Virus record (IMG/VR): IMGVR_UViG_3300010370_006650
Span: 1 to 58,619 of that record
Direction: 5' to 3' (one strand)
From: a virus
Length of the DNA stretch: 58,619 bases
Shown here one piece after another: positions 1 through 58,619 of the stretch. The position numbers and the translations under genes were made by a program. A model generated the notes under the pieces. It saw nothing but the letters and a program-made list of their open reading frames with translations. It made no database searches and had not been told where the DNA came from. How positions within the stretch are numbered: position 1 is the stretch's first letter; each line of letters opens with the position of its first letter.

Positions 1-1434
1 AACTCCAAGTTCTACTGGGGTACACAGTTCGAGCACATCGAAGTCATTACGAAGCCAAATGCAAGCAACCTAAAGAACAAGTCGATCGAAGCATACGCCA
101 AGTACTTCCCAGACTTCTCTACGACGGTCAAGCCAGTCATTGTTGGCGACAACACCGGCGCAGAGGACACGGCAGCTAACGGCATCATCGACGCAGATAG
201 ATTCTGCAATAACTTGTTCAGCCTTGAACACATTCAAGTCGTTACTGGTTCGACCGGTAAGGCTGATGTCCGCGAATGGGATGAAGCAGTTTACGTCAGA
301 AATGGCGTCATCGCAGCAAGCGACGCTAACAAGACTCGCGCATTCGGTACGACTGACTTGGTAGAAACTACGAACAGACAATTCGCCAAATTTACCTTGT
401 TTATGCAAGGCGGATTCAATGGCGTCAACATCTTCGATCGTGACGAGTTCAATCTAACCAACAACGCAGTGTCTTCCGACATGGTCTTTGGCAATGGTCG
501 CCTTCTCAACGATGGACCAAACGTCAAGGCTTATACGAAGGCCGTCGACATCATGAAGAACACGACCAACGTCGACATTCAGTTGTTGGCGATCCCTGGT
601 CTACGTCATCCAATCGTAACTGATTACGCGACGGTGGCGACAGAAGAAAGATTCGACGCGCTTTACATCATGGACGTCGAGCAATACAACGAGGACGGCA
701 CGGACGCAGAGAACGAAATTCGTCTTGATTCTCAAATCACTTCGGTTTCTAACACGATCCAAAGCTTCCGCGACAGAGCGATCGATTCGTCCTTCGCCGC
801 AGCGTACTTCCCAGACGTCAACTACGCTGCGCCAGACAATAGCAACGTGTTTGTACCACCATCTGTTCTTGTCCTCGGTGCAATGGCTCTCAACGACGCA
901 GTAGGCCATCCATGGTTTGCACCAGCGGGCTTCACACGCGGTGCTCTTCCAACGGCTGCGCTCGAAGCGAGAGTCAAGCTCAAGGACGAGGATCTCGATG
1001 CTCTCTACAACGAGCGTATCAATCCACTCATCGCCTTCGTCGGCGCACCAAAGAGCGGTACCAACCCAGCATCTGGCCTCGTCATCTGGGGACAAAAGAC
1101 ATTACAAATCGCAGCTTCATCGCTCGACCGTGTCAACGTCCGCCGTCTCCTCATCGAGATTCGTCGTCAGGTTCGCGAGATTGCAAACACGGTTCTCTTC
1201 GAGCAAAATCGCGAAGCAACCCTCGCGGCTTTCTCGGCGGCAGTCACACCAAGACTCCAGAGAATCCAGGCCCTCGCTGGTCTCGAGAGATTCCGCGTCA
1301 TCATCGATTCTTCGACGACGACACAAACGGACATCGAGAACAACACGGTCCGTGGCAAGATCTTCGTACAACCAACCAAGTCGATCGAGTTCGTCTCCCT
1401 CGACTTCGTCGTGGCAAACAACGTCAATCAGTGA
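1..1434 (+). CDS. Contractile tail sheath protein (5' partial)
   Basis: The open frame runs from base 1, so the N-terminus lies outside the window; 477 residues are present. The C-terminal region carries the usual sheath features: a WGQKTL segment near residue 365 (compare W-G-A-R-T-L in sheath families), then a helix rich in Arg (RRLLIEIRRQVREIANTVLFE) and an end domain finishing in DFVVANN. Sheath subunits polymerise around the tube and contract during DNA injection. It is followed by a strong terminator and then the tail tube gene, the standard sheath-tube order. The first in-frame ATG in the window (214) is internal and should not be taken as the start. Assignment rests on family recognition and gene order. 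Confidence 0.88.
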   Translation, partial: NSKFYWGTQFEHIEVITKPNASNLKNKSIEAYAKYFPDFSTTVKPVIVGDNTGAEDTAANGIIDADRFCNNLFSLEHIQVVTGSTGKADVREWDEAVYVRNGVIAASDANKTRAFGTTDLVETTNRQFAKFTLFMQGGFNGVNIFDRDEFNLTNNAVSSDMVFGNGRLLNDGPNVKAYTKAVDIMKNTTNVDIQLLAIPGLRHPIVTDYATVATEERFDALYIMDVEQYNEDGTDAENEIRLDSQITSVSNTIQSFRDRAIDSSFAAAYFPDVNYAAPDNSNVFVPPSVLVLGAMALNDAVGHPWFAPAGFTRGALPTAALEARVKLKDEDLDALYNERINPLIAFVGAPKSGTNPASGLVIWGQKTLQIAASSLDRVNVRRLLIEIRRQVREIANTVLFEQNREATLAAFSAAVTPRLQRIQALAGLERFRVIIDSSTTTQTDIENNTVRGKIFVQPTKSIEFVSLDFVVANNVNQ

Positions 1435-1463
1435 CGCATATTAATCGAGGATTAATCTAATAT

Positions 1464-1532
1464 GGACAACAGCGGTGCAATTAAAAAGAGCGCAATAAAG
1501 TACGTAAGAGCGCCGCTGTTGTCCTTTCTTTT
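1464..1532 (+). terminator. Rho-independent terminator after tail sheath
   Basis: A 12-bp perfect stem (GGACAACAGCGG, 1464-1475, with CCGCTGTTGTCC, 1513-1524) is extended inward by two more pairs after one mismatch. It encloses a loop of about 31 nt that itself contains a small GCGC-based repeat. T-rich sequence (TTTCTTTT) follows at 1525-1532. It lies 30 bases after the sheath stop codon and before a separate late-type promoter for the tube gene. Confidence 0.85.
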
Positions 1533-1593
1533 CGGATGGAAGACATCATTCGAAGGTTGATTAAAAGTTTAGTTTGAATTTCGCAAAGAAACA

Positions 1594-1601
1594 TATATTT
1601 A
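1594..1601 (+). promoter_or_regulatory. TATATTTA late-type promoter motif before tail tube
   Basis: TATATTTA lies 25 bases before the tail tube ATG. The same octamer precedes several other genes here (20771, 36403, 57451, and 40532 on the minus strand). It resembles the T4 late promoter core TATAAATA. Being between a terminator and an abundant virion protein gene fits a late promoter. It is a motif match only. Confidence 0.5.
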
Positions 1602-1626
1602 GAAAAGGTGACAGGAGAATAAAACC

Positions 1627-2118
1627 ATGGCCGCAGAGACATTAGACGTTACATCGATGATTCCAAACAAGTTCGAGCCAAAGCGCAAGAATCGCTGGAT
1701 TCTCATGATTGAAGGTATCGACGCATACATCATCAAGACGACTGCAAGACCAACAATCACGACGGAAGAAGTTGAAGTTCCATTCATCAACTCCCGTCGT
1801 TATCTTGCAGGAAAAACATCGTTCGGTACAATCGGCGTTACTCTCCACGATCCAATCGCTCCATCCGGCGCTCAACAGGTCATGGAATGGGTCCGTACTC
1901 ACTTCGAATCCGTTTCTGGTCGCGCTGGTTACGCCGACTTCTACAAGCGCGACATCCAACTCAAGATGCTCGATCCAGTCGGTACAGTCGTCGAGCTCTG
2001 GGACATCAAGGGCGCGTTCATCACCGAAGCAAACTTCGGCGAAGTCACCTACGAAGACGGCGGTCCAATGGAAATCTCAATGACACTCCGTTTCGACAAC
2101 TGCGTGCTTCAGTTTTAG
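1627..2118 (+). CDS. Tail tube protein (T4 gp19 family)
   Basis: This 163-residue protein matches the size and pattern of T4 gp19-type tube proteins. It has a short N-terminal segment, then a beta-rich body with RW-I near residue 23 and a PF-N motif near 55, a central HDPIAPSGAQ loop, and an end with GG-ME-SMTLRFDNC. Subunits stack as hexameric rings to form the inner tube through which DNA passes. An SD (ACAGGAGAAT) sits just before the ATG. It follows the sheath gene, as expected, but has its own promoter motif and is separated from sheath by a terminator, so the two can be expressed at different levels. Confidence 0.9.
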   Translation: MAAETLDVTSMIPNKFEPKRKNRWILMIEGIDAYIIKTTARPTITTEEVEVPFINSRRYLAGKTSFGTIGVTLHDPIAPSGAQQVMEWVRTHFESVSGRAGYADFYKRDIQLKMLDPVGTVVELWDIKGAFITEANFGEVTYEDGGPMEISMTLRFDNCVLQF

Positions 2119-2127
2119 AAAAAGTCT

Positions 2128-2155
2128 TTTACCGAATCGTAAAGTTAAGTATAAT
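2128..2155 (+). promoter_or_regulatory. Possible sigma70-like promoter before homing endonuclease
   Basis: A perfect TATAAT (2150-2155) is preceded at 16 bases by TTTACC (2128-2133), a weak -35. It lies between the tube stop and the endonuclease ATG at 2188. A transcript from here would start inside the hairpin at 2157-2183. Confidence 0.35.
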
Positions 2156-2156
2156 T

Positions 2157-2187
2157 ACCTCTGTGGCTTTTTGCTACGGAGGTTTTT
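2157..2187 (+). promoter_or_regulatory. Hairpin hiding the Shine-Dalgarno of the endonuclease gene; terminator-like
   Basis: ACCTC (2157-2161) plus GTGG (2163-2166) pair with CTAC (2174-2177) and GAGGT (2179-2183) around a CTTTTTG loop, and four T follow before the ATG at 2188. The only SD of the endonuclease gene (GGAGG, 2178-2182) lies in the 3' arm. The structure could end tube transcripts, block translation of read-through transcripts, or both. T4 is known to silence homing endonuclease genes with similar RNA structures. Confidence 0.6.
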
Positions 2188-3096
2188 ATGTTTAAGTGCC
2201 CCAAATGCGATTTTCAAATCGAGAATATTAATTCTCTAAGGATTCACGCTTCAAAGAAACATGATCTTTCAAGCGAAGATTTATACATCCAAGTCGTTTT
2301 AAACGGAGATAAGCCAGTTTGCGAGTGTGGTTGTGGTTCCGAGACGAAGTTTAATGGATTAGTGAATGGATATTCCAAGTTTGTGTGGGGCCATGCTTCA
2401 AGAGTAAACAATAATTGGGGGCATAACAAAGAAGCTTTTGAAAAAAGCATTACAACTAGAAGAAAAATGTGGGAAAACGGAGAAATTCAAGGATGGTGTA
2501 AGGGTTTAACAAAAGACGACCCACGAATAGCTGCGATCGTTGAAAAAATGAATACCCATGAAAGATCAGAAAAAATATCTAAATCTTTAACGGGAAAATC
2601 AAAATCAGAATCTCATAAACAAAAAATCTCGGAGCATATGAAATCTTATTGGAGCGAAGAAACCAATAGAGAACGACAAAGCTTAGAACAAGCCGAGAGG
2701 GTCAAAAATGGATTGTTGACAAAATGTACTCGTATTCATGGTTATTTCGATAATCACAAAAAGTCGTCTCAACCGAATCTTTATTACAGGTCACTATTTG
2801 AATTAAATGCCATACTTCACTTAGAATCAAGCGAAGATGTTATTTCATATACATTTGAACCTTACAACATTGAATATTTTTTCGACGGAAAAACTAGACA
2901 TTATATCGTTGATTGCTTGATAGAATATGAAGATGGAACAAAGTCTATCGTGGAATTTAAACCAAGCTGCCACGTCGTCCACGAAAAGAATATCGCAAAA
3001 TTTCGATCAGCCGAAAAATTTGCAAATGAAAATGGATTTAGATTTGAAGTGTGGACAGAGAAGTCACATGGCTTTTTATCGAGAAAAAGTCGTTAA
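2188..3096 (+). CDS. Free-standing homing endonuclease: zinc finger, NUMOD3-like helices, TnsA/PD-(D/E)XK-like nuclease
   Basis: The 302-residue protein starts with a C2H2-type finger (CPKC near residue 4, then two His near 19 and 24) and a second Cys-rich patch (CECGCG near 49). Its middle has NUMOD3-like DNA-binding helices (GKSKSESHKQKISEHMKSYW, about 130-150). Its C-terminus resembles TnsA-type nucleases: FELNA Glu near 207, then D-IVDCLIEYEDG and EFK near 255. The gene is more AT-rich than the flanking tail genes, a sign of transfer. It splits tail tube from the baseplate hub gene and has its own promoter candidate and an SD buried in a hairpin. The N-terminal ~75 residues resemble those of the endonuclease at 31000-32007, whose nuclease domain differs. 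Confidence 0.72.
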   Translation: MFKCPKCDFQIENINSLRIHASKKHDLSSEDLYIQVVLNGDKPVCECGCGSETKFNGLVNGYSKFVWGHASRVNNNWGHNKEAFEKSITTRRKMWENGEIQGWCKGLTKDDPRIAAIVEKMNTHERSEKISKSLTGKSKSESHKQKISEHMKSYWSEETNRERQSLEQAERVKNGLLTKCTRIHGYFDNHKKSSQPNLYYRSLFELNAILHLESSEDVISYTFEPYNIEYFFDGKTRHYIVDCLIEYEDGTKSIVEFKPSCHVVHEKNIAKFRSAEKFANENGFRFEVWTEKSHGFLSRKSR

Positions 3097-3283
3097 TTGC
3101 AGAGTGGGTAACCAACTACCATATTGAGAAGAATATTTCTGGGGGTGGTCCTGTGCGTATTGTGCCATGATGCAGAGCATTCTATGCATTAGTTGTTGTT
3201 TTGGGGCGTGTCACTGTTTACGTTTATAAAACTAGTGTTTATTATTTGATTGACTTTCTTTATATCGATAGAAGGAAAAACAA

Positions 3284-4165
3284 ATGAGCACAGAGAATCG
3301 TGAACAACGTAACGCAATTTTTGGTCCAGGGCAATCATTACCTACTGGTATAGATCCACGTATGCCGACACAATCAGCGGCTGAAAAGGTAAAGGCTGAG
3401 TTCGGCCTGGACATTCCGCTTGAGACAGTACCTCTACCATCGTCGGGTAAAGTGTATTCTCAAGAATCGACGTTGTATGGTGCGGAGACTGTCGACATTA
3501 GACCTATGACCGCGAGAGAAGAAGACATTCTTACTTCTCGTGCTTTGATCAAGAAGGGCACTGTCATTACAGAGCTAATCAAGTCTTGCTTGGTTGATCG
3601 TTCGATTAATCCATCGGACTTGTTAGGTGGCGATAGAAACGCGCTGATGGTTGCCATTAGAATTACAGGTTACGGTCCACAATATCCTGCTGAGATCGAG
3701 TGTCAAGAGTGTGGAACAAAGGCGAATCACGAGTTCGATCTTGCTCAATTGCCAGTTCGTAGGCTCGAAATAGACCCAGTCGTACCAGGAACGAATCTTT
3801 TTCAGTTCGTTTTGCCGCGTAGTAAGAAGACGGTTAAGTTCCGTTTCTTGACAGGTCGTGACGAAGAAGAGATCATGACTACTAGCGAGAAGCAAAAGAA
3901 GTTAGGCTTGTCGACTGAATCTAACGTGACGACGAATTTGATGTATGCTATTTCTTCGATCGACGGAATCGAAGATAGAGGTAAGATTGCAAGCTTCGTG
4001 AAGATGATGCCTGCGATGGATTCGTTAGCACTCCGTAATTACATTAAGGATAACGAGCCAGGCGTCGTTATGAAGCAAGAAACTTCTTGCCCGTCTTGTG
4101 GACATTCAGAGGAGGTAGCGATGCCGCTCGGTGTCAACTTTCTTTGGCCTCAGGCCGGAAGATAG
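3284..4165 (+). CDS. Baseplate hub / tail assembly protein (T4 gp26-like)
   Basis: This 293-residue protein has an N-terminal linker and then a conserved core with M-T-A-R-E-E-D-I-L near residue 73. It contains two Cys pairs (CQEC near 142, CPSC near 270) that could bind zinc, and ends with a NFLWP motif near residue 287, as in phage gp26-type baseplate proteins. It lies between tube and tape measure genes, where phages encode tail assembly chaperones or hub assembly factors. The next gene overlaps its end by 35 bases in the +1 frame. The SD is GAAGGA before ATG 3284. The family name is recalled from motif pattern and context; the exact role is inferred. Confidence 0.65.
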   Translation: MSTENREQRNAIFGPGQSLPTGIDPRMPTQSAAEKVKAEFGLDIPLETVPLPSSGKVYSQESTLYGAETVDIRPMTAREEDILTSRALIKKGTVITELIKSCLVDRSINPSDLLGGDRNALMVAIRITGYGPQYPAEIECQECGTKANHEFDLAQLPVRRLEIDPVVPGTNLFQFVLPRSKKTVKFRFLTGRDEEEIMTTSEKQKKLGLSTESNVTTNLMYAISSIDGIEDRGKIASFVKMMPAMDSLALRNYIKDNEPGVVMKQETSCPSCGHSEEVAMPLGVNFLWPQAGR

Positions 4166-4412
4166 AGAACTTCTGATATTGGAACCCGCCTTTAATCTGA
4201 TGTATTATGGCGGGTTCCTTTGGAAGGAAGTCTATAATCTTCCTGTTTCGTATAAACGTTGGTTTATAGAAAGAATCAACAAAGAGCTTAAACAGACTAA
4301 CGAGTCTGGAAATACGCAGTCTCGAGCGTTACATCAAAATTCGCCCGACGTCCGAGCTTTGCAAGGTCACTCCCGCGAACAAACGCCTAGTCGCTTAAGG
4401 CGCTTCACATAA
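4131..4412 (+). CDS. Small hub assembly / tail chaperone-like protein (gp51-like)
   Basis: This 93-residue protein overlaps the previous gene by 35 bases and starts at GTG 4131. It carries F-N-L-M-YYGGF, then VYNLPV-YKRWFI--INKEL (about residues 22-52). That pattern resembles the small proteins that follow gp26-type genes in other myophages. The C-terminal third is polar and looks disordered. A strong AGGAGG at 4110-4115 lies in the upstream gene. It is 15 bases from GTG 4131 but only 5 bases from an in-frame internal ATG of the upstream gene (4121), so expression by coupling or frameshifting is possible. The layout is like lambda G/GT just before the tape measure gene. Confidence 0.6.
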   Translation: MSTFFGLRPEDRELLILEPAFNLMYYGGFLWKEVYNLPVSYKRWFIERINKELKQTNESGNTQSRALHQNSPDVRALQGHSREQTPSRLRRFT

Positions 4413-4456
4413 GGAGGTATTATTTTTTTTATCGTATTATTTAATAGGGTACGTAA

Positions 4457-4471
4457 CAATAGGGGCTATTG
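4457..4471 (+). promoter_or_regulatory. Small hairpin over SD and GTG start
   Basis: CAATAG (4457-4462), loop GGG, and CTATTG (4466-4471) form a perfect 6-bp hairpin. It includes the SD-like AGGGG (4461-4465), and its last base is the first base of the GTG start codon of the next gene. It could damp translation of the small pre-tape-measure gene. Short and possibly fortuitous. Confidence 0.35.
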
Positions 4472-4755
4472 TGGAAAACAAAGAATCTCTCAACGAATTG
4501 CGCGTTAATCTATTAGGGAAAGTTTTTTTTGCTACGCTCGGCGCTTGGTTGGTCGGTCGTTTTGTCAACACTAAGTTAAGGGGTTCTCGAGACGAGATCG
4601 AGGCGGTGGGCAACGCGCTAGCTGCTTCGAAACGTTTTCAAGACGAATTAAATCGCCCAGGCGCCACCGTCGATTCGGTCGTACAAAAGCTCGGCATTAA
4701 ACACATGTCAGCTTCGGAGTTCGAACGCGTATTAGGCGTTCCATGGCCCCTTTGA
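4471..4755 (+). CDS. Small conserved phage protein before tape measure
   Basis: This 94-residue protein starts at GTG 4471, with AGGGG five bases upstream. Residues 13-30 (LLGKVFFATLGAWLVGR) form a hydrophobic stretch that may be a membrane or buried helix. The rest is charged and helical, with FQDELNRPGATVDSVVQKLG around residues 56-75 and a VPWPL end. I recognise this as the type of small protein commonly placed just before tape measure genes, but I know no established function. The upstream bases stay open in this frame but lack a standard start codon. It ends 22 bases before the tape measure ATG. Confidence 0.6.
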   Translation: MENKESLNELRVNLLGKVFFATLGAWLVGRFVNTKLRGSRDEIEAVGNALAASKRFQDELNRPGATVDSVVQKLGIKHMSASEFERVLGVPWPL

Positions 4756-4777
4756 TGATTCGTTAGTGGAGAATTAA

Positions 4778-7700
4778 ATGGCGACAGGAGGAAAAGGCGG
4801 AGGTTCCGGACCAAGTAAAGACGATCTATCCATCGTTTCGCAGATGGCTGCGATGATGGTGCAGATGTCAGTTTCTAGCAAACGAATAGCCGACGACTTT
4901 GAAAACCAAGCTAGAGCATCTGCAAAGATGGTCGAAAATATGCAAAGCGTTGGAGGCGGTGAAATAGTCAACCAACTCATGCAGGTCAACGCTACTTTAA
5001 AAGAAGTCGTTGCAGCATTAGCGAATCTAAATGAAACTTCTACAGCAACTTTTGCCGCTCTTTCCCAAGGCGCTTTGAACGCCGCTAATTCGACGCAGGT
5101 TCTTACAAATGCTGCTAAAGCTGCCGGCGACGCGGCAGAAAAGGAAACTACGTCGCTCGAAGACTTAGTTACTGAATTGAAAAAAACAGGAAAGAACGCA
5201 TTGACTGGCCGCGAAAAAATGCAGGCTTTCGGTAATTATTTGAAAAAAGAATTTCCTGTTGCAGCCGGTGCCGCGCTCGGAGCTCTAAGCGGTCTTAAAC
5301 AAGGATTTAGAAATATATTCTCGCTAGCAAAAGGAATAGTAGGTTTCGGTTTTACTGTTGGTAAAGCTTTATTTGGAATTGCTAAATCGATAATATCGAT
5401 ACCATTCAAATTAATGTCTAAGCTGACAGACATGGCCTCGAGTGGTGGCGGCGGAGTAAGCGAATATGCTCAAGCTATAAACAACTTAAGAAAAGAGTTC
5501 GGAGCCCTAAATGGACCCGTAACTAGCGCCATTCAATCAACTGCTGCTTCGATGAAGGGATTCAGCGTGCAAGGCTTGAGCGCGAATCAAGTATTTGGTA
5601 ACGTTGCTGAAAGAATGGAGCAACTAATTAAGCTGTTCGTCGCGGGCGGACCAGCGTTACAAAGATTTAGCGATGAATTTAAGAATAACGGCGGCGCTAT
5701 ACTTGGATTCCAAAAGGGTTTAGGCGTTTCCGACGAACAGATGGGAGCTTTGGCGAACAGAGCTATTAGTTCGGGTACTACTGTGACCTCGCAACTCCTG
5801 AATATGACGAAGCAAGCTACTCACCTAGGTAAAGAATTTGGAGTAGACTTCAAGATTATTTCCAAAGGCATGGCGAAGGCGGTTGCTGACGTAAAGAACT
5901 TCGGAAGTATGTCGCAGAAGCAAATCGGTGCAGCAGTGACGTATTTCGCAAAGCTCGGAGTTGAAGTAGACAAGGTGACGGGCGTCATGGACGCCTTCAA
6001 CACCTTCGACGAAGCCGCTGACAAAGTTTCGACCCTAAACCAAGTGTTCGGTACGAATATCGATGCGATGAAGATACTGGACGCCGAAAATCCAGCCGAA
6101 AGAATATCTCTTTTGCAAAAAGAATTTGCGAAGGCAGGCGTAGCTGGAGAAAAGTTAACTAGAGCTCAGCGACAGATTATTGCTTCTAACATCGGGGTCG
6201 AAGAGTCTGCAATTCAAGCAGCTTTCTCCAGCAAAAACCAGGGAGTTTCTTTAGAAAAAATAACGAAAGAAAGCGAGAAAGCCGAAAAGAAAACGATGAC
6301 TCAAACCGAGGCGATGAGTAAACTCGCCGACGCGATGGATCGAGTTCTTAAGTCAGGCGACACGGGCAGTGGCGGTTTCTTCGACAAGTTCTTAAAGGGA
6401 TTTAGCGATGGCATTACCTCGACAAAAGAATTTAGAGAAATAATGCGAAACATAAGCAAGGCGATGGTAGTCGTGTATATGGAAGGTCGTCGCTTAGGTA
6501 AGGCATTCGTAGAGTATTTTCCAGGTATAAAAGAATTTTTGGGTGGATTAGCCGAAATATTTCAACCACAAAAGTTTCGTATGCTAGCAGGTGGTGTTGT
6601 CGATATATTCACACAATTTTTTAAGGATCTAGGTCAACCAGGCGGCAAGGCATCATTCCCTGACCTGATGCAAAAATTAAAAGATCATTTCTTTAACTTC
6701 TTTAATTCGGAAGAAGGTGCCGGCCAAAAGGTGATGGGCGGATTCAAAAAGATAATGGCGGCAATTCAGGTCATCTTAGCGGGCGGCGTACAATGGATAA
6801 TGGAGAGTGTTGGTAGATTCATACAAGACATCGTTAATTTTATAAGAAATCCGCAAGACGTTCCAGGAGTAGAAAACGCAAAAAACGCAGCTGAAAACTA
6901 CGTTAGCCCTATCGCCATGGCCTTTAGAGAAGGCTGGAAGATTTTGGGTCCTGCTTTAAAGGATTTGACGAAATTAGTTTTTGAAAAATTGATTGAATTG
7001 GCAAAAGAAGGTTTAGAAGAACACAAAGGTAAAATTGCGTTAGCATTTTTTGGGCCGGTTATTTTAAGATCTTTAGTTGGCGCAGGATCAGCCATGCTGG
7101 CAAAAGGCATCGGACAAATGATTACTAACGCTATTGCTGGTCCCGCGGTTACAGGAGCTGCTCAGGCAGCCGGTACGACTGTAACGAGAACGCTGATAAG
7201 CGCTGTGGGACCTGGCGTTACTCAGGTTGTATCCGTCGCAGAAACGACAGCAGCCCCCGCCGCTGCCGGGCTTTTTACTCGATTGGGAAGTAAGTTTAGC
7301 TCTCTCGCAGCCGGGTTTTCGAAAGCTGTGGGTCCTAATGTCTTGAAGGCTTTCAAGTTCGCAGGTATTGCCGCCGTGATCGCGGATGCTGCTGTCAATA
7401 TTTCAGAAGCGATGAATAACTTCGAAGATAAGTTACAAAAAGAAGGGTTCGATCCAGCAACGGCAAAAATAGCAGCAGGTACTACGGGATTAATTAACAC
7501 GCTAACGTTCGGATTACTTCCTAAAGATTTGCAAGCTACGATAGCCTCAGGCGTCGCGTCGATGTCCAACTTCCTAGAATCGAGTCTGGATAAGATGTTC
7601 GGTCCTAGCTTAGCCGAAAACATGAAAGAGCGTTTAGCAGCGCAATTTCAAATCTTCGGTGGATTAGGAGACTTGATCATGGGGCTCTGGAACGGAGATA

Positions 7701-10081
7701 AATCCAGGGTCGATAAGGGAATGAAGAACATTGGAGAAGGACTGTTAAAGAGCTTCCTTTATGGTCTCGAATGGTCTTTTATTGAGTTTCCAAAATTGAT
7801 AATGCAATTAGGAGTTTATTTAATCGAAGGATTTTATAAGCTAACTGGATGGTTGTTCCACAAGCTTGGAGATATATTCCACGCGCTTGAAGGAATTCCT
7901 ATCTTCGGTCCTATCTTCGGCTTGATTGGAGATTTCTTCGACAAGGCCGGCGAATTTTATGAGGGTATCGCAGGAATTTTTGGAAAGCTCCAAGAATTTT
8001 TGAAAAAAGTCGATATCGTGGAATGGTTCAAAGGCGCATACGACTGGATGAAAAAGTTTTTTACTGACGGAACAAGTTCGGGTGAAGGCTTTTTTGGTAA
8101 GCTCTTTGGATGGTTTAAGGATATCGTAGCTGTAATTGAAGAACCATACAGATTATTACGTAAAGTTTTTAACATCATATTTTCTTGGGATACGAAAAAA
8201 TCTTTCATGGAAAATATGAAGGAAAAATGGGACGCTATCGTTTCTGCTTTTAATAGTAGCGCCGATACGATTGAAAAATTGTTTGTAAAAATATTGCAGG
8301 GTCCAAAAGATGCCTGGGGTTGGATTAAAGAAAATATTAGTTGGGAAAATTTCAAAAAACTGGGGGAACACATCGTCGACGGTCTCGTAAATGGTTTGAA
8401 AGCATTAAAAGACAAGGTAGTGGATAAGTTTAAAGAGCCCATTGATGGTATAAAGACATTTTTAGGAATTAAGTCTCCTTCGACCGTTTTTGAAGACATC
8501 GGCGGTAACATAATCGATGGATTGATGAATAAATTGTCGACGTTGCGTGATAAAGCGTTACAGCCCTTTACAGACTTGAAAGAGGGAATTATAGGTTTGT
8601 TCAGGGGCGAAACTTTCTTTAAAATATTCAACGACGTAGTTGAAGGCATAAAGAGCGCACTTGGCAAGATCGCCGATTTTGGCCCTTTTAAGGCAGTTAT
8701 TGATATAGCAAAAAAAGTTTTCGAGACACGATCGCCGTCCAGGGTCTTTATGAAAATAGGCGATCAGGTCGTCGAGGGCTTCGCCATATCGATGGAAGAT
8801 TTACCCAAAGAAGCCCGCGCCCAATTCGAAAAAACGGTTGGAGAAGCGCAAGATTTCGCGAAAGATATGAAGTCAGTCGCGCCACAAGCCCAAGCTGCTG
8901 GCGTCGCGCAAGCAGCAACTCCCCAAATGGGTGCTACAACGATTCCTGTTACAGGCGTAAAAAACATGCTTGATCAAGTTGCTGCTCTCGGTGATGCCGC
9001 TACCAAGGCAGCAGAAGTCGATAAAAAGCTTGCTGACTTTAATTCGGCTCTAACGCCTATCGCTGAAGCGTTATTAGAAACGAACAATAAGTTACCTTAC
9101 GTCGTCGGACCCTTAAGGGAAATCAATACGTTGATCGTTGGTAAAGGTAAAAAAGCAAACGTAACAGAGACAACGAAGCAATTCGTAGAATTGTTGACAG
9201 CGATATCAGAGCTTGGAGATCTTGGTTCCAAATTTAAGAATGAGCGTATCGACTTAAAGATATGGAGTTTGAACGCCGTCGCGGGGAGCGAAGGCGATGG
9301 CTTACAGTGGCATCTTAGTCGTGTGCCACACCACTATGGTCCTGTAGTCGCCGCAGCTTCTTCAATACAAACACTTTTCTCTCAAACTTCTCCTGCTCAA
9401 AAAATTACTGAGGCAACAAGAGATTTTACGGCGCTCTTAAAATCTATAGACGAGCTCGGCGCAATGGGCGTTACTATGAAGAATGAAAATATAGCGAATA
9501 AAATTTGGTCATTAAATACTGCGGCAGACGACCTTGCGTATCATCTAAGTCGTATTCCACATCACTATGGCCCTATTGCAACGCATCTTAAGGGACTCTC
9601 GACATTTATTTCGACTCAATTAAGCACTGCGGAATTTACGGGTGCCTTAAACTCAATTAAGCAAACGGGCGCTGCCGTTACTTCGGGTCTTAAGACTTCA
9701 ATTGAACCGATCCTAAAAGCCATGACCGACATGGCCAACATGATAGTCGAAATAGACAATTCGGTTTCAAAAACAAAAGACATAAATCTTTCTGCTACTT
9801 TACAAAAGTTTAAGACAAGTTTTGGTATGGCAATGGGCCAAAAGGGCTCACACGTCGTTCAAGCCAAAGACGTAACGATCAACGTTAGTTTTGCGGTTAT
9901 GATCGACGCGACGAAGCTTGAAGGTGCTATATTGTCGAATAGCAACTCGAAGATCAAAGAAAAAATTAATCTTGCTATCGGCGCTATATCAGAGATACCA
10001 GCTAAGGAAGTTGGCTTAGAAAATGCCCCGGCGTTAGGACCATTTAAGCAGGCACATCAAAAAACAGCTCCATTGACGTGA
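4778..10081 (+). CDS. Tail tape measure protein
   Basis: This 1767-residue protein is the length-setting ruler of the tail and lies right after the small tail assembly genes. It starts with helical, Ala/Met/Gln-rich segments, has several hydrophobic stretches (about residues 170-215, 760-800, 1000-1070), and contains the tape measure motif K/R-SPS-VF--IG twice (near residues 1230 and 1314). A C-terminal pair of repeats of about 65 residues shares IWSLN and HLSR-PHHYGP (bases 9182-9382 and 9425-9616). No lysozyme or peptidase domain was recognised. If the usual rule of roughly 1.5 angstrom per residue held over its full length, the tail would be very long, but internal domains may not count. 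SD GTGGAG precedes the ATG. Confidence 0.88.
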   Translation: MATGGKGGGSGPSKDDLSIVSQMAAMMVQMSVSSKRIADDFENQARASAKMVENMQSVGGGEIVNQLMQVNATLKEVVAALANLNETSTATFAALSQGALNAANSTQVLTNAAKAAGDAAEKETTSLEDLVTELKKTGKNALTGREKMQAFGNYLKKEFPVAAGAALGALSGLKQGFRNIFSLAKGIVGFGFTVGKALFGIAKSIISIPFKLMSKLTDMASSGGGGVSEYAQAINNLRKEFGALNGPVTSAIQSTAASMKGFSVQGLSANQVFGNVAERMEQLIKLFVAGGPALQRFSDEFKNNGGAILGFQKGLGVSDEQMGALANRAISSGTTVTSQLLNMTKQATHLGKEFGVDFKIISKGMAKAVADVKNFGSMSQKQIGAAVTYFAKLGVEVDKVTGVMDAFNTFDEAADKVSTLNQVFGTNIDAMKILDAENPAERISLLQKEFAKAGVAGEKLTRAQRQIIASNIGVEESAIQAAFSSKNQGVSLEKITKESEKAEKKTMTQTEAMSKLADAMDRVLKSGDTGSGGFFDKFLKGFSDGITSTKEFREIMRNISKAMVVVYMEGRRLGKAFVEYFPGIKEFLGGLAEIFQPQKFRMLAGGVVDIFTQFFKDLGQPGGKASFPDLMQKLKDHFFNFFNSEEGAGQKVMGGFKKIMAAIQVILAGGVQWIMESVGRFIQDIVNFIRNPQDVPGVENAKNAAENYVSPIAMAFREGWKILGPALKDLTKLVFEKLIELAKEGLEEHKGKIALAFFGPVILRSLVGAGSAMLAKGIGQMITNAIAGPAVTGAAQAAGTTVTRTLISAVGPGVTQVVSVAETTAAPAAAGLFTRLGSKFSSLAAGFSKAVGPNVLKAFKFAGIAAVIADAAVNISEAMNNFEDKLQKEGFDPATAKIAAGTTGLINTLTFGLLPKDLQATIASGVASMSNFLESSLDKMFGPSLAENMKERLAAQFQIFGGLGDLIMGLWNGDKSRVDKGMKNIGEGLLKSFLYGLEWSFIEFPKLIMQLGVYLIEGFYKLTGWLFHKLGDIFHALEGIPIFGPIFGLIGDFFDKAGEFYEGIAGIFGKLQEFLKKVDIVEWFKGAYDWMKKFFTDGTSSGEGFFGKLFGWFKDIVAVIEEPYRLLRKVFNIIFSWDTKKSFMENMKEKWDAIVSAFNSSADTIEKLFVKILQGPKDAWGWIKENISWENFKKLGEHIVDGLVNGLKALKDKVVDKFKEPIDGIKTFLGIKSPSTVFEDIGGNIIDGLMNKLSTLRDKALQPFTDLKEGIIGLFRGETFFKIFNDVVEGIKSALGKIADFGPFKAVIDIAKKVFETRSPSRVFMKIGDQVVEGFAISMEDLPKEARAQFEKTVGEAQDFAKDMKSVAPQAQAAGVAQAATPQMGATTIPVTGVKNMLDQVAALGDAATKAAEVDKKLADFNSALTPIAEALLETNNKLPYVVGPLREINTLIVGKGKKANVTETTKQFVELLTAISELGDLGSKFKNERIDLKIWSLNAVAGSEGDGLQWHLSRVPHHYGPVVAAASSIQTLFSQTSPAQKITEATRDFTALLKSIDELGAMGVTMKNENIANKIWSLNTAADDLAYHLSRIPHHYGPIATHLKGLSTFISTQLSTAEFTGALNSIKQTGAAVTSGLKTSIEPILKAMTDMANMIVEIDNSVSKTKDINLSATLQKFKTSFGMAMGQKGSHVVQAKDVTINVSFAVMIDATKLEGAILSNSNSKIKEKINLAIGAISEIPAKEVGLENAPALGPFKQAHQKTAPLT
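9182..9616 (+). repeat. Tandem internal repeat in tape measure C-terminus
   Basis: Two copies of about 65 codons (9182-9382 and 9425-9616) share F--LL--I-ELG, KNE-I--KIWSLN and HLSR-PHHYGP. The conservation is mostly at protein level, which points to an old duplication. Confidence 0.6.
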
Positions 10082-10094
10082 AAGGAAGAGAATA

Positions 10095-10349
10095 GTGGAT
10101 AAAAAAACGAAAAAAGAATATCTTAAGATGTTACACGAAGATAAGTTTTTTAATCACGCGTTGGGTCTTTCTAACAACGAAGAAGAAAAAAGAAAAATAA
10201 GAGCCTTCGCCGAGGACGTGTTCATTAACTTGTTGCAAGGCGCGCTAACTTCGCAAAAAATTATAAAAGAACACCCAGAAAAGTTGGTTGATGTTGCCGA
10301 AGGTCGTATATCTAAAGATAAGGAACCAACGATCGTCAAAGACAAGTGA
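10095..10349 (+). CDS. Small charged helical protein between tape measure and baseplate genes
   Basis: This 84-residue protein starts at GTG 10095 with SD AAGGAAGAG. It is rich in Lys and Glu and predicted helical: an EYLKMLHEDKFFNHAL segment, then a longer helix with FAEDVFINLLQGAL. No family was recognised. Thirteen bases separate it from the tape measure stop and 11 from the next gene, so it is in the tail operon and probably a tail assembly or baseplate factor. Function unknown. Confidence 0.6.
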   Translation: MDKKTKKEYLKMLHEDKFFNHALGLSNNEEEKRKIRAFAEDVFINLLQGALTSQKIIKEHPEKLVDVAEGRISKDKEPTIVKDK

Positions 10350-10360
10350 GACTTTAAGTA

Positions 10361-13300
10361 ATGGCCGATAAGAGTAAAAATACGGGAACTGGCGGTATAA
10401 ATATCGATGGTAAGGTATACACACCAGATGTTGGAGTTCCCGACGCTGCGGGTGGCGCTCAAGGCGATTATTCTTCTGGCGACATCAACGTCGACAAGAC
10501 GACCAAGGACATTTCGAAACCAACCCGTGAAACCTTCGCCAAGTATCTGAGCAAGACTACGCTGGGCACGGCAGGTTCATCACCACACAAAAACGTATAT
10601 CCGGTTGGTGCGGGCGATCAAACGAAAGTAGAAGAAATAAGGCTAAAGGATACGCAGGGCAATCCTGTGTCTCCGGGCGCTCAGAATAATGAGACAAAAT
10701 TTGCTGCAGGTTTTAATCAGACTATTTCTTCAAATAATCCTGCGGGCATCAAGAGAGGACTGACGACTGGTACGGGACAGGATGGCAATACTCTTTTGCC
10801 AAGCGCGTCTACGGCTGCCGACCCAGGCGGAAATTACGTAAAATTTGTTACATCGACGTCGGACGGAAAAGGCCTACAAGAACCAATAAAGGCGTATACG
10901 AATACCACAATCGGTCCTAACTTATACGATTACGACAGCAACAAAGTTAGTATTTCCGACGGTACGCTAAATCAATCACCATCAGGTCTCAGAGAAGACA
11001 TCAGAATAATATCCACAAATTCCAATGTAGAAACAGACGGTGGTACATCAAAGAATATTCTGGGGGCAGACAATGGTCAAGGGGACTATACATTAACCGC
11101 GACCGAAGCTCGAGCGTTGGCTGGTACGACGACAGCGAAGAACAGGTTTCCCATCGATATTACGCCTAGTGTTGTAACTCTCCGTGATGCTTCCGGAAAC
11201 CCGGTCTCTGTGACTGCGTCGCAAAACAACGTCACAAACGCTAGCTTTTTCACGAAGCTCGTGGAAGAGAAAGAAGTGGGCGGCAAGACAGTCCAGGTGA
11301 TATCCGTTCGCGAGCTGTCGTCCTACACCCCCGCGTTGACTTCGGCCGCCTCTGTCAATGCAAATAAGTTTGAAATTAAGCGCGGTAAAACGGCGGGTGG
11401 TACGATCGACGGCGATGAGTTATTGCTAACAATAGCGCCAGAAAAAAACGGCGTTGTTACTCTTACCCCCGCCGCGCAAACCTACACAGACGAGGTATTG
11501 AAACCAAATCTTAGAGATTATGCTGATTATACAGCTGCCAAGAAGACGGCCAATCTTTCTGGCGACGCACAACAACAAAATCTTTACGACCTTCAAAAGA
11601 CGACCGATCTTGCGACCGACGGTGGAACTTCAAAGAACGTTTTAGACCCCACGAAGAAAATTCCTTTTACAACTGAGGCGGAGCTCGTCAAGACGTTGAC
11701 AGCGATGAACTTCTTCCCTGTCGATTCACCGGTCATCGGACCGCTCGATGCAAAAACTCTCAATCTTTTTAAGCTTGACTCCTCTGCTGTTCTGGCTAAA
11801 ACGAAGAATGAGAAGAGCTTCGCGGATATAAAAATAGGATCGGTCGTAGTTGGATCAAAGGGTAAGCTCATTAACAACAATTTACCTGATGGCAACACAC
11901 TGTTGTTGACAGCTGTAAGTCCAGCTGCAACTTCCGGCGGCCCATATGTAAAGTTCGTTGCGATTGATGTCAACAAACAAAGACAAAATCTGCTGGGCTT
12001 ACAAAATCCGATCAGAAATTATACGGTCGATACCCTAAGTAAAAATCTATACAAGCCAACAGACTCTGACAATAAAGCGATCGTCGATCAACAAGGAAGT
12101 ACAGGGCCAGACTTCTTTGGTCCAAAGCAGCTCCATAAACCTGTATCCGGCCCTGCAGATGCAGGCACGTTTGATAACATTCAAAGTGATCCTTCGAAGC
12201 GCGCGGTAACGAAGGAGATTTTGTTCAATCGTTCTGTCTCCGAAGTAAAGGGTGAAAATGCGCCGGGCGGTGTAGGAAACGTTTATAAGCCTGCGCCTGT
12301 ATTACCCAATGAGCTTTTTAATTTTACAGTAGATGGTTATCCTCGTTCTGTGACAGTCGATCAGAATGTTGTTGTCAGCGATGATCAGTACGTGTTACCT
12401 GTCGCAGATCAAGTTCAACTTCAGTCATCATATACAGAATTTGCTACACAAGATAATCTGCAAATTAAACGTGGAAAATCGCCTGTTGATGCGCCTGATG
12501 GAAATACACTACTTAAAGATGCCGCACCACCTGCCAAAACTGGTGGTCCATACGTAAAACCTGCAACAAGCGTAAGTCCGCCTATCAACACATACGTTTC
12601 TAAGGTTTTACAAAAAAATAGATACAATCCGATTGGAAGAAGTCAGTTCGTTCCATCAGATACACCTGGCGCTGAAGGAAAAACGCAAGACGGCATCGAT
12701 CCTTCGCCAGGTGGACAACGATTCGAGAATATATCCGATAAGGGTGCTCCGGAAGCATCGTTCGTCGGCCGTACAACGCTCTACGCGCCGTCTCAATTAA
12801 AGTTTGGTGAATCGCCGCAGAGCATGAATAATCGTGCTGCTGATGGTAAGAAAGTAGAAGGTTTTACATTTAGACGTTTAACTCGAATTGGTACGATATT
12901 GCAATTGCGAGCCGCGGGCGAAATAATATCGATTACGGGAGATCAAAATGATGACCCGCGCAGCAATGTCGAACAACTAGCAGCTGCGCTCGTTCCAGGA
13001 GCGGGGCAAGCCGGCGCAGGTGTGCCGCTCTCGCGCGAATTATTGAACGTCACAGAGATTATAAAGAACTTACCCGATGAATCTACTGGCGCTGCCGGCG
13101 TCAATACAATAGCTCAGTACGAAGGCGAGTTAATCGATATTAATAGAAACTTTGAAGGCGTCGTCAACACTACTTTGGAAAAATTTTCTGGATTTAGTTC
13201 GCTAGGTTTATTGATTTTGGCGATAGTGCTGGTTGCAGTTGTAATTCTCGTGTTTTGGGGATTGGCTGCGCTTCTTGGAAATTCAGATTCTTTGAATAGA

Positions 13301-15655
13301 GTAAAAAAACTTACCGCAGGCAAATCTTTTTCTAATTCTCAACAAATTTCAGGACTAGGTACGTTTATGGGTCGAGCCGTCGGCGGCGGCACGAATATCG
13401 TAGCCGACATTGTTCAAGCGACTTATGACGGTTCTGCGGCGACTGCTTTATTCGGTATTAAACCTACGTTTAACAGAGATTATTCCGATGCTGTTTATAG
13501 AGGCGCGCTCGCCTTTTTCGGTCTTGGTTCCGGCAACGCAGCCTCAGGTTCACCGAATCCGCCACCATTGTTGTCGTATCCGGGTCAAGTTGTCGTCACC
13601 TCACGCGCTATCGTTAGAGGCGTAGCTCAACTTACCACCGCGTTTATCGATTTGGGCTCGGCGTTTGCATCAGGCAACATATTCGAAGGTATATTTAAGT
13701 TAATCGACATCATAGAAGTTATAAGAAATTCGCGAGTTATAAAGGCCTTAAATACATTTTCACAACTTGGAGATAGAAAGCCCTATACTGTAACTAACGA
13801 TGTTGAGTATATAAAGATACAGTCAAAGCCCGACGCCCCCGTAGAACAAAATAGCGGCGCTCCTACAAGCCCAAGCGATTCTGTCACGACAGGCATTTTT
13901 GGTGGCACAGAGCTGTATCAAATCGCAGATGAACAAAAACTAAACGCTAGCGTAAAAATATCCGAAATTGACTCTATAGACAACAAGAATGTAAAACACC
14001 AAATTTGGCAAAGTCGTGTAATTCCCTCGCCCACGCCCACCTCGCCGCCGAAGAGTATTCGTTTCTTTTATGAAGAATACGTCGGTGTTTCTCAAGTAAA
14101 AAATAGATTGCAGAATTCGAGAGCCCTTGCGTGGTCTTCATATAGGTCGCCATCTTTTTTGATTAACGTGTCTTCGATAAAAGATAGCAGCCTCGATGGA
14201 CAACCGAAATATGATCATATGCGAAATACAAGTAATAATACGCAACAAGTTTATGCGTCAGGTCCAAGATTAGACCAACGAATAGTTGCTGATTATGAAA
14301 AAGCTATTGATGGCGAATATATGCCTTTCTATTTTCACGATTTAAGGACGAACGAGATTATAGGTTTTCATGCCTTTTTGACAAGTCTTAGTGACGATTA
14401 TTCTGCAAACTATGAATCGATAACAGGCGTCGGCCGCGCCGAACCAGTAAGAATATACAAAGACACTCAAAGAAAAATCGGTATAAGCTTCATGGTCGCT
14501 GCCTTAGATAAAGAAGACTTTGATTACATGTGGGAAAAAATAAATCGATTGACGATGCTTGTGTATCCACAATATACGCGCGGAAAAACCTACGCTGACG
14601 AAAATGGTGTTAAATTTGAAAAACCATTTACACAAATGGTCGCTGCAGGTCCCATGGTTAGATTAAGACTCGGCAACCTATTAAGATCCAACTATTCGAA
14701 ATTCAATCTCGCAAGAATTTTTGGGTTGGATGACCCCAGCTCTAACGTTTTTGTTACTCAAGAACAAAGAACGAAAAAAGCAGATGAGATTAAAAAAGCC
14801 CGTGAAGCTGCACAAAAGGCACAAGCAACAAAAGACGCAGAACAAGAATTTGAAACCAATCTTCAAAATCTCTACAAAAAAGACTATACGTACTCGCCGA
14901 AGATTGCAGCTGTTTATAAGACAAAACTAGACGCTGATACAGCAAAAAGACTCGATATTAATGATCAGAATGTCATAGCCCCTCCCAAACCACCAAAATC
15001 TACAAACCAGCCAAATTCAAAACGTTGGGTAAAGGACGGTGAATGGTATAGGACATTCGACGGCGACGCGAACGGCTTCTTGAGATTCAAGATAGACCAG
15101 GTTTTACCAGCGGGATCTAATAGGTCACCAGAGTATGCTTATGGTACGTTCGAGGCGGCGTCGGGTGCCACCGCCGAAGAAAAAAAACAACTAGAGCCTA
15201 ATCCGACAAGTACTAAATATTGGGTTCCGATAAGCGATTTAAAGCTCGCCGGCGAGTCGCTAGGTAAATATGCAACTGAAAAAATTGCGTTTGTTAATGG
15301 AAAAGTTAGCGGTTCAAATAATACTTCGGCTGCAGCTACGCCGAACGCGCCGCCCACCGCGATAACATCTATAAAAGACTTTATGAATGCCAACAACAAC
15401 GTTATCGTAAGATCTTTCGAATCAACAGGTGGTAAAGGTCTTGCAGGTTTTATCGATTCGATCGCTTTTGACTGGTATGATAGAACGACGTGGGATATAG
15501 ATGCTGATCGCAAAGCGCCAAAAATGTGCAAGGTTACGATATCGTTCACGCCAGTTCACGACATAGCGCCAGGTCTTACTGCGAATGGTGAAAATCGCGC
15601 GCCGATTTACCCATTAGGTCCTTATGCTTTTGGCACTCGTGGTCTTAAGATTTGA
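10361..15655 (+). CDS. Very large baseplate/tail structural protein with a transmembrane-like segment
   Basis: This 1764-residue protein has three visible parts. Residues about 1-800 are repetitive and Gly/Asn/Thr-rich; four imperfect units carry IKRGK, DGNTLL and GGPYVK motifs and look like beads on a string. Residues about 948-972 are strongly hydrophobic (LGLLILAIVLVAVVILVFWG), unusual in a baseplate protein. Residues about 1240-1500 contain a compact domain with YMPFYFHDLRTNEI, GVGR-EPVRIY and INRLTMLVYPQY, which I associate with phage baseplate hub-type proteins. The C-terminus ends with DSIAFDWYDRTTWDID and SFTPVHDIAPG. The next two genes are baseplate genes, so this is placed in the baseplate or tail tip. 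The exact T4 counterpart is not clear. Confidence 0.65.
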   Translation: MADKSKNTGTGGINIDGKVYTPDVGVPDAAGGAQGDYSSGDINVDKTTKDISKPTRETFAKYLSKTTLGTAGSSPHKNVYPVGAGDQTKVEEIRLKDTQGNPVSPGAQNNETKFAAGFNQTISSNNPAGIKRGLTTGTGQDGNTLLPSASTAADPGGNYVKFVTSTSDGKGLQEPIKAYTNTTIGPNLYDYDSNKVSISDGTLNQSPSGLREDIRIISTNSNVETDGGTSKNILGADNGQGDYTLTATEARALAGTTTAKNRFPIDITPSVVTLRDASGNPVSVTASQNNVTNASFFTKLVEEKEVGGKTVQVISVRELSSYTPALTSAASVNANKFEIKRGKTAGGTIDGDELLLTIAPEKNGVVTLTPAAQTYTDEVLKPNLRDYADYTAAKKTANLSGDAQQQNLYDLQKTTDLATDGGTSKNVLDPTKKIPFTTEAELVKTLTAMNFFPVDSPVIGPLDAKTLNLFKLDSSAVLAKTKNEKSFADIKIGSVVVGSKGKLINNNLPDGNTLLLTAVSPAATSGGPYVKFVAIDVNKQRQNLLGLQNPIRNYTVDTLSKNLYKPTDSDNKAIVDQQGSTGPDFFGPKQLHKPVSGPADAGTFDNIQSDPSKRAVTKEILFNRSVSEVKGENAPGGVGNVYKPAPVLPNELFNFTVDGYPRSVTVDQNVVVSDDQYVLPVADQVQLQSSYTEFATQDNLQIKRGKSPVDAPDGNTLLKDAAPPAKTGGPYVKPATSVSPPINTYVSKVLQKNRYNPIGRSQFVPSDTPGAEGKTQDGIDPSPGGQRFENISDKGAPEASFVGRTTLYAPSQLKFGESPQSMNNRAADGKKVEGFTFRRLTRIGTILQLRAAGEIISITGDQNDDPRSNVEQLAAALVPGAGQAGAGVPLSRELLNVTEIIKNLPDESTGAAGVNTIAQYEGELIDINRNFEGVVNTTLEKFSGFSSLGLLILAIVLVAVVILVFWGLAALLGNSDSLNRVKKLTAGKSFSNSQQISGLGTFMGRAVGGGTNIVADIVQATYDGSAATALFGIKPTFNRDYSDAVYRGALAFFGLGSGNAASGSPNPPPLLSYPGQVVVTSRAIVRGVAQLTTAFIDLGSAFASGNIFEGIFKLIDIIEVIRNSRVIKALNTFSQLGDRKPYTVTNDVEYIKIQSKPDAPVEQNSGAPTSPSDSVTTGIFGGTELYQIADEQKLNASVKISEIDSIDNKNVKHQIWQSRVIPSPTPTSPPKSIRFFYEEYVGVSQVKNRLQNSRALAWSSYRSPSFLINVSSIKDSSLDGQPKYDHMRNTSNNTQQVYASGPRLDQRIVADYEKAIDGEYMPFYFHDLRTNEIIGFHAFLTSLSDDYSANYESITGVGRAEPVRIYKDTQRKIGISFMVAALDKEDFDYMWEKINRLTMLVYPQYTRGKTYADENGVKFEKPFTQMVAAGPMVRLRLGNLLRSNYSKFNLARIFGLDDPSSNVFVTQEQRTKKADEIKKAREAAQKAQATKDAEQEFETNLQNLYKKDYTYSPKIAAVYKTKLDADTAKRLDINDQNVIAPPKPPKSTNQPNSKRWVKDGEWYRTFDGDANGFLRFKIDQVLPAGSNRSPEYAYGTFEAASGATAEEKKQLEPNPTSTKYWVPISDLKLAGESLGKYATEKIAFVNGKVSGSNNTSAAATPNAPPTAITSIKDFMNANNNVIVRSFESTGGKGLAGFIDSIAFDWYDRTTWDIDADRKAPKMCKVTISFTPVHDIAPGLTANGENRAPIYPLGPYAFGTRGLKI
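10748..12632 (+). repeat. Four imperfect repeats in the large baseplate protein
   Basis: Units near 10748-10940, 11372-11525, 11830-12055 and 12458-12632 encode variants of I-K-R-G-K, D-G-N-T-L-L, G-G-P-Y-V-K, P-I--Y and L--N-Y in the same order. A second shared motif, TDGGTSKN followed by I or V then L, appears twice (near 11035 and 11618). The second unit is the most divergent. Boundaries are approximate. Confidence 0.6.
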
Positions 15656-15678
15656 GGACTAATTAAAAGGAAAAAGTT

Positions 15679-15975
15679 ATGGCTTTTAGTCGATATCAAA
15701 GAGATGACACTAGTTCAAATGGAAAGGGTCTCACCGTCGCGCAAGCTACGATCGTGCTTCGACAAGCAATTCGTAATGGATTTATTTTTCCTATAAAGAC
15801 AATAACGGTGACGCAAAGTGACAGGCTGGATACTTTGTCGGGTGAGTTATATGGCGATTCTCGCTATTGGTGGGTATTAGCGGCGGCGTCCAATATCGGG
15901 TGGGGTTTACAAGTTCCGCCAGGAACTATAATTAGTGTATTGGACCTGAATGTAGTTGAAAGGTTGGTCGGTTGA
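15679..15975 (+). CDS. Baseplate wedge-type protein with LysM-like fold (gp53-like)
   Basis: This 98-residue protein contains a LysM-like core: SDRLDTLSGELYGDSRYWWV, then ASNIGWGLQVPPGT (about residues 50-90). T4 baseplate protein gp53 has a LysM-type domain and small LysM proteins are standard in contractile baseplates, where they help join tube initiator and wedge. SD AAAAGGAAAAAG precedes the ATG. Its stop overlaps the next start (TGATG), so the two are probably co-translated. The call is firm for the fold, less so for the exact wedge position. Confidence 0.75.
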   Translation: MAFSRYQRDDTSSNGKGLTVAQATIVLRQAIRNGFIFPIKTITVTQSDRLDTLSGELYGDSRYWWVLAAASNIGWGLQVPPGTIISVLDLNVVERLVG

Positions 15976-18900
15976 TGCCTGATTTTTCAAAAAACTTATT
16001 TGATTTTTATCGTTTTTTGTCGCCGACCGACAGCATTGGAAAATTCGTGATAGATTCGAGAGTGGGTAATAAAAACGAAAAAGAAAGTAAGCCGATACCG
16101 CAAATAGCAGCAGATAAAATCAGACAAACTATTATCGAAAATTTTACGCCTGGTCTTACTGGTACGGGCACGGGACTCGTGAATATTAAAGATTTAATTG
16201 GTAAGCCTAAACCAAACGAGTCAGTAGGTGAAACACAAGAACAAATAATTCAAGCCATTAGAGGAAATTATAACGTAGTATATCAAGCGGCCGGCGCGCA
16301 GAAATCTGACATATTATACGCGGGTTATTTTGCGGACTATCCTAAACCAAACGCCCAAGCTAAAGAACAGCCTAAAACGAGTCCTGCGAAACCACCTGCT
16401 AGAACCGCGACAGGTAAACCCGCGAACCCGCCACCATCACCTCCCTCCGCGGATCCGCCGCCTCCGCCGAACGATAAACAGATAGAAAGAAACTATTGGG
16501 GAAATGTTTGCGATGAAGGTTCAGATAGTGGACCACCGATCGATTTTTCTGTCGTCTTTATGCGCGCTCCGATGTTGTCCAAAGCAGTGTGTAATACGGA
16601 TTTGATTCAATTGTATTTGACGGCTATGCCACCAATTTTTGCGAATCAATTAATGCCATATTGCGACGTCGAATTTCAGATACCCACGTTGTCTAAGCCT
16701 GACGAGGGTCCGATCAGAGTTAATAGACCATCGTTGTATAGATTTTTAATGGGGTCAGGCAGAGATATTTCTAACTTAACAGAAGCTGACAAGTCTATAG
16801 CGTCTATTTTACCAGCGAACGCTAAAAAGAAGAATATACCTGATAACAACAAGCAACAAACTTTTTTTGGTATGGAAATGTTTACTACGCCACAAACGCT
16901 TGTAAACATGGATACGCTTACTGTTAAAGGTGCCGAAAGGTTAGGTCAAACGAGAATTAATGACGCAAAGCCTTTTTTACCCCCGGCAACGCTCAAAGAC
17001 GTCGCGATTACAATACAAAATGCTGGAGCTAAAAACTACGGAAAGAGAACGGCATCCTTAAAACTACACGTTCACGATAGAAAACGTTTAGCTGAAATGG
17101 GGGAATTTCTCCGAGGTTCAGACGGATACAATAAAGCGCTTGTATGGATTACGTACGGCATGTTGGCTCCTCGCAATAGGGGCGAGTTTGATTCATACGC
17201 TAAATTTATAAACGAGAACATGCTTGTTCGTGATGCTTTTGTGATAACAAACACGCAATTTACTTTTACACAAGACGGTGGATGCGAAATTACGCTAACG
17301 CTAGCTGTTAAAGGTGGAGGTAGGGTAGAAACAACTCCGATTACTTTTGGTCCCGTTCAGGCAAAAAAGAAGGCACTAGAAAATATCATAACAAAAATAA
17401 GAGAAAACGCCGCGGCGTTCGGCGGCCAGCGTGATGAGAAATTAGGATTTACGCAGTCCGAGATAAGGATGGCGCAATTTATTTCATCGGCCGCCGAAGG
17501 TAACATTCCTACGTCGGAAGAAGAAAAGAAGAACTTTAACGACGCCGTTAAAAACATTAACGAGCAATTAAAAATCCAGTTAGGTCGCGGCCCCGATTTT
17601 AATTTGCAGATCGCTTTAGAGCTAGTAAAAGATTTACAAGACGCTATTAACAAAAAATCGAGTATCGGAAATGATGCTGCTCAATATGTTAGCTCAAAAG
17701 TGCTGGGCCTTGATGAAAAAAAAGACCCTTTTTTACCCGATGCAAGAAAAAACGATTCAGTCTTTCATTCAACGCTTCCATTGCAACCGCCTTTAAAAGA
17801 TTGGGTCGCTGAAGCAATAAAACGTGGACCATTAAAGTATTACGATGAGGCACTTTGTAAGACGCTACCGAGCGACCGAAGTAACTGCGTAAGTTTCGGA
17901 CGTGTTTTTAGCGCGTTGTGCATGCCTGCAATATTAAGAGGCATCGCAGAAGAGTTTAATTGGTCAGGGTTGCCTGACCTGAAAGAAGCCGGCAGTTGTC
18001 CATATGAAATTCAATTTATTTTTTATCAACTCAATAACCACTGTGGTCCTGCGAGTAGTCACAATATCGCAGAATTTCCTATGAGCATACCACTGTTCGT
18101 AGATGGATTCAAAAGACTGATAGAGTCGACGATCGGAGGCGACGCGATAGCATTAACACAAATGTTTTCTTTTATAAACGAACAACTTCAAGATCCGCGA
18201 CAACCAGGGTATGACAGAAGTTCTTTTTATAAAAGTTTTGACCCCAACGCGAAAGAACAACAAAAGCTAGAACCTAAGGAAGACGAGAATAAATACGCAG
18301 GACAGTTGAGGGATTGGGGGAACAAATACGGTGGCGACTTCGTAACGCCCGACTTAACTTTTGAAATGGAAGTTGGAGTAGGATCAAAAACAGGTGCGCC
18401 AGGCAGAAACGAAACGGCCCGCGATTTATTGACAAGTTTAACTAGTCGCGTAGGCGCAGGCTATACGGAACCAGTTTATCCAGAAGGCGACGTTGGTAAT
18501 AAAAAAACTATTATAAAATTTCACATATTCGATAGAACATGTAGCCCGTTAGACAAGGTAACAAGAGCTCTTCGATTGTCGTCTGACGGAACTTATTATT
18601 TAGTCTCTTCTGACTATGCGGGAGACACGAAGTTTTTAACGCACCTAGAAAATAGAAGCGGAGAGTTGCCTGAAGGGATTACAAAAGTAAACGAACAGTA
18701 CGTGTTTGGAGATCAAACGATTGCAGTCAATATTGGTCAAGGCAAAGAGGCTTTGATGGAATGGCTCGGACAGTTCGTGCCTCGAATCGTCGTCGGAACG
18801 GAAGGATCTTTGATTAGTCAAATATCGATACAGTCGAAGACTAGCGGGCTAGAAGGTCTTATCGCCATACAAGGAGGCGTTCAAAAAAGAACATCTGCGT

Positions 18901-19268
18901 TGGCGGACACAGGTTTATCGCAAAGACAATTTAACCTACCGATGGTGTTATATCCAGCGGACATGACGATGACCACTATGGGGTGTCCGCTGGCTTCGAT
19001 GGGACAACACTTTTTTGTTGATTTTAGCACCAATACGACGTTGGATAACGATTACGTCGTAAAGCAAGTTACTCATAATATAGCGCCCGGTAAATTTGAA
19101 ACGCAGTGGAACTTATCTTACTATGACGGTTACGGTCGAATGATTTCTGACAATGATATAACAAGTCAATTAAATGCTGCAGTAAAAGTGCTACAGGACG
19201 TGGATAAGGCGAAACAGACCGCTCCCTCTACCAATCCTGCAGGAAACAATCAGGGCACCAAAAAATAG
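15975..19268 (+). CDS. Large baseplate hub-type structural protein
   Basis: This 1097-residue protein starts at ATG 15975, overlapping the previous stop; an upstream TTG (15972) is less likely. A Pro-rich linker at about residues 135-170 (PPPSPPSADPPPPPN) separates an N-terminal part from the body. The body has a beta-rich region with LKLHVHDRKRLAEMGEFL near 370 and VITNTQFTFTQDGGCEITL near 430. Near residue 640 is a Cys-containing FGRVFSALCMPAI segment. The last ~150 residues have a hub-like look (VVKQVTHNIAPGKFETQWNL), reminiscent of gpD/VgrG-type end domains. It closes the tail module. Placement in the hub is inference from order and these motifs. Confidence 0.6.
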   Translation: MPDFSKNLFDFYRFLSPTDSIGKFVIDSRVGNKNEKESKPIPQIAADKIRQTIIENFTPGLTGTGTGLVNIKDLIGKPKPNESVGETQEQIIQAIRGNYNVVYQAAGAQKSDILYAGYFADYPKPNAQAKEQPKTSPAKPPARTATGKPANPPPSPPSADPPPPPNDKQIERNYWGNVCDEGSDSGPPIDFSVVFMRAPMLSKAVCNTDLIQLYLTAMPPIFANQLMPYCDVEFQIPTLSKPDEGPIRVNRPSLYRFLMGSGRDISNLTEADKSIASILPANAKKKNIPDNNKQQTFFGMEMFTTPQTLVNMDTLTVKGAERLGQTRINDAKPFLPPATLKDVAITIQNAGAKNYGKRTASLKLHVHDRKRLAEMGEFLRGSDGYNKALVWITYGMLAPRNRGEFDSYAKFINENMLVRDAFVITNTQFTFTQDGGCEITLTLAVKGGGRVETTPITFGPVQAKKKALENIITKIRENAAAFGGQRDEKLGFTQSEIRMAQFISSAAEGNIPTSEEEKKNFNDAVKNINEQLKIQLGRGPDFNLQIALELVKDLQDAINKKSSIGNDAAQYVSSKVLGLDEKKDPFLPDARKNDSVFHSTLPLQPPLKDWVAEAIKRGPLKYYDEALCKTLPSDRSNCVSFGRVFSALCMPAILRGIAEEFNWSGLPDLKEAGSCPYEIQFIFYQLNNHCGPASSHNIAEFPMSIPLFVDGFKRLIESTIGGDAIALTQMFSFINEQLQDPRQPGYDRSSFYKSFDPNAKEQQKLEPKEDENKYAGQLRDWGNKYGGDFVTPDLTFEMEVGVGSKTGAPGRNETARDLLTSLTSRVGAGYTEPVYPEGDVGNKKTIIKFHIFDRTCSPLDKVTRALRLSSDGTYYLVSSDYAGDTKFLTHLENRSGELPEGITKVNEQYVFGDQTIAVNIGQGKEALMEWLGQFVPRIVVGTEGSLISQISIQSKTSGLEGLIAIQGGVQKRTSALADTGLSQRQFNLPMVLYPADMTMTTMGCPLASMGQHFFVDFSTNTTLDNDYVVKQVTHNIAPGKFETQWNLSYYDGYGRMISDNDITSQLNAAVKVLQDVDKAKQTAPSTNPAGNNQGTKK

Positions 19269-19310
19269 CGTCATGATACAATAAAGCTATATGCGCTGTA
19301 TAGTTTTGAT

Positions 19311-20513
19311 GTGGAACCCTTCTGCATATCGTCGACGATTCTTGGTTCAGAAAAACACATGGTCGTTTCACAAGACGGTTTTACGACCCTGTCGAAGGCC
19401 CCAACAGACCTCTGGTTTTTAAATGGCGTTTTAGACCCGCTCAAACCGCTATGTCTCGATACACTACTAAAATTAAAAAATGTAGAAGTACCCACCAAAC
19501 CAGCAGAAAAGTGGACCAAGTCGATGTCGCTACTGACTTCAGGTTCGGCAGCGATACCGTGGTCGCAGACGATGCCCTCTGTCGCCTATAAGTCTTTTGT
19601 AAAGAGCCTTGTAAAATCCGTCGCTGAAACCATCGACGAGTTACCAAAGGATTATTATAAGAGTACCTGGTGTCCCGGTGGTCAACTGTTATGTAGTTTG
19701 AAGGCGGCGAAGGTCGATCCAAAGCTATATAGAGAGATCAGCGCTGAAATTGAGCGAGATTCAGGAGCGTTCGAGACGTTCAAGCCAGGTCCCGGTGGAT
19801 TTTTACCTCCTGTCGTGTACGATCGATTCGCGACGAGGACCGGTAGGTTGACGGTCGAAAGCGGACCAAATATCCTGACTCTTAAGAAAAAATATCGACA
19901 AATACTCAAGTCGACTTTTGCAGAAGGAGCCATTTGTTCCTTGGACTTCGGCGCCCTCGAAGCTCGAATTATTCTTGCAGAAAACGGAAAGGTAGCAACA
20001 GCACCAGACCTCTATAGTTCGTTGGCGACCGAACTATTTGGTGGAACGATCGATAGGGAAGCTGTCAAGATCGCTGTCATTAGCGAATTATACGGAGCTT
20101 CGAAGTCGGCTCTCGGTGCTCGTTTAGGAATTGGTAGTCATAAACTAGAGGAGTTCGTTACAAAAGTCAGGTCGTATTTCGGTACTGCCGAACTTCGCAA
20201 GCGCTTGAAAGAAGAATTCATAAAGACGGGTAAAATCAGAAATAAACACGGTAGATTTCTCGACCTCGACGATCCTCAGGATCACCTTTTCGTTAACACT
20301 TATGCTCAGAGCACGGGTGTCGATGTTTCGTTGCTAGGATTTAAGGCAGTCTTAGAGAAGTTGGGAACTGACGGTGTACGCCCCCTGTTCGTCCTTCACG
20401 ACGCGTTGATTCTCGACGTGAGAGAAGACAGATTGTCAGACGTAGAGGCGATTCGGTCGACGAGTGTGCCAGGATACGCTAACGAATTCCCGCTTAAGTT
20501 CGAAAGGCTTTGA
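19311..20513 (+). CDS. Small divergent family A DNA polymerase (polymerase domain only)
   Basis: This 400-residue protein carries family A signatures in order: RTGRLT near residue 176, motif A as DFGALEAR (Asp212), an O-helix R249---K253---I257---YG262, a QST-V motif near 333, and motif C as HDA (Asp364). Both catalytic Asp are present. The usual HDE is HDA, and the O-helix aromatic equivalent to E. coli F762 is Ile, so its properties may be unusual. Too little sequence is left for a normal 3'-5' exonuclease. The GTG at 19311 has no SD; ATG 19359 is an alternative. The frame is open further upstream and reads LYSFDVEP, with an exonuclease-like D-x-E, so the real start may be earlier. The window also encodes a C-family polymerase. 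Confidence 0.78.
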   Translation: MEPFCISSTILGSEKHMVVSQDGFTTLSKAPTDLWFLNGVLDPLKPLCLDTLLKLKNVEVPTKPAEKWTKSMSLLTSGSAAIPWSQTMPSVAYKSFVKSLVKSVAETIDELPKDYYKSTWCPGGQLLCSLKAAKVDPKLYREISAEIERDSGAFETFKPGPGGFLPPVVYDRFATRTGRLTVESGPNILTLKKKYRQILKSTFAEGAICSLDFGALEARIILAENGKVATAPDLYSSLATELFGGTIDREAVKIAVISELYGASKSALGARLGIGSHKLEEFVTKVRSYFGTAELRKRLKEEFIKTGKIRNKHGRFLDLDDPQDHLFVNTYAQSTGVDVSLLGFKAVLEKLGTDGVRPLFVLHDALILDVREDRLSDVEAIRSTSVPGYANEFPLKFERL

Positions 20514-20746
20514 TGAACGTCGGCGACTTAGTAACATTAACTTCGGTGCGACCAACAGTTCAGTTAGTCAACTTTGGACACGATCCGCCGGACAGTGGTA
20601 TTGTACAGTCAAACGAGCTGTGTATTGTGCTTGCCATCGAGGCTCCTGAAGCTTCGATCTGGGGTAAAATAAAGGTTTTAGGCAATCGAGGCAACATCGG
20701 TTGGGCTGAAGACGGTTTGTTTTTTGTCGTTGCAAAGTTTTGCTAA
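20513..20746 (+). CDS. Small hypothetical protein coupled to polymerase
   Basis: This 77-residue protein starts at ATG 20513, overlapping the polymerase stop (TGATG). It is beta-rich (VGDLVTLTS near the N-terminus, CIVLAIEAP in the middle, GNIGWAEDGLFFVVAKF at the end), compatible with a small SH3- or KOW-like barrel. No family was recognised. Translational coupling suggests use in the same setting as the polymerase. Confidence 0.55.
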   Translation: MNVGDLVTLTSVRPTVQLVNFGHDPPDSGIVQSNELCIVLAIEAPEASIWGKIKVLGNRGNIGWAEDGLFFVVAKFC

Positions 20747-20760
20747 ATTTTTTTTTTTTT
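20732..20760 (+). terminator. Weak hairpin plus 13-T tract
   Basis: GCAAAGTTTTGC (20732-20743), a very short palindrome overlapping the end of the small gene, is followed by an uninterrupted run of 13 T (20748-20760). The stem is weak for a terminator but the T-run is long and a promoter motif follows, so a transcription boundary here is plausible. Confidence 0.4.
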
Positions 20761-20770
20761 GAAAAAGCGT

Positions 20771-20778
20771 TATATTTA
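20771..20778 (+). promoter_or_regulatory. TATATTTA late-type promoter motif
   Basis: TATATTTA is 21 bases before ATG 20800 and just after the T-tract that may end the upstream transcript. It is the same octamer as before tail tube. Confidence 0.5.
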
Positions 20779-20799
20779 TCAAGTCACCCAGAGGGTAAC

Positions 20800-21333
20800 A
20801 TGAAGATTACAGCAACACAACTACGTAGAATTATCAAAGAAGAACTTGAAGCTGTTAACGAAGCCGTCGACTTCGGCGCTGCATTGTCTGCAGGATCCTT
20901 GGCCGGTGTAGGCCGCGCTTCCATTGTCGCTGCACTCTCGGCATTATCTGATGCAGATTTCAAGAAGTTGGAATTAGCCCTTCGCGAGGCCGGTTTCGCA
21001 AGAGAAGATTCGAAGCGCACCGGCGCGATAGCTGCCGTTGCGGGAAAAATGACCCCAGCTTCTATCTCTAAGAAGATCAACGCTTCTTTGTCGAGCTATA
21101 ACTGGTCGTGGGCCGGTGAATACGACTCCGATAAGCGCGATGCGGTTAACGCTGTTCTTGACAGCACACTTGGTGCCGGAACAGGCAAAAAGTTCGATGA
21201 TGCATTGTATTACTATAATGCAACGGACAAGAGCGATGCCTTCAGGAAGATGTCTCGTGCCGAAGCTGATCGTAAGTATAAGTCGGCGATGGAAACATTG
21301 GCACGAATTGCTGGCGATCTTGCGATGGCGTGA
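20800..21333 (+). CDS. Tagged small protein, LRRIIKEE-type N-terminus
   Basis: The start is ATG 20800, preceded by AGAGGG; an in-frame upstream start in the T-tract is unlikely. The 177-residue product begins MKITATQLRRIIKEEL, the clearest example of the N-terminal tag shared by about nine proteins here. The tag is followed by an Ala/Gly-rich stretch with AALSAGSLAGVGRASIVAAL and then a helical domain containing SWAGEYDSDKRDAVNAVL. No known family was recognised for the body. It is led by a late-type promoter motif and closed by a strong terminator, so it is probably a single-gene late transcript, perhaps a virion protein. Confidence 0.65.
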   Translation: MKITATQLRRIIKEELEAVNEAVDFGAALSAGSLAGVGRASIVAALSALSDADFKKLELALREAGFAREDSKRTGAIAAVAGKMTPASISKKINASLSSYNWSWAGEYDSDKRDAVNAVLDSTLGAGTGKKFDDALYYYNATDKSDAFRKMSRAEADRKYKSAMETLARIAGDLAMA

Positions 21334-21381
21334 TCTTGTAGTTCATCTACAAAAATTACCGAAAAACTTGGTGAACAATGG

Positions 21382-21410
21382 GGCCACAGTATAGTACTGT
21401 GGCCTTTATT
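21382..21410 (+). terminator. Rho-independent terminator
   Basis: A perfect 10-bp stem, GGCCACAGTA (21382-21391) with TACTGTGGCC (21395-21404), has a 3-base loop and is followed by TTTATT. It lies 49 bases after the tagged gene and before the GIY-YIG endonuclease. Confidence 0.88.
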
Positions 21411-21455
21411 AATTTAAAAATACGATATAGTTATTTCCTGGAGGTTTAATCCATC

Positions 21456-22370
21456 ATGGAAGTAAAATATGTCGTATACTGTTATAGTTGCCATTGTAGC
21501 CTTTGTCAAGGAAAAGACATTTATGTTGGTAAGTCAAAGTATGGATTAGAAAATAGGCACAAAGGTCACGTAAAATGTGCTAAAAGAATTTTATCGGGTG
21601 AAGGTAAGCCCAAAGATATTAAATTCGATTATTTTCTTGCCAAACACGGAATTGAAAATTGTCATATTAGAGAGTTGAAAACATTTCTCACCGAAGAAGA
21701 GATGAATGATGGAGAAATTTTTTTAATTCAAGAAATGAAAACAGACATTTCATTTGGTGGAATGAATTTTGATATTGGCGGGAAAGGAGGTCGAAAAAAA
21801 GGACGTTATAAAATGTCTCAACAGGCTAAAGAAAATTTGAGCATATCGTTAAAACAATATTACTCTCACAATAGCTTTACCCAAGCTGCTAAAGATCATC
21901 TTTCAAATTTGGCAAAAAAAAGACATGAAGATGATCCTGAACTAGGAAAGAGAATAAATCATTCATCATGGGAGACGATTAAGAAAAAATGTCTTGAAGA
22001 TGAAGAATATAATGAAGCATTCAAAAAAATGCAACTTGAAAAAGCGAACAAGGGTGGTCAAGCTTTTTTAAAAAAATTAGAAGATGAAAATTTTAAACAA
22101 GATTATTGCGAAAAAGTAAGTGAAGCAGTTTCTACGTGGTGTGAAGAAAACAAAGAAAAAGTTAAGCAAAGAGCAAAAAAAATAGCAGAGAATAGATCTG
22201 CTAATGGAAAATGGATTGAATCGATTAGAGAAGCTAACAAAAAAGTTACAAAAGAAGAGTACACAAAAAGAGTAGAAAAGGGTTGGGAAACGCGTAGGAA
22301 AAATCTTTTGAACAAATTAAAAGATTCTGATGATAATCAAGAAAATGAAACAGAGACAACTAACTCCTGA
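21456..22370 (+). CDS. GIY-YIG homing endonuclease
   Basis: This 304-residue protein has a GIY-YIG type N-terminal domain: VVYCYSC at residues 5-11 stands for GIY, YVGKSK near 25 for YIG, an Arg near 33, and the Glu of GEIFLIQEM near 89. It is followed by a GG-rich linker (IGGKGGRKKGRYKMS) and repeated NUMOD-like DNA-binding helices. The C-terminal third is very Lys/Glu-rich. The gene is markedly AT-rich compared with neighbours, consistent with a mobile origin. SD TGGAGG lies 12 bases upstream of the ATG. It sits after a terminator and its 3' end overlaps the HD gene by 26 bases, so it probably inserted just upstream of that gene. Confidence 0.8.
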   Translation: MEVKYVVYCYSCHCSLCQGKDIYVGKSKYGLENRHKGHVKCAKRILSGEGKPKDIKFDYFLAKHGIENCHIRELKTFLTEEEMNDGEIFLIQEMKTDISFGGMNFDIGGKGGRKKGRYKMSQQAKENLSISLKQYYSHNSFTQAAKDHLSNLAKKRHEDDPELGKRINHSSWETIKKKCLEDEEYNEAFKKMQLEKANKGGQAFLKKLEDENFKQDYCEKVSEAVSTWCEENKEKVKQRAKKIAENRSANGKWIESIREANKKVTKEEYTKRVEKGWETRRKNLLNKLKDSDDNQENETETTNS

Positions 22371-22938
22371 AGAAATTGCTGCGAATTTTGATAAATTTAG
22401 ATCACTATGCGAGAAGCTTGGTGACCGATCACAATCAGCATTAAATCTTGTGGATTCTTTGGGAGAGCGTCTTGCAATTTGTCCTGCCTCGTCCAGACTA
22501 GATTTTCATAATTGCATGGTTGGTGGATTAGTCGACCATTCGCTGCGTGTTCTTTCGAATGCGATGAAGCTGTGCAAGGCATTTGGCTGGGAAGTTCCAA
22601 AGGATTCCCTAATCATTGGGTGTTTGTTTCACGACCTCGGCAAGGTCGGCGATCACGAGCAAGATTATTATCTTCCTCAGGATTCTGACTGGCATCGAGA
22701 GAAGCTTGGCGAGATGTACAAGTACAATCGCGATATGCAGTATATGACTGTTCCTGATCGCGGAGTTTGGTTGTGCCAACACTTTGGACTGAAACTAACC
22801 CAAGACGAGTGGTTGGCCATCAAACTAAACGATGGACAATACGCAGACGAAAATGCTCCCTACAAGATGAAGGAGCCGAGGCTAGTCGACATCGTGCACA
22901 CGGCAGACCTTATTTCTACGAAGCAAGAAAAGGAATGA
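22345..22938 (+). CDS. HD-domain phosphohydrolase
   Basis: The 197-residue protein (start taken at ATG 22345; ATG 22330 is also in frame) has an HD motif set: His of VDHSLRVLSNA near residue 56, HD in FHDLGKVGDHE near 90, and a terminal Asp in VHTADLIS near 187. HD proteins hydrolyse phosphate esters of nucleotides or nucleic acids. The substrate cannot be read from the sequence, but next to replication genes a nucleotidase or phosphodiesterase role is likely. No good SD is visible; the 5' end overlaps the GIY-YIG gene by 26 bases, so that insertion may have altered its translation. Confidence 0.72.
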   Translation: MKQRQLTPEEIAANFDKFRSLCEKLGDRSQSALNLVDSLGERLAICPASSRLDFHNCMVGGLVDHSLRVLSNAMKLCKAFGWEVPKDSLIIGCLFHDLGKVGDHEQDYYLPQDSDWHREKLGEMYKYNRDMQYMTVPDRGVWLCQHFGLKLTQDEWLAIKLNDGQYADENAPYKMKEPRLVDIVHTADLISTKQEKE

Positions 22939-22954
22939 CGCCATACTTAAATCT

Positions 22955-23215
22955 ATGAGCGTATTATTACGTCGGTACATTAGATCGATTATTCTTGAGA
23001 TCGAGGGTAACGCCCACGTACCAAACCAGATGCCAGGTACAAAAAAGCCAGGCGATAATGATAAGGACGAGGATGAGGTCGAGGAATTGGGCGAGTTCAG
23101 CGGCGCAGGAGCGATCGCTGGTTTTGCAGCGCCGCTTGGATACGCTGGTAAAGACGCCGAAGGTCCAGGTGCTAAGGGCGAACGCGACAAGCGTAAAAAG
23201 CCAGGTTGGCGCTGA
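22955..23215 (+). CDS. Small tagged protein with Gly/Ala-rich centre
   Basis: This 86-residue protein begins MSVLLRRYIRSIILEIEGN, a variant of the recurrent LRxII-EE tag. The middle is acidic (DNDKDEDEVEELGEF) and is followed by SGAGAIAGFAAPLGYAGKDAEGP and a basic end. I have the impression that similar small proteins occur in other large phages but cannot name a family. It sits just before the SSB leader. Role unknown; could be a minor virion protein by the tag. Confidence 0.55.
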   Translation: MSVLLRRYIRSIILEIEGNAHVPNQMPGTKKPGDNDKDEDEVEELGEFSGAGAIAGFAAPLGYAGKDAEGPGAKGERDKRKKPGWR

Positions 23216-23224
23216 AAAGAAACC

Positions 23225-23254
23225 TTGAACAGTCAAAAAGTTTTGTGGTAGGGT
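23225..23254 (+). promoter_or_regulatory. Possible promoter for SSB
   Basis: TTGAAC (23225-23230) lies 18 bases from TAGGGT (23249-23254). The match to sigma70 is moderate, and it overlaps the 5' arm of the hairpin that follows. Confidence 0.3.
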
Positions 23255-23293
23255 AGAAATACCTGCACGGTGCAGGGTGATATTCCTACCACA
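23244..23293 (+). promoter_or_regulatory. Nested hairpin in the SSB leader
   Basis: An outer 9-bp stem TGTGGTAGG (23244-23252) pairs with CCTACCACA (23285-23293). Inside it is a second perfect dyad, CCTGCAC and GTGCAGG (23262-23276), with a 1-base centre, which as RNA would be a 5-bp stem with a 5-base loop. The structure ends 39 bases before the SSB ATG; a purine-rich tract with GGAAAAGGATAAGGAAAA lies between. T4 gp32 represses its own mRNA by binding a structured leader, so an autoregulatory site is a reasonable guess. Confidence 0.5.
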
Positions 23294-23332
23294 GGTTAGG
23301 AATAGGAAACGGAAAAGGATAAGGAAAATATT

Positions 23333-24178
23333 ATGGCAATTGATCTAGAAGCAATTAAGCGTCGTGTTGCAGAGCTTTCGGGTGTGAAGAAGACGTCGTC
23401 GGTCCAGTTGTGGAAGCCGAGTCTTGGCGAGCACAAGATTCGATGTCTACCATGGAAGAACGCGCCAGATGGGCAACCCTTCATGGAGAGATGGTTCTAT
23501 TACATTGGCGATAATGCTGGTATCTTGGCTCCCAACCAATTTGGCAAGCCTGATCCAATCAACGAGTTGATTCGTAAGCTATATAGCAGCGGTAAGCCCG
23601 ATGATAGGGTTCTAGCCAAGAAGCTACAACCAAAGATGCGATGCTACGCTCCAGTTATCGTCCGTGGAGAAGAGGACAAAGGCGTCCAAATTTGGAGCTT
23701 CGGTAAGTTGGTTTATCAGCGTATGCTTGGATTCTTCCTCGACGAGGAGGTCGGTGATATTCTCTCCCCAACGGAGGGTTTCGATCTAAAGGTGTCGATT
23801 ACGAAGCAACCAGGCAAGCAGTTTAACGATACGACAGTCGACCCAGCTCGTCGTCCAACGAAGCTACACGAGGATTCGAAGGTCGCCGAACAATGGCTTA
23901 ATTCGATTCCAAATCTTGACGATATGTATCGTCTAAAGTCGACGCAAGAGATCGAGACTGTTCTCAATAACTGGTTGAGCGGTGGCACGTCCGAAGAGAT
24001 GGCAACGCCTCCAACGACGAGAGGTCCAGCTCCAGCTGATGCGCTTGATGATTTGGTCGCTGAGGTTAAGGCTTCAGCACCAGAGAAGAAGAAGGTCAAG
24101 AAGACCGAGGACGAGGCACCTGTTAAGAAGCAATCGCTAGACGATGCTTTCGCTGACCTAATGGGCGACGACGACTGA
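23333..24178 (+). CDS. Single-stranded DNA-binding protein (gp32-like)
   Basis: This 281-residue protein has gp32 architecture: a basic N-terminal helix (LEAIKRRVAELSG), an OB-fold core with IRCLPWKN, ERWFYYIGDN and IVRGEEDKGVQIWSFGKLVY, then a Pro/Ala/Lys-rich linker and an acidic tail ending DDAFADLMGDDD that would contact partner proteins. The zinc ligands of T4 gp32 are not apparent: the region around NQFGKPDP lacks Cys. The product coats single strands in replication and recombination. It has its own structured leader and a terminator right after, so it is a monocistronic, probably highly expressed unit. It directly precedes uvsX. Confidence 0.85.
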   Translation: MAIDLEAIKRRVAELSGVKKTSSVQLWKPSLGEHKIRCLPWKNAPDGQPFMERWFYYIGDNAGILAPNQFGKPDPINELIRKLYSSGKPDDRVLAKKLQPKMRCYAPVIVRGEEDKGVQIWSFGKLVYQRMLGFFLDEEVGDILSPTEGFDLKVSITKQPGKQFNDTTVDPARRPTKLHEDSKVAEQWLNSIPNLDDMYRLKSTQEIETVLNNWLSGGTSEEMATPPTTRGPAPADALDDLVAEVKASAPEKKKVKKTEDEAPVKKQSLDDAFADLMGDDD

Positions 24179-24200
24179 CGTCGTTGTCTGTTGATCAAAG

Positions 24201-24231
24201 CGCCGGAAATCAAATAGGTTTCCGGCGTTTG
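24201..24231 (+). terminator. Rho-independent terminator after SSB
   Basis: CGCCGGAAA (24201-24209) pairs with TTTCCGGCG (24219-24227) around a 9-base loop and is followed by TTTG. The stem can extend by CAAA-TTTG around a bulged G. Confidence 0.85.
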
Positions 24232-24264
24232 TACTATTAGAGCTTGATGGGGATAATAACTGTT

Positions 24265-25464
24265 ATGGCAAAATCTAAATCCGAAGACAATCAAATTAAA
24301 AAGAGCAATAACGAAGTTGATAGCATGATGAAAGATCTTATTTCGTCTATCAACAAGGAGTTTGGAACCCGCATCGCTTTTAACCTTTCGGAAATGGATG
24401 CGCCGACCGTAGTAAAGCGCTGGATCGATACAGGGTCGATTCAGCTAAATTACGCTATCAAGAACGCTCTCGGTGGCGGTTACCCCGAGGGTCGAATTAT
24501 CGAAATTTCCGGATTGCCCTCTTCAGGTAAGTCTCACTTGGCTTATCACGCCGCTGCTGTCGCCCAAAAGATGGGTGGTTTGGTCGTTTATATTGATACC
24601 GAAAATGCGACGCCGGTACAGAAGCTTGCCGACATGGGTATCGATGTTCGTAAGCGATTTGTCTATTGCGATTCGCACTGCACCGAAGAAGTTTTCTCGA
24701 TCATTGAGTCGACAATCCTCAAGGCGAAACAAATCATCGAGAAGAACGTTCCCATCCTAGTTATTTGGGATTCCGTCGCGGCTACATCGCCAAAGGCTGA
24801 GCTTGATGGTGAATACGAGCAAAATTCGATTGGTCTTCAAGCACGCGCTATCTCCAAGGGCATGCGAAAGATCACTGGAGTTATCGGGCAGAATAATGTG
24901 ACTTTGCTGTGTCTCAATCAAATTAGAGACAACATCGGCGTAATGCACGGCGATCCATTGACCACGCCTGGTGGCAGAGCTATTCCCTTTCACTCCTCCG
25001 TACGTATCCGACTTGGAAGTGGAAATCAAGTCAAGGACAAGAACGGTATGCCGATTGGTATTCATACCACGGTAACAATCAAGAAGAACAAGGTCGCTCC
25101 ACCATTTCGCAAGTGCGAGTTCGATATCATCTTTGGTAGAGGAATTGTCGAAGACGAATATCTATTCGACGAATGTCGCGCTCATTGTAAGGAGAACGGT
25201 CCCGTCAAGCGCAAGGGTCACACCATTAATATTTCAGGTGAAGGCGCGTGGAAGGAACTTAGCGTTGTCAATGAAAAGACGGGTGAGGTTGTGGTAGAAA
25301 AGAAGTTCTATAAGAACGACTTCGGAGCGTTGATGAAAGACAATATCCATGGTCCTTTTATCATGGAAGTAATTGATGCAGCTTTAACTATGACTGCGGG
25401 TCCTGCTGCTGACCCGACAGAGATTGATGATAACGTTGCTGATGATGGAGGCACCGATGAGTGA
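24265..25464 (+). CDS. uvsX: UvsX/RecA-like recombinase
   Basis: The 399-residue protein has a Walker A motif GLPSSGKS (residues 83-90), a Walker B-like LVIWDSVAA near 167, and the RecA L1/L2 area with LLCLNQIRDNIGVMHGDPLTTPGG near 213-236. The C-terminus is acidic. It forms filaments on single-stranded DNA and drives strand exchange for recombination-dependent replication. The ATG at 24265 is chosen because the upstream TTG and ATG (24244, 24247) add an unrelated peptide and the region GGGGATAATAACTGTT fits as leader. It overlaps the dUTPase start by 8 bases and opens the replication operon. Confidence 0.9.
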   Translation: MAKSKSEDNQIKKSNNEVDSMMKDLISSINKEFGTRIAFNLSEMDAPTVVKRWIDTGSIQLNYAIKNALGGGYPEGRIIEISGLPSSGKSHLAYHAAAVAQKMGGLVVYIDTENATPVQKLADMGIDVRKRFVYCDSHCTEEVFSIIESTILKAKQIIEKNVPILVIWDSVAATSPKAELDGEYEQNSIGLQARAISKGMRKITGVIGQNNVTLLCLNQIRDNIGVMHGDPLTTPGGRAIPFHSSVRIRLGSGNQVKDKNGMPIGIHTTVTIKKNKVAPPFRKCEFDIIFGRGIVEDEYLFDECRAHCKENGPVKRKGHTINISGEGAWKELSVVNEKTGEVVVEKKFYKNDFGALMKDNIHGPFIMEVIDAALTMTAGPAADPTEIDDNVADDGGTDE

Positions 25465-25906
25465 AAGACCAACTAACCCAATCTGGATTAAAGTTTTAAC
25501 AGACGATATTTCGCAAATTCCAGCATATCAAACATCTGGTTCCGCGGCTTGTGACTTAAAGTCCACCGATGAGTTAGTTATTCCTTCAGGAACGCGCGTA
25601 ACAGTAGGAACTGGTATTAAGCTAGAGATTCCTAACGGTTTTGGTGCAATGGTATGCTCACGGTCGGGTCTAGCTGCCAAGAACGGAATTCAGGTTCTAA
25701 ACGCTCCTGGCATCATTGATACCGACTATAGAGGAGAGATAAAGGTAATTCTGCATAACTCAGGTCAGTCAGAGTTTATTGTTAAAAAAGGCGATAGGAT
25801 TGCACAACTTTTATTTTTCCCCATTTTTCAAGCCATCTTTCAAAAGGCAGAACTAATTGACAATACTGCTCGTGGCGAAGGCGGTCTTGGAAGTACTGGT
25901 GTTTGA
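25457..25906 (+). CDS. dut: dUTPase (trimeric)
   Basis: The 149-residue protein has all five trimeric dUTPase motifs in order: SGSAACDL (about 27-34), CSRSGLA (usually PRSGLA), IIDTDYRGE, RIAQLLF and the C-terminal ARGEGGLGSTG. It converts dUTP to dUMP and pyrophosphate, keeping uracil out of DNA and supplying dUMP. The start is ATG 25457, five bases after GGAGG; upstream Met codons belong to the overlapping recombinase frame. A second, unrelated dUTPase-fold enzyme is encoded at 34453, which makes the specificity of that one interesting. Confidence 0.93.
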   Translation: MSERPTNPIWIKVLTDDISQIPAYQTSGSAACDLKSTDELVIPSGTRVTVGTGIKLEIPNGFGAMVCSRSGLAAKNGIQVLNAPGIIDTDYRGEIKVILHNSGQSEFIVKKGDRIAQLLFFPIFQAIFQKAELIDNTARGEGGLGSTGV

Positions 25907-26871
25907 TGACTGACAGACCAATACTCATCGTCGACGGCGCAAATCTCTTTATCAGGTCTTGGGCCGCTTACCCAACGATGTCCGCTCATGGTTACCAAAT
26001 GGGAGGATGTATGGGATTTATGAAGACGCTCGGAAGAATCTTAACAGAGATTCAACCTAAAGCTGTCTACGTAGCCTGGGAAGGTGGCGGTTCACAGCGC
26101 CGTCGACGTTTATTCCCCGAATATAAGATGGGTCGTAAGGCCCAAAAGCTAAATCGCTTCTATGGCGATGATATTCCCGAGTCGGAAGAGAATAAAAAAC
26201 ATCAGCTGATTTCGTTGTTGGGAATGCTAAAGTTTACGCCAGCTTGTCAGATTTATGTTTCCGACTGCGAAGGCGACGACATCGTCGCTTTTTTGTGTAA
26301 AGGACCATTTAGGCAAGAAAATAAGATCATCGTTTCGTCCGACAAAGACATGTATCAGTTGTTGGATGAAAAGACCAAGATTTATTCGTTGCACAAGAAG
26401 ATCGTGCTTACTGCAGAGGACATTTTTGAAGAATATCGAATTAAGACCCACAACTTTGCGATTGCTAAGGCTTTGTGCGGCGATGTTGGCGATAACGTTC
26501 CGGGCATAAAAGGCATCGGATTCAAGACTGCGGCTACGAAATTTCCGATGCTTGGTAACGATTCAGAAATTCTTTTACAAGAGGTCATCGATTTTTGTCA
26601 CTCGCATTCTTCCGAGTCGACTATTTATCGCCGCGTTTTGGAGAGTGAACATGATCTTAAGAGAAATTGGCGACTCGTTCATCTGGATGGTAGCATGTTA
26701 TCAGCAGATCAGATTTCGCGCGTACAACATGTCATCGATACATTCGCCCCTCGTGTTGATAGGATTGGCCTTATAAAGGCCCTGGTTAAAGAAGGCGTTA
26801 ATGACTTTGACATCGAAGCATTCATTTATGCTTTTAGATGCGTAAGTGGACTTGGATCTTCAAATAACTAA
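25906..26871 (+). CDS. 5'-3' exonuclease / flap endonuclease (T4 RNase H-like)
   Basis: The 321-residue protein has the FEN/5'-nuclease layout: LIVDGANLFIRSW at the N-terminus (catalytic Asp), RRRLFPEYKMGRK near 65, an acidic cluster SDCEGDDIVAFL near 117 and SSDKDMYQLL near 140, and a helix-hairpin-helix with GDNVPGIKGIGFKTAA near 197. It removes RNA primers and flaps on the lagging strand. The start is ATG 25906, overlapping the dUTPase stop (TGATG). It stands between uvsX-dut and the helicase, within a replication operon, and would complement the polymerases here, which lack this domain. Confidence 0.88.
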   Translation: MTDRPILIVDGANLFIRSWAAYPTMSAHGYQMGGCMGFMKTLGRILTEIQPKAVYVAWEGGGSQRRRRLFPEYKMGRKAQKLNRFYGDDIPESEENKKHQLISLLGMLKFTPACQIYVSDCEGDDIVAFLCKGPFRQENKIIVSSDKDMYQLLDEKTKIYSLHKKIVLTAEDIFEEYRIKTHNFAIAKALCGDVGDNVPGIKGIGFKTAATKFPMLGNDSEILLQEVIDFCHSHSSESTIYRRVLESEHDLKRNWRLVHLDGSMLSADQISRVQHVIDTFAPRVDRIGLIKALVKEGVNDFDIEAFIYAFRCVSGLGSSNN

Positions 26872-26880
26872 GAGAACACA

Positions 26881-28329
26881 ATGTTAGACAACGAAAACAA
26901 GACGACCAAAGTAACTTTCGGTACGTACGGTAAATCATTCCAAGAAAAAATTGGACAAGCGTTATTGACGGATCCACGATGGGCCGAGCAGATGATGGAG
27001 GTTTTTGATTCTTCTTATTTCGAGTTGAAATATCTCCAGTTTCTTGCCGACAGGTACTTTGCCTATTCTAAGAAGTACAAAGTATTTCCAACGTTGCAAC
27101 TTCTTGTGACCATTATTCGTGAGGATCTTAAGGTCGGTACCGATACTATCCTTCGAGATCAGATCATTGAATACCTCCAGCGTATGAAGGCGAATCCAGA
27201 TCCAGGCGATCTACAATTTGTCAAGGATAAGTCTCTTGATTTTTGTCGCAAGCAAGCTCTAAAGGCAGCGCTTGAAGACGCAGTCGATCAAATGCAAGCA
27301 GAAAAGTACGAATCGATTGTAGATTCAATTCGAAAGGCCGTTCTGGTTGGAACAGCGCCAGCTCTTGGTCACGACTTTTTTGCAGATTACGAAGCTCGTT
27401 TTACTAGACTTCAACGAAACTGCGTCGCGACAGGTCTTGATGATCTTGATCGTAAAGAGATTCTAAATGGAGGCCTCGGCGCTGGTGAAATTGGCGTTAT
27501 CGTCGCAGCTACAGGCGTCGGCAAATCTCACTTTCTTACGATGCTCGGCGCAAATGCCTTGAAGCAAGGCAAGAATGTTTTGCACTACACGTTTGAGCTG
27601 TCAGAAACAGCGGTCGGTGTTCGATACGATTCTAATCTTTGCGATATGGAATCGAATCAAGTCATCGACAGAAAAGAAGAAGTGCTCGAGAAGTACAAGG
27701 AAATGAAACTTGGCAGACTAATCATCAAGGAGTTTCCTACGAATACTGCGTCGATCTATACAGTTCGGTCACACATCGAACGTTTGGACGTCAAGGGTTT
27801 TAGACCAGATCTAATCGTTATCGACTACGCCGACATTATGCGTTCAACCAGACAATACGATTCTTTGCGCCACGAATTAAAACTAATCTATGAAGAGTTA
27901 AGAGGATTTGCGTCCGAAAAGGGCATTCCAGTCTGGACGGCTTCCCAATCGAACAAAGAAGGTTCTAATAGTGACGTCGTCGATCTTAGCAACATGTCTG
28001 AAGCTTATGGAAAGGCGATGGTCGCAGACGTAGTCCTATCTATCTCGAGAAAGTCCCACGAAAAGGCGACAGGTTGGGGACGACTATTCGTAGCAAAGAA
28101 TCGAGCAGGTAGAGATGGTCTGGTTTTCCCAATTAAGATAGATACTGCTCGCAGTAAATTTGAAATTGCCGGACAGGCAGGCAATATGGAAGAAACCAAA
28201 TTAGACGACGAAGCGGCGCAAAAACAAGCTTTACGCGCCAAATGGCGAGAACTTAAAAATGATTTTTCAACCTCGCGAAAAGAACATCACGAAGAATCGA
28301 CAAATTCGATAACGGTAGCAGGACATTGA
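26881..28329 (+). CDS. Replicative DnaB/gp41-type helicase
   Basis: The 482-residue protein has an N-terminal helical domain and a C-terminal RecA-type ATPase with Walker A AATGVGKS (about 209-216), Walker B LIVIDYAD (about 312-319), and WTASQSNKEG near 350, as in superfamily 4 helicases. It unwinds the fork 5' to 3' as a hexamer. The helicase ATG comes 10 bases after the exonuclease stop. No primase was seen in the window. The short, polar C-terminus (KEHHEESTNSITVAGH) may contact partners. Confidence 0.9.
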   Translation: MLDNENKTTKVTFGTYGKSFQEKIGQALLTDPRWAEQMMEVFDSSYFELKYLQFLADRYFAYSKKYKVFPTLQLLVTIIREDLKVGTDTILRDQIIEYLQRMKANPDPGDLQFVKDKSLDFCRKQALKAALEDAVDQMQAEKYESIVDSIRKAVLVGTAPALGHDFFADYEARFTRLQRNCVATGLDDLDRKEILNGGLGAGEIGVIVAATGVGKSHFLTMLGANALKQGKNVLHYTFELSETAVGVRYDSNLCDMESNQVIDRKEEVLEKYKEMKLGRLIIKEFPTNTASIYTVRSHIERLDVKGFRPDLIVIDYADIMRSTRQYDSLRHELKLIYEELRGFASEKGIPVWTASQSNKEGSNSDVVDLSNMSEAYGKAMVADVVLSISRKSHEKATGWGRLFVAKNRAGRDGLVFPIKIDTARSKFEIAGQAGNMEETKLDDEAAQKQALRAKWRELKNDFSTSRKEHHEESTNSITVAGH

Positions 28330-28369
28330 GTTATAGTTATTTAACTAATCGTTAAGCTTGGAGAAACAA

Positions 28370-30946
28370 ATGAACACATTTACTCGTGACGAAGCTTTCA
28401 CGGCATCCTTGAAGTATTTTAGTGGCGACGAACTAGCGGCAAGCGTATTCGTAGACAAATATGCCTTGAGAAATCCAAATGGACAATTGTTGGAACTTAC
28501 TCCTTCCGACATGCATCGTCGCCTCGCCCGCGAATTTGCTAGGATCGAGGCTAAGTATCCTAATCCTCTTTCTGAAAAAGAGATCTTTTGTTTGCTAGCA
28601 GACGTCGAACACCTCGACGTCGCACAAAAAGACAGGATGTCTATTGAAGAGCTAGCGAAGGAATCTAGGGGATTAGGACCAGTCGTTCCCCAGGGTTCTC
28701 CTATGTCAGCAATTGGTAACGATTTCCAGTACCAGTCGCTGTCAAACTGCTTCGTCATTCAGTCGCCTTATGATTCCTACGCAGGTATTCTTAAGGCCGA
28801 CCAAGAACAAGCTCAAATCATGAAGCGTCGTGGCGGTGTTGGTTTCGATATCTCTACGATTCGTCCAAAGGGTATCGTCACAGCCAACGCAGCTCGTACC
28901 ACCGATGGTATCGGCGTCTTCATGGAGAGGTTCTCCAATACCTGCCGTGAGGTTGCTCAAGGTGGTCGTCGTGGTGCCTTGATGTTGACCATTGATGTTC
29001 ACCATCCAGAAATTCGCACGTTCGTCAATATCAAGCGAGACCTTAAGAAGGTTACCGGTGCTAACATCTCTATCCGTCTTACAGACGAGTTTATGCAGGC
29101 AGTGAAGGATGGCGGAAAAGCTCACCTTAGGTTCCCAGTAGAGAAGGATGCTAAGCATTCTATCGAAGAGTGGGTCGACGCTAAGCAACTTTGGCACGAG
29201 ATCATTGAGGCAGCTTGGGCATCCGCAGAGCCAGGCTTGCTTTTCTGGGATACAGTGAAGAAGAGAACTCCAACAGAGGCATACGCTTCTTGCGGTTATG
29301 GTTCGACTTCTACAAATCCGTGTGGTGAGATCGTTCTTTCTCCATACGATTCTTGCAGATTGCTTCTCGTCAATCTCTATAAGTTCGTCAAGAATCCATT
29401 CACTTCCGCCGCGGCTTTTGACAACGAAAGATTCAAGGACGTTGCTGTCAAGGCCCAAAGACTCATGGACGATTTGATCGACCTGGAGATCGAGGCGGTA
29501 GATAAGATTATCACCAAGATCCAAAATGATCCAGAACCTGAAGAAGTCAAACAAGCCGAGCTCGATCTTTGGAACAAGATTAAGAAGGCGGCTCTTGGTG
29601 GAAGAAGGACTGGGTTGGGTATCACGGCCCTCGGCGATACTCTAGCGGCGATGGGGTTCGTCTACGGCTCGAAGATTTCTATCCAGATGACAGAGTCTCT
29701 CTATAAGGCGTTGGCTCTATCTGCCTATCGTTCGACGGTAACGATGGCAGCAGAGCGTGGTGCATTCCCTGTCTTTTCTCACAAGCTTGAGGAGAAGCAT
29801 CCGTTCATCCAACAAATTCTCGAGTCAGACCCCGACCTCGTAAAGGATTATAAGAAGCATGGTCGCCGAAACATCGCTCTAACGACGACTGCGCCAGCTG
29901 GTTCTGTTTCTGTTCTTACGCAAACGACAAGTGGTATCGAACCGGCGTTCATGCTCTTCTACAAGCGCCGCAAGAAGGTCAACGGTGATGATCCAAACAC
30001 CAGAGTCGACTTCGTCGATCCGCTCGGCGACAAGTGGCAAGAGTTCATGGTCTACCACCACGCTTTCAAGAAGTGGATGGAGGTCAATCATAAGACCGAG
30101 GAGCGCGTTGCAGAGTCTCCATATCATGGCGGTACAGCCAATGAGATCGACTGGGTTGCCAAGGTGGATCTACAAGCGGCAGCGCAGAAGTGGATCTGCC
30201 ATTCTATCTCTAACACTACCAATATTCCAAACTCAACTTCTGTCGACGTTGTTAAGGACATCTACATGAAGGGTTGGGAGACTGGATGTAAGGGCGTCAC
30301 TATCTATCGTGATGGTTGTCGAACCGGCGTCCTTGTGGCCGAGACGAAGAAGGAAGAGAAGAAGGTTGATGGTCAACCGGAAGCTTTGGTAGAAAGCCAC
30401 GCGCCAAAACGACCCAAGGAATTACCTTGCGATATTCACAGAATAAACGTGAGGTCAGGAAACGACAATGAGTCGTATCTTGTATTGGTTGGTAGGTTAG
30501 CTGATAAGCCTTACGAGATCTTCTGTGGGTTGTCTCAACATGTCGAAGTTCCGAAGAAGGCTAAGACGGGTCTTCTTATCAAGAATGGTAAGAAAGACGG
30601 TGTAGCAACTTATAATCTCCAGATTCCAATTGGCGACGACGACCACCTTCTTTTCAAGGACGTTGTCGAATTATTTGCAAATCCTAATCACGGTGCCATG
30701 ACAAGGACGTTGTCGCTAGCACTTCGACACGGTGTACCAGTTCAATACGTCGTTGAACAATTACAAAAGGATAAGCACAGTGGTCTACAGTCTTTCTCTA
30801 AGGCTGTTTCTAGAGTCCTAAAGACTTACATTCCTGATGGAACTAAGTCGCAATCAGACAAGACTTGTTCTTCTTGCGGAGTTGAAGGCTTGATTTACAA
30901 AGAAGGTTGTGTTACGTGTGCGTCGTGCGGCTGGTCAAAATGTTGA
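28370..30946 (+). CDS. nrdJ: Adenosylcobalamin-dependent (class II) ribonucleotide reductase
   Basis: The 858-residue protein has the class II layout: a GMSPLG-like QGSPMSAIGNDFQYQSLSNCFVI region near 110, GGVGFD and TDGIGVFMERF near 150-190, catalytic STNPCGE near 325, a TAPAGSVS motif near 510 and a C-terminal region ending in a CxxC-CxxC cluster. It makes deoxynucleotides using adenosylcobalamin, so it needs no oxygen and no NrdB partner. The start is ATG 28370 with GGAG upstream; the TTG at 28358 is less likely. Small palindromes lie upstream (28335-28346, 28341-28355). A homing endonuclease sits directly after it, a usual place for such elements. No other RNR was seen. Confidence 0.92.
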   Translation: MNTFTRDEAFTASLKYFSGDELAASVFVDKYALRNPNGQLLELTPSDMHRRLAREFARIEAKYPNPLSEKEIFCLLADVEHLDVAQKDRMSIEELAKESRGLGPVVPQGSPMSAIGNDFQYQSLSNCFVIQSPYDSYAGILKADQEQAQIMKRRGGVGFDISTIRPKGIVTANAARTTDGIGVFMERFSNTCREVAQGGRRGALMLTIDVHHPEIRTFVNIKRDLKKVTGANISIRLTDEFMQAVKDGGKAHLRFPVEKDAKHSIEEWVDAKQLWHEIIEAAWASAEPGLLFWDTVKKRTPTEAYASCGYGSTSTNPCGEIVLSPYDSCRLLLVNLYKFVKNPFTSAAAFDNERFKDVAVKAQRLMDDLIDLEIEAVDKIITKIQNDPEPEEVKQAELDLWNKIKKAALGGRRTGLGITALGDTLAAMGFVYGSKISIQMTESLYKALALSAYRSTVTMAAERGAFPVFSHKLEEKHPFIQQILESDPDLVKDYKKHGRRNIALTTTAPAGSVSVLTQTTSGIEPAFMLFYKRRKKVNGDDPNTRVDFVDPLGDKWQEFMVYHHAFKKWMEVNHKTEERVAESPYHGGTANEIDWVAKVDLQAAAQKWICHSISNTTNIPNSTSVDVVKDIYMKGWETGCKGVTIYRDGCRTGVLVAETKKEEKKVDGQPEALVESHAPKRPKELPCDIHRINVRSGNDNESYLVLVGRLADKPYEIFCGLSQHVEVPKKAKTGLLIKNGKKDGVATYNLQIPIGDDDHLLFKDVVELFANPNHGAMTRTLSLALRHGVPVQYVVEQLQKDKHSGLQSFSKAVSRVLKTYIPDGTKSQSDKTCSSCGVEGLIYKEGCVTCASCGWSKC

Positions 30947-30999
30947 GCTATTTATCCACAAACTAAGCAACTTTTACAACCCATCAAATAGTTATTAAC

Positions 31000-32007
31000 A
31001 TGATAACATGTCTTATCTGTTCAATAACATTTTCAAACAACATAGGTGGACAATTAACAAGTCACCTAAAAGATGCTCACAATATTTCTTTGAAGGATTA
31101 TGTCATTAAATTTGATTACGATGGAAATCCTCCAAAATGTGAATGTGGTATCTGCGAAGATATTCCCGTTTTTTCTAGAGGAAGTTTTCAAAGATATGCT
31201 TTAAATCATCACAAATTTAATGTTAGAGAAAAGTTGTACATTCAAAAATATGGCAGTCCTAAATGTTATGAATGTCAAAATCCAGTAAAGTTTGATAGAG
31301 GTACTCCAAGAAAATATTGCTCTGCAAAGTGCGTCGGAAAAAACGTAGGTTTTTCTTTATCTGAGACGCAGAATACAATTAAAAAAGTCGTTCAAGAAAA
31401 ATACGGGGTTTCTAATGTTTCCAACTTAGACTCTACGAAATCCAAAATTTCAGCTTCTAATTCAGGAAAAACCTGGAAGATGAACGATGAAGGAAAGAAA
31501 AAGATTAGTGAAGCTTCAAAAAAGCAATGGACAAATCAAGAATACAGACAAAAAATGTCTGAAGTTGTTTATTCGAAAGACGAACTACAACGGCGTTCAA
31601 GGTGGTTAAAAGAGAAAAATCAAGACCCAAAATTCAGAGAAAAAAACTTTAAGAATCACAAAAATAGACTCAGTAAACTTCATCAAAAAATTAGAGAAAA
31701 ATTGAGCCTTGATGATCTAGGCTTTGTTTCTGAACAAAGAGTTTTGAAATATTTTGTTGATGAGTTAAATGAGAAAAAAAAGTTAATCGTTGAGATTTAT
31801 GGCGATTATCCTCATGCAAATCCTAAAAAGTATTCAGAAGATTTTGTTGTAAGATTACATGGTCAATCGTTTACCGCTGCAGAGAAACGAGAACAAGACT
31901 TATTAAGAAAAAACAAGTTAGAAGAAGCTGGATATACTGTCATCGTTGTCTGGGAATCTGATGACATTGAAGAAAAGAAGAAAGAAATAATGAATCGTGT
32001 AGAATAG
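31000..32007 (+). CDS. Free-standing homing endonuclease: zinc finger, NUMOD3-like, Vsr/EDxHD-like nuclease
   Basis: The 335-residue protein opens with a C2H2-like finger (CLIC near 4, His near 22 and 27) and a CECGIC patch near 49, closely mirroring the endonuclease at 2188. A second Cys cluster (CYECQ, CSAKC near 90-115) follows. NUMOD3-like helices with KISEASKKQW lie near 170. The C-terminal domain looks Vsr-like: IVEIYGDYPHANP near 265 and KREQDLLRKNKLEEAGYTVIVVWESD near 300. The gene is AT-rich. No SD is visible, and a 5-bp hairpin (GTTAT 30991-30995, ATAAC 31003-31007) encloses the start codon. It separates nrdJ from tagged genes. Confidence 0.72.
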   Translation: MITCLICSITFSNNIGGQLTSHLKDAHNISLKDYVIKFDYDGNPPKCECGICEDIPVFSRGSFQRYALNHHKFNVREKLYIQKYGSPKCYECQNPVKFDRGTPRKYCSAKCVGKNVGFSLSETQNTIKKVVQEKYGVSNVSNLDSTKSKISASNSGKTWKMNDEGKKKISEASKKQWTNQEYRQKMSEVVYSKDELQRRSRWLKEKNQDPKFREKNFKNHKNRLSKLHQKIREKLSLDDLGFVSEQRVLKYFVDELNEKKKLIVEIYGDYPHANPKKYSEDFVVRLHGQSFTAAEKREQDLLRKNKLEEAGYTVIVVWESDDIEEKKKEIMNRVE

Positions 32008-32026
32008 TTATTGAGCGGAGCACAAC

Positions 32027-32482
32027 ATGAAACTAAAGCAACTTCAACAAGAAAGAATCGAACAAATCATTAGAGAAGAGATGCGCGGCCTCAAAGAAGG
32101 TTGGGAGGCAGCAAATAAACTAAATCGAGTTTCTTCTCTTAACGAAAAAAATCTTTTTGAAGGTGAAACTCCTCTCGAGCAAGACATGTCTGCAGGTTCT
32201 CTTTCTTCTGCTTTGGAACAAACCTCTATGGACTCTGCACAGGCTTGTATCGTAGATTTCGATAACGAGTTACTAAAGCATATCGCTTCGGTTCTAAAGA
32301 GCCATGGATTACTCGCCGCTGGTGACGACGCTGGTAGCGTTTATGAAATGTTAGCTGATTTTGATGAAGACGCAATGGTTCTAGCGCAACAAGAATGTGC
32401 GTCTGATATCGTGGCTGCTCTTGAAAAATACATTTCTGAAATGGCTGTTTTGGCAGCTGGTGTATATTCGGGTCACGAATGA
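32027..32482 (+). CDS. Tagged small protein (IIREE-type N-terminus)
   Basis: The 151-residue protein starts MKLKQLQQERIEQIIREEM, a version of the shared N-terminal tag. The body is acidic and helical, with SAGSLSSALEQTSMDSAQACIVDFD, then AAGDDAGSVYEMLADFDEDAM. No family was recognised. SD GCGGAGC precedes the ATG. It overlaps the next tagged gene by 4 bases (ATGA), so two tagged proteins are made from one message. Possible virion protein by the tag. Confidence 0.6.
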   Translation: MKLKQLQQERIEQIIREEMRGLKEGWEAANKLNRVSSLNEKNLFEGETPLEQDMSAGSLSSALEQTSMDSAQACIVDFDNELLKHIASVLKSHGLLAAGDDAGSVYEMLADFDEDAMVLAQQECASDIVAALEKYISEMAVLAAGVYSGHE

Positions 32483-32772
32483 TGAAAAAAGAAGCACTTC
32501 CTCCACTTACGCGAATATCCGTCAAGGATCTTCGACGATTAGTTAGGGAAGAATATGCCCGTGGCATTCCTGACTTTGTGACGACTAACGCAGCTTCTAA
32601 TTGTGCAGAAGAAATGAAGCGTCACCTAGTAAGATACGTGCAACAAAAGGCTAATAATCCCCAAATGCAAAGAGAACTTCTGGGTCGCGCTAATGCCTCA
32701 CTTGAAGACATGGAAAAGGAACTTAAGCAGGTTATTGAAAAGCACATGATGGCTTTTATCTACAACGTTTAA
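32479..32772 (+). CDS. Tagged small protein (LRRLVREE-type)
   Basis: The 97-residue protein (ATG 32479, or ATG 32482 one codon later) carries RISVKDLRRLVREEYARG at residues 12-29, the shared tag set back by about 10 residues. The rest is helical with NCAEEMKRHLVRYVQQK and SLEDMEKELKQVIEKHMM. It overlaps the preceding tagged gene. Function unknown. It is followed by the inverted repeat that carries the thyX promoter candidate. Confidence 0.6.
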   Translation: MMKKEALPPLTRISVKDLRRLVREEYARGIPDFVTTNAASNCAEEMKRHLVRYVQQKANNPQMQRELLGRANASLEDMEKELKQVIEKHMMAFIYNV

Positions 32773-32783
32773 AGCTTTATAAA

Positions 32784-32822
32784 GCGAAGGCATGATGTGT
32801 TATTATGCTGTCATGCCTTCGC
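32784..32822 (+). promoter_or_regulatory. 12-bp inverted repeat with extended -10 promoter in the loop (thyX)
   Basis: GCGAAGGCATGA (32784-32795) and TCATGCCTTCGC (32811-32822) are perfect reverse complements around a 15-base spacer. The spacer holds TGT-TATTAT (TATTAT at 32801-32806), an extended -10. The same layout occurs before dnaE and, less symmetrically, before the IMPDH gene. It could be an operator over a promoter. No T-tract follows, so it is not a normal terminator. Confidence 0.6.
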
Positions 32823-33472
32823 AACAGAACAAAGTAGAGTTAATTGGCTATTATGGATCGGATGAAACTCATGCCCTTTCAGCTTGGACGTCAACGTCGA
32901 GAGACCTGACTGAAGACAAGAAAAATAGAATCCCTAAACTACTTAAGATGCTCGCAGAAAACGGGCATGAAACGCCTTTTGAAAAGTCTTCGCTACATTT
33001 TCTTGTAACGACAGAGATAGCTACACACGCGCAACTCCTTAAACATCGCATCGGCGTCTCTATCAACGCCGAGTCTGCTCGTTATAAAGAGCTCAAGGAC
33101 GATAAGTACTATGTTCCAGTCGATTGGGACCTCGAAGAACGTGAGCAATATATCGAACACATGGAAGCGAGTCTTCAAAAGTACCACAGTACGTTAGAAC
33201 GCTTGGTACAAAAAGGGATGAGTCGTAAGCGTGCAAAGGAATCGGCTAGGCTTTATCTTCCATACGGTAATCAAATTACGGCTGACGTAATGTTTAATTT
33301 CCGTAGTTTTGTTCATTTCCTACGCTTGAGATATTCTGATCATGCTCAAGTCGAAATTAAAGACATCGCAAAGCAAATGTTGGACTTGGTCGTAGAAACC
33401 AATTCGTTCTCAGCTACTCTTGAGGCGTTTGGGTTGATGAATGGAAATGAATTAAGAGGACCGTTTACATGA
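32813..33472 (+). CDS. thyX: Flavin-dependent thymidylate synthase
   Basis: ThyX uses FAD, NADPH and methylene-tetrahydrofolate to turn dUMP into dTMP. The signature HRIGVSINAESAR (residues 78-90) fits the ThyX motif RHRxxSxNExSxR. YYVPVDWD and RLYLPYG-Q further on also fit. I prefer ATG 32813 because the promoter candidate would start transcription near it; ATG 32792 adds seven residues and has only AAGG one base away. From 32813 the message would be nearly leaderless. It overlaps the thymidylate kinase start by 4 bases. Since ThyX can supply thymidylate, the ThyA homologue at 52425 is free for another job. Confidence 0.92.
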   Translation: MPSQQNKVELIGYYGSDETHALSAWTSTSRDLTEDKKNRIPKLLKMLAENGHETPFEKSSLHFLVTTEIATHAQLLKHRIGVSINAESARYKELKDDKYYVPVDWDLEEREQYIEHMEASLQKYHSTLERLVQKGMSRKRAKESARLYLPYGNQITADVMFNFRSFVHFLRLRYSDHAQVEIKDIAKQMLDLVVETNSFSATLEAFGLMNGNELRGPFT

Positions 33473-34065
33473 GCAAATTAATCGTTATTGAAGGCGCCGA
33501 TCGGTGTGGTAAAGCGACGCAAGCAAGGTTGCTTCGCGAATATATGGCCAGCTTTGGCATTATGTCGACCATCGTCGAAGTACCAATTAGGTCTGTCGTT
33601 ACGTATAGAGTCGTATATTGGATGCTTCAGAATGGCCTCGCCAAAAAATTCCCAAAAACATTTCAAGTATTACAGTTCCTTAATAGAAAGATTTTTCAGA
33701 TCTTTTCTTTGCCTCGTTTAGAAAGCGAGTACGATGTTATTATCTTTGATAGATGGAGCCTATCCACGATAGTGTACGGCGGCGCTTCTGGCGTATCAGA
33801 CGAATTTACGACGCGATTATCAAAACTGTTGCGTCAACCTGATCACACATTCATACTTTTAGGACAATCTTTTCCACACGAAGCTGAAGATGTTTATGAA
33901 GCAGACAAGACTTTGCAGGAAGAGGTAAGACTACGTTACGCTGCCTGGGCGCTAAACAATCCAGACAAGACAACTGTGATTAACTGTCGTCAAAATAAGA
34001 AAAAGATATCTAAAGAGATTAGAGAAATTTTAAAGTCTAAAAAGATTGTTTCAAACTTTCGATAA
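33469..34065 (+). CDS. tmk: Thymidylate kinase-like dNMP kinase
   Basis: The 198-residue protein has a P-loop EGADRCGKAT (residues 8-17, compare EG-D-SGKST), a DRW motif near 88 with IIFDRWSLSTIVYGG, and a late RLRYAAWA region, all as in thymidylate kinases. It phosphorylates dTMP to dTDP and directly follows thyX with an ATGA overlap, forming a dUMP-to-dTDP pair. The C-terminus is Lys-rich. A second dNMP kinase-like gene lies at 46288. Confidence 0.82.
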   Translation: MSKLIVIEGADRCGKATQARLLREYMASFGIMSTIVEVPIRSVVTYRVVYWMLQNGLAKKFPKTFQVLQFLNRKIFQIFSLPRLESEYDVIIFDRWSLSTIVYGGASGVSDEFTTRLSKLLRQPDHTFILLGQSFPHEAEDVYEADKTLQEEVRLRYAAWALNNPDKTTVINCRQNKKKISKEIREILKSKKIVSNFR

Positions 34066-34074
34066 AAACATGAA

Positions 34075-34104
34075 TTGATACAAATTTTTGTCTTATTGTA
34101 TGAT
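34075..34104 (+). promoter_or_regulatory. Sigma70-like promoter
   Basis: TTGATA (34075-34080), 18 bases, TATGAT (34099-34104). A 6-bp dyad (ATACAA 34078-34083, TTGTAT 34096-34101) overlaps both elements and might be an operator. It fits the 55-base gap before the gene at 34121. Confidence 0.5.
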
Positions 34105-34120
34105 GTGAAAGAGGTAAATT

Positions 34121-34363
34121 ATGAGCTATAAGATTTCAGATTCTGTTGCGATGCGTTTTATTCAAATTTTTCAAGAAGCCGTTCTTTTAGGCATCGATGG
34201 TGCAGATCTTATGCGACAGGTTAGATTAGTTGTTGATGAAACAACGCCTGATACAGTTACATTATGTCCTGCATACGAAAAGCAAGTAGCCGAAATGCAC
34301 CAAAAGTATTTGGAGGAAGCTGAGCTGCTAAAGACATCTTCTACTGACGTTTTTTCTAGCTGA
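34121..34363 (+). CDS. Small hypothetical protein
   Basis: The 80-residue protein starts after AAGAGG and a promoter candidate. It is helical, with AMRFIQIFQEAVLLGIDGADLMRQ at residues 10-33 and a polar C-terminal half (YEKQVAEMHQKYLEEAELL). The middle carries DETTPDTVTLCP with a lone Cys. No family recognised. It heads a short operon with a tiny membrane peptide and the all-alpha pyrophosphatase. Confidence 0.55.
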   Translation: MSYKISDSVAMRFIQIFQEAVLLGIDGADLMRQVRLVVDETTPDTVTLCPAYEKQVAEMHQKYLEEAELLKTSSTDVFSS

Positions 34364-34371
34364 AGCGTTTC

Positions 34372-34452
34372 ATGACGCCGTCGTTAGTTTTTATAATTAT
34401 CGTTTTTAGTTTTCTTACTATTTTGAGATTTTCTATTAGCGAGGATGATTAA
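34372..34452 (+). CDS. Small single-span membrane peptide (26 aa)
   Basis: ATG 34372 to TAA 34452 encodes 26 residues: MTPS, then a hydrophobic helix LVFIIIVFSFLTILRFSI, then SEDD. It fits exactly between neighbours: the stop abuts the ATG at 34453, and the downstream SD (GAGGATG) is in its last codons. A weak SD (TGAAGCG) precedes it. A single short membrane span with an acidic tail is typical of small phage membrane proteins. Being so short, it could be fortuitous. Confidence 0.45.
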   Translation: MTPSLVFIIIVFSFLTILRFSISEDD

Positions 34453-34818
34453 ATGGATAAGCTTCAACAGATGTGGACTCAACAGGAGTCCTTTATGCGA
34501 CTTTTGCAAAAGAAAAGAAATTTTCCCGAGTTTCCAGTAGACGTAGCATCAAAGGGCGGTCAAAAATTTCTTAAGGGAATTACTCACGAATGTATGCACG
34601 AGCTTTTCGAAGCTAATATGATGCTGAAAAACTCAAAAGACCATAGAGCGACCGACGTTACCGAATTTGATAAAGATTCTTACGTAGAAGAACTTGTCGA
34701 TGCGCTTCACTATTTTTTTGAGATCGCTATTACAAGTGGTATTTCGATGGACGAGTTACACGAAGCCTATATGAAGAAGGGTCAAATCAATATCGATCGT
34801 ATTGAGAACGGTTATTAA
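34453..34818 (+). CDS. All-alpha NTP pyrophosphatase, dUTPase/dCTPase type
   Basis: The 121-residue protein belongs to the dimeric all-alpha NTP pyrophosphatase group: HECMHELFEA near 47 and EELVDALHYFFEIA near 75 give the acidic metal site, and the end K---N--R--NGY fits. The family includes dimeric dUTPases and T4 gp56, which destroys dCTP and dUTP so that hydroxymethylcytosine replaces cytosine. The phage already has a trimeric dUTPase, and a gp42-like enzyme is encoded at 52425, so a dCTPase role is a good possibility. Substrate choice cannot be read from sequence alone. Confidence 0.75.
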   Translation: MDKLQQMWTQQESFMRLLQKKRNFPEFPVDVASKGGQKFLKGITHECMHELFEANMMLKNSKDHRATDVTEFDKDSYVEELVDALHYFFEIAITSGISMDELHEAYMKKGQINIDRIENGY

Positions 34819-34862
34819 AAAGCGCCGAGGGGGGGTTCCAATTTTTTAAATCGTGGTTATCA

Positions 34863-34889
34863 TATACTTGTAACGGTTGATGAACCGTT
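34863..34889 (+). promoter_or_regulatory. -10 element and hairpin in Hsp20 leader
   Basis: TATACT (34863-34868) could be a -10 without a clear -35. A perfect hairpin AACGGTT (34872-34878), loop GATG, AACCGTT (34883-34889) ends one base before the AAGGAGG SD (34891-34897). Heat-shock leaders can act as RNA thermometers, but this stem does not cover the SD. Confidence 0.4.
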
Positions 34890-34907
34890 TAAGGAGGAAT
34901 TACACAA

Positions 34908-35267
34908 ATGTTAGTTCGGTATAATGACACGATGCGTACACCCATGTTTGATCTGCTCGATTCTTTTAAACTTTTTAGCGATTATGAAAGAAAAGCTTCT
35001 AGGTATCGAAACGACACGATCGATGAGGAAGGCGTAAAAATTGAATTGCCTGGCATTAAAGCCTCAGACGTCGACGTCACTGTCGATGGTCGATCGCTTA
35101 AAGTTACAGGTAAATCACGTCATGGAACTGAATTTAGTTATTTGTATACGCTGAAGTCGACCGTTGATGAAACTGCTATTACTGCTAGACTAGTTGATGG
35201 TTTACTTACGATTTCGCTACCGAAGAAAGATGAGCACTCCGCTAGAAAAATTACTGTTACTACTTAG
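34908..35267 (+). CDS. Small heat-shock protein (Hsp20/alpha-crystallin)
   Basis: The 119-residue protein has an alpha-crystallin domain: VKIELPGIKASDVDVTVDGRSLKVTGKS (about 43-70) and the C-terminal DGLLTISLPKKDE with the G-L-L-I/L-P pattern. It would bind unfolding proteins without ATP; phages are known to carry Hsp20. A strong SD AAGGAGG precedes the ATG, and a strong terminator follows, so it is a one-gene transcript with its own leader. There is no IXI anchor in the short tail beyond KITVTT. Confidence 0.88.
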   Translation: MLVRYNDTMRTPMFDLLDSFKLFSDYERKASRYRNDTIDEEGVKIELPGIKASDVDVTVDGRSLKVTGKSRHGTEFSYLYTLKSTVDETAITARLVDGLLTISLPKKDEHSARKITVTT

Positions 35268-35294
35268 TCTGTTATAGCTGCTGCGAGTTGTTAG

Positions 35295-35321
35295 AAGGCC
35301 CGAGAAACTCGGGCCTTTTTT
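35295..35321 (+). terminator. Rho-independent terminator after Hsp20
   Basis: AAGGCCCGAG (35295-35304), loop AAA, CTCGGGCCTT (35308-35317), then T. Ten-bp perfect stem with U-tract. Confidence 0.95.
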
Positions 35322-35370
35322 ATTGATTTGTTTTATGTAAAACGAAACCTTGTGAGTATACAATCGAGAC

Positions 35371-35787
35371 ATGTCACCAGAAAAAGATGCAGATCTCTGT
35401 AAAAAGTATCCATTAATTTTTAAGCATCGCAATGGATCAATCATGGATACCTGCATGGCTTGGGGATTTGAATGCGGAGATGGATGGTTCGACCTCCTCG
35501 ATACACTTTGTAGCGAGATTCAACGTTATGTAGACTGGAAGTCGAAGGATTTTTCGCAAGAAGAAAAAGAGTCTCTACAAGTTATTGCTTCACAAGTTAA
35601 AGAAAAATTTGGAACGTTGCGATTTTATTATTACGGCGGCGATGAAGCCATTGGCGGCATGGTCGACCTGGCCGAAGCTCTTAGCGCCAAAATTTGCGAA
35701 GACTGTGGTTTTCCAGGAAAACTGCGTTCAAGCGGTTGGCATAGAACCGTTTGCGATTCGTGCGAAGGTAAGAGAAAAAATTTCTAA
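35371..35787 (+). CDS. Conserved phage protein with C-terminal zinc-ribbon-like Cys
   Basis: The 138-residue protein has a CMAWGFECGDGWFDLLDTLC segment near residues 28-47, KEKFGTLRFYYYGGD near 77-91, and a Cys-rich end: ICEDCG near 112 and CDSC near 130. The four Cys probably bind zinc. I believe similar short proteins are scattered in many phages without known function. A palindrome GTTTTATGTAAAAC (35330-35343) and a TACAAT -10 candidate (35359-35364) lie upstream. Confidence 0.65.
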   Translation: MSPEKDADLCKKYPLIFKHRNGSIMDTCMAWGFECGDGWFDLLDTLCSEIQRYVDWKSKDFSQEEKESLQVIASQVKEKFGTLRFYYYGGDEAIGGMVDLAEALSAKICEDCGFPGKLRSSGWHRTVCDSCEGKRKNF

Positions 35788-35812
35788 ATTCAAATAGGAA
35801 AATTGGATATTT

Positions 35813-36370
35813 ATGTATATGCCTCGGGTTTTGTTGCTCAACGCCGATTGGTCACCCTTACAGTTCATTACCGACATAAGGGCATTGCGACTATTGATGA
35901 AAGGTCGCGCTGAAGTTATAACGCTTGATGAAACGCCAAGTATGTGGGACGAATATTACACTACTGTTTCTAGTAACTACCAGATCCCCGCAACGATTCG
36001 TTTGAATTTTCGTGTAAGCGTTAATCCCTCAGTAGCAAGGTTTAGAAAGAGAATCTTGTATAATCGTGATGATTGGTCTTGTCAATATTGCAATAAAAAG
36101 TTGGGCTGGAGTAACGTAACAATTGATCACGTAGTTCCAAAATGCAGAGGTGGTAAAACGACCTGGAAGAATTGCGTGGTTTGTTGCAAGATTTGTAACA
36201 GAAACAAAGGCTCCAAATTGTTGCACGAAGCTAACATGAAGCTATTGAAACAACCTTCAGAACCAAAGTTAATCCATTTTTGGAATTTAAGTGAAAAACA
36301 AAGTTGGCATAACGATTGGACTACTTTCGTCAATCCTCGCGACGCTTATTCGTCTTATGCAGTAGAATAA
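35813..36370 (+). CDS. HNH endonuclease
   Basis: The 185-residue protein (start ATG 35813; ATG 35819 also possible) has the common bacterial HNH layout: VLLLNADWSPLQFI at the N-terminus, then CQYCNKKLG near 92, TIDHVVPKCRGGKTTW near 105-120 (the HNH His pair) and CCKICNRNKG near 130. Zinc is held by the two CxxC pairs. The family includes nucleases used by phages in packaging, recombination or homing. It is not obviously AT-rich like the homing genes, so it may be a resident gene. Confidence 0.82.
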   Translation: MYMPRVLLLNADWSPLQFITDIRALRLLMKGRAEVITLDETPSMWDEYYTTVSSNYQIPATIRLNFRVSVNPSVARFRKRILYNRDDWSCQYCNKKLGWSNVTIDHVVPKCRGGKTTWKNCVVCCKICNRNKGSKLLHEANMKLLKQPSEPKLIHFWNLSEKQSWHNDWTTFVNPRDAYSSYAVE

Positions 36371-36402
36371 AATAACTTTCGTAAAAATTGTCGAAGATGG
36401 TG

Positions 36403-36410
36403 TATATTTA
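36403..36410 (+). promoter_or_regulatory. TATATTTA late-type promoter motif
   Basis: TATATTTA lies 18 bases before ATG 36429, followed by CAGGAG as SD. Same octamer as at 1594 and 20771. Confidence 0.5.
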
Positions 36411-36428
36411 GCATTCAGGAGTCTGTTC

Positions 36429-37553
36429 ATGGGCTTAAAGCTGAATGAGCTACAGAAAGTGGTAAAAAACGTTGTGAAAAATGAGAGAAATATTGATGCT
36501 CTCCGTGGAGAGATAGTTCGAACTCTTGGTCACACAATTCTTGTTTCTAGGGGTTTAGAAAGAATGGCTGAGAGTGCGAACGAGCGCCTCGACATTCTAG
36601 AAGCTACGGATAAATCTTACGAAAGAATTCGTCCAGCTCTGTTGCTTAAGTTCATCGATTCTTCTTCTCCTGAAGTTCGTAAATTAGTGGCTAGGTTATT
36701 ACCGGAATCTTTTTTAAAGCCCCTCATGAAGGATTCTGATCCTGCTGTAAGGGCAACCGTAGCCAACAGACTACCTACGCATTTAGTTAACGAAATGACT
36801 CGTCGCTTTCCAAAAGACGATACGCTTCGTCAAATTTCCAAGGCTAAAAAATTGCTCGAAGCTGGCTTACCAACGCCAGAAATTGAAGACGAAGAATTCG
36901 ACATGTATGGTCTTGAGCCAATCGGCGACGTTTTTGGCGATGTCGATTATCCCGATTTGACCGATGCGTGGTATGATACTTTGGCTTTAAAAATTCTCAA
37001 CATGTACGGTAGAAACATCGAAGAACAATGGGAAGAAGCTACCGTTCATCAGTATGTCGACAGTATGGCTTCTATGGGCGTCGAGGTCGATCGTCAAAGA
37101 CTATTAGACGCGGTTTACGACCTTTTAGAACAACGAGCCGATGCCGTGCTTGAAGAAAATTCGCTAGCATCAATTGCTGCAAGATTGCGTCTCGAAGAAA
37201 CCGTCGTAATGCCCGTTATATCAGAATCAATAGATCCTGTTCAGCAGTTGATCGAATCGAGGCCCTCGCCAAGTGACTACATTAAGAAGTTCGAAGAACT
37301 ATTTTCTGTCAAGTACGTTAACTCAAAAAATCCTGCTGCAGCTATAATGACTGAAGGAACCACGCGTGTGGTACATCCAGCCTCTGCACAATTATTCAAC
37401 AAGTCCATCAGAAACGTCGACGAAAAAGCAGTCGATGCTTACGTAAACGCCTGGAATTCTAGAAACAAGATGAAGGGTGAAAATTATTATAAGCTCGCTT
37501 GGACGCAAGGCGACGTTGACGGATTAGTTAATTTCCACCTGGAGTTAAAGTGA
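36429..37553 (+). CDS. HEAT-repeat-like protein with N-terminal tag
   Basis: The 374-residue protein starts MGLKLNELQKVVKNVVKNE, a divergent form of the tag. Residues about 78-115 contain two HEAT-like units (SSPEVRKLVARLLP and SDPAVRATVANRLP). The middle is acidic (EIEDEEFDMYGLEP) and the rest helical. A late-type promoter motif and SD CAGGAG precede it, and its stop overlaps the Dps-like gene start (TGATG). Function unknown; the tag and promoter suggest a virion or assembly protein. Confidence 0.6.
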   Translation: MGLKLNELQKVVKNVVKNERNIDALRGEIVRTLGHTILVSRGLERMAESANERLDILEATDKSYERIRPALLLKFIDSSSPEVRKLVARLLPESFLKPLMKDSDPAVRATVANRLPTHLVNEMTRRFPKDDTLRQISKAKKLLEAGLPTPEIEDEEFDMYGLEPIGDVFGDVDYPDLTDAWYDTLALKILNMYGRNIEEQWEEATVHQYVDSMASMGVEVDRQRLLDAVYDLLEQRADAVLEENSLASIAARLRLEETVVMPVISESIDPVQQLIESRPSPSDYIKKFEELFSVKYVNSKNPAAAIMTEGTTRVVHPASAQLFNKSIRNVDEKAVDAYVNAWNSRNKMKGENYYKLAWTQGDVDGLVNFHLELK

Positions 37554-38110
37554 TGAAAAAAAGGATTTCCGAATCGATCGAAATGATGTTGACTGTTGAA
37601 CCAAATTTACAAGTAATGACGGACAATATGATTGCCGAGTGGGGCGGTACGCCATACCCACAATTATCCGTAGCTCTTGTTCATCTTAAGTATTTGGCAG
37701 CGTTGCACCAAAATCATCACTGGACATGCATGGGCGATCCTTATTATGGTGATCACCTTCTTTTTGAAAGACTTTATGGCGACTTAGCCGCTGAGATCGA
37801 CGCGATCGCCGAAAAGTCGATTGGTCTTGGTTGCACTGCAAATGTCGATCTTCAACTTTTGCATTCCCAGCTTCTTAAACTAACGGTCGGCGCAGGTTCT
37901 GCGTCAACGATTCCTCAGTCGACAGATTTAGCTAAGAAATCTTTAATGGCGGAGATGAACTTCTTGGCTGTTATGAAACACCTCTGCGATTCACTTAAAG
38001 AATGTGGTTTGATGACACATGGCCTCGACAACCTCCTCGCGGGTATTGAAGACAAGCACGAAGGCCACGTATACTTACTGAAGCAAAGAATCTCTAAACC
38101 GCTAGTTTGA
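37553..38110 (+). CDS. Dps-like ferritin
   Basis: The 185-residue protein keeps the Dps ferroxidase site: His56-Trp57, His68, Asp83 and Glu87 have the same spacings (12, 15, 4) as His51, His63, Asp78 and Glu82 of E. coli Dps. YYGDHLLFERLYGDL and AEKSIGLG also match. Dps forms 12-mers that oxidise iron with peroxide and can coat DNA. It starts at ATG 37553, overlapping the previous stop, with GGAG eight bases upstream. It is co-transcribed with a HEAT-like protein, a collar-domain protein and a tagged protein, so it could be a structural or a stress protein. Confidence 0.82.
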   Translation: MKKRISESIEMMLTVEPNLQVMTDNMIAEWGGTPYPQLSVALVHLKYLAALHQNHHWTCMGDPYYGDHLLFERLYGDLAAEIDAIAEKSIGLGCTANVDLQLLHSQLLKLTVGAGSASTIPQSTDLAKKSLMAEMNFLAVMKHLCDSLKECGLMTHGLDNLLAGIEDKHEGHVYLLKQRISKPLV

Positions 38111-38120
38111 GGAATTTATC

Positions 38121-38354
38121 GTGGATCCAATGTTAGCAACGATCATGTATTTCGCAGGAAATTTTATCCCCCAGGGATGGATGCCTTGCGACGGTTCTAC
38201 GTTACAGGCGCAACAAAACGTAGCCTTATTTTCTTTGCTTGGAAACAGATTTGGTGGTGATGGTATCCACACTTTCTGCCTTCCAAAGATTCCTGATCTA
38301 AATGGACTTAAGGCAATAATCTGTGTTGAGGGTATCTACCCTGCAAGACCATAA
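38121..38354 (+). CDS. Phage tail collar domain protein (stand-alone)
   Basis: The 77-residue protein is a single tail collar domain: ATIMYFAGNFIPQGWMPCDGSTL, then NVALFSLLGNRFGGDG and FCLPKIPDL. In other phages this domain is part of short tail fibres or occurs in small microcystin-dependent-like proteins. Start GTG 38121 with GAGGA upstream; ATG 38130 is an alternative. As a free domain it could be a fibre-associated decoration. Confidence 0.8.
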   Translation: MDPMLATIMYFAGNFIPQGWMPCDGSTLQAQQNVALFSLLGNRFGGDGIHTFCLPKIPDLNGLKAIICVEGIYPARP

Positions 38355-38363
38355 GGAAATAAC

Positions 38364-38924
38364 ATGAAAATCACAACAGCGCAATTAAGAAAATTGATTA
38401 AAGAAGAAATGACTGCGGTTATGAGTGGCAAAGATCCGCAACGTTTTCTTCACGGTCATGAATCTGGTCATCCAAACGACGATGAAGGATACATGATGAA
38501 ATTGCGTCTTGCTTCACTCAAAAAAATGGCTATGGAAATCTGCGAATTGGTAGAAATGGGCGACCAATTTCCAGGTTGGGTCCAAGACCACGTTGCAGTT
38601 GCACATGAAAACATGCACCAAATTCACGGCTACTTGACTGGCGACGAGATGATTCGTCAGCACGGTGCAAACCAATTAAGCGTCGCTGAAGGTCTAAAGA
38701 GAATCGACGAAGCTCACACAAGAATTACTCCTGAAGAATTAGCTGCATGGCAGAGCGGAGATTGGGGATTCATATCAGAAGCAGACAAGGAAGAAGTCAA
38801 AGACCCAAACGACCAACCTGGTTCTTGGGCTGCGGATTATGAACCTTGCAAGTCTTGTGGTTTTGACCACCGATACGAACCAGCTGAGGCATTAGCAGCG
38901 CATAAGAAAAAGAGCAAGAAATAA
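38364..38924 (+). CDS. Tagged protein with conserved HENM helical domain
   Basis: The 186-residue protein begins MKITTAQLRKLIKEEM, almost the same tag as at 20800. A domain follows with GHESGHPNDDEGYMMKLRL (30-48), DQFPGWVQDHVAVAHENM near 72-89 and IHGYL. I recognise the DDEGYM and W-Q-H-A-E pattern from many environmental phage proteins, function unknown. The C-terminal part is polar with a CKSCGFDH pair that may bind zinc. It closes the Dps-like operon. Confidence 0.62.
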   Translation: MKITTAQLRKLIKEEMTAVMSGKDPQRFLHGHESGHPNDDEGYMMKLRLASLKKMAMEICELVEMGDQFPGWVQDHVAVAHENMHQIHGYLTGDEMIRQHGANQLSVAEGLKRIDEAHTRITPEELAAWQSGDWGFISEADKEEVKDPNDQPGSWAADYEPCKSCGFDHRYEPAEALAAHKKKSKK

Positions 38925-38968
38925 ATTATTTCGTGCTATTGTAAAAGTAGCACAAAAAGAAATAATTT
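38923..38968 (+). promoter_or_regulatory. Double inverted repeat with extended -10 before IMPDH gene
   Basis: An inner dyad GTGCTA (38933-38938) with TAGCAC (38948-38953) and an outer dyad AAATTATTTC (38923-38932) with GAAATAATTT (38959-38968) are both perfect; only AAAAA lies between the two 3' arms. TGC-TATTGT (TATTGT at 38937-38942) reads as an extended -10 that overlaps the inner arm. It resembles the repeats before thyX and dnaE. Confidence 0.55.
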
Positions 38969-38974
38969 GTTGAC

Positions 38975-40063
38975 ATGCAAAGAACGCTTTGTTTCGATGA
39001 CGTGTTGCTCGTTCCTCAGTACTCAGATATCGAGTCTAGATCGACAGTAGATTTGTCCGTCGCGGGATTTGATGATCCAGATGCAAGGTTAATGCCTGAA
39101 TTGCCTGTCTTGACTTGTCCGATCGTCGGTTCTCCGATGGACACGGTTATGAGTCCTGAATCTGCGATTATTTTATCAGAGATCGGTGGATTTGGAGTGT
39201 TTCACCGTTATTGTACGATTGACGATGCCAAGAAATCGTATCTTAAATTTGTCGAATTAGCAACAGATACTGACGCTCCCCAAAATGCTATGGTTGCAAT
39301 CGGCGCGACTGGAGATTACCTAGAACGCGCTCATGAATTATACGAAGCAGGTTGCAGGGCTTTTTGTATCGATGTTGCTCACGGCCATCATGCTTCGGTA
39401 AAAAGTGCATTAAAAGAAATGCGTTTGAAGTTTGGTGATAATGTGCACATTATGACAGGCAACGTTGCAACGCTTGAAGCGTTTAACGATCTTGCAGACT
39501 GGGGATCGAATTCAATTCGTGTCGGAGTAGGTGGAGGATCGATGTGTTCAACTCGTATTCGGACAGGCCATGGTATCCCTACGCTACAATCAGTTATGGA
39601 TTGTGCAAAATCCGATAGGGATGTTTTTATTGTTGCCGACGGAGGAATCCGTAATTCGGGCGATGCCGTTAAGGCTCTAGCTGCAGGAGCCGACATGCTG
39701 ATGTTGGGTTCAATCCTCGCAGGCCACGACGAGTGCCCTGGCGAATTAATCGATGATAAGGGATTGACTTATCGATCTTCCGGCGCTGCCTTGGGCGTCC
39801 CATTGTTTAAGAAATTTAGAGGTATGGCCTCTCGTGAGGCACAATTAAATTGGCGTGGCCGAGTTTCTGTCGTAGAAGGCGAATCTACGATGGTTCCATA
39901 TAAGGGTCGCATGCTGAATACGATCGCAGACCTTTTAGAAGGAATTAGATCTGGATTGTCTTACTCTGGCGCTCGCACGATTAGAGAACTTCGCGGTAAG
40001 GCTAAGTTCGTCACAGTGACGCCTCAAGGCGTTCAAGAAAATATACCACACGGTAAACGGTAA
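38975..40063 (+). CDS. IMP dehydrogenase / GMP reductase family protein
   Basis: The 362-residue protein has a TIM-barrel IMPDH/GMPR layout: FDDVLLVPQYSDI at the N-terminus, CPIVGSPMDTV near 48, the catalytic loop GGGSMCSTRIRTGHG with Cys191, VADGGIRNSGD near 210, and a KFRGMASREAQ segment near 280. There are no CBS domains, typical of GMP reductase but also of short IMPDHs, so the reaction (IMP to XMP, or GMP to IMP) cannot be settled by eye. It could steer purine pools for the phage. The gene has its own repeat-flanked promoter and ends one base from a convergent gene. Confidence 0.82.
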   Translation: MQRTLCFDDVLLVPQYSDIESRSTVDLSVAGFDDPDARLMPELPVLTCPIVGSPMDTVMSPESAIILSEIGGFGVFHRYCTIDDAKKSYLKFVELATDTDAPQNAMVAIGATGDYLERAHELYEAGCRAFCIDVAHGHHASVKSALKEMRLKFGDNVHIMTGNVATLEAFNDLADWGSNSIRVGVGGGSMCSTRIRTGHGIPTLQSVMDCAKSDRDVFIVADGGIRNSGDAVKALAAGADMLMLGSILAGHDECPGELIDDKGLTYRSSGAALGVPLFKKFRGMASREAQLNWRGRVSVVEGESTMVPYKGRMLNTIADLLEGIRSGLSYSGARTIRELRGKAKFVTVTPQGVQENIPHGKR

Positions 40064-40064
40064 A

Positions 40065-40526
40065 TTATTTCTTGGGCTTTATGCCTTTATTCTTCATGCT
40101 CCAAGCCACTGCCCACGGGTTATCGACGTCTGGTTCTTTCTTAAGAGCCTTAACTACATCTTCATAACCCTTGGGCGTCACCTCGTCGAGACTTGATTCG
40201 CCCATACCACATTCGCAAGTTGCTTCACTCATGCCGCACTCGCCGCACATACCAGCACCTTCTGAAAGTCCACAAGAGCAAGAAGCGTCAACCTTAGGAG
40301 GCATTTGACCGCACATCGGACAAGTATCGCTATCGTCACATGCACATTGACCGTCGATTGGCATTTCGCCGCATGCTGGACAAACGACAATGTCTTCTGA
40401 AACGTCTCTAACACCTACTGCGCCAACATCGGCGATGTCTTTTACGTCACCAACTTTTGTTCCAAAGACTGGGTCAATTGGCTCGCCGAACATTTCTAAT
40501 AGCGCTTTTTCTAACTTCTTGTTCAT
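40065..40526 (-). CDS. Cys-rich protein with DNPWAVAW domain (only minus-strand gene)
   Basis: The 153-residue protein has a Cys-rich middle (CPACG, CACDD, CPMCG, CSCG, CGECG, CECG, about residues 49-106), probably a series of small zinc ribbons, and a C-terminal GYEDVVKALKKEPDVDNPWAVAWSMKNKG that I recall from phage proteins of unknown function. It is the only gene on this strand. No long + strand frame competes here. It converges on the IMPDH gene with one base between stops and diverges from the gene at 40561. A TATATTTA on the same strand (40532-40539) is only 5 bases before its ATG, so the transcript could be leaderless. No SD is visible. Confidence 0.72.
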   Translation of the reverse strand: MNKKLEKALLEMFGEPIDPVFGTKVGDVKDIADVGAVGVRDVSEDIVVCPACGEMPIDGQCACDDSDTCPMCGQMPPKVDASCSCGLSEGAGMCGECGMSEATCECGMGESSLDEVTPKGYEDVVKALKKEPDVDNPWAVAWSMKNKGIKPKK

Positions 40527-40531
40527 GGGAA

Positions 40532-40558
40532 TAAATATAACCGATAATTAAGATTATC
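40532..40558. promoter_or_regulatory. Divergent regulatory spacer: minus-strand TATATTTA and palindrome
   Basis: The 34-base gap between two divergent genes has TATATTTA on the minus strand (40532-40539) and a perfect palindrome GATAAT-TAAG-ATTATC (40543-40558) just before ATG 40561. It could be an operator shared by both genes. Confidence 0.45.
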
Positions 40559-40560
40559 AT

Positions 40561-40860
40561 ATGGCAGATTCTATGTTAATAGCGATTAGCGTGATGCTGT
40601 ATGGAACTGCTTTTGTTTTAGGGTTCCTTGTTGGGCGTTCGAATGCAAGTCCAATTGCTTCGAGTCTAGAAAAGGGATCGTTTTTAAAATCAACATCGAC
40701 AAAGGCGAAGACCGCAGTTCAAATCGACGAAAAACGATTTGTGACATCGATTTCGACAGATTCCTTGGAGAAAAAAGGAAAAGACTTGGGGACTCAAACT
40801 GTCGTAAACGACAGCGTCGATTCTGCAGTTTCAAAGCTGGCGATGCTCAAAAAAAAGTAG
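40561..40860 (+). CDS. Small membrane-anchored protein
   Basis: The 99-residue protein has an N-terminal membrane helix (MLIAISVMLYGTAFVLGFLVG, about residues 5-25), then a Ser/Thr/Lys-rich polar part (KSTSTKAKTAV) with no recognised domain. The gene starts within the divergent spacer with no SD before the ATG. It leads directly toward the actin-like ATPase, 23 bases downstream, and might be its membrane partner, but this is only context. Confidence 0.55.
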   Translation: MADSMLIAISVMLYGTAFVLGFLVGRSNASPIASSLEKGSFLKSTSTKAKTAVQIDEKRFVTSISTDSLEKKGKDLGTQTVVNDSVDSAVSKLAMLKKK

Positions 40861-40865
40861 TATAC

Positions 40866-40873
40866 TGTATTTA
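40866..40873 (+). promoter_or_regulatory. TGTATTTA, variant late-type motif
   Basis: TGTATTTA is one base off TATATTTA and lies 10 bases before the actin-like ATG; AGGAG overlaps its downstream end as SD. The distance is short. Confidence 0.3.
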
Positions 40874-40883
40874 GGAGATAAAC

Positions 40884-41888
40884 ATGGCTAAAGGATTAGA
40901 CGTCGGTACATCATTTATCGTTCTTGCTTCTGAGAGCGCAAAAGGCAAAGTTGTTTACAAGGATTTTCGCGATGCCTTTTACGTTATCAAACCTTCGACA
41001 CCTATCGCGACGAAGATGATTGAGAAGGGTTTGGCAGGAAAGACATTCGTTAAAGACTCCGACGGTTCTTTTATCATTCTGGGTAAGGATGCAATCGAGA
41101 AGGCAGTAGAAAGAAATGATTCGGCGAAGCGACCAATGTATAAGGGCGTTGTCTCATCGAAAGAAAAAGACGCCAGAAGAATTTTGACGTACATCCTTAA
41201 AGAGGTAGCTGGCACTCCTACGGAAGCTGGTGAAAAATTAGTCTTTTGCGTACCAGCTCAACCTGTTGACCAAGAAGACGAAGACTTTGACGTTGGATAT
41301 CACGAAGACGTTATCATCAAGTTATTGACCGAAGTTGGTTACGCTGCTCGCGCAATTAACGAAGCAGAAGCTCTATGCTATTCTGAATTAGAAAACGACG
41401 ACTATACTGGCGTTTGTCTGTCGTGGGGCGCAGGCATGGTCAACGTTTGCGTGATGCTTAACGGTGAGCCTGTTGTTAAGTTTTCTACTACAAAGTCAGG
41501 AGATTGGGTGGATCGCATGGCCGCGGTAGCGACTGGCGAATCTGATTCAATTGTACAAGCCGAAAAGGAAAACGGCGACTTCGTAGTTGGTGAACCAAAC
41601 GAAAATCAGGTTTTATCGGCCGTCGCAACCTATTACGACCGTCTTATCGATTACACGACGAAGCAACTCGCCTCTGCGATGGACGGTCACAAGTCAATTC
41701 CAAAGTTTAAGGATGCTTTGCCTGTCGTCGTGGCAGGTGGAACTTCCAAGGCCAAGGGTTTCGTGGATCTATTTGCCAAGAAACTTGAGGAAAATGGATT
41801 CCCTCTACCCGTCAAGGAAGTTCGTCATGCAGCTGATCCTCTGCACGCAGTCGCTCGTGGCTGTTTAATTGCGGCGCAGGTAATGTAA
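40884..41888 (+). CDS. Actin-like / Hsp70-superfamily ATPase
   Basis: The 334-residue protein has the actin/Hsp70 ATPase layout: phosphate-1 loop LDVGTSFIVLA at the N-terminus, connect-1-like CVPAQPVDQ near 126, phosphate-2 CLSWGAGMVNVCVM near 178, and adenosine motif VVAGGTSKAKGF near 285, ending in ARGCLIAAQ. It might form filaments like ParM, AlfA or phage Alp proteins, or act as a DnaK-like chaperone without a substrate domain. It is short for DnaK. A membrane protein gene precedes and a DNA methyltransferase gene follows. No ParR-like or other partner was recognised. Confidence 0.72.
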   Translation: MAKGLDVGTSFIVLASESAKGKVVYKDFRDAFYVIKPSTPIATKMIEKGLAGKTFVKDSDGSFIILGKDAIEKAVERNDSAKRPMYKGVVSSKEKDARRILTYILKEVAGTPTEAGEKLVFCVPAQPVDQEDEDFDVGYHEDVIIKLLTEVGYAARAINEAEALCYSELENDDYTGVCLSWGAGMVNVCVMLNGEPVVKFSTTKSGDWVDRMAAVATGESDSIVQAEKENGDFVVGEPNENQVLSAVATYYDRLIDYTTKQLASAMDGHKSIPKFKDALPVVVAGGTSKAKGFVDLFAKKLEENGFPLPVKEVRHAADPLHAVARGCLIAAQVM

Positions 41889-41897
41889 TATGCTTGC

Positions 41898-42659
41898 ATG
41901 AAAAAAGTCGAGTTCAAGGACGGCCTGGCAATAAACGGCGACTCCACGTCGCAAGAGATTGTAGACATTGTGAAGGACTATCTGGGGAACGCTAACGTTC
42001 CCCTCATCGCCACCGATCCACCGTATGGCAATATCGTTATGCAGGATTGGGATCGAGTCAAAATGTCCGACGACGAGTACGCAGATCATATGATTCAGTG
42101 GACTCGATTGTGGTCGCAGCTCCTCGAACAAGGCGGAGCTTTCTATGTCTGGGGTGGAATAGGTCTACCTAACTTCAGACCGTTCATCAAGTATTTGACA
42201 CGTGTGGAAGACAACAACTTTAAGATGTCGAACTTGATCACGTGGTCGAAGAAGCGCGCCTATGGTGTCCAGAACAACTATCTTTTTACGCGTGAAGAAT
42301 TGGCGTATTTCGTCAAGGGCAATCCAAAGAAACCCCTCAAGTTTAATATCCCGCTATTAGAGACGAAGCGAGGGTATGCCGGTTACAACGAGAAGTATCC
42401 AGCCAAGAGCGAGTTCTTTCGTCGTACCAATGTCTGGATGGACATCAACGAGATATTCAAGGGCAAACTTCATCCAACACAAAAACCTTCTCGCGTTGTA
42501 GAAATCCCGATCGAAGTTCATACTGATCCAGGAGAATTCGTCATCGATCCTTTTGCGGGATCCGGCGCGACTGCGTTCGCTGCCAGAAAATTAGGCAGGA
42601 AGTTTATCGTTGTTGAAAAGGACGAAGAGATCTTTGAAAAGATGATCGAAAAATTGTGA
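41898..42659 (+). CDS. DNA methyltransferase (N6-adenine or N4-cytosine, DPPY type)
   Basis: The 253-residue protein has motif IV TDPPYG (Asp40) before the SAM-binding motif DPFAGSGATAFAA near 219, the order of beta-class enzymes. LHPTQKP near 195 also fits. It adds a methyl to an exocyclic amino group. No restriction enzyme partner is visible, so it is a solitary phage methylase, likely protecting phage DNA or marking it. It starts 9 bases after the ATPase stop. If cytosine is heavily modified here, an adenine target would be more natural; specificity is not visible. Confidence 0.85.
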   Translation: MKKVEFKDGLAINGDSTSQEIVDIVKDYLGNANVPLIATDPPYGNIVMQDWDRVKMSDDEYADHMIQWTRLWSQLLEQGGAFYVWGGIGLPNFRPFIKYLTRVEDNNFKMSNLITWSKKRAYGVQNNYLFTREELAYFVKGNPKKPLKFNIPLLETKRGYAGYNEKYPAKSEFFRRTNVWMDINEIFKGKLHPTQKPSRVVEIPIEVHTDPGEFVIDPFAGSGATAFAARKLGRKFIVVEKDEEIFEKMIEKL

Positions 42660-42678
42660 TCGACCGCGTGCATGAAAA

Positions 42679-42712
42679 TTTGTCTAACGATGTGTTATTG
42701 TAGTTAGACAAA
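42679..42712 (+). promoter_or_regulatory. 10-bp inverted repeat with extended -10 promoter in the loop (dnaE)
   Basis: TTTGTCTAAC (42679-42688) and GTTAGACAAA (42703-42712) are perfect reverse complements around a 14-base spacer that holds TGT-TATTGT (TATTGT at 42696-42701). The spacer shares GATGTGTTATT with the thyX repeat. It lies 4 bases before the dnaE ATG, which has no SD. Confidence 0.65.
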
Positions 42713-42716
42713 CCTT

Positions 42717-45700
42717 ATGTCGCATACTCCCAAACGTTTCGTCGGTCTTCACGGGCACTCAGGCGCGTCGGTTTTCGATGGACTCGATTACCCACAAGAT
42801 CACATTGATTTCGTCATGGAAAATGGCATGGACGCCTGGTCGCTTACGGACCACGGCCACATGAATGGATTTGGCCATGCGTATCTCCACGCCGAAAAAT
42901 TGCGAAAGTCAGGCAAGAACTTTAAGCTAATTCCTGGTTGCGAGATGTACGTCCATCCCGACCTGAAGCAGTGGCAGGTTGACCTCGAAAAGTCAAAAGA
43001 GAAGCCAGCGAAGAACGAGTCGATTATTACGCCGCTGACGGCCGTGGTCGACGCCAACGACGAGACGGTAGACGTCGGCGTCGAAGAATCTACGCTGACT
43101 ATCGAGAACGAGGACGAAACTAAGTCGGGCAAATACAACGATCCAGTGAAGCGCAGGCACCACCTGGTCGTGCTTCCAAAAACATCCGTTGGTTTGCAAA
43201 GGCTATTTCACCTAGTTTCTAGAGGGTACCTGGAGGGCTTCTATCGCTTCCCCCGTGTCGACTACTCTATGTTAAAGGAGGCCGCGAAGGGCGGTCATCT
43301 GATGGTTAGCACCGCTTGTCTCGGCGGACCATTGTGTTACGACGTTTTTGAACAACTTCAGAAGGTTTCTTTCGAGGAATTAAAGTACACTCTTCTCGAC
43401 GATTCGGCCCTTTTTGAGCGGGTGTTGACGTCGATGGGAAATACGTACGACAAGCTGGTCGACGCTGTCGGTAAAGAGAACGTCTGCCTGGAGATTCAAT
43501 TCAACAAACTATCGGCGCAACACTTGGCCAATAGGGCCATCATCGAGTTCGCGAAGCGTAATTCTCTGACCGACCGCCTCGTAGTTACTTGTGATTCACA
43601 CTATTCTCGACCCGACCACTGGAAGGAGAGAGAAATCTACAAGAAGCTGGGATGGCTCAATTACCAAAGTTTCGACCCAAACTCGCTTCCGAAGTCGCCC
43701 GAAGAATTGAAGTGCGAGCTTTATCCCAAGAACGCGACGCAGATCTGGGATACGTACCGCCAATCGACAGAAGGTATGACGTTCTACGACGACACGATCG
43801 TCTGTGACGCCATTGAACGAACTCACGATATCGTTCACAATGAACTCGCCGACATTCAACCCGATCGTTCGATGAAGCTACCGTCCTACGTCATTCCAGA
43901 AGGTATGACGGAAGACAAGGCCCTCGTCGCTGCGTGTAAGGAAGGATTGGTCTGGCGCGGTTTGGCAGATAGACCCGAGTACATCGAGCGCCTCAAATAC
44001 GAGTTAAAGATCATTCGCGACAAGAAGTTCTCCAACTACTTCTTGACGATGAAGGCCATCCTCGACATTGCAAGAGAAAATATGCTCCTTGGCCCAGGCC
44101 GCGGTTCGGCCGCCGGTGCCTTGGTTGCATATGTGTTGGGCATCACCAACCTCGATCCAATCGAGTACGACCTACCCTTCGAGCGATTCATGAATCCGGC
44201 TCGCCAAGGTTATCCCGATATCGACAGCGACATCTCGGATCGCGATAAGTTGCTCGAACTCCTTCGTGATAAGTTCGGCGCGCAGAACGTAATTCCAATC
44301 TCGAACTATAACACCTTCAAGCTAAAGAGCCTCATCAAGGATATCTCGAGGTTCTATGGAATTCCATTCGAAGAAGTCAACGCTGCGATGGCGCCGATTG
44401 AAGACGACGTGAAGCGCGAGCTGTTCAAGCCAGGCACCGACAAGAACCTCTTCGTGCTTACCTACGAAGACGCGATGAAGTATTCAAAGTCGCTACAGGA
44501 CTTTATCGCCGCGCATCCCGAGGTCGCAGGACCCATCAAGATTCTATTCAAACAGAATCGGTCTCTTGGTCGTCATGCTGGCGGCGTCATCGTTTCGGAA
44601 AACATTGCCGAGAGAATGCCATTGATCCTCGCCCGCGGTGAACCTCAGACGCCGTGGGTCGAGGGCATGACCTATAAGCACCTCGAGGAACTTGGCTGGA
44701 TTAAGTTCGACTTGCTCGGCCTCGAAACCTTGCGCATCATTGAGCGAACCATCCACCTTATCCTCCAGCGTCGAGAAGGTATCGCCAACCCGACGTTTCC
44801 ACAGATCCGTGCGTGGTTCGATAAGCACATGGATCCGAAGAACATCGACCTGAACGATCAAAAGGTCTATGAATACGTTTACCATGAAGGTCGATTCGCA
44901 GGCGTATTCCAGCTTGCAGGTCAAGGCGCGCAGCGTCTCTTTATGAAGGCGAAGCCCAAGAACATTATCGATATCGCGACCTTGACATCGATTTTTCGTC
45001 CGGGCCCCCTCGCCGCAGGCGTCGATAAATTATATGTCAACTCGAAGAACGAACCAGACAAGATCGATTATCAACATCCTTTAATTAAAAAGGTTTTGGA
45101 ACCGACGTATGGTTGTATCGTATTTCAGGAGCAAATCATGAAATTGTGCTCTGTCGTTGCTGGTTTTCCCGAGGCAGAGACAGACACGATTCGTCGAAAT
45201 CTATTGAAGAGAACTGCTGCGAAGAGAGATGCTAACTTTGACGAAGCGAAGAAGACGAAGGACGAATTCGTTGCCGGATCGGTTAGAAATGGCGTTCCTG
45301 AAAAAATTGCCGACGATCTTTTCGAGAAGATCTTGTACTTCGCTGGATACGGCTTTAACGCATCGCACGCTGTGTCTTATGCGATCGATTCTTACTATTG
45401 CGCTTGGCTCCTCACCTACTTTGAGGAGGAGTGGCTGTGCGCGTATCTCGAGTCGATGTCGGGTACCGACGACAAGCGAGCCAAGGCGTTCTCCGAAGTG
45501 AAGGCTCTCGGTTATAAGATCGTCAACGTCGACATCAATTATGCAACGGATAGTTGGACGATTCTAGATGGCAAGCGATTCATGCCAAGCTTCTTGTCCT
45601 GTAAGGGCGTTGGCTCGGCGGCGATCGAAGAACTCATCGAGAATCGACCCTATAAGTCTATCGAAGAGATGCTGTGGTACCCGACAGGTCAATGGCGACA

Positions 45701-46286
45701 TTCAAAGTTTAATAAACGAGCGCTTGAGGCTCTTGTAGCCATCAAGGCTTTCGATTCTCTCGATTGCGTCGGTCCCGACAAGACCTTCAACAACTACAAA
45801 CAAATGTACGAAGTGTTGATCAATCGCAACAACGAGATCAAGAAGTGGACGAAGAAGAATCCGACTGCAGGTATGGAAGCTTTCAAGGCAGCGTTAATCG
45901 AGACCCAGGACATTGAAGACTGGACGCGCCGCGAAATTGTCGACAATAGCACCAAGTACCTGAGTTCGTTCAACCCAGCAACTCTGGTACCTGACTACAT
46001 CCTTTCCAAGTTCGAAGAGAAGGGAATTAAGCCTATCGACGAAGTAGAAGCCAGCGACGTCTATTGGTTTGTAGTCATGGGCGTCAAGGAGAAGAAGACG
46101 AAGAATGGTAAACCATACTTGATGTTGGATACTTCGGGTCCAACTGGACAAATCAAACGACTGTTTTGTTGGGGTTGGAATGGCGAGACCGAAATCCCTG
46201 TTTATTCGGTCTGTATTTCAGAAGTCACTGTAGATAGTTTCGGGTGCAAAACGTTCGTTAGTAAGATTAAGATCTTGGAGGGTTGA
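42717..46286 (+). CDS. dnaE: DNA polymerase III alpha-type (C-family) polymerase
   Basis: The 1189-residue protein has an N-terminal PHP domain (LHGHSGASVFDG, then LTDHGHMNGFGHAY near 40) and the C-family catalytic core with GPGRGSAAGALVAYVLGI near 461 and PDIDSDISD near 499-507, whose Asp residues bind metal (cellular form PDxDxDF). HAGGVIVS near 620, FRPGPL near 762 and a C-terminal OB-type TKNGKPYLMLDTS also match. It lengthens DNA at the fork. The start has no SD and the promoter candidate implies a very short leader. Next to a family A polymerase at 19311, the division of labour is unclear. It heads the longest operon in the window. Confidence 0.92.
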   Translation: MSHTPKRFVGLHGHSGASVFDGLDYPQDHIDFVMENGMDAWSLTDHGHMNGFGHAYLHAEKLRKSGKNFKLIPGCEMYVHPDLKQWQVDLEKSKEKPAKNESIITPLTAVVDANDETVDVGVEESTLTIENEDETKSGKYNDPVKRRHHLVVLPKTSVGLQRLFHLVSRGYLEGFYRFPRVDYSMLKEAAKGGHLMVSTACLGGPLCYDVFEQLQKVSFEELKYTLLDDSALFERVLTSMGNTYDKLVDAVGKENVCLEIQFNKLSAQHLANRAIIEFAKRNSLTDRLVVTCDSHYSRPDHWKEREIYKKLGWLNYQSFDPNSLPKSPEELKCELYPKNATQIWDTYRQSTEGMTFYDDTIVCDAIERTHDIVHNELADIQPDRSMKLPSYVIPEGMTEDKALVAACKEGLVWRGLADRPEYIERLKYELKIIRDKKFSNYFLTMKAILDIARENMLLGPGRGSAAGALVAYVLGITNLDPIEYDLPFERFMNPARQGYPDIDSDISDRDKLLELLRDKFGAQNVIPISNYNTFKLKSLIKDISRFYGIPFEEVNAAMAPIEDDVKRELFKPGTDKNLFVLTYEDAMKYSKSLQDFIAAHPEVAGPIKILFKQNRSLGRHAGGVIVSENIAERMPLILARGEPQTPWVEGMTYKHLEELGWIKFDLLGLETLRIIERTIHLILQRREGIANPTFPQIRAWFDKHMDPKNIDLNDQKVYEYVYHEGRFAGVFQLAGQGAQRLFMKAKPKNIIDIATLTSIFRPGPLAAGVDKLYVNSKNEPDKIDYQHPLIKKVLEPTYGCIVFQEQIMKLCSVVAGFPEAETDTIRRNLLKRTAAKRDANFDEAKKTKDEFVAGSVRNGVPEKIADDLFEKILYFAGYGFNASHAVSYAIDSYYCAWLLTYFEEEWLCAYLESMSGTDDKRAKAFSEVKALGYKIVNVDINYATDSWTILDGKRFMPSFLSCKGVGSAAIEELIENRPYKSIEEMLWYPTGQWRHSKFNKRALEALVAIKAFDSLDCVGPDKTFNNYKQMYEVLINRNNEIKKWTKKNPTAGMEAFKAALIETQDIEDWTRREIVDNSTKYLSSFNPATLVPDYILSKFEEKGIKPIDEVEASDVYWFVVMGVKEKKTKNGKPYLMLDTSGPTGQIKRLFCWGWNGETEIPVYSVCISEVTVDSFGCKTFVSKIKILEG

Positions 46287-46287
46287 C

Positions 46288-46776
46288 ATGAAAACAGGCG
46301 GTATTATCGTTGAGGGCGCTGAACAGCAAGGTAAGTCTACTTTCTGCGACAAATTGTCAAAACGACTCGGTGTAGAAATCATTCATATGCACAAAGGCTA
46401 TGGTTTCGTCGACGGCAAGTTCGATTACCTGACAGGTTATTTTTACGACATCGATCGCCGACCTGGTCCTTTCATCTACGATCGCTCGTATGTTTCCGAG
46501 CTGGCTTATGGCAAGGTTTTTCAGCGAAACAATATAACACCAGAAATTCTGCAAGGAATTGAATCTCGCTTTCAGGATCTAGGTTATTTTCTTGTCCTAC
46601 TGGAACTAAACTTGCCGTGGATCGATCGAGCAGAGACTGTCACTCAAGAGCAGAACGAAAAAGTCAAAAAGGCTTACCGAGAAGTTTTTCCGCAACTAAA
46701 GATCGACAAATTCCTGATAAATCCATCGGATGACGCCGTAGAATTTATCGCTAAACAATACGAGGCCAGAAGATGA
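46288..46776 (+). CDS. P-loop nucleotide kinase (dNMP or modified-nucleotide kinase)
   Basis: The 162-residue protein has a P-loop EGAEQQGKST (residues 9-18) and a DRSY motif in FIYDRSYVSELAYGK near 67, as in dNMP kinases. It is short and keeps the lid region small. A thymidylate kinase is already present at 33469. This one lies between dnaE and the ATP-grasp gene, in the modification run, so I suggest it phosphorylates a modified dNMP (like T4 gp1 for hydroxymethyl-dCMP) or a base hydroxymethyl group, as phage hydroxymethyluracil kinases do. It begins one base after the dnaE stop with GGAGG and ends in an ATGA overlap. Confidence 0.72.
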   Translation: MKTGGIIVEGAEQQGKSTFCDKLSKRLGVEIIHMHKGYGFVDGKFDYLTGYFYDIDRRPGPFIYDRSYVSELAYGKVFQRNNITPEILQGIESRFQDLGYFLVLLELNLPWIDRAETVTQEQNEKVKKAYREVFPQLKIDKFLINPSDDAVEFIAKQYEARR

Positions 46777-48032
46777 AAATTTTGCTATTGACCTATGGTA
46801 ACGAGAGTTCTATCGAGATGATTCGCAGCATCGCGGAGCTGAATACTCACGAAGTATACGGTTGCCACTATGATACGATCAACGCAGGCCTCGCATACCT
46901 GAACAAAAATTACATTGTCGAATGCCCTAATCCTTTCAAGACAGCGCCCCAATTCTTGAAGTGGTTGGACAACTTCGTCATCGACGCAGATATCGACAAG
47001 GTTTTTGTTACAAATTGCAAGATGCTTAAATTCTTGTACGACAACTGGAACGATGTTGGTTGTCACGACAAGCTAGCGATCCCTGGCAAGGATAATTTGG
47101 CTCCATGTTTATTCAAAAATAAGTTATACGAACTATTACCGGATATTTCTCCGAGAGTTTTTAAGAGTCATGAAGAAGCACCAACCGACGTCGATCTCTT
47201 CGCCAAGCCTTGTTATAGTTCCTCTGCCGAAGGCGCTCGAAAACTAAAGAACAATGTTGCTTCTTGGCAAAGCGTTACGACGGAAGATGTCGTGACCGAA
47301 TACCTACCAGGAGAAGAGTTCACGGTAGATTGTGTCTCTACTCCAGACGGCGACGTAGTAGACTGGAATGTGAGGCTTCGAGCTAGAATTAGGGATGGCA
47401 TTACTTCGTACGGTCGCTCGGCTCCCGAATATTGGGAGTTGATCGGTGAGCACGTTAAGACGATCGCTAAGAAGTTGAAACTACCCTACTTTTGGTTCGC
47501 TCAATTTAAGTTTGATTCTAATGGCGTTCCTAGGTTGCTCGAGGTTAACTGTCGAATTAGCGGTAGTTTTTGCATTACAAAGGCCTCGCGAAAGGATTAC
47601 GTCAAATTCGCAATGGCGGATTTCGCAGATGGAATTATCGTGAAGGGTCCTGCAGGTGGCCGTCATGCGATCGCTCGCCACATGAATGTCTTGCCAGTCG
47701 CAAAGAAAACTTGGGTGTGGGACATCGACGGCACAATCTGCACAGAAACTGGTGGTAACTATCACTTGTGCGAACCATTTACGGATGCTATTAAGAAGCT
47801 AAACATGTTGCACGATAGAGGCGACGAGATCGTTTTACATACCGCCCGTGGTATGAAGAGGTTCAACAACGATGTTTCGGCAGTTTACCAAAATCTTTAT
47901 GAACTAACCAAAAAACAATTAGAGGCGTGGGGTGTAAGATACGATAAGCTCATTATGGGCAAACCTTATGGTACGTTAGTCGACGCTGACGCTATTACAG
48001 TTGACGATCTACAATTAGAGGAGACAAAATGA
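46773..48032 (+). CDS. ATP-grasp ligase fused to HAD-family phosphatase
   Basis: The 419-residue protein has two domains. Residues about 100-290 are ATP-grasp: LFAKPCYSSSAEG near 142, VTEYLPGEEFTVD near 174, and the metal site E257-N259-R261 in LLEVNCRISGS. Residues about 313-415 are HAD-like: DIDGT with Asp317 and Asp319, LHTARG near 357, and GKPYG followed by VDADAITVDD near 395-410. ATP-grasp enzymes join an acyl group to an amine or thiol through an acyl phosphate; HAD enzymes remove phosphates. It overlaps both neighbours by ATGA (kinase before, carbamoyltransferase after). Substrates are unknown. A modified sugar or base route is inferred. Confidence 0.8.
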   Translation: MKILLLTYGNESSIEMIRSIAELNTHEVYGCHYDTINAGLAYLNKNYIVECPNPFKTAPQFLKWLDNFVIDADIDKVFVTNCKMLKFLYDNWNDVGCHDKLAIPGKDNLAPCLFKNKLYELLPDISPRVFKSHEEAPTDVDLFAKPCYSSSAEGARKLKNNVASWQSVTTEDVVTEYLPGEEFTVDCVSTPDGDVVDWNVRLRARIRDGITSYGRSAPEYWELIGEHVKTIAKKLKLPYFWFAQFKFDSNGVPRLLEVNCRISGSFCITKASRKDYVKFAMADFADGIIVKGPAGGRHAIARHMNVLPVAKKTWVWDIDGTICTETGGNYHLCEPFTDAIKKLNMLHDRGDEIVLHTARGMKRFNNDVSAVYQNLYELTKKQLEAWGVRYDKLIMGKPYGTLVDADAITVDDLQLEETK

Positions 48033-49798
48033 AAACCACAACGGCATTGATGCTTACGCTTGGACACAATTCTTCTGCAGTTTATTTCGATGGAGAAAAA
48101 GCCGTCGGGTACGAAGAAGAGAGACTAAACAGAGTTAAGTCTTCAAGCGCTTATCCGCGTTTGTCTCTTGAGGAGATCGAAAAGAACGTAAAGATTCAAC
48201 CCGGAAGTTACGTTTTTGTATCACACTGGTTTGATCGTTTAAACTTCGACGAAACCTCTAGCAAGTATTTTGATAAAGAGCACTTCGATTCTTTCGTCGC
48301 TAAGTACTCTTTGCGTAAAGTCATTTTGAGCGAAGGATTCACTCATCACGATGCCCACGCATGGTCAGTCGTTTCGTTCCTGAGAAATAAGCGGCAACCA
48401 CGCCACGATGCGCTACTTTCGCCGGGTGATAAGTTCCACGTGATTGCTGCAGATGGTTATGGAACCTTCCAGGAAGTCTTTAGCGTTTATGAATTCGACG
48501 CTAACGATAATTCTTCTAGACTGAAGTTAGTCGATAGGTTCCATGGCTACAACTATTCTTTGGGACTTATGTATCAATATGCTACTTCGTATTGCGGCAT
48601 GAAGGAGAACCAGGACGAGTATAAGTTCTTGGGATACGAAACGCATGTTACGAATCTTTTATCTCCAAGCTCGATTGATCTTTTGAGAGATATCGCTCGC
48701 CAAAAATCAACGAACATGTTCAATTCGATGATCTCTACGAAGGATTGTAGATCATCTACCTGGCAAGACCCAAACAACCTCGTCAACTTGAAGTCGCTGT
48801 CGGAAACAAAAGAATACTGGACAAAACACTTCGACGAAGTATTGTCCGCCGTATCACCAGGAATTTCAGGTCGCAACCTGAGAATCGTCATCGGTCACTA
48901 TATTCAAGAATTGATCGAGGGCGTTGTCACAAAGATGATCGACCATTATTCTATTAAACACTTAGCTTTGGCAGGTGGAATTTTTTATAACGTTAAGTTA
49001 AACAACAAGGCTTTACATAAAGTGCCTGGATTGTTCTCGGTCGTGCCACTGGCTGGCGATCAAGGTTGCGGCGTCGGTATGTACGAAGCTCATGTTGGTG
49101 GATTCGAATGGGGCGATTTAAAATGGGGGCCGCGACCACAGTTCGCTACGTGGCAATCGAAGGTCTCGACTGAAGACTTATCAAGGTATGGTAATCATAT
49201 TCAATATTACTCGGCAGCAGACAGAGAGCGCGCCGTCGAAGATACGGTCAGCTCGCTCGAAGCCAACGAATTAGTCAACGTAGTAAAGTGCAAAATGGAG
49301 TTTGGTCCAAGAGCGTTGTGCAGCACGACCACGCTGGCTATTCCAACTACATCCAATGTCGAGATTATTAACGACATTAACGAACGCGATACCGTTATGC
49401 CGATGGCGCCAGTTATGTTGAGTTCCGCCGTCGATAACTTCTTCGATACCAGCTATAGCAATCGTGTAATTGGTTCGGATAGATTCATGATCTTAACGTA
49501 CGACTATGTGTCTCCAGATCTTGAAAACTACGGAGGTATCGCTCACAAGTATCCTGACTACGACGTGTGGTCTGGTCGCCCACAGCTAATCGATTCAGAC
49601 GATGCCTTTATGACATCCGTACTTTCTAAGCTAAGCCATAAGTCTAAGGCGCTGATCAATACTAGTTTCAACGCACACGGTCGACCAATCGTTTACGCGT
49701 TAGATAGCGTATTGGATAGTTTTAAGTTTGAATTCGATAAGGCTATGGAGCTTGGTCATAAGCTTCCCCTTCTCTATCTTTGCGACTTTGATGGTTGA
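48029..49798 (+). CDS. Carbamoyltransferase (NodU/CmcH/TobZ family)
   Basis: The 589-residue protein is full length for the family. It has LGHNSSA near 12, EEERLNR near 30, THHDAHAWS near 108, DGYGTFQEV near 148, LALAGGIFYNVKLN near 313, GDQGCGVGMYEAH near 344, EFGPRALCSTTTLAIP near 425, N-IN-R-T-MPMAPVML near 445, and ALINTSFNAHGRPIV near 545. Such enzymes use carbamoyl phosphate and ATP to make a carbamoyl adenylate and transfer carbamoyl to a hydroxyl. The acceptor could be a hydroxymethylated base or a sugar attached to it. It is tightly coupled (ATGA) to the ATP-grasp gene. Confidence 0.9.
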   Translation: MKTTTALMLTLGHNSSAVYFDGEKAVGYEEERLNRVKSSSAYPRLSLEEIEKNVKIQPGSYVFVSHWFDRLNFDETSSKYFDKEHFDSFVAKYSLRKVILSEGFTHHDAHAWSVVSFLRNKRQPRHDALLSPGDKFHVIAADGYGTFQEVFSVYEFDANDNSSRLKLVDRFHGYNYSLGLMYQYATSYCGMKENQDEYKFLGYETHVTNLLSPSSIDLLRDIARQKSTNMFNSMISTKDCRSSTWQDPNNLVNLKSLSETKEYWTKHFDEVLSAVSPGISGRNLRIVIGHYIQELIEGVVTKMIDHYSIKHLALAGGIFYNVKLNNKALHKVPGLFSVVPLAGDQGCGVGMYEAHVGGFEWGDLKWGPRPQFATWQSKVSTEDLSRYGNHIQYYSAADRERAVEDTVSSLEANELVNVVKCKMEFGPRALCSTTTLAIPTTSNVEIINDINERDTVMPMAPVMLSSAVDNFFDTSYSNRVIGSDRFMILTYDYVSPDLENYGGIAHKYPDYDVWSGRPQLIDSDDAFMTSVLSKLSHKSKALINTSFNAHGRPIVYALDSVLDSFKFEFDKAMELGHKLPLLYLCDFDG

Positions 49799-49800
49799 AC

Positions 49801-50466
49801 ATGATTATCGTAAAACAGCCTGAATTTGAGAACGACGACTATCTGTTTAGGATTGAAGCGCATAAATTACCAAAAGCCGGAGAAGCTCTGTCTTTTCTTA
49901 AGAAGATCGATCCGTTTGCAGCGGATTACTATTGGTCGAAGAGACAGGCCTTTCTGACGCAAGATACCAATCCAAGCGTTTTTTCTAAATTTGTCCAGGA
50001 TAAACCTAGCTTGAGGAGCTTGTCCGACTTAGACGCGTTGGACTCTACGATCTATACTGTCGCTTGTGAAAGAGAGAATAATCTTGGTTATCGAGATATT
50101 CTTATGAATTTAAAGCGACACCTGTTGCAAAAACCTGAGACTCGTCGTTGCATGTTAAGATTCGCCAATAGCTATGAAAGATACCATATCAGCGAGTCTG
50201 CAAGACCCCTAGATGTGACTTGTCTAAGTTTAATTCATTATCTAAAGCAAGGACCTAAACTAGTTTTTAGGGCGTCAGATGTAAGAAACGAATTGTTGGT
50301 CGATATCTTGACTATCAACGAATTTTTTATCGATCCTGTTTATAATTCTAATTTCAAAAATTACCAGATGTCAGTATATTCTTCTACCGCACAGTGTGTT
50401 TCAAGCTGGAATAACTTTGTAAATTTATTGCAGCGTTCGTATAGCGTCGGAGGAGAAAATAGATGA
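49801..50466 (+). CDS. Truncated thymidylate-synthase-fold protein
   Basis: The 221-residue protein aligns by eye with the ThyA homologue at 52425. TRRCMLRF matches SRRAVIHI (phosphate-binding Arg pair), LDVTCLSLIHYL matches LDVPCTLSLQFFL (nucleophile Cys141), FRASDVRNELLVD matches MRSSDVILGLAYD (Asp168 at the pyrimidine-recognition position), and MSVYSSTAQC matches LSASLHVYERH. The N-terminal third looks unlike ThyA and the C-terminal folate region is missing. It may be a second base-modifying enzyme or a regulatory paralogue. Start is ATG 49801 (the TTG at 49795 overlaps the previous stop). It overlaps the epimerase start by 4 bases. Confidence 0.62.
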   Translation: MIIVKQPEFENDDYLFRIEAHKLPKAGEALSFLKKIDPFAADYYWSKRQAFLTQDTNPSVFSKFVQDKPSLRSLSDLDALDSTIYTVACERENNLGYRDILMNLKRHLLQKPETRRCMLRFANSYERYHISESARPLDVTCLSLIHYLKQGPKLVFRASDVRNELLVDILTINEFFIDPVYNSNFKNYQMSVYSSTAQCVSSWNNFVNLLQRSYSVGGENR

Positions 50467-51452
50467 AATGTTTGATAACGGGCATCGCAGGATTATTGGG
50501 CGCAAACTTTTCGAGACATCTACTAGAAAAAAATTACAAAGTAGTCGGAATTGACGATTTAAGTGGAGGATACGAAGAGTTTGTTCCACCCTCGGCAATT
50601 TTTTATAAAGTCGATTTAACTCGCGCAGATGCAGTCAATCAAATCTTCGAAAGAGAAAGCCCAGATTGCGTTTTCCATTTCGCTGCTTACGCCGCAGAAG
50701 GATTGAGTCCTTTCGTCAGAAATTACAACTACACCAATAACGTTATCGCTTCTGCGAATGTAATCAATGCTGCTATTAACAACAACATCAAGAAAGTCGT
50801 CTATACTTCTTCGATGGCGGTTTATGGTACAGGTAATCCACCATTCGTAGAAGAACAATTGCCGATTCCAGAAGATCCCTATGGCATCGCGAAGTATGCT
50901 GTAGAAATGGACTTTAAGTTGGCGCGCGAAATGTTCGGCCTGCGATACAGTATTGTTCGACCACATAACGTTGTTGGTGTTTACCAAAACATATGGGATC
51001 GCTATCGTAACGTAATCGGGATATGGATTAGACAGGCTATTGCAGGCGAACCACTTACGATATATGGAGACGGCACACAAGTCCGCGCCTTTTCCGACAT
51101 CAAATTCTACATGGAACCATTTGAGAAATTGATGACCGATCACGATGGTGAAATCTTTAACATTGGCGCCGACAAGTATGTTACGATAAACGAGGCCGCC
51201 GACGTGGTCCTAGACGTTGCTAAAGAATTTGGTATTAACGCGACTAAGGTTCATTTAGAAAAGAGAAATGAGGTTCATGCTGCTTATTGCGACCATGCGA
51301 AGGCTCGTAATCTTTTGAACTTTAACGACGATACTAACCTAAGAGAAACAGTAAACACGATGTTCGGTTGGGCGCTAACTCAACCTGTTCGCGACACGAA
51401 GCGTATGAAGTACGAGATAGAAAAAAACATTTATTCTTTTTGGAAAAAATGA
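50463..51452 (+). CDS. NAD-dependent sugar-nucleotide epimerase/dehydratase 1
   Basis: The 329-residue protein is an extended short-chain dehydrogenase: GIAGLLG near 7 binds NAD, TSSMAVYG near 117 and YGIAK near 138 give the catalytic Ser and Tyr-Lys, and RPHNVVGV near 163 fits epimerases. It would act on a UDP- or dTDP-sugar. Only 14 bases separate it from a second epimerase, and it overlaps the TS-like gene. Two such enzymes in a nucleotide operon suggest production of an unusual sugar donor, as in phages with arabinosylated hydroxymethylcytosine, though no glycosyltransferase is in the window. Confidence 0.85.
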   Translation: MKCLITGIAGLLGANFSRHLLEKNYKVVGIDDLSGGYEEFVPPSAIFYKVDLTRADAVNQIFERESPDCVFHFAAYAAEGLSPFVRNYNYTNNVIASANVINAAINNNIKKVVYTSSMAVYGTGNPPFVEEQLPIPEDPYGIAKYAVEMDFKLAREMFGLRYSIVRPHNVVGVYQNIWDRYRNVIGIWIRQAIAGEPLTIYGDGTQVRAFSDIKFYMEPFEKLMTDHDGEIFNIGADKYVTINEAADVVLDVAKEFGINATKVHLEKRNEVHAAYCDHAKARNLLNFNDDTNLRETVNTMFGWALTQPVRDTKRMKYEIEKNIYSFWKK

Positions 51453-51465
51453 GGTATAAGTTAAC

Positions 51466-52428
51466 ATGAAAATGAAACGCGTATTAGTTACGGGTGGCGC
51501 TGGATTTATTGGTAGCAATTTAGTAAAAGCTCTCGTCGATAGGGGCGCAGAAGTCGACGTCGTCGACAATATGTCGAATGGACATAAAGAGTTTGTGCCA
51601 GCTGGTTGTAACTTGTTCGTTGCTGATTTTGCGTCGGAAGATATTCTGTCGAAGATCAAGGCAAAAACATACGATGTAGTTTTTCATTTGGCTGCAATTC
51701 CTCGTGTTAGTTACTCGGTTGAACATCCTGTTGAAACGCACGAGACGAATGTGAATGCTACATTGAAGTTGATCGATACATGTAGAAACAACATTAGACG
51801 ATTTGTCTTCGCTTCATCATCGTCAGTATACGGTGGCGCCGATGCTTTGCCAACGCCAGTTTCTTCTCCTAAAAACCCAAAGTCGCCATACGCTTTGCAG
51901 AAATCTATCATAGAAGACTATTTGTCTCTATATCACCTGCTGTACGGTCTCGACTCAGTAAGCCTTAGATTTTTTAACGTTTTTGGACCTAATCAGTTAG
52001 GTGATTCTCCGTACGCTACTGCAGTGTCAGCCTGGTTGACTGCTATTCACCATGGAAGATCGATGCGATCTGATGGAGATGGTTCACAATCGCGCGATAT
52101 GTGTTATGTCGATAACGTCGTAGACGCTTGCATAAGAAGCGCTGAGGCTGATGCTGAGCTAAGAGGAGTTGCGTTGAATGTTGCTTGCGGCGATCGTAAC
52201 ACGAACAAATCAATACTAGAATTTCTTTTGTCTAAGTATCCAAACGCCAAGTACCATGATGCTCCATGGAGACCAGGCGACGTGATGCACACGCAGGCAG
52301 ACATTAGCAAAACTCATGAACTTCTTGGATACGTTCCTTTGGTTCGTTTCTGGGAAGGATTAGAACGAACGATGAAATGGTACGAGGAAAACTGGTCTTT
52401 AATCAGCTCATTGAGTCTATCTAAATGA
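51466..52428 (+). CDS. NAD-dependent sugar-nucleotide epimerase 2 (GalE-like)
   Basis: The 320-residue protein has GGAGFIGSN near 11, HLAAIPRV near 69, SSSSVYGG near 117 and YALQK near 139, followed by RFFNVFGPNQ near 168 and GDGSQSRDMCYVDNV near 205, very typical of UDP-glucose 4-epimerase and related enzymes. It is more like cellular GalE than the upstream protein, which looks more diverged. It overlaps the dCMP hydroxymethylase-like gene by ATGA. The sugar is not known. Confidence 0.9.
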   Translation: MKMKRVLVTGGAGFIGSNLVKALVDRGAEVDVVDNMSNGHKEFVPAGCNLFVADFASEDILSKIKAKTYDVVFHLAAIPRVSYSVEHPVETHETNVNATLKLIDTCRNNIRRFVFASSSSVYGGADALPTPVSSPKNPKSPYALQKSIIEDYLSLYHLLYGLDSVSLRFFNVFGPNQLGDSPYATAVSAWLTAIHHGRSMRSDGDGSQSRDMCYVDNVVDACIRSAEADAELRGVALNVACGDRNTNKSILEFLLSKYPNAKYHDAPWRPGDVMHTQADISKTHELLGYVPLVRFWEGLERTMKWYEENWSLISSLSLSK

Positions 52429-53417
52429 AAGCATATCATAATTTTACCGAAGCGTACGTCGATATCATTCGTGATGTCTATACGTCGCCAGAGTTTACTT
52501 CATCGCCCCGCGGCATGAAAGTAAAAGAAATTTTAGGTTATCAATTTAAGATTCTAAATCCAAGAAATCGAATCCCTTATGTTAAGGGAAGAGACTTTTC
52601 AATTCACTATATGGTTGCTGAATTACTTTGGTATTTAAGTGGCAACGATTCGACTAATTGGATTTCGAATTATTCGACATTCTGGTCTAAGATTTCAGAC
52701 GACGGCGAAACAGCAAATAGCGCTTATGGTGCTAGAATTTTTAAGTCACACGATCGTATCGCAAAAACTGTCGACGAAAATTGGACGCAATGGAATTACG
52801 TGGTCGAAGAACTAAAGAAAGACCCAGACTCTCGTCGCGCCGTAATTCACATACGTTCTCCCCAAGATTCGATATTGGCGCAACTCGATGTTCCTTGCAC
52901 TTTGTCTCTTCAATTCTTTTTGCGTGGAGATAAGGTTTACATGGTTACCTCGATGCGATCGTCAGATGTTATTCTTGGATTGGCGTACGACGTACCTGCT
53001 TTTACGCTCTTTCAAGAACTTCTCGCTTTACAGCTAACTAAGGAACTAGGTCGACCCATTGGCTTAGGCGACTATACTCATCTCAGCGCTTCTCTACACG
53101 TTTATGAGAGGCACTTTAAAATGGTCGAAAAAATATTGGATGAAGATACTCGGCGAGATTATCGAGACGTTTTAGAGATGCCGCAGATGCCCGACAATCC
53201 ACCCCTTGGGAGGCTAATGTCGCTCGAAAACGATATTAGGAATCTCAATGACGAACAAAAACTAGTAGATTTCGAAATTGGGTTTGAAGATTACTGGAAG
53301 GATTGGGCAAAAGTGCTGGTTTCTCATCGCTTACAAAAGCTAGGTAATGTTGGGCTTGCCAATCAGTCGCTTCTTTCCACGAACTTTGAAGGTTATAAAT
53401 ATTTTGTAAAAGAGTGA
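52425..53417 (+). CDS. ThyA-family enzyme, predicted dCMP hydroxymethylase
   Basis: The 330-residue protein has the thymidylate synthase fold: SRR phosphate-binding pair near 137, nucleophile Cys158 in DVPC, RSSDV near 178, and the substrate segment LGLAYD. Asp189 lies 31 residues after the Cys, the position of Asn177 in E. coli ThyA (Cys146 plus 31) and of Asp179 in T4 dCMP hydroxymethylase gp42 (Cys148 plus 31). Asp there favours cytosine over uracil. With thyX present, it most likely makes 5-hydroxymethyl-dCMP (or 5-methyl-dCMP). It is followed by thymidine kinase and dCMP deaminase genes in the same operon. Confidence 0.8.
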   Translation: MKAYHNFTEAYVDIIRDVYTSPEFTSSPRGMKVKEILGYQFKILNPRNRIPYVKGRDFSIHYMVAELLWYLSGNDSTNWISNYSTFWSKISDDGETANSAYGARIFKSHDRIAKTVDENWTQWNYVVEELKKDPDSRRAVIHIRSPQDSILAQLDVPCTLSLQFFLRGDKVYMVTSMRSSDVILGLAYDVPAFTLFQELLALQLTKELGRPIGLGDYTHLSASLHVYERHFKMVEKILDEDTRRDYRDVLEMPQMPDNPPLGRLMSLENDIRNLNDEQKLVDFEIGFEDYWKDWAKVLVSHRLQKLGNVGLANQSLLSTNFEGYKYFVKE

Positions 53418-53420
53418 AAC

Positions 53421-53981
53421 ATGAATCCGACTTTTACGATTTATACGGGTCCGATGTTTTCTGCCAAGACGACATCGCTTCTTTCGGTCTTGGATCGATA
53501 CAAATACCAAGGGAAAAAGATCGTTGCATTTAAACCGCAACTTGACGATCGATATAGCGTAGACAATATATCAACGCACGGTGGCTGGAAAGTTCCAGCA
53601 ATTTGTGTTAAAGCAGGTAGCGATATTTTAGAAAAATTAGCAGAGCTGGACTTTAACCCACACGTCATCGCCGTAGATGAAGCTTTCATGATTCCTGGCG
53701 TAGCTGAGGTTCTTATTTGGCTGTATAGAAGTGGTTATACGATAGTCGCGTCTAGCTTAGATTTGTCTGCCACGGGCAAGCCCTTCGAGGAAATTGAAAA
53801 GATGCTGCCTTGGGCTACGAAGATTGAAAAGTTAAGTGCGGTTTGTGTTGTTTGCAATAAAGATGCTTTTTATACCTACAAAAAACAAACGGGTGGAGAT
53901 GAAATCGAAGTTGGTGGCGTTGAATTATACGAACCGAGATGTTCGCGGTGCCATCCGTTAATTATCAATCCGGAGGCCTGA
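53421..53981 (+). CDS. tdk: Thymidine kinase (TK1-like)
   Basis: The 186-residue protein has GPMFSAKTT (residues 10-18; family GPMFSGKTT), AVDEAFMI near 89 and a C-terminal zinc site from CVVC near 147 and CSRC near 174. It phosphorylates thymidine (salvage) using ATP. Lasso-type sequence near 160-170 (GGDEIEVGGVELYEPRC) fits. It follows the ThyA homologue by three bases and abuts dCMP deaminase. Confidence 0.9.
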   Translation: MNPTFTIYTGPMFSAKTTSLLSVLDRYKYQGKKIVAFKPQLDDRYSVDNISTHGGWKVPAICVKAGSDILEKLAELDFNPHVIAVDEAFMIPGVAEVLIWLYRSGYTIVASSLDLSATGKPFEEIEKMLPWATKIEKLSAVCVVCNKDAFYTYKKQTGGDEIEVGGVELYEPRCSRCHPLIINPEA

Positions 53982-54422
53982 ATGGAATTGATACGTCCTT
54001 CTTGGCCAGAAACATGGATGGCCATTGCTCATCTTGTTGCGCAAAGATCTTATGATCCAACTTTAAAAGTAGGCGCGATCATTGTGTCAGAAGACAATTC
54101 TCAAATGTTGTCTATTGGTTATAATGGTAATTATCGCGGGGGGCCCCACGAAAGAGAATCACAAACGCCTGGACAAAGTGGTTTTATACACGCTGAAGTA
54201 AATGCTTTGGTTAAGTGCGATTTTAATTTTCACAAAAAGAAGCACATGTATTTAACACATTCACCATGTCGTCATTGTGCAAAATTAATTGTGAATGCAG
54301 AGATATCTACAGTTATATATGATATTCCCTATCGGGATGTTTCGGGACTGGAAATTTTAACTTCTGTTGGAATTAAGGTTTTTAATCTTAGTGATGCTAT
54401 AATTAACAATAAGACTTTATGA
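53982..54422 (+). CDS. dCMP deaminase
   Basis: The 146-residue protein has the deaminase zinc motif HAEVNAL near 69 and SPCRHC near 91, plus K-VGAIIVSEDN near 28 and GYNGNYRGGPHE near 45, as in dCMP deaminases. It turns dCMP to dUMP, feeding ThyX. It starts directly at the thymidine kinase stop and overlaps the next start. In T4, dCMP deaminase and gp42 compete for dCMP and set the ratio of T to modified C; the same logic may apply here. Confidence 0.9.
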   Translation: MELIRPSWPETWMAIAHLVAQRSYDPTLKVGAIIVSEDNSQMLSIGYNGNYRGGPHERESQTPGQSGFIHAEVNALVKCDFNFHKKKHMYLTHSPCRHCAKLIVNAEISTVIYDIPYRDVSGLEILTSVGIKVFNLSDAIINNKTL

Positions 54423-54700
54423 AAAATTTAACTGAAGAAGACATTATACGGGTCATGCGTGAGGAGTGGCAAGCAAAAGTTGCCGCCCTAACAGAAGAAG
54501 TCGATTTGACCTTTAAGGCTAAGGTAGATGGCGAAGACAAAGAAGTCATTTCTCAAGATCTAAAGGTTCGACACAAAAAGAGCCAGTTGTTGTATACTGT
54601 CGTTTCAGTTGGCCCTCGTGATATCGTACTTAAGACTCCTGAGGGCGAAGAATTTTTACTAGATAAGGACCAGTTGGAGGACGAATATGAGCTTGATTGA
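54419..54700 (+). CDS. Small tagged-type protein
   Basis: The 93-residue protein begins MKNLTEEDIIRVMREEWQAKV, a looser version of the shared tag. The rest is beta-rich and acidic (KAKVDGEDKEVISQDLKVRHKK, YTVVSVGPRDIVLKTPEGEEF), like a small SH3-type barrel. It overlaps both neighbours. Function unknown. Confidence 0.55.
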   Translation: MKNLTEEDIIRVMREEWQAKVAALTEEVDLTFKAKVDGEDKEVISQDLKVRHKKSQLLYTVVSVGPRDIVLKTPEGEEFLLDKDQLEDEYELD

Positions 54701-55400
54701 CAAGAACGAACTAGACAAAATGTTGAAGGGCTTTGTTAAACGAGCCGTAGATACGACGGTTACCTCCAAGCTTCCAAAGCTAGACGAGGCTTTTGTTCAT
54801 GAGCCTAAGCCATTCAAGCAGGTTTCTGAACTAGTTTCTCAAAAAACGAAAACAGCACACGAAGAGCTTTATAAGGGCTATGTCGAAACCTTTAATAAGG
54901 TTTCTGCAGAACTAGATACTGCAGAGCGTTCTGATGCTAATGCCCGACATTCCCAGTTTAGAAATTTAAAGCTCGACGAGACCTGGAATCTAAACGCGCT
55001 TTGGTTACACGAGCTCTACTTTGCTAATTGCTTTGATCCTCACAGCGAAATTGTAATGGATTCAATGTCGTACATGAGGTTGGAGCGAGACTTCGGCACA
55101 TTTGAAGATTGGCAGCGTGATTTCATGGCCTGCGCATTGGCTTCGCGCGCTGGTTGGGCAGTCTGCGGTTATCACATGTTCCTTAGAAAGTACGTTAACG
55201 TTATGATCGATGAGCACAGCGGAAATGTGCCCGTTGGTCTTTTCCCCATCATTGTTGTCGATATGTGGGAGCATGCTTATTATCGCGATTATTTGACCGA
55301 CAAGAAGTCTTACCTCATTTCGCAAATGCGTGAATTTAACTGGAACGTTATTGAAGACCGCGTGAAGAAGGCCGAAGGCATCGCGCAGGTGGTGAAGTGA
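54687..55400 (+). CDS. Fe/Mn superoxide dismutase-like protein
   Basis: The 237-residue protein aligns with the Fe/Mn-SOD fold. The C-terminal signature DMWEHAYYRDYLTDKKSYL supplies Asp192 and His196; WLHELYF supplies His108 (family W-NHxFYW), and AHEELYKGYV supplies His58 (family H--KHH--Y). FGTFEDWQRDF and RAGWAV also fit. All four metal ligands appear present. The N-terminus (MSLIDKNELDKMLKGFVKR) is an added helix like the tag group. It may be a true dismutase or a fold reused as a structural protein. It overlaps both neighbours in the operon. Confidence 0.75.
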   Translation: MSLIDKNELDKMLKGFVKRAVDTTVTSKLPKLDEAFVHEPKPFKQVSELVSQKTKTAHEELYKGYVETFNKVSAELDTAERSDANARHSQFRNLKLDETWNLNALWLHELYFANCFDPHSEIVMDSMSYMRLERDFGTFEDWQRDFMACALASRAGWAVCGYHMFLRKYVNVMIDEHSGNVPVGLFPIIVVDMWEHAYYRDYLTDKKSYLISQMREFNWNVIEDRVKKAEGIAQVVK

Positions 55401-55927
55401 TGGCTTCTTTAAAGTTAAACCAACTTCGTAAATTAATTGCTGAAGAAGTGAAAAGAAGTCTTGCCGAAGCAGGTGCGCAAGACAAACAAGAAGACGGCGA
55501 AGATTCTTTAGATAGCCAAATCGACAGATATTTGTCTGATTATGAATCTGAGTCTAGAGTTTCCAAAATGGAAGGTAAAGACTTTAAAATGATGGTTCGA
55601 CGTTTTCTGTCAGAGGCAGAAGAAGACGAGAAGAAAGACGCAGAGCCTGAAAAGTTAAAAGCAGAAGACATCGACGTAGAAAATTTCTTGGATAGCGTAA
55701 TGCGTCTTGTCGACAATTATGATGCATTGTTGGAAGTGCGTAATACAATTCTTCGACGAGCAGTTAATTTCCTTGTAAAGGGTTACGAACCAGCGGTTGC
55801 AGAAGCTTTTAAAGATAACTTGTTAGATGTTTATGGTATGGAACTTGGAAAATCAAAATCTGAAGTCGAAGACGAGGAATTTCAAGCTCCAGCCGCTGAT
55901 CGTGCCGGCGTTTCGCCAGGTGCTTGA
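55400..55927 (+). CDS. Tagged acidic protein (QLRKLIAEE)
   Basis: The 175-residue protein starts MASLKLNQLRKLIAEEVKR (tag), then is acidic (QDKQEDGEDSLDSQIDRYL), and ends in a helical domain with DVENFLDSVMRLVDNYDALLEVRNTILRRA near 95-124 and a FQAPAADRAG end. I recall related proteins in environmental phages without function. The start is ATG 55400, overlapping the SOD-like stop. Scaffold- or capsid-core-like composition would fit the targeting hypothesis. Confidence 0.58.
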   Translation: MASLKLNQLRKLIAEEVKRSLAEAGAQDKQEDGEDSLDSQIDRYLSDYESESRVSKMEGKDFKMMVRRFLSEAEEDEKKDAEPEKLKAEDIDVENFLDSVMRLVDNYDALLEVRNTILRRAVNFLVKGYEPAVAEAFKDNLLDVYGMELGKSKSEVEDEEFQAPAADRAGVSPGA

Positions 55928-56229
55928 TGAGATTTGACACATTCGTAGACAAAAAAAGTATTCATTTTAAATTAGACAAAGACGTGCATCTTGCCCTAAG
56001 GGCAAAGCTTTTTAAGTACAACATTTCGATGCAAGAGCTTTTCGACGAGTTTGCCATTTTAGTGGTAACTGACGTTCCAAAAGCTCGTTCGATAGTTGAA
56101 TCGATTTTAAACAAAAAAATGAAGTCGGTTTTGAGTGGCGAGAAAAAGCGCAAGAAAAAGAAAAGAGAAGTCTTTAACGAAGTGGATACAGATACGTTGT
56201 ATAATATGATTAACGAATCGGAAGATTGA
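55927..56229 (+). CDS. Possible ribbon-helix-helix DNA-binding protein
   Basis: The 100-residue protein has a segment SIHFKLDKDVHLALRAKLFKYN then ISMQELFDEFA (about 11-45) that fits a ribbon-helix-helix fold: a short strand, then two helices. The C-terminal half is very basic (GEKKRKKKKREV) then acidic. It may be a transcription regulator, for example binding one of the inverted-repeat promoters. It is TGATG-coupled to both neighbours. Weak fold call. Confidence 0.5.
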   Translation: MRFDTFVDKKSIHFKLDKDVHLALRAKLFKYNISMQELFDEFAILVVTDVPKARSIVESILNKKMKSVLSGEKKRKKKKREVFNEVDTDTLYNMINESED

Positions 56230-56501
56230 TGAGCGAGAAAAGCGCATTTAAGTCGATGATGGAGGGCTTTATCGAAAAGTCAATAGCGTCGTCGCCACAT
56301 TTCAGAAAATTAGTGGATAGTATGACGATACTTGCCCTTGAGTCTAAAAAAGTTGCGGAAGCAATTTTAGTCTTGAATAATCGACTAAATGAGCATGAAC
56401 AGTTGATATTGAAACTAGTAGAGTTGCAGCGCGCTAAGCCCAAGGACTCTCTCGACATCGATCTCCTGAAGACCAAAGAAAAACCTTCAAAACCTAATTA
56501 A
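56229..56501 (+). CDS. Small helical protein
   Basis: The 90-residue protein is helical and polar, with AFKSMMEGFIEKSI at the N-terminus, MTILALESKKVAEAILVLNNRLNEHEQLILKLVELQ (a probable coiled coil, about 32-68) and a Lys/Pro-rich end. The start is ATG 56229, coupled to the previous stop. No family recognised. Confidence 0.5.
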   Translation: MSEKSAFKSMMEGFIEKSIASSPHFRKLVDSMTILALESKKVAEAILVLNNRLNEHEQLILKLVELQRAKPKDSLDIDLLKTKEKPSKPN

Positions 56502-56506
56502 GTTTT

Positions 56507-56896
56507 ATGCTAGACAAAATTAAAAATTTTTTTAAGAACTCGTGGGGCTATCTTGTCGCTGGTGTTGGAGTCGTCTTTGGGCTAGCCTTCTTTAGAAAGA
56601 AAGTTGATCACTATGAAAACATCGTGCAGAAATTGCAAGACTCTCACCAGAAAGAACTCGACGAAATTAAGAAAGCTAGAGAAGAAGAACGAAAAAAATA
56701 CGAAGAGAATGAAAGAAAATATCAAGAGAGAATGGCGATTATCGAGAAGGAATACGAGACTGCAAAAAAAGAACTCGATGAAAAGAAGCGAAAAGAAGTC
56801 GAGGACATCGTTAAAAAGTATGGTAATCAACCTGATAAGTTGGCTCAAAGGTTGGCTGAAGTGACGGGATTTAAAATTATCATGCCGCAGGATTGA
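56507..56896 (+). CDS. Membrane-anchored coiled-coil protein (spanin-like layout)
   Basis: The 129-residue protein has an N-terminal membrane helix (WGYLVAGVGVVFGLAFF, about 13-29) and then a long Lys/Glu coiled coil (about 33-105). This is the layout of inner-membrane spanins such as Rz, which act in lysis. The following gene encodes a secreted or membrane protein, but not a lipoprotein, so a spanin pair is not proven. It starts 5 bases after the previous stop; no strong SD. Confidence 0.5.
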   Translation: MLDKIKNFFKNSWGYLVAGVGVVFGLAFFRKKVDHYENIVQKLQDSHQKELDEIKKAREEERKKYEENERKYQERMAIIEKEYETAKKELDEKKRKEVEDIVKKYGNQPDKLAQRLAEVTGFKIIMPQD

Positions 56897-56898
56897 TC

Positions 56899-57438
56899 AT
56901 GAATATTCAAAAAATTATTTCGACATTAATTCTTGTTACAACTCTATCAAATCTAGCACTTGCGCAAAATATTCCTTCGCCAGAACCTGACGAGACTACG
57001 AAGAATATGAGGATATTGCCGCCGATGAAGTTACAACCTGGCGAAAAAGACCCCGGTGCGGCGCTCTCTCCGATGAAACTAGGTCAGCGAGCGCCATTTA
57101 CAGGTGTGTTATTGTCACCAGTTGCCGTCGCTAATGTAATCGTCGAATTCGAGTCTTTTGAAGAGAGACTTCATATTGAGGTTATGCGATCAGTGAGCGA
57201 AGAGCGAGCAGCTGGCGATAAGAGACTCAGCGACGCTAACGCTGGTTGCGTAGCCGACAAAAAAGAGCTTCAGGCAAATTTAGACGCTTCAAAAAGAGAA
57301 ACCGACGCGTATAAAACGGAATTGAAGAATATTAAGGATTCTCAACCTAACCCCTATATCTGGGCAGGATTAGGCGCCCTTGGCGGCGCGGCTTTTACGT
57401 TGTTGACGGTTTTTGCTGTTACACAAGTCACGAAATAA
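56899..57438 (+). CDS. Secreted protein with C-terminal membrane helix
   Basis: The 179-residue protein has a signal peptide (MNIQKIISTLILVTTLSNLALAQ) with likely cleavage after ALA. A LxxGQRAPFTGVLLSPVAVA motif follows near 60-80; I recall this motif from phage membrane and periplasmic proteins. Then comes a charged helix with a lone Cys (AGCVADKK) and a C-terminal membrane helix (AGLGALGGAAFTLLTVFAV, about 153-172). No lipobox. It directly follows the coiled-coil membrane protein and may act with it at the envelope, perhaps in lysis. ATG 56899 is preferred over TTG 56893. Confidence 0.6.
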   Translation: MNIQKIISTLILVTTLSNLALAQNIPSPEPDETTKNMRILPPMKLQPGEKDPGAALSPMKLGQRAPFTGVLLSPVAVANVIVEFESFEERLHIEVMRSVSEERAAGDKRLSDANAGCVADKKELQANLDASKRETDAYKTELKNIKDSQPNPYIWAGLGALGGAAFTLLTVFAVTQVTK

Positions 57439-57450
57439 TTCTAGTTTCGT

Positions 57451-57458
57451 TATATTTA
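57451..57458 (+). promoter_or_regulatory. TATATTTA late-type promoter motif
   Basis: TATATTTA lies 19 bases before a small ORF start (57478), with GCGAGGA as SD. It follows the end of the long operon. Confidence 0.5.
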
Positions 57459-57477
57459 GGAAAAGCGAGGATCTGTC

Positions 57478-57534
57478 ATGTCTAAAAGCATTCAAGCGAT
57501 CAGAACAAACTTAGGAAAGTTTGAACTTGCTTGA
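57478..57534 (+). CDS. Possible 18-residue leader peptide
   Basis: ATG 57478 to TGA 57534 encodes MSKSIQAIRTNLGKFELA. It has a proper SD (GAGGA, 7 bases upstream) and a late-type promoter motif, and ends 29 bases before ATG 57564. It could be a leader peptide or simply a fortuitous frame. It is basic-amphipathic but lacks the tag motif. Confidence 0.35.
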   Translation: MSKSIQAIRTNLGKFELA

Positions 57535-57563
57535 TTGAGCGGACGCTAAATTTTGGAGTAAAG

Positions 57564-58514
57564 ATGAGCTTGTTAAATAACAAAAAATTTATGAATGAAT
57601 CCGAATTGCGTTCGTTGGTAAAAGTCCTTCTCGAGGACAAGTCATTAGGGCCACAATTGGTAAAAGTAAATCCAGTCGTGGATCCATCGGCCATTTTAAC
57701 AGATCCATCGAATCCTGACTACAAGCCAAATACAAAGCAAGAGTTGCAAGTTGCTGTGACAGCAATGATCGACGATTTGTCAGACGACAAAGTACCAGAC
57801 TTGTATGATTCGTTAAAGGGCGCGTTACAGTCGCAAGAAGAAGATAAAGGAAAAGACCAAATGGACAAGAGCAACAAAAAGATTGAAGAATCTATACGCA
57901 TGGCTATTCGCGCTTTATTGGCAGAAATTGAATTGCCACGTTCTATTAAGGAATATTACGCAAAGGATCCTGCTACTGGTGAAATGGTTTGGAAGGGTTC
58001 CGGACCTGCTCCTAAGCTTGCTCCCGGCGCTGGCGTTCAAAAGCTTGATCCGTCTGCCCGTGGAATCGAAGTTGGTCCTCAGTCTCCCGCTGGAAAGTCG
58101 CTAAAAAGCACTTTCAAAAAAATGAAGGATTCGGACTTCACAGTGCCTGATTTAACTCAACCTGAAGCAGGCCGCATGCGTCGAAATAAGATGCAAGAGG
58201 GCGATAAGTTACTTCAGCTTGCCAAAGAATTTGGATTCAAAAATCCAAATGGCGTTTTGCAGTTTATCAACCGCGTTTTGGAAAAGCTAAAGAGAAGATT
58301 CGACGATTACGACGCGGTGGCAATTGCTTCACTCGAGATAATGAAAGAGTATATCGACGAACTATCGACACCGTACAAGTCGGGTTCTAAGACACTAGAT
58401 CCACTAATCACCCCTCAAGATGCAGAGCTAATGCGTCAACATCCAGAGTTGATTAAGGATCTTGAAACATTCAGAGTTTATTTGAACAAGAAACTACGCG
58501 AAAGAGGACTTTGA
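57564..58514 (+). CDS. Tagged protein with two tag-like segments
   Basis: The 316-residue protein (start ATG 57564 after GGAG) begins MSLLNNKKFMNESELRSLVKVLLEDK, a tag variant, and has a second similar segment at about residues 105-122 (KKIEESIRMAIRALLAEIEL). Between is an acidic region. The C-terminal part is helical with KLLQLAKEFGFKNPNGVLQFINRVL near 225 and QHPELIKDLETFRVYLNKKL at the end. If the tag is cut off during head maturation, the second copy may be another cut site. No family recognised. Confidence 0.58.
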   Translation: MSLLNNKKFMNESELRSLVKVLLEDKSLGPQLVKVNPVVDPSAILTDPSNPDYKPNTKQELQVAVTAMIDDLSDDKVPDLYDSLKGALQSQEEDKGKDQMDKSNKKIEESIRMAIRALLAEIELPRSIKEYYAKDPATGEMVWKGSGPAPKLAPGAGVQKLDPSARGIEVGPQSPAGKSLKSTFKKMKDSDFTVPDLTQPEAGRMRRNKMQEGDKLLQLAKEFGFKNPNGVLQFINRVLEKLKRRFDDYDAVAIASLEIMKEYIDELSTPYKSGSKTLDPLITPQDAELMRQHPELIKDLETFRVYLNKKLRERGL

Positions 58515-58515
58515 T

Positions 58516-58619
58516 ATGAGTCAATCGAGTTGTATCGTTGCAGCTGTTCAATTTGAACCCAAGCTGTTGGATGTTCATCACAACCTCGCGACGGCAAAAC
58601 AACTCGTTTTTGAAGCTGC
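58516..58619 (+). CDS. Carbon-nitrogen hydrolase (nitrilase superfamily), 5' part
   Basis: Thirty-four codons are visible before the window ends. They read CIVAAVQFEPKLLDVHHNLATA near residues 6-27, matching the typical start of nitrilase superfamily enzymes (V-A-A-V-Q-F-x-P-x-x-x-D---N). These cleave amide, nitrile or carbamoyl C-N bonds; the catalytic Glu-Lys-Cys lie outside the window. Known relatives include amidases, N-carbamoyl amidohydrolases and the glutaminase domain of NAD synthetase. The gene starts one base after the previous stop. Confidence 0.7.
   Translation, partial: MSQSSCIVAAVQFEPKLLDVHHNLATAKQLVFEA

What the first reader, a model, noticed from the sequence alone, without database searches (positions are those of the whole stretch)
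40561..41888. Actin-like ATPase with a membrane protein neighbour
The ATPase has the phosphate and adenosine motifs of the actin/Hsp70 group at 334 residues. Such proteins in phages can build filaments that place replicating DNA. The preceding gene encodes a one-span membrane protein that could anchor it. Both lie beside a divergent regulatory spacer.
Basis: inference. Interest (0 to 1): 0.6.

Follow-up and report, generated by a model that had tools for sequence, protein, structure and literature searches.

The report
Phage actin with dedicated membrane anchor
Hundreds of large-phage contigs carry their own version of an archaeal cell-skeleton protein (volactin, a relative of actin), always next to a small membrane protein whose tail looks built to hold it, which points to a virus-made, membrane-tethered skeleton that no paper I could search describes.

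Summary
Window 40884-41888 encodes a 334-aa actin-fold ATPase, and 40561-40860 a single-span membrane protein. The ATPase is neither ParM-like nor DnaK-like. It is a full-length member of the volactin family (PF25216, 227.7 bits against a cut-off of 35), characterised in the archaeon Haloferax; its nearest solved folds are MamK, BeeR and MreB filaments. Relatives form three viral clades on contigs up to 595 kb. The membrane protein is its obligate partner: 120 of 120 distinct loci carry it, 115 directly upstream, and in the reverse search 28 of 29 partner loci have volactin next to it (the 29th is cut by a contig end). Haloarchaea and Archaeoglobaceae often encode a membrane protein (DUF7139) just upstream of volactin. 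A 20-residue motif in its tail matches the phage tail without gaps (37/43 against 25/100 control proteins). In AlphaFold models of read-through partner-volactin chains that motif is ordered in both phage and archaeon, while much of the adjoining tail is disordered. Best reading: a phage actin filament tethered, perhaps by its tips, to the membrane through this tail. Polymerisation, docking and cargo are untested. The 'divergent regulatory spacer' is unremarkable.

The parts
40561..40860 (+). Partner: 99-aa single-span membrane protein, proposed volactin anchor
   Evidence: neighbour in 120/120 loci; 28/29 in the reverse search
40573..40635 (+). Partner transmembrane helix (residues 5-25) with GFLVG (GxxxG-type) motif at residues 21-25; more positive on the C-terminal side, so tail expected in the cytoplasm
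   Evidence: 88/91 relatives have the hydrophobic span, 76/91 the G-aromatic/aliphatic-xx-[GAP] motif, 80/91 the charge bias; helix 3-28 in model of L008
40717..40758 (+). Tail motif 1, VQIDEKRFVTSIST (residues 53-66)
   Evidence: I-[DN] core in 89/91 relatives; only partly ordered in the model
40792..40854 (+). Tail motif 2: strand (residues 78-83) plus C-terminal helix (residues 86-98, VDSAVSKLAMLKK), proposed volactin-binding element
   Evidence: pLDDT 87-94 in fused phage model; same element ordered in haloarchaeal model; motif match 37/43 vs 25/100
40873..40877 (+). AGGAG ribosome-binding site of the ATPase gene
   Evidence: sequence
40884..41888 (+). Volactin-family actin-like ATPase, 334 aa
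   Evidence: PF25216 227.7 bits; fold of a 92% identical relative: MamK Z 27.3, BeeR 26.9, MreB 25.6
40890..40913 (+). Phosphate-1 motif KGLDVGTS
   Evidence: invariant D6, G8, T9
41418..41444 (+). Phosphate-2 motif LSWGAGMVN
   Evidence: invariant S180, G182, G184, M185, N187
41727..41762 (+). Adenosine motif VVAGGTSKAKGF
   Evidence: invariant G285, G286, T287, G292

Best explanation
A two-gene phage cytoskeletal cassette. The ATPase (volactin family) most likely polymerises with ATP into MamK/MreB/BeeR-like filaments. The upstream membrane protein sits in the host inner membrane with its tail in the cytoplasm, and binds the actin through a C-terminal strand-helix element, so that filaments are tethered to the membrane, perhaps by one end. 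Haloarchaea appear to use the same arrangement with a different membrane domain (DUF7139) and a related tail motif. In infected cells the filaments would organise phage DNA, replication sites or virions relative to the membrane. Shown here: family, predicted fold, obligate pairing, motif conservation. Inferred: polymerisation, docking, topology, and the cargo (weakest step).
For: Volactin profile full length, E 3.3e-67, and 37% identity to haloarchaeal volactins over 99% of the protein. Haloferax volactin forms dynamic filaments that touch the membrane by their tips, with binding factors unknown (PMC10869688). Model pLDDT above 90 in most of the ATPase; nearest folds are MamK, BeeR and MreB filaments and F-actin. 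Partner in 120/120 loci, 115 adjacent, commonest gaps 2-4 nt; in the reverse search 28/29 have volactin next door; no other neighbour is in more than 10 of 36 loci. DUF7139 lies directly upstream of volactin in 30 of 39 volactin-bearing haloarchaeal genomes and in Archaeoglobaceae. Tail profiles of phage A against haloarchaea beat all 60 column shuffles; ungapped motif 37/43 vs 25/100, p 9e-12. The strand-helix element is ordered in both read-through models (pLDDT 87-94 and 78-87), while tail residues 201-245 of the archaeal model stay mostly at 31-41.
Against: No experiment. Docking is read from local confidence only; coordinates and PAE were not available, the two chains were joined by reading through a stop, and there was no partner-alone control. 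The archaeal tail has another copy of the helix motif that is not confidently placed. Clade B phages have a different, non-membrane partner whose tail does not match. In 9 of 39 haloarchaeal genomes DUF7139 is not adjacent, and DUF7139 occurs in 58/59 genomes, more widely than volactin. No DNA-binding part was found that would link the system to phage DNA.
Confidence: 0.6

Rival explanations
1. Non-filament scaffold: the actin fold acts as a monomeric or dimeric switch recruited by a bitopic membrane protein's tail, as PilM binds PilN or FtsA binds membrane partners (PilM/PilN from general knowledge).
For: PilM, FtsA and EutJ are among the fold matches; a membrane partner with a short binding tail fits a PilM/PilN-like pair.
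Against: Fold match to filament formers is closer (MamK TMt 0.74, rmsd 4.3 versus PilM 0.51, rmsd 10.8); Haloferax volactin polymerises in cells (PMC10869688).
Confidence: 0.2
2. DNA segregation or partition machine (ParM/AlpC type) that moves phage DNA with the filament.
For: Phage precedent: AlpC filaments and the AlpA adaptor are needed for efficient CGP3 replication (PMC4446434); volactin dynamics were likened to ParM; phage replication genes lie nearby in the window.
Against: The partner is a membrane protein with no DNA-binding domain found; no parC-like repeat array beside it; neighbours are not conserved.
Confidence: 0.2
3. Host-takeover factor: co-polymerises with or displaces host MreB, or remodels cell shape or the envelope, rather than carrying phage cargo.
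For: Volactin affects cell shape in Haloferax; MreB-like fold; a membrane anchor would place it where MreB works.
Against: Obligate dedicated partner suggests a self-contained system; sequence is far from MreB (22.3 bits, below the 27 cut-off).
Confidence: 0.15
4. The pairing is only operon conservation; the membrane protein does something unrelated.
For: Adjacent genes need not interact; docking was not measured.
Against: 120/120 plus 28/29 pairing while all other neighbours change; the strongest conservation is in the tail, and the same motif occurs upstream of archaeal volactin.
Confidence: 0.12

Closest known systems
Volactin of Haloferax volcanii (HVO_2015, PF25216)
   Same: Same family over full length, about 37% identity to haloarchaeal relatives; membrane protein gene just upstream in most haloarchaea
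   Different: Viral; partner is about 100 aa with one span instead of the DUF7139 domain; no role in cell shape shown
MamK / BeeR / MreB
   Same: Nearest solved folds (Z 27.3, 26.9, 25.6)
   Different: Sequence scores stay below the curated cut-offs (MreB 22.3 vs 27, MamK 29.8 vs 400, BeeR 32 vs 530); no magnetosome or cell-wall genes seen nearby
AlpC/AlpA of prophage CGP3
   Same: Phage-encoded actin with a co-transcribed adaptor gene in the same operon, adaptor gene first (PMC4446434)
   Different: AlpA is a DNA-binding adaptor, here the partner is a membrane protein; the protein here matches volactin, not a plasmid-type actin profile
PhuZ tubulin of nucleus-forming jumbo phages
   Same: Phage-made filament of large phages that could organise the infected cell
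   Different: Tubulin, not actin; no tubulin-family protein in 22 large volactin-phage records
Crenactin-arcadin-2 and ParM-ParR
   Same: A partner's C-terminal helix binds the actin fold in its hydrophobic groove (PMC5173319); proposed here by analogy
   Different: Arcadin-2 depolymerises filaments; ParR is the adaptor of plasmid segregation; the binding site here is not shown

Membership tests
Volactin (PF25216) | Profile score above curated cut-off | tested here: met
   227.7 bits against 35; all 9 large phage records tested also pass
Volactin (PF25216) | Full-length alignment with intact ATP-binding motifs | tested here: met
   protein 1-331 on profile 1-321; invariant motif residues
Volactin (PF25216) | Forms dynamic filaments in cells | not testable with these tools
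   known for Haloferax volactin (PMC10869688); not tested for any viral member
Volactin (PF25216), cellular gene context (common, not defining) | DUF7139 membrane protein encoded upstream | tested here: not met
   phage partner has no Pfam match, though a membrane protein with a related tail stands in that place; in haloarchaea the feature is common, not universal (30/39), so it does not decide family membership
MreB / MamK | Profile score above curated cut-off | tested here: not met
   MreB 22.3 vs 27; MamK 29.8 vs 400
ParM / Alp segregation systems | ParM-type profile match | tested here: not met
   no ParM-type family at E up to 1 in Pfam nor at E up to 10 in NCBIfam
ParM / Alp segregation systems | DNA-binding adaptor and centromere-like repeats beside the actin gene | tested here: not met
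   partner is a membrane protein without a DNA-binding match; only short two-copy repeats
DnaK / Hsp70 | C-terminal substrate-binding domain and Hsp70 profile | tested here: not met
   334 aa with the actin fold reaching the C-terminus; no Hsp70 family in the Pfam scan
PhuZ spindle phages | Phage tubulin present | tested here: not met
   0 of 22 large volactin-phage records; 13 of 14 control genomes positive; records may be incomplete, and the window itself is a fragment

The most novel reading that the evidence does not exclude
An ancient actin-plus-membrane-tether module, shared by archaea and large phages, in which unrelated membrane domains carry the same volactin-binding tail. In the phages it builds a membrane-tethered actin skeleton, an alternative to the PhuZ tubulin spindle, and in haloarchaea DUF7139 is the missing factor that holds volactin filament tips.
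Probability: 0.35. Interest if true: 0.82.

Novelty: new variant of a known kind. Interest (0 to 1): 0.68.

Why it matters
Phage cytoskeletons are known mainly as the PhuZ tubulin of nucleus-forming phages and a few actin-like proteins such as AlpC. Here an archaeal-type actin occurs in hundreds of large-phage contigs with a dedicated membrane partner. The held papers I searched do not mention it: the huge-phage survey and the 2020, 2021 and 2026 jumbo-phage papers discuss tubulin or no cytoskeleton, but no such actin. The finding also gives a concrete, testable candidate (DUF7139) for the unknown factor that holds volactin filament tips at the membrane in Haloferax.

Tried and rejected
PHROGs has no convincing match for either protein and PADLOC none. 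BFVD has only distant Hsp70-like or unnamed viral matches. An alignment mixing partner-only and ATPase-only rows misaligned the partners onto the ATPase and was dropped for read-through rows. Searching viral contigs with the partner alignment failed for lack of a conserved stretch; a single partner was used instead. Clade B tail similarity was tested and rejected; clade C is unsettled (beats 60/60 shuffles in profile comparison, but only 2 of 9 by motif score). The divergent regulatory spacer was looked at and rejected as a special feature. Promoter and terminator signals around the pair are no more than chance.

Full report
What is there. The 334-aa ATPase is a full-length member of Pfam PF25216, volactin (227.7 bits, cut-off 35), with only sub-threshold scores for salactin, MreB and MamK. 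A profile of diverse relatives matches only MamK, BeeR and MreB among solved structures at E up to 0.01. The model of a 92% identical relative (pLDDT above 90 in most of the ATPase) is nearest to the MamK filament (Z 27.3, rmsd 3.0, 293 residues), then BeeR (26.9), MreB (25.6) and F-actin (about 25). So 'ParM or DnaK' is answered: neither.

Where it occurs. The window is a linear IMG/VR fragment of a tailed phage with tape-measure, UvsX, DnaB, ribonucleotide reductase, thymidylate synthase and PolIII-alpha genes. One scan of IMG/VR gave 371 relatives of the window protein (chiefly clade A, as far as the best 80 show), another 108 of a second type (clade B) and a third 30 of a further type (clade C); the three lists may overlap. 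Contigs reach 533 kb in IMG/VR, and two relatives lie in uncultured-phage records of 485 and 595 kb. Each clade is one branch in the tree (support 99, 100, 96), and haloarchaea plus Archaeoglobaceae form another (99); the tree is unrooted and several branches are long, so the direction and number of transfers are open. Nine large phage records each carry one copy. No tubulin-family gene was found in 22 large volactin-phage records; these may be incomplete.

The partner. A profile of the 99-aa protein finds it in every one of 120 distinct clade-A loci with at least 330 bp upstream: 115 directly adjacent, 5 at a distance of 300-840 nt, none missing. The reverse search, from one partner, gave 29 loci; 28 have volactin immediately downstream and the 29th ends with its contig. 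No other neighbour is present in more than 10 of 36 loci. The two genes are therefore a self-contained cassette. The partner has one span, usually with a GxxxG-type motif, more positive charge on the C-terminal side, and a conserved tail.

The same arrangement in archaea. Haloarchaeal volactin is usually preceded by a multi-span membrane protein with domain DUF7139: directly upstream in 30 of the 39 volactin-bearing genomes of an evenly drawn sample. Archaeoglobaceae have it too. Its tail carries a segment that matches the phage tail without gaps: TQVTVNDDVGTSVSKLAQLK (phage L008) and KQTTSSSTVDDQTAKLKELR (Haloterrigena L252). Profile comparison of the tails beats 60 of 60 column shuffles. A motif trained only on phage partners scores significantly in 37 of 43 haloarchaeal partners against 25 of 100 control proteins (Fisher p 9e-12). 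The control rate is above 5% because whole proteins were scored against shuffled tails, so the comparison with controls is the valid one; related haloarchaea are also not independent. In part of the haloarchaea the best match is a neighbouring copy of the motif (GVDxQVxGLKxLK). Clade C phages are suggestive only, and clade B has a different small soluble partner with its own conserved end (WAIPDF..KI.FGK).

Docking, inferred. Partner and volactin are in the same frame in some loci, so reading through the intervening stop gives one chain made only of locus sequence. In the phage model the tail strand (78-83) and helix (86-98) have block pLDDT 87-94, while residues 33-51 are disordered. In the archaeal model the corresponding strand (248-252) and helix (256-280) have 78-87 over residues 251-280, while residues 201-240, which include another copy of the helix motif, sit at 31-41. 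This is what docking on volactin would give, but coordinates and PAE were not available and the partner alone was not folded, so it is inference.

How it probably works. Haloferax volactin makes dynamic filaments that touch the membrane by their tips, and its binding factors are unknown (PMC10869688). Partner C-terminal helices bind the actin fold in crenactin-arcadin-2, and ParR binds the same groove of ParM (PMC5173319). I therefore propose that the phage protein polymerises and that the membrane partner tethers filaments through its tail. What the filaments carry is unknown. Prophage actin AlpC is thought to bring phage DNA to the membrane through a DNA-binding adaptor (PMC4446434); no such adaptor is seen here, so DNA placement remains a rival rather than the conclusion.

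Novelty. Phage actins and volactin are both known kinds. The volactin family in large phages, the obligate membrane partner and the shared tail motif were not found in the held papers that I searched; DUF7139 appears in none of the library. The library lacks most subscription journals, so absence there is not proof.

Noticed in passing
L190 from 3998 (+) and L194 from 4004 (+), also L195: Clade-C phage volactin genes are split by intein-like insertions at two different conserved places, after SFGSGMTN (phosphate-2) in L190 and before CGDWID in L194/L195. Inteins tend to sit at conserved active-site positions of important genes.
   Followed up: partly
window 46288-53417: Cluster with a kinase-like protein, an ATP-grasp protein with a phosphoheptose-isomerase/polynucleotide-kinase-like end, a Nol-like carbamoyltransferase and two nucleotide-sugar epimerases: a possible sugar-modification pathway in a phage.
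   Followed up: no
window 38975-40063: IMP dehydrogenase/GMP reductase gene; a relative lies near volactin in 10 of 36 loci.
   Followed up: no
L202 (Fermentibacteria MAG) and L247 (Neomarinimicrobiota MAG): Volactins filed under bacterial genomes sit beside phage-like genes (ORFs resembling ClpP, an M15 peptidase and a dNMP kinase in L202, judged by eye); they may be phage contigs binned with bacteria.
   Followed up: partly
haloarchaeal genomes (e.g. G024:C1:1043228-1044172): About ten haloarchaeal genomes carry a second volactin-like stretch inside a much longer open frame (767-1258 aa), a possible paralogue with extra domains or just an open frame in GC-rich DNA.
   Followed up: no
L048 and L049, about 300-630 bp upstream of volactin: An ORF upstream of the pair joins an intein-like C-terminus (ENNHNFFCNGSLIHN) to a dUTPase-like end.
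   Followed up: no
L083 and L086-L165: Clade-B volactins have a different small soluble upstream protein (about 76 aa) with a conserved end WAIPDF..KI.FGK in 74 of 80 loci: possibly another volactin-binding tail.
   Followed up: partly

What the first reader, a model, noticed from the sequence alone, without database searches (positions are those of the whole stretch)
46288..54422. Candidate cytosine hypermodification cassette with carbamoylation chemistry
Nine overlapping or tightly packed genes form one unit: kinase, ATP-grasp/HAD, carbamoyltransferase, truncated TS-like protein, two epimerases, predicted dCMP hydroxymethylase, thymidine kinase, dCMP deaminase. They follow dnaE without a break. 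The hydroxymethylase would create a hydroxyl on C5; the carbamoyltransferase, ligase and sugar enzymes could then decorate it. Peptidyl nucleoside antibiotics such as polyoxin also use a carbamoyltransferase and an ATP-grasp ligase, so the chemistry has a precedent. A carbamoylated or sugar-linked cytosine would be a plausible anti-restriction modification. The exact product is not predictable from the sequence, and no glycosyltransferase is visible here.
Basis: partly seen in the sequence, partly recalled or inferred. Interest (0 to 1): 0.92.

Follow-up and report, generated by a model that had tools for sequence, protein, structure and literature searches.

The report
Phage cytosine carbamoylation gene cassette
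These phage genes most probably make 5-carbamoyloxymethyl-cytosine, a DNA base modification whose enzyme was discovered in 2021, and they include an undescribed thymidylate-synthase-like protein that travels with that enzyme and may hint at a further, unknown step.

Summary
The nine genes are real, at the stated coordinates, and under strong purifying selection. The carbamoyltransferase (CT) belongs to the clade of phage CTs that sit beside dCMP hydroxymethylase genes; this clade differs from ordinary CTs at what appear to be the three sites singled out for 5hmC carbamoyltransferase (eLife 2021, PMC8670742), an enzyme that makes 5-carbamoyloxymethyl-C in vitro. The hydroxymethylase carries Asp at the TS-177 position and other T4 gp42-like landmarks, and is closest to MilA. 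So the headline chemistry is already known. Relatives show which genes are core: HMase, CT, a P-loop kinase and the "truncated TS-like" protein (often plus dCMP deaminase). ATP-grasp/HAD and the epimerases are accessory to one lineage. The TS-like protein is the new part: no Pfam, PHROG or NCBIfam match, TS fold by prediction, catalytic Cys/Arg/Asp landmarks invariant in ten divergent sequences, folate- and sugar-side landmarks lost, and a CT nearby in all ten. Its reaction is unknown. A glycosylated or extended base is not excluded: RB69's arabinosyl-cytosine cluster shares the HAD and kinase families, and larger relatives carry glycosyltransferases elsewhere. No chemistry was measured here.

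The parts
46288..46776 (+). P-loop nucleotide kinase of PHROG 761 (thymidylate-kinase-like); candidate 5-hydroxymethyl-dCMP (or modified dCMP) kinase; core gene
   Evidence: PHROG 761 E 3e-10; homologue of RB69 ORF045 in the arabinosyl-cytosine cluster (HMM E 4e-9); near CT/TS-like in L006, L007, L008, L015, L025, L026, L028; a different P-loop protein takes the place in L029 and L049
46773..48032 (+). ATP-grasp ligase fused to HAD phosphatase; accessory gene
   Evidence: PF15632 3e-15, PHROG 1238 4e-18; HAD part related to RB69 ORF051 (PDB 9iqw); present in L006, L007, L008, L021, absent from L025 and L026 where the kinase abuts CT
48029..49798 (+). O-carbamoyltransferase of the 5hmC-carbamoyltransferase clade; core gene
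   Evidence: Pfam PF16861/PF02543; tree and signature residues; isolate homologues in Xp15, Acinetobacter and Bacteroides phages lie near HMase genes
49801..50466 (+). undescribed truncated thymidylate-synthase-superfamily protein; core gene (ORF opens at TTG 49795)
   Evidence: no library match; hhalign to HMase 71%, E 4e-5; AF2 pLDDT 87.7, VIA Z 12.4 to MilA; invariant Y85, R115, C141, R157, D160, D168 in ten sequences
50463..51452 (+). NAD-dependent nucleotide-sugar epimerase/dehydratase (epi1); only in nearest relatives
   Evidence: PF01370 8e-48; orthologue (79% id) only in L006/L017
51466..52428 (+). NAD-dependent nucleotide-sugar 4-epimerase-like protein (epi2); lineage-level accessory
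   Evidence: PF01370 1.5e-53; PDB relatives include UDP-sugar 4-epimerases WbpP/WbgU and GalE; kept in L006, L007, L008, L025, L026, no tblastn hit in L015, L028, L029, L049
52425..53417 (+). dCMP (cytosine-nucleotide) hydroxymethylase, MilA-like; core gene
   Evidence: best PDB match MilA CMP 5-hydroxymethylase E 3e-44; Asp at TS N177, Thr at 147, E58/W80/Y94/C146/R166/D169/H207/Y209 kept
53421..53981 (+). thymidine kinase (nucleotide supply)
   Evidence: PF00265 8e-39
53982..54422 (+). dCMP deaminase (nucleotide supply)
   Evidence: PF00383 9e-21, PHROG 174 1e-43

Best explanation
The cassette makes 5-carbamoyloxymethyl-cytosine (5cmC) for the phage genome. The MilA/T4-gp42-type hydroxymethylase turns dCMP into 5hm-dCMP. 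The P-loop kinase, with host kinases, raises it towards the triphosphate. The CT uses carbamoyl phosphate and ATP to carbamoylate the hydroxymethyl group, on 5hm-dCTP or on 5hmC in single-stranded DNA near the fork. The result would block cytosine-recognising restriction and defence nucleases. dCMP deaminase, TK and the ThyX, Tmk, dUTPase and MazG-like genes elsewhere in the window balance the pools. The TS-like protein binds or acts on a cytosine nucleotide in the same pathway. Epimerases and ATP-grasp/HAD are lineage-specific additions. Shown here: gene identity, linkage, residues. Taken from the literature: the CT reaction of a homologue in vitro. Inferred: everything about this phage's actual base, the kinase's substrate, the TS-like reaction and the anti-restriction role.
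For: Eleven of 30 phage records with a CT hit match over their full length (33-37% identity); those inspected (Xp15, Acinetobacter MD-2021a, Bacteroides BF503P1) have TS/HMase genes within a few genes. The CT tree separates the window clade from cyanophage/RAS14 CTs with 100% support, and its W/G/R to aliphatic/C(G)/T signature falls on the spacing of TobZ W408/G421/R423, the three sites MetaGPA found most differential. PMC8670742 showed that a CT from a TS-bearing modified contig converts 5hmdC to 5cmdC and that CT/TS co-occurrence was found only in modified contigs. The HMase has the cytosine-specific Asp and differs from RB69's 5-hydroxy-dCMP synthase at W80, D169 and Y209. HMase and CT co-occur in nearly all loci compared.
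Against: No chemistry measured. TobZ numbering was assigned by motif spacing, not by aligning TobZ itself. The extra genes (TS-like, epimerase, ATP-grasp/HAD) are not needed for 5cmC and may mean the base is extended further. The record is a 58.6-kb fragment.
Confidence: 0.78

Rival explanations
1. The final base is larger than 5cmC: part of the cytosine is glycosylated (the epimerase shapes a nucleotide sugar, the HAD and kinase prepare it, a glycosyltransferase encoded elsewhere attaches it), with CT acting on the base or on the sugar.
For: epi2 is kept inside the cassette in five lineages besides the window; HAD and kinase have homologues in RB69's arabinosyl-cytosine cluster (PMC13390438); 175- and 298-kb relatives encode glycosyltransferases of PF00534 and PF00535 elsewhere.
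Against: No glycosyltransferase of PF00534/PF00535 in the window and none evident within the cassettes; no TAGT in the window or four relatives; GTs of relatives lie in separate glycan-type clusters, partly by structural-looking genes; cassettes without a detected epimerase exist (L015, L028, L049).
Confidence: 0.2
2. The sugar genes and CT belong to a surface- or virion-glycan pathway that happens to sit beside nucleotide genes.
For: P-SSM2 has CT + sugar kinase + HAD + nucleotidyltransferases + epimerase near a tail-fibre-like gene with no HMase in the stretch seen; the HAD resembles capsule phosphatase EcbF/BcbF.
Against: P-SSM2-type CT is in the other CT clade and lacks the signature; the window CT is locked to HMase and TS-like across ten divergent lineages, several with no sugar gene detected.
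Confidence: 0.04
3. The HMase homologue is really a 5-hydroxy-dCMP synthase (RB69/AfhB type), so the modified position is a ring hydroxyl and CT makes a 5-O-carbamoyl cytosine.
For: RB69 ORF048 is a homologue at 31% identity, and its cluster shares two other families with this cassette.
Against: Landmarks W80, D169 and Y209 follow T4 gp42, not RB69 (A, N, F); the best solved relative by far is MilA, a hydroxymethylase (154 bits versus 54 for the hydroxylase); the characterised CT acts on 5hmC.
Confidence: 0.06

Closest known systems
5hmC carbamoyltransferase / 5-carbamoyloxymethyl-C (MetaGPA, Yang et al. 2021, PMC8670742)
   Same: CT clade signature, pairing with a D177 TS-family enzyme and dCMP deaminase, phage setting
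   Different: A term search of that paper finds no ATP-grasp or epimerase, and the passages read do not describe a second TS-like component
Xanthomonas phage Xp15 and Acinetobacter phages Effie/MD-2021a CT-HMase-dCMP deaminase loci
   Same: full-length CT homologue (33-37%), HMase/TS and deaminase within a few genes (Xp15, MD-2021a)
   Different: no TS-like gene found by HMM in Xp15 and MD-2021a, no epimerase or ATP-grasp hit
T4 dCMP hydroxymethylase gp42 + beta-glucosyltransferase
   Same: hydroxymethylation at dCMP level, then a cap on the hydroxyl
   Different: cap is predicted carbamoyl, not glucose
MilA CMP 5-hydroxymethylase (mildiomycin)
   Same: closest solved sequence, alignment extends into the C-terminal region, same Asp
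   Different: antibiotic pathway on CMP; here a phage setting with dCMP deaminase and kinase
RB69 5-arabinosyl-cytosine cluster (Mosigvirus)
   Same: TS-family C5 enzyme, kinase ORF045 and HAD ORF051 homologues near each other
   Different: 5-hydroxylase and arabinosyltransferase; no CT annotated in the stretch examined

Membership tests
5hmC carbamoyltransferase | Carbam_trans N and C domains | tested here: met
   PF02543 1e-8, PF16861 2e-23
5hmC carbamoyltransferase | substitutions at the sites of TobZ W408/G421/R423 | tested here: inconclusive
   V/C/T in the window; T433 invariant in the clade, R in the three outgroups; aliphatic or T at 418 and C (G in Acinetobacter) at 431. Site mapping rests on motif spacing, and the paper's text does not print the residues found in modified contigs
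5hmC carbamoyltransferase | genomic pairing with a D177 TS-family enzyme | tested here: met
5hmC carbamoyltransferase | activity on 5hmdCTP / 5hmC-ssDNA | not testable with these tools
   needs enzyme assay
dCMP hydroxymethylase | Asp at TS position 177 with catalytic Cys146, Arg166, E58, D169 | tested here: met
dCMP hydroxymethylase | makes 5hm-dCMP rather than 5-hydroxy- or 5-methyl-dCMP | not testable with these tools
   residues favour hydroxymethylation
Thymidylate synthase superfamily (TS-like gene) | TS fold | tested here: met
   AF2 pLDDT 87.7; VIA Z 12.4, 192 residues, rmsd 3.9 to MilA
Thymidylate synthase superfamily (TS-like gene) | catalytic Cys, Arg pair, Arg166, Asp169 | tested here: met
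   hhalign register and ten-sequence alignment; the second Arg of the pair is Lys in L029
Thymidylate synthase / hydroxymethylase activity (TS-like gene) | E58, W80, H207, Y209 and folate-binding C-terminus | tested here: not met
   these motifs are not seen in the family alignment and the protein is about 220 aa
RB69-type 5-hydroxy-dCMP synthase | RB69-like residues at 80, 169, 209 | tested here: not met
   window has W, D, Y; RB69 has A, N, F

The most novel reading that the evidence does not exclude
The TS-like protein is a folate-independent C5 enzyme that works after carbamoylation. Its Cys adds to C6 of the carbamoyloxymethyl nucleotide, carbamate leaves as an activated group, and another nucleophile takes its place, so 5cmC would be an intermediate to an unknown hypermodified cytosine.
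Probability: 0.1. Interest if true: 0.9.

Novelty: new variant of a known kind. Interest (0 to 1): 0.5.

Why it matters
It places an uncultured large-phage lineage (relatives up to 298 kb) among predicted 5cmC makers, gives residue markers that separate DNA-modifying CTs from glycan-type CTs, and brings out an undescribed TS-superfamily protein that was found only near this CT. If that protein has its own reaction, 5cmC may not be the end product in many phages, which a single LC-MS run on a cultured relative carrying the same gene pair could show.

Tried and rejected
Near-identity DNA search of the phage collection found nothing. tblastn of the TS-like protein against named phages gave no match, and its first single-sequence IMG/VR scan found none; the alignment-based scan worked. 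The ATP-grasp/HAD model was low confidence (pLDDT 62.7); its best folds are amino-acid ligases and carbamoyl-phosphate-synthase-like proteins, not decisive. The idea that the ATP-grasp supplies carbamoyl phosphate was not kept: a single ATP-grasp domain, and relatives do without it. The AGT search was uninformative because its control did not ring. The Lee et al. preprint on 5-hydroxycytosine was not held. BF503P1_00040, a second TS-family gene near CT, scored with the HMase HMM, not with the TS-like HMM. The Foldseek viral library and a CT structure model were not run. One HAD query was mis-framed and repeated.

Full report
WHAT IS THERE. The nine ORFs at 46288-54422 are confirmed and assigned by Pfam, PHROGs and NCBIfam. 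All lie on the + strand with 4-bp overlaps or gaps of 0-13 bp. dN against the L006 orthologues is 0.10-0.36 with dS above 1.6 or saturated. The operon-like packing continues past 54422 with a 93-aa gene and an SOD gene that also follow in the close relatives. The record is a 58.6-kb virus fragment with tape measure, UvsX, SSB, DnaB-type helicase and dnaE genes, so it is a tailed phage; relatives reach 175 and 298 kb.

THE CARBAMOYLTRANSFERASE. In the phage collection only 11 of 30 matching records match over the full length: Acinetobacter and Bacteroides phages and Xp15, 33-37% identical. The loci opened for Xp15, BF503P1 and MD-2021a have TS/HMase-family genes within a few genes. The other records, mainly cyanophages, match over about half the length at 21-27%. 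The P-SSM2 copy sits in a sugar-gene cluster by a tail-fibre-like gene. A tree separates the two kinds with full support. The HMase-linked clade has V/I/T, C (G in Acinetobacter) and T where P-SSM2, S-T4 and RAS14 have I/W/L, G and R, plus MPxAP in place of RPFxx. The spacing of these positions equals that of TobZ W408, G421 and R423, which Yang et al. (PMC8670742) found most differential between modified and unmodified contigs. I did not have the TobZ sequence, so this mapping is an inference. That paper showed a CT from such a contig making 5-carbamoyloxymethyl-dC from 5hmdC in single-stranded DNA and from 5hmdCTP, with no activity on 5mdCTP or 5hmdUTP.

THE HYDROXYMETHYLASE. The closest solved protein is MilA, CMP 5-hydroxymethylase (E 3e-44, 154 bits), far ahead of T4 gp42 and of the phage dCMP hydroxylase AfhB (52-54 bits) (name of AfhB). 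RB69 ORF048 has A80, N169 and F209; Mosigvirus enzymes of this kind are described as 5-hydroxy-dCMP synthases (PMC13390438). So 5hm-dCMP is the likeliest product here.

THE CORE AND THE ACCESSORIES. tblastn maps: dnaE-kinase-ATPgrasp/HAD-CT-TSlike, then HMase and epi2 in either order, TK and dCMP deaminase in L006 and L007 (L008 without a TK hit); the same without ATP-grasp/HAD in L025 and L026; CT-kinase-TSlike-HMase in L015; deaminase-CT-kinase-TSlike-HMase in L028; CT-P-loop-TSlike-HMase in L029; HMase-CT-P-loop-TSlike-deaminase in L049, a contig binned with a Patescibacteria MAG and probably phage. The kinase, CT, TS-like and HMase are the shared core. A second group (L010-L014, Xp15, Acinetobacter, Bacteroides) has CT and HMase without the TS-like gene. 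epi1 is found only in L006/L017.

THE TS-LIKE PROTEIN. It has no match in three family libraries. Its HMM finds the HMases (E 1e-4), hhalign gives 71% and E 4e-5 over the catalytic stretch, and the AlphaFold2 model (pLDDT 87.7) is TS-fold, best MilA Z 12.4, with AfhB and T4 gp42 tied. Across ten sequences down to 32% identity Y85, R115, C141, R157, S159, D160 and D168 never vary; by the hhalign register C141, R157, D160 and D168 fall on ThyA C146, R166, D169 and N177 (as Asp), and R115/R116 on the Arg pair, R116 being Lys in L029. The E58/W80 and H207/Y209 motifs and the folate C-terminus are missing. It therefore looks like an active or at least nucleotide-binding cytosine protein that does not use folate in the usual way. 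The alignment-based scans of IMG/VR and of the GTDB genomes returned only loci with a CT nearby; the scans use short peptide patterns, so unlinked or distant members could have been missed.

SUGAR LINK. RB69's arabinosyl-cytosine cluster includes homologues of the kinase (ORF045) and of the HAD domain (ORF051, whose sequence matches PDB 9iqw). The 175- and 298-kb relatives have glycosyltransferases, but in separate clusters; neither of the two GT families tested is in the window. A glycosylated product is a live rival, not the leading one.

VERDICT. Nothing here measures a base.

Noticed in passing
window 40884-41888: Actin-family protein matching the archaeal Volactin model (PF25216, 228 bits, E 3e-67), far better than MreB, in a tailed phage.
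   Followed up: no
window 54687-55400: Fe/Mn superoxide dismutase-like gene directly after the cassette, kept downstream in L006, L007, L008, L025, L026.
   Followed up: partly
L025 506-2047, L026 3207-3604, L021 5688-6997, L029 about 15707-15825: dnaE of relatives is interrupted by insertions, some with intein-like sequence, while the window dnaE is uninterrupted.
   Followed up: no
window 38975-40063: IMP dehydrogenase gene in a phage (PF00478 E 8e-85).
   Followed up: no
L028 715-2394: CT reading frame carries one in-frame TAA at codon 243; error, pseudogene or recoding not resolved.
   Followed up: partly
L046 (Bacillus phage G gp313-gp319): D177 TS-family enzyme gp319 with an annotated alpha-glucosyltransferase and dCMP deaminase nearby, suggesting modified cytosine in phage G.
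   Followed up: no
L044 9709-10095 (RB69 ORF051): Annotated as phosphoheptose isomerase but is a HAD protein whose sequence matches PDB 9iqw.
   Followed up: partly
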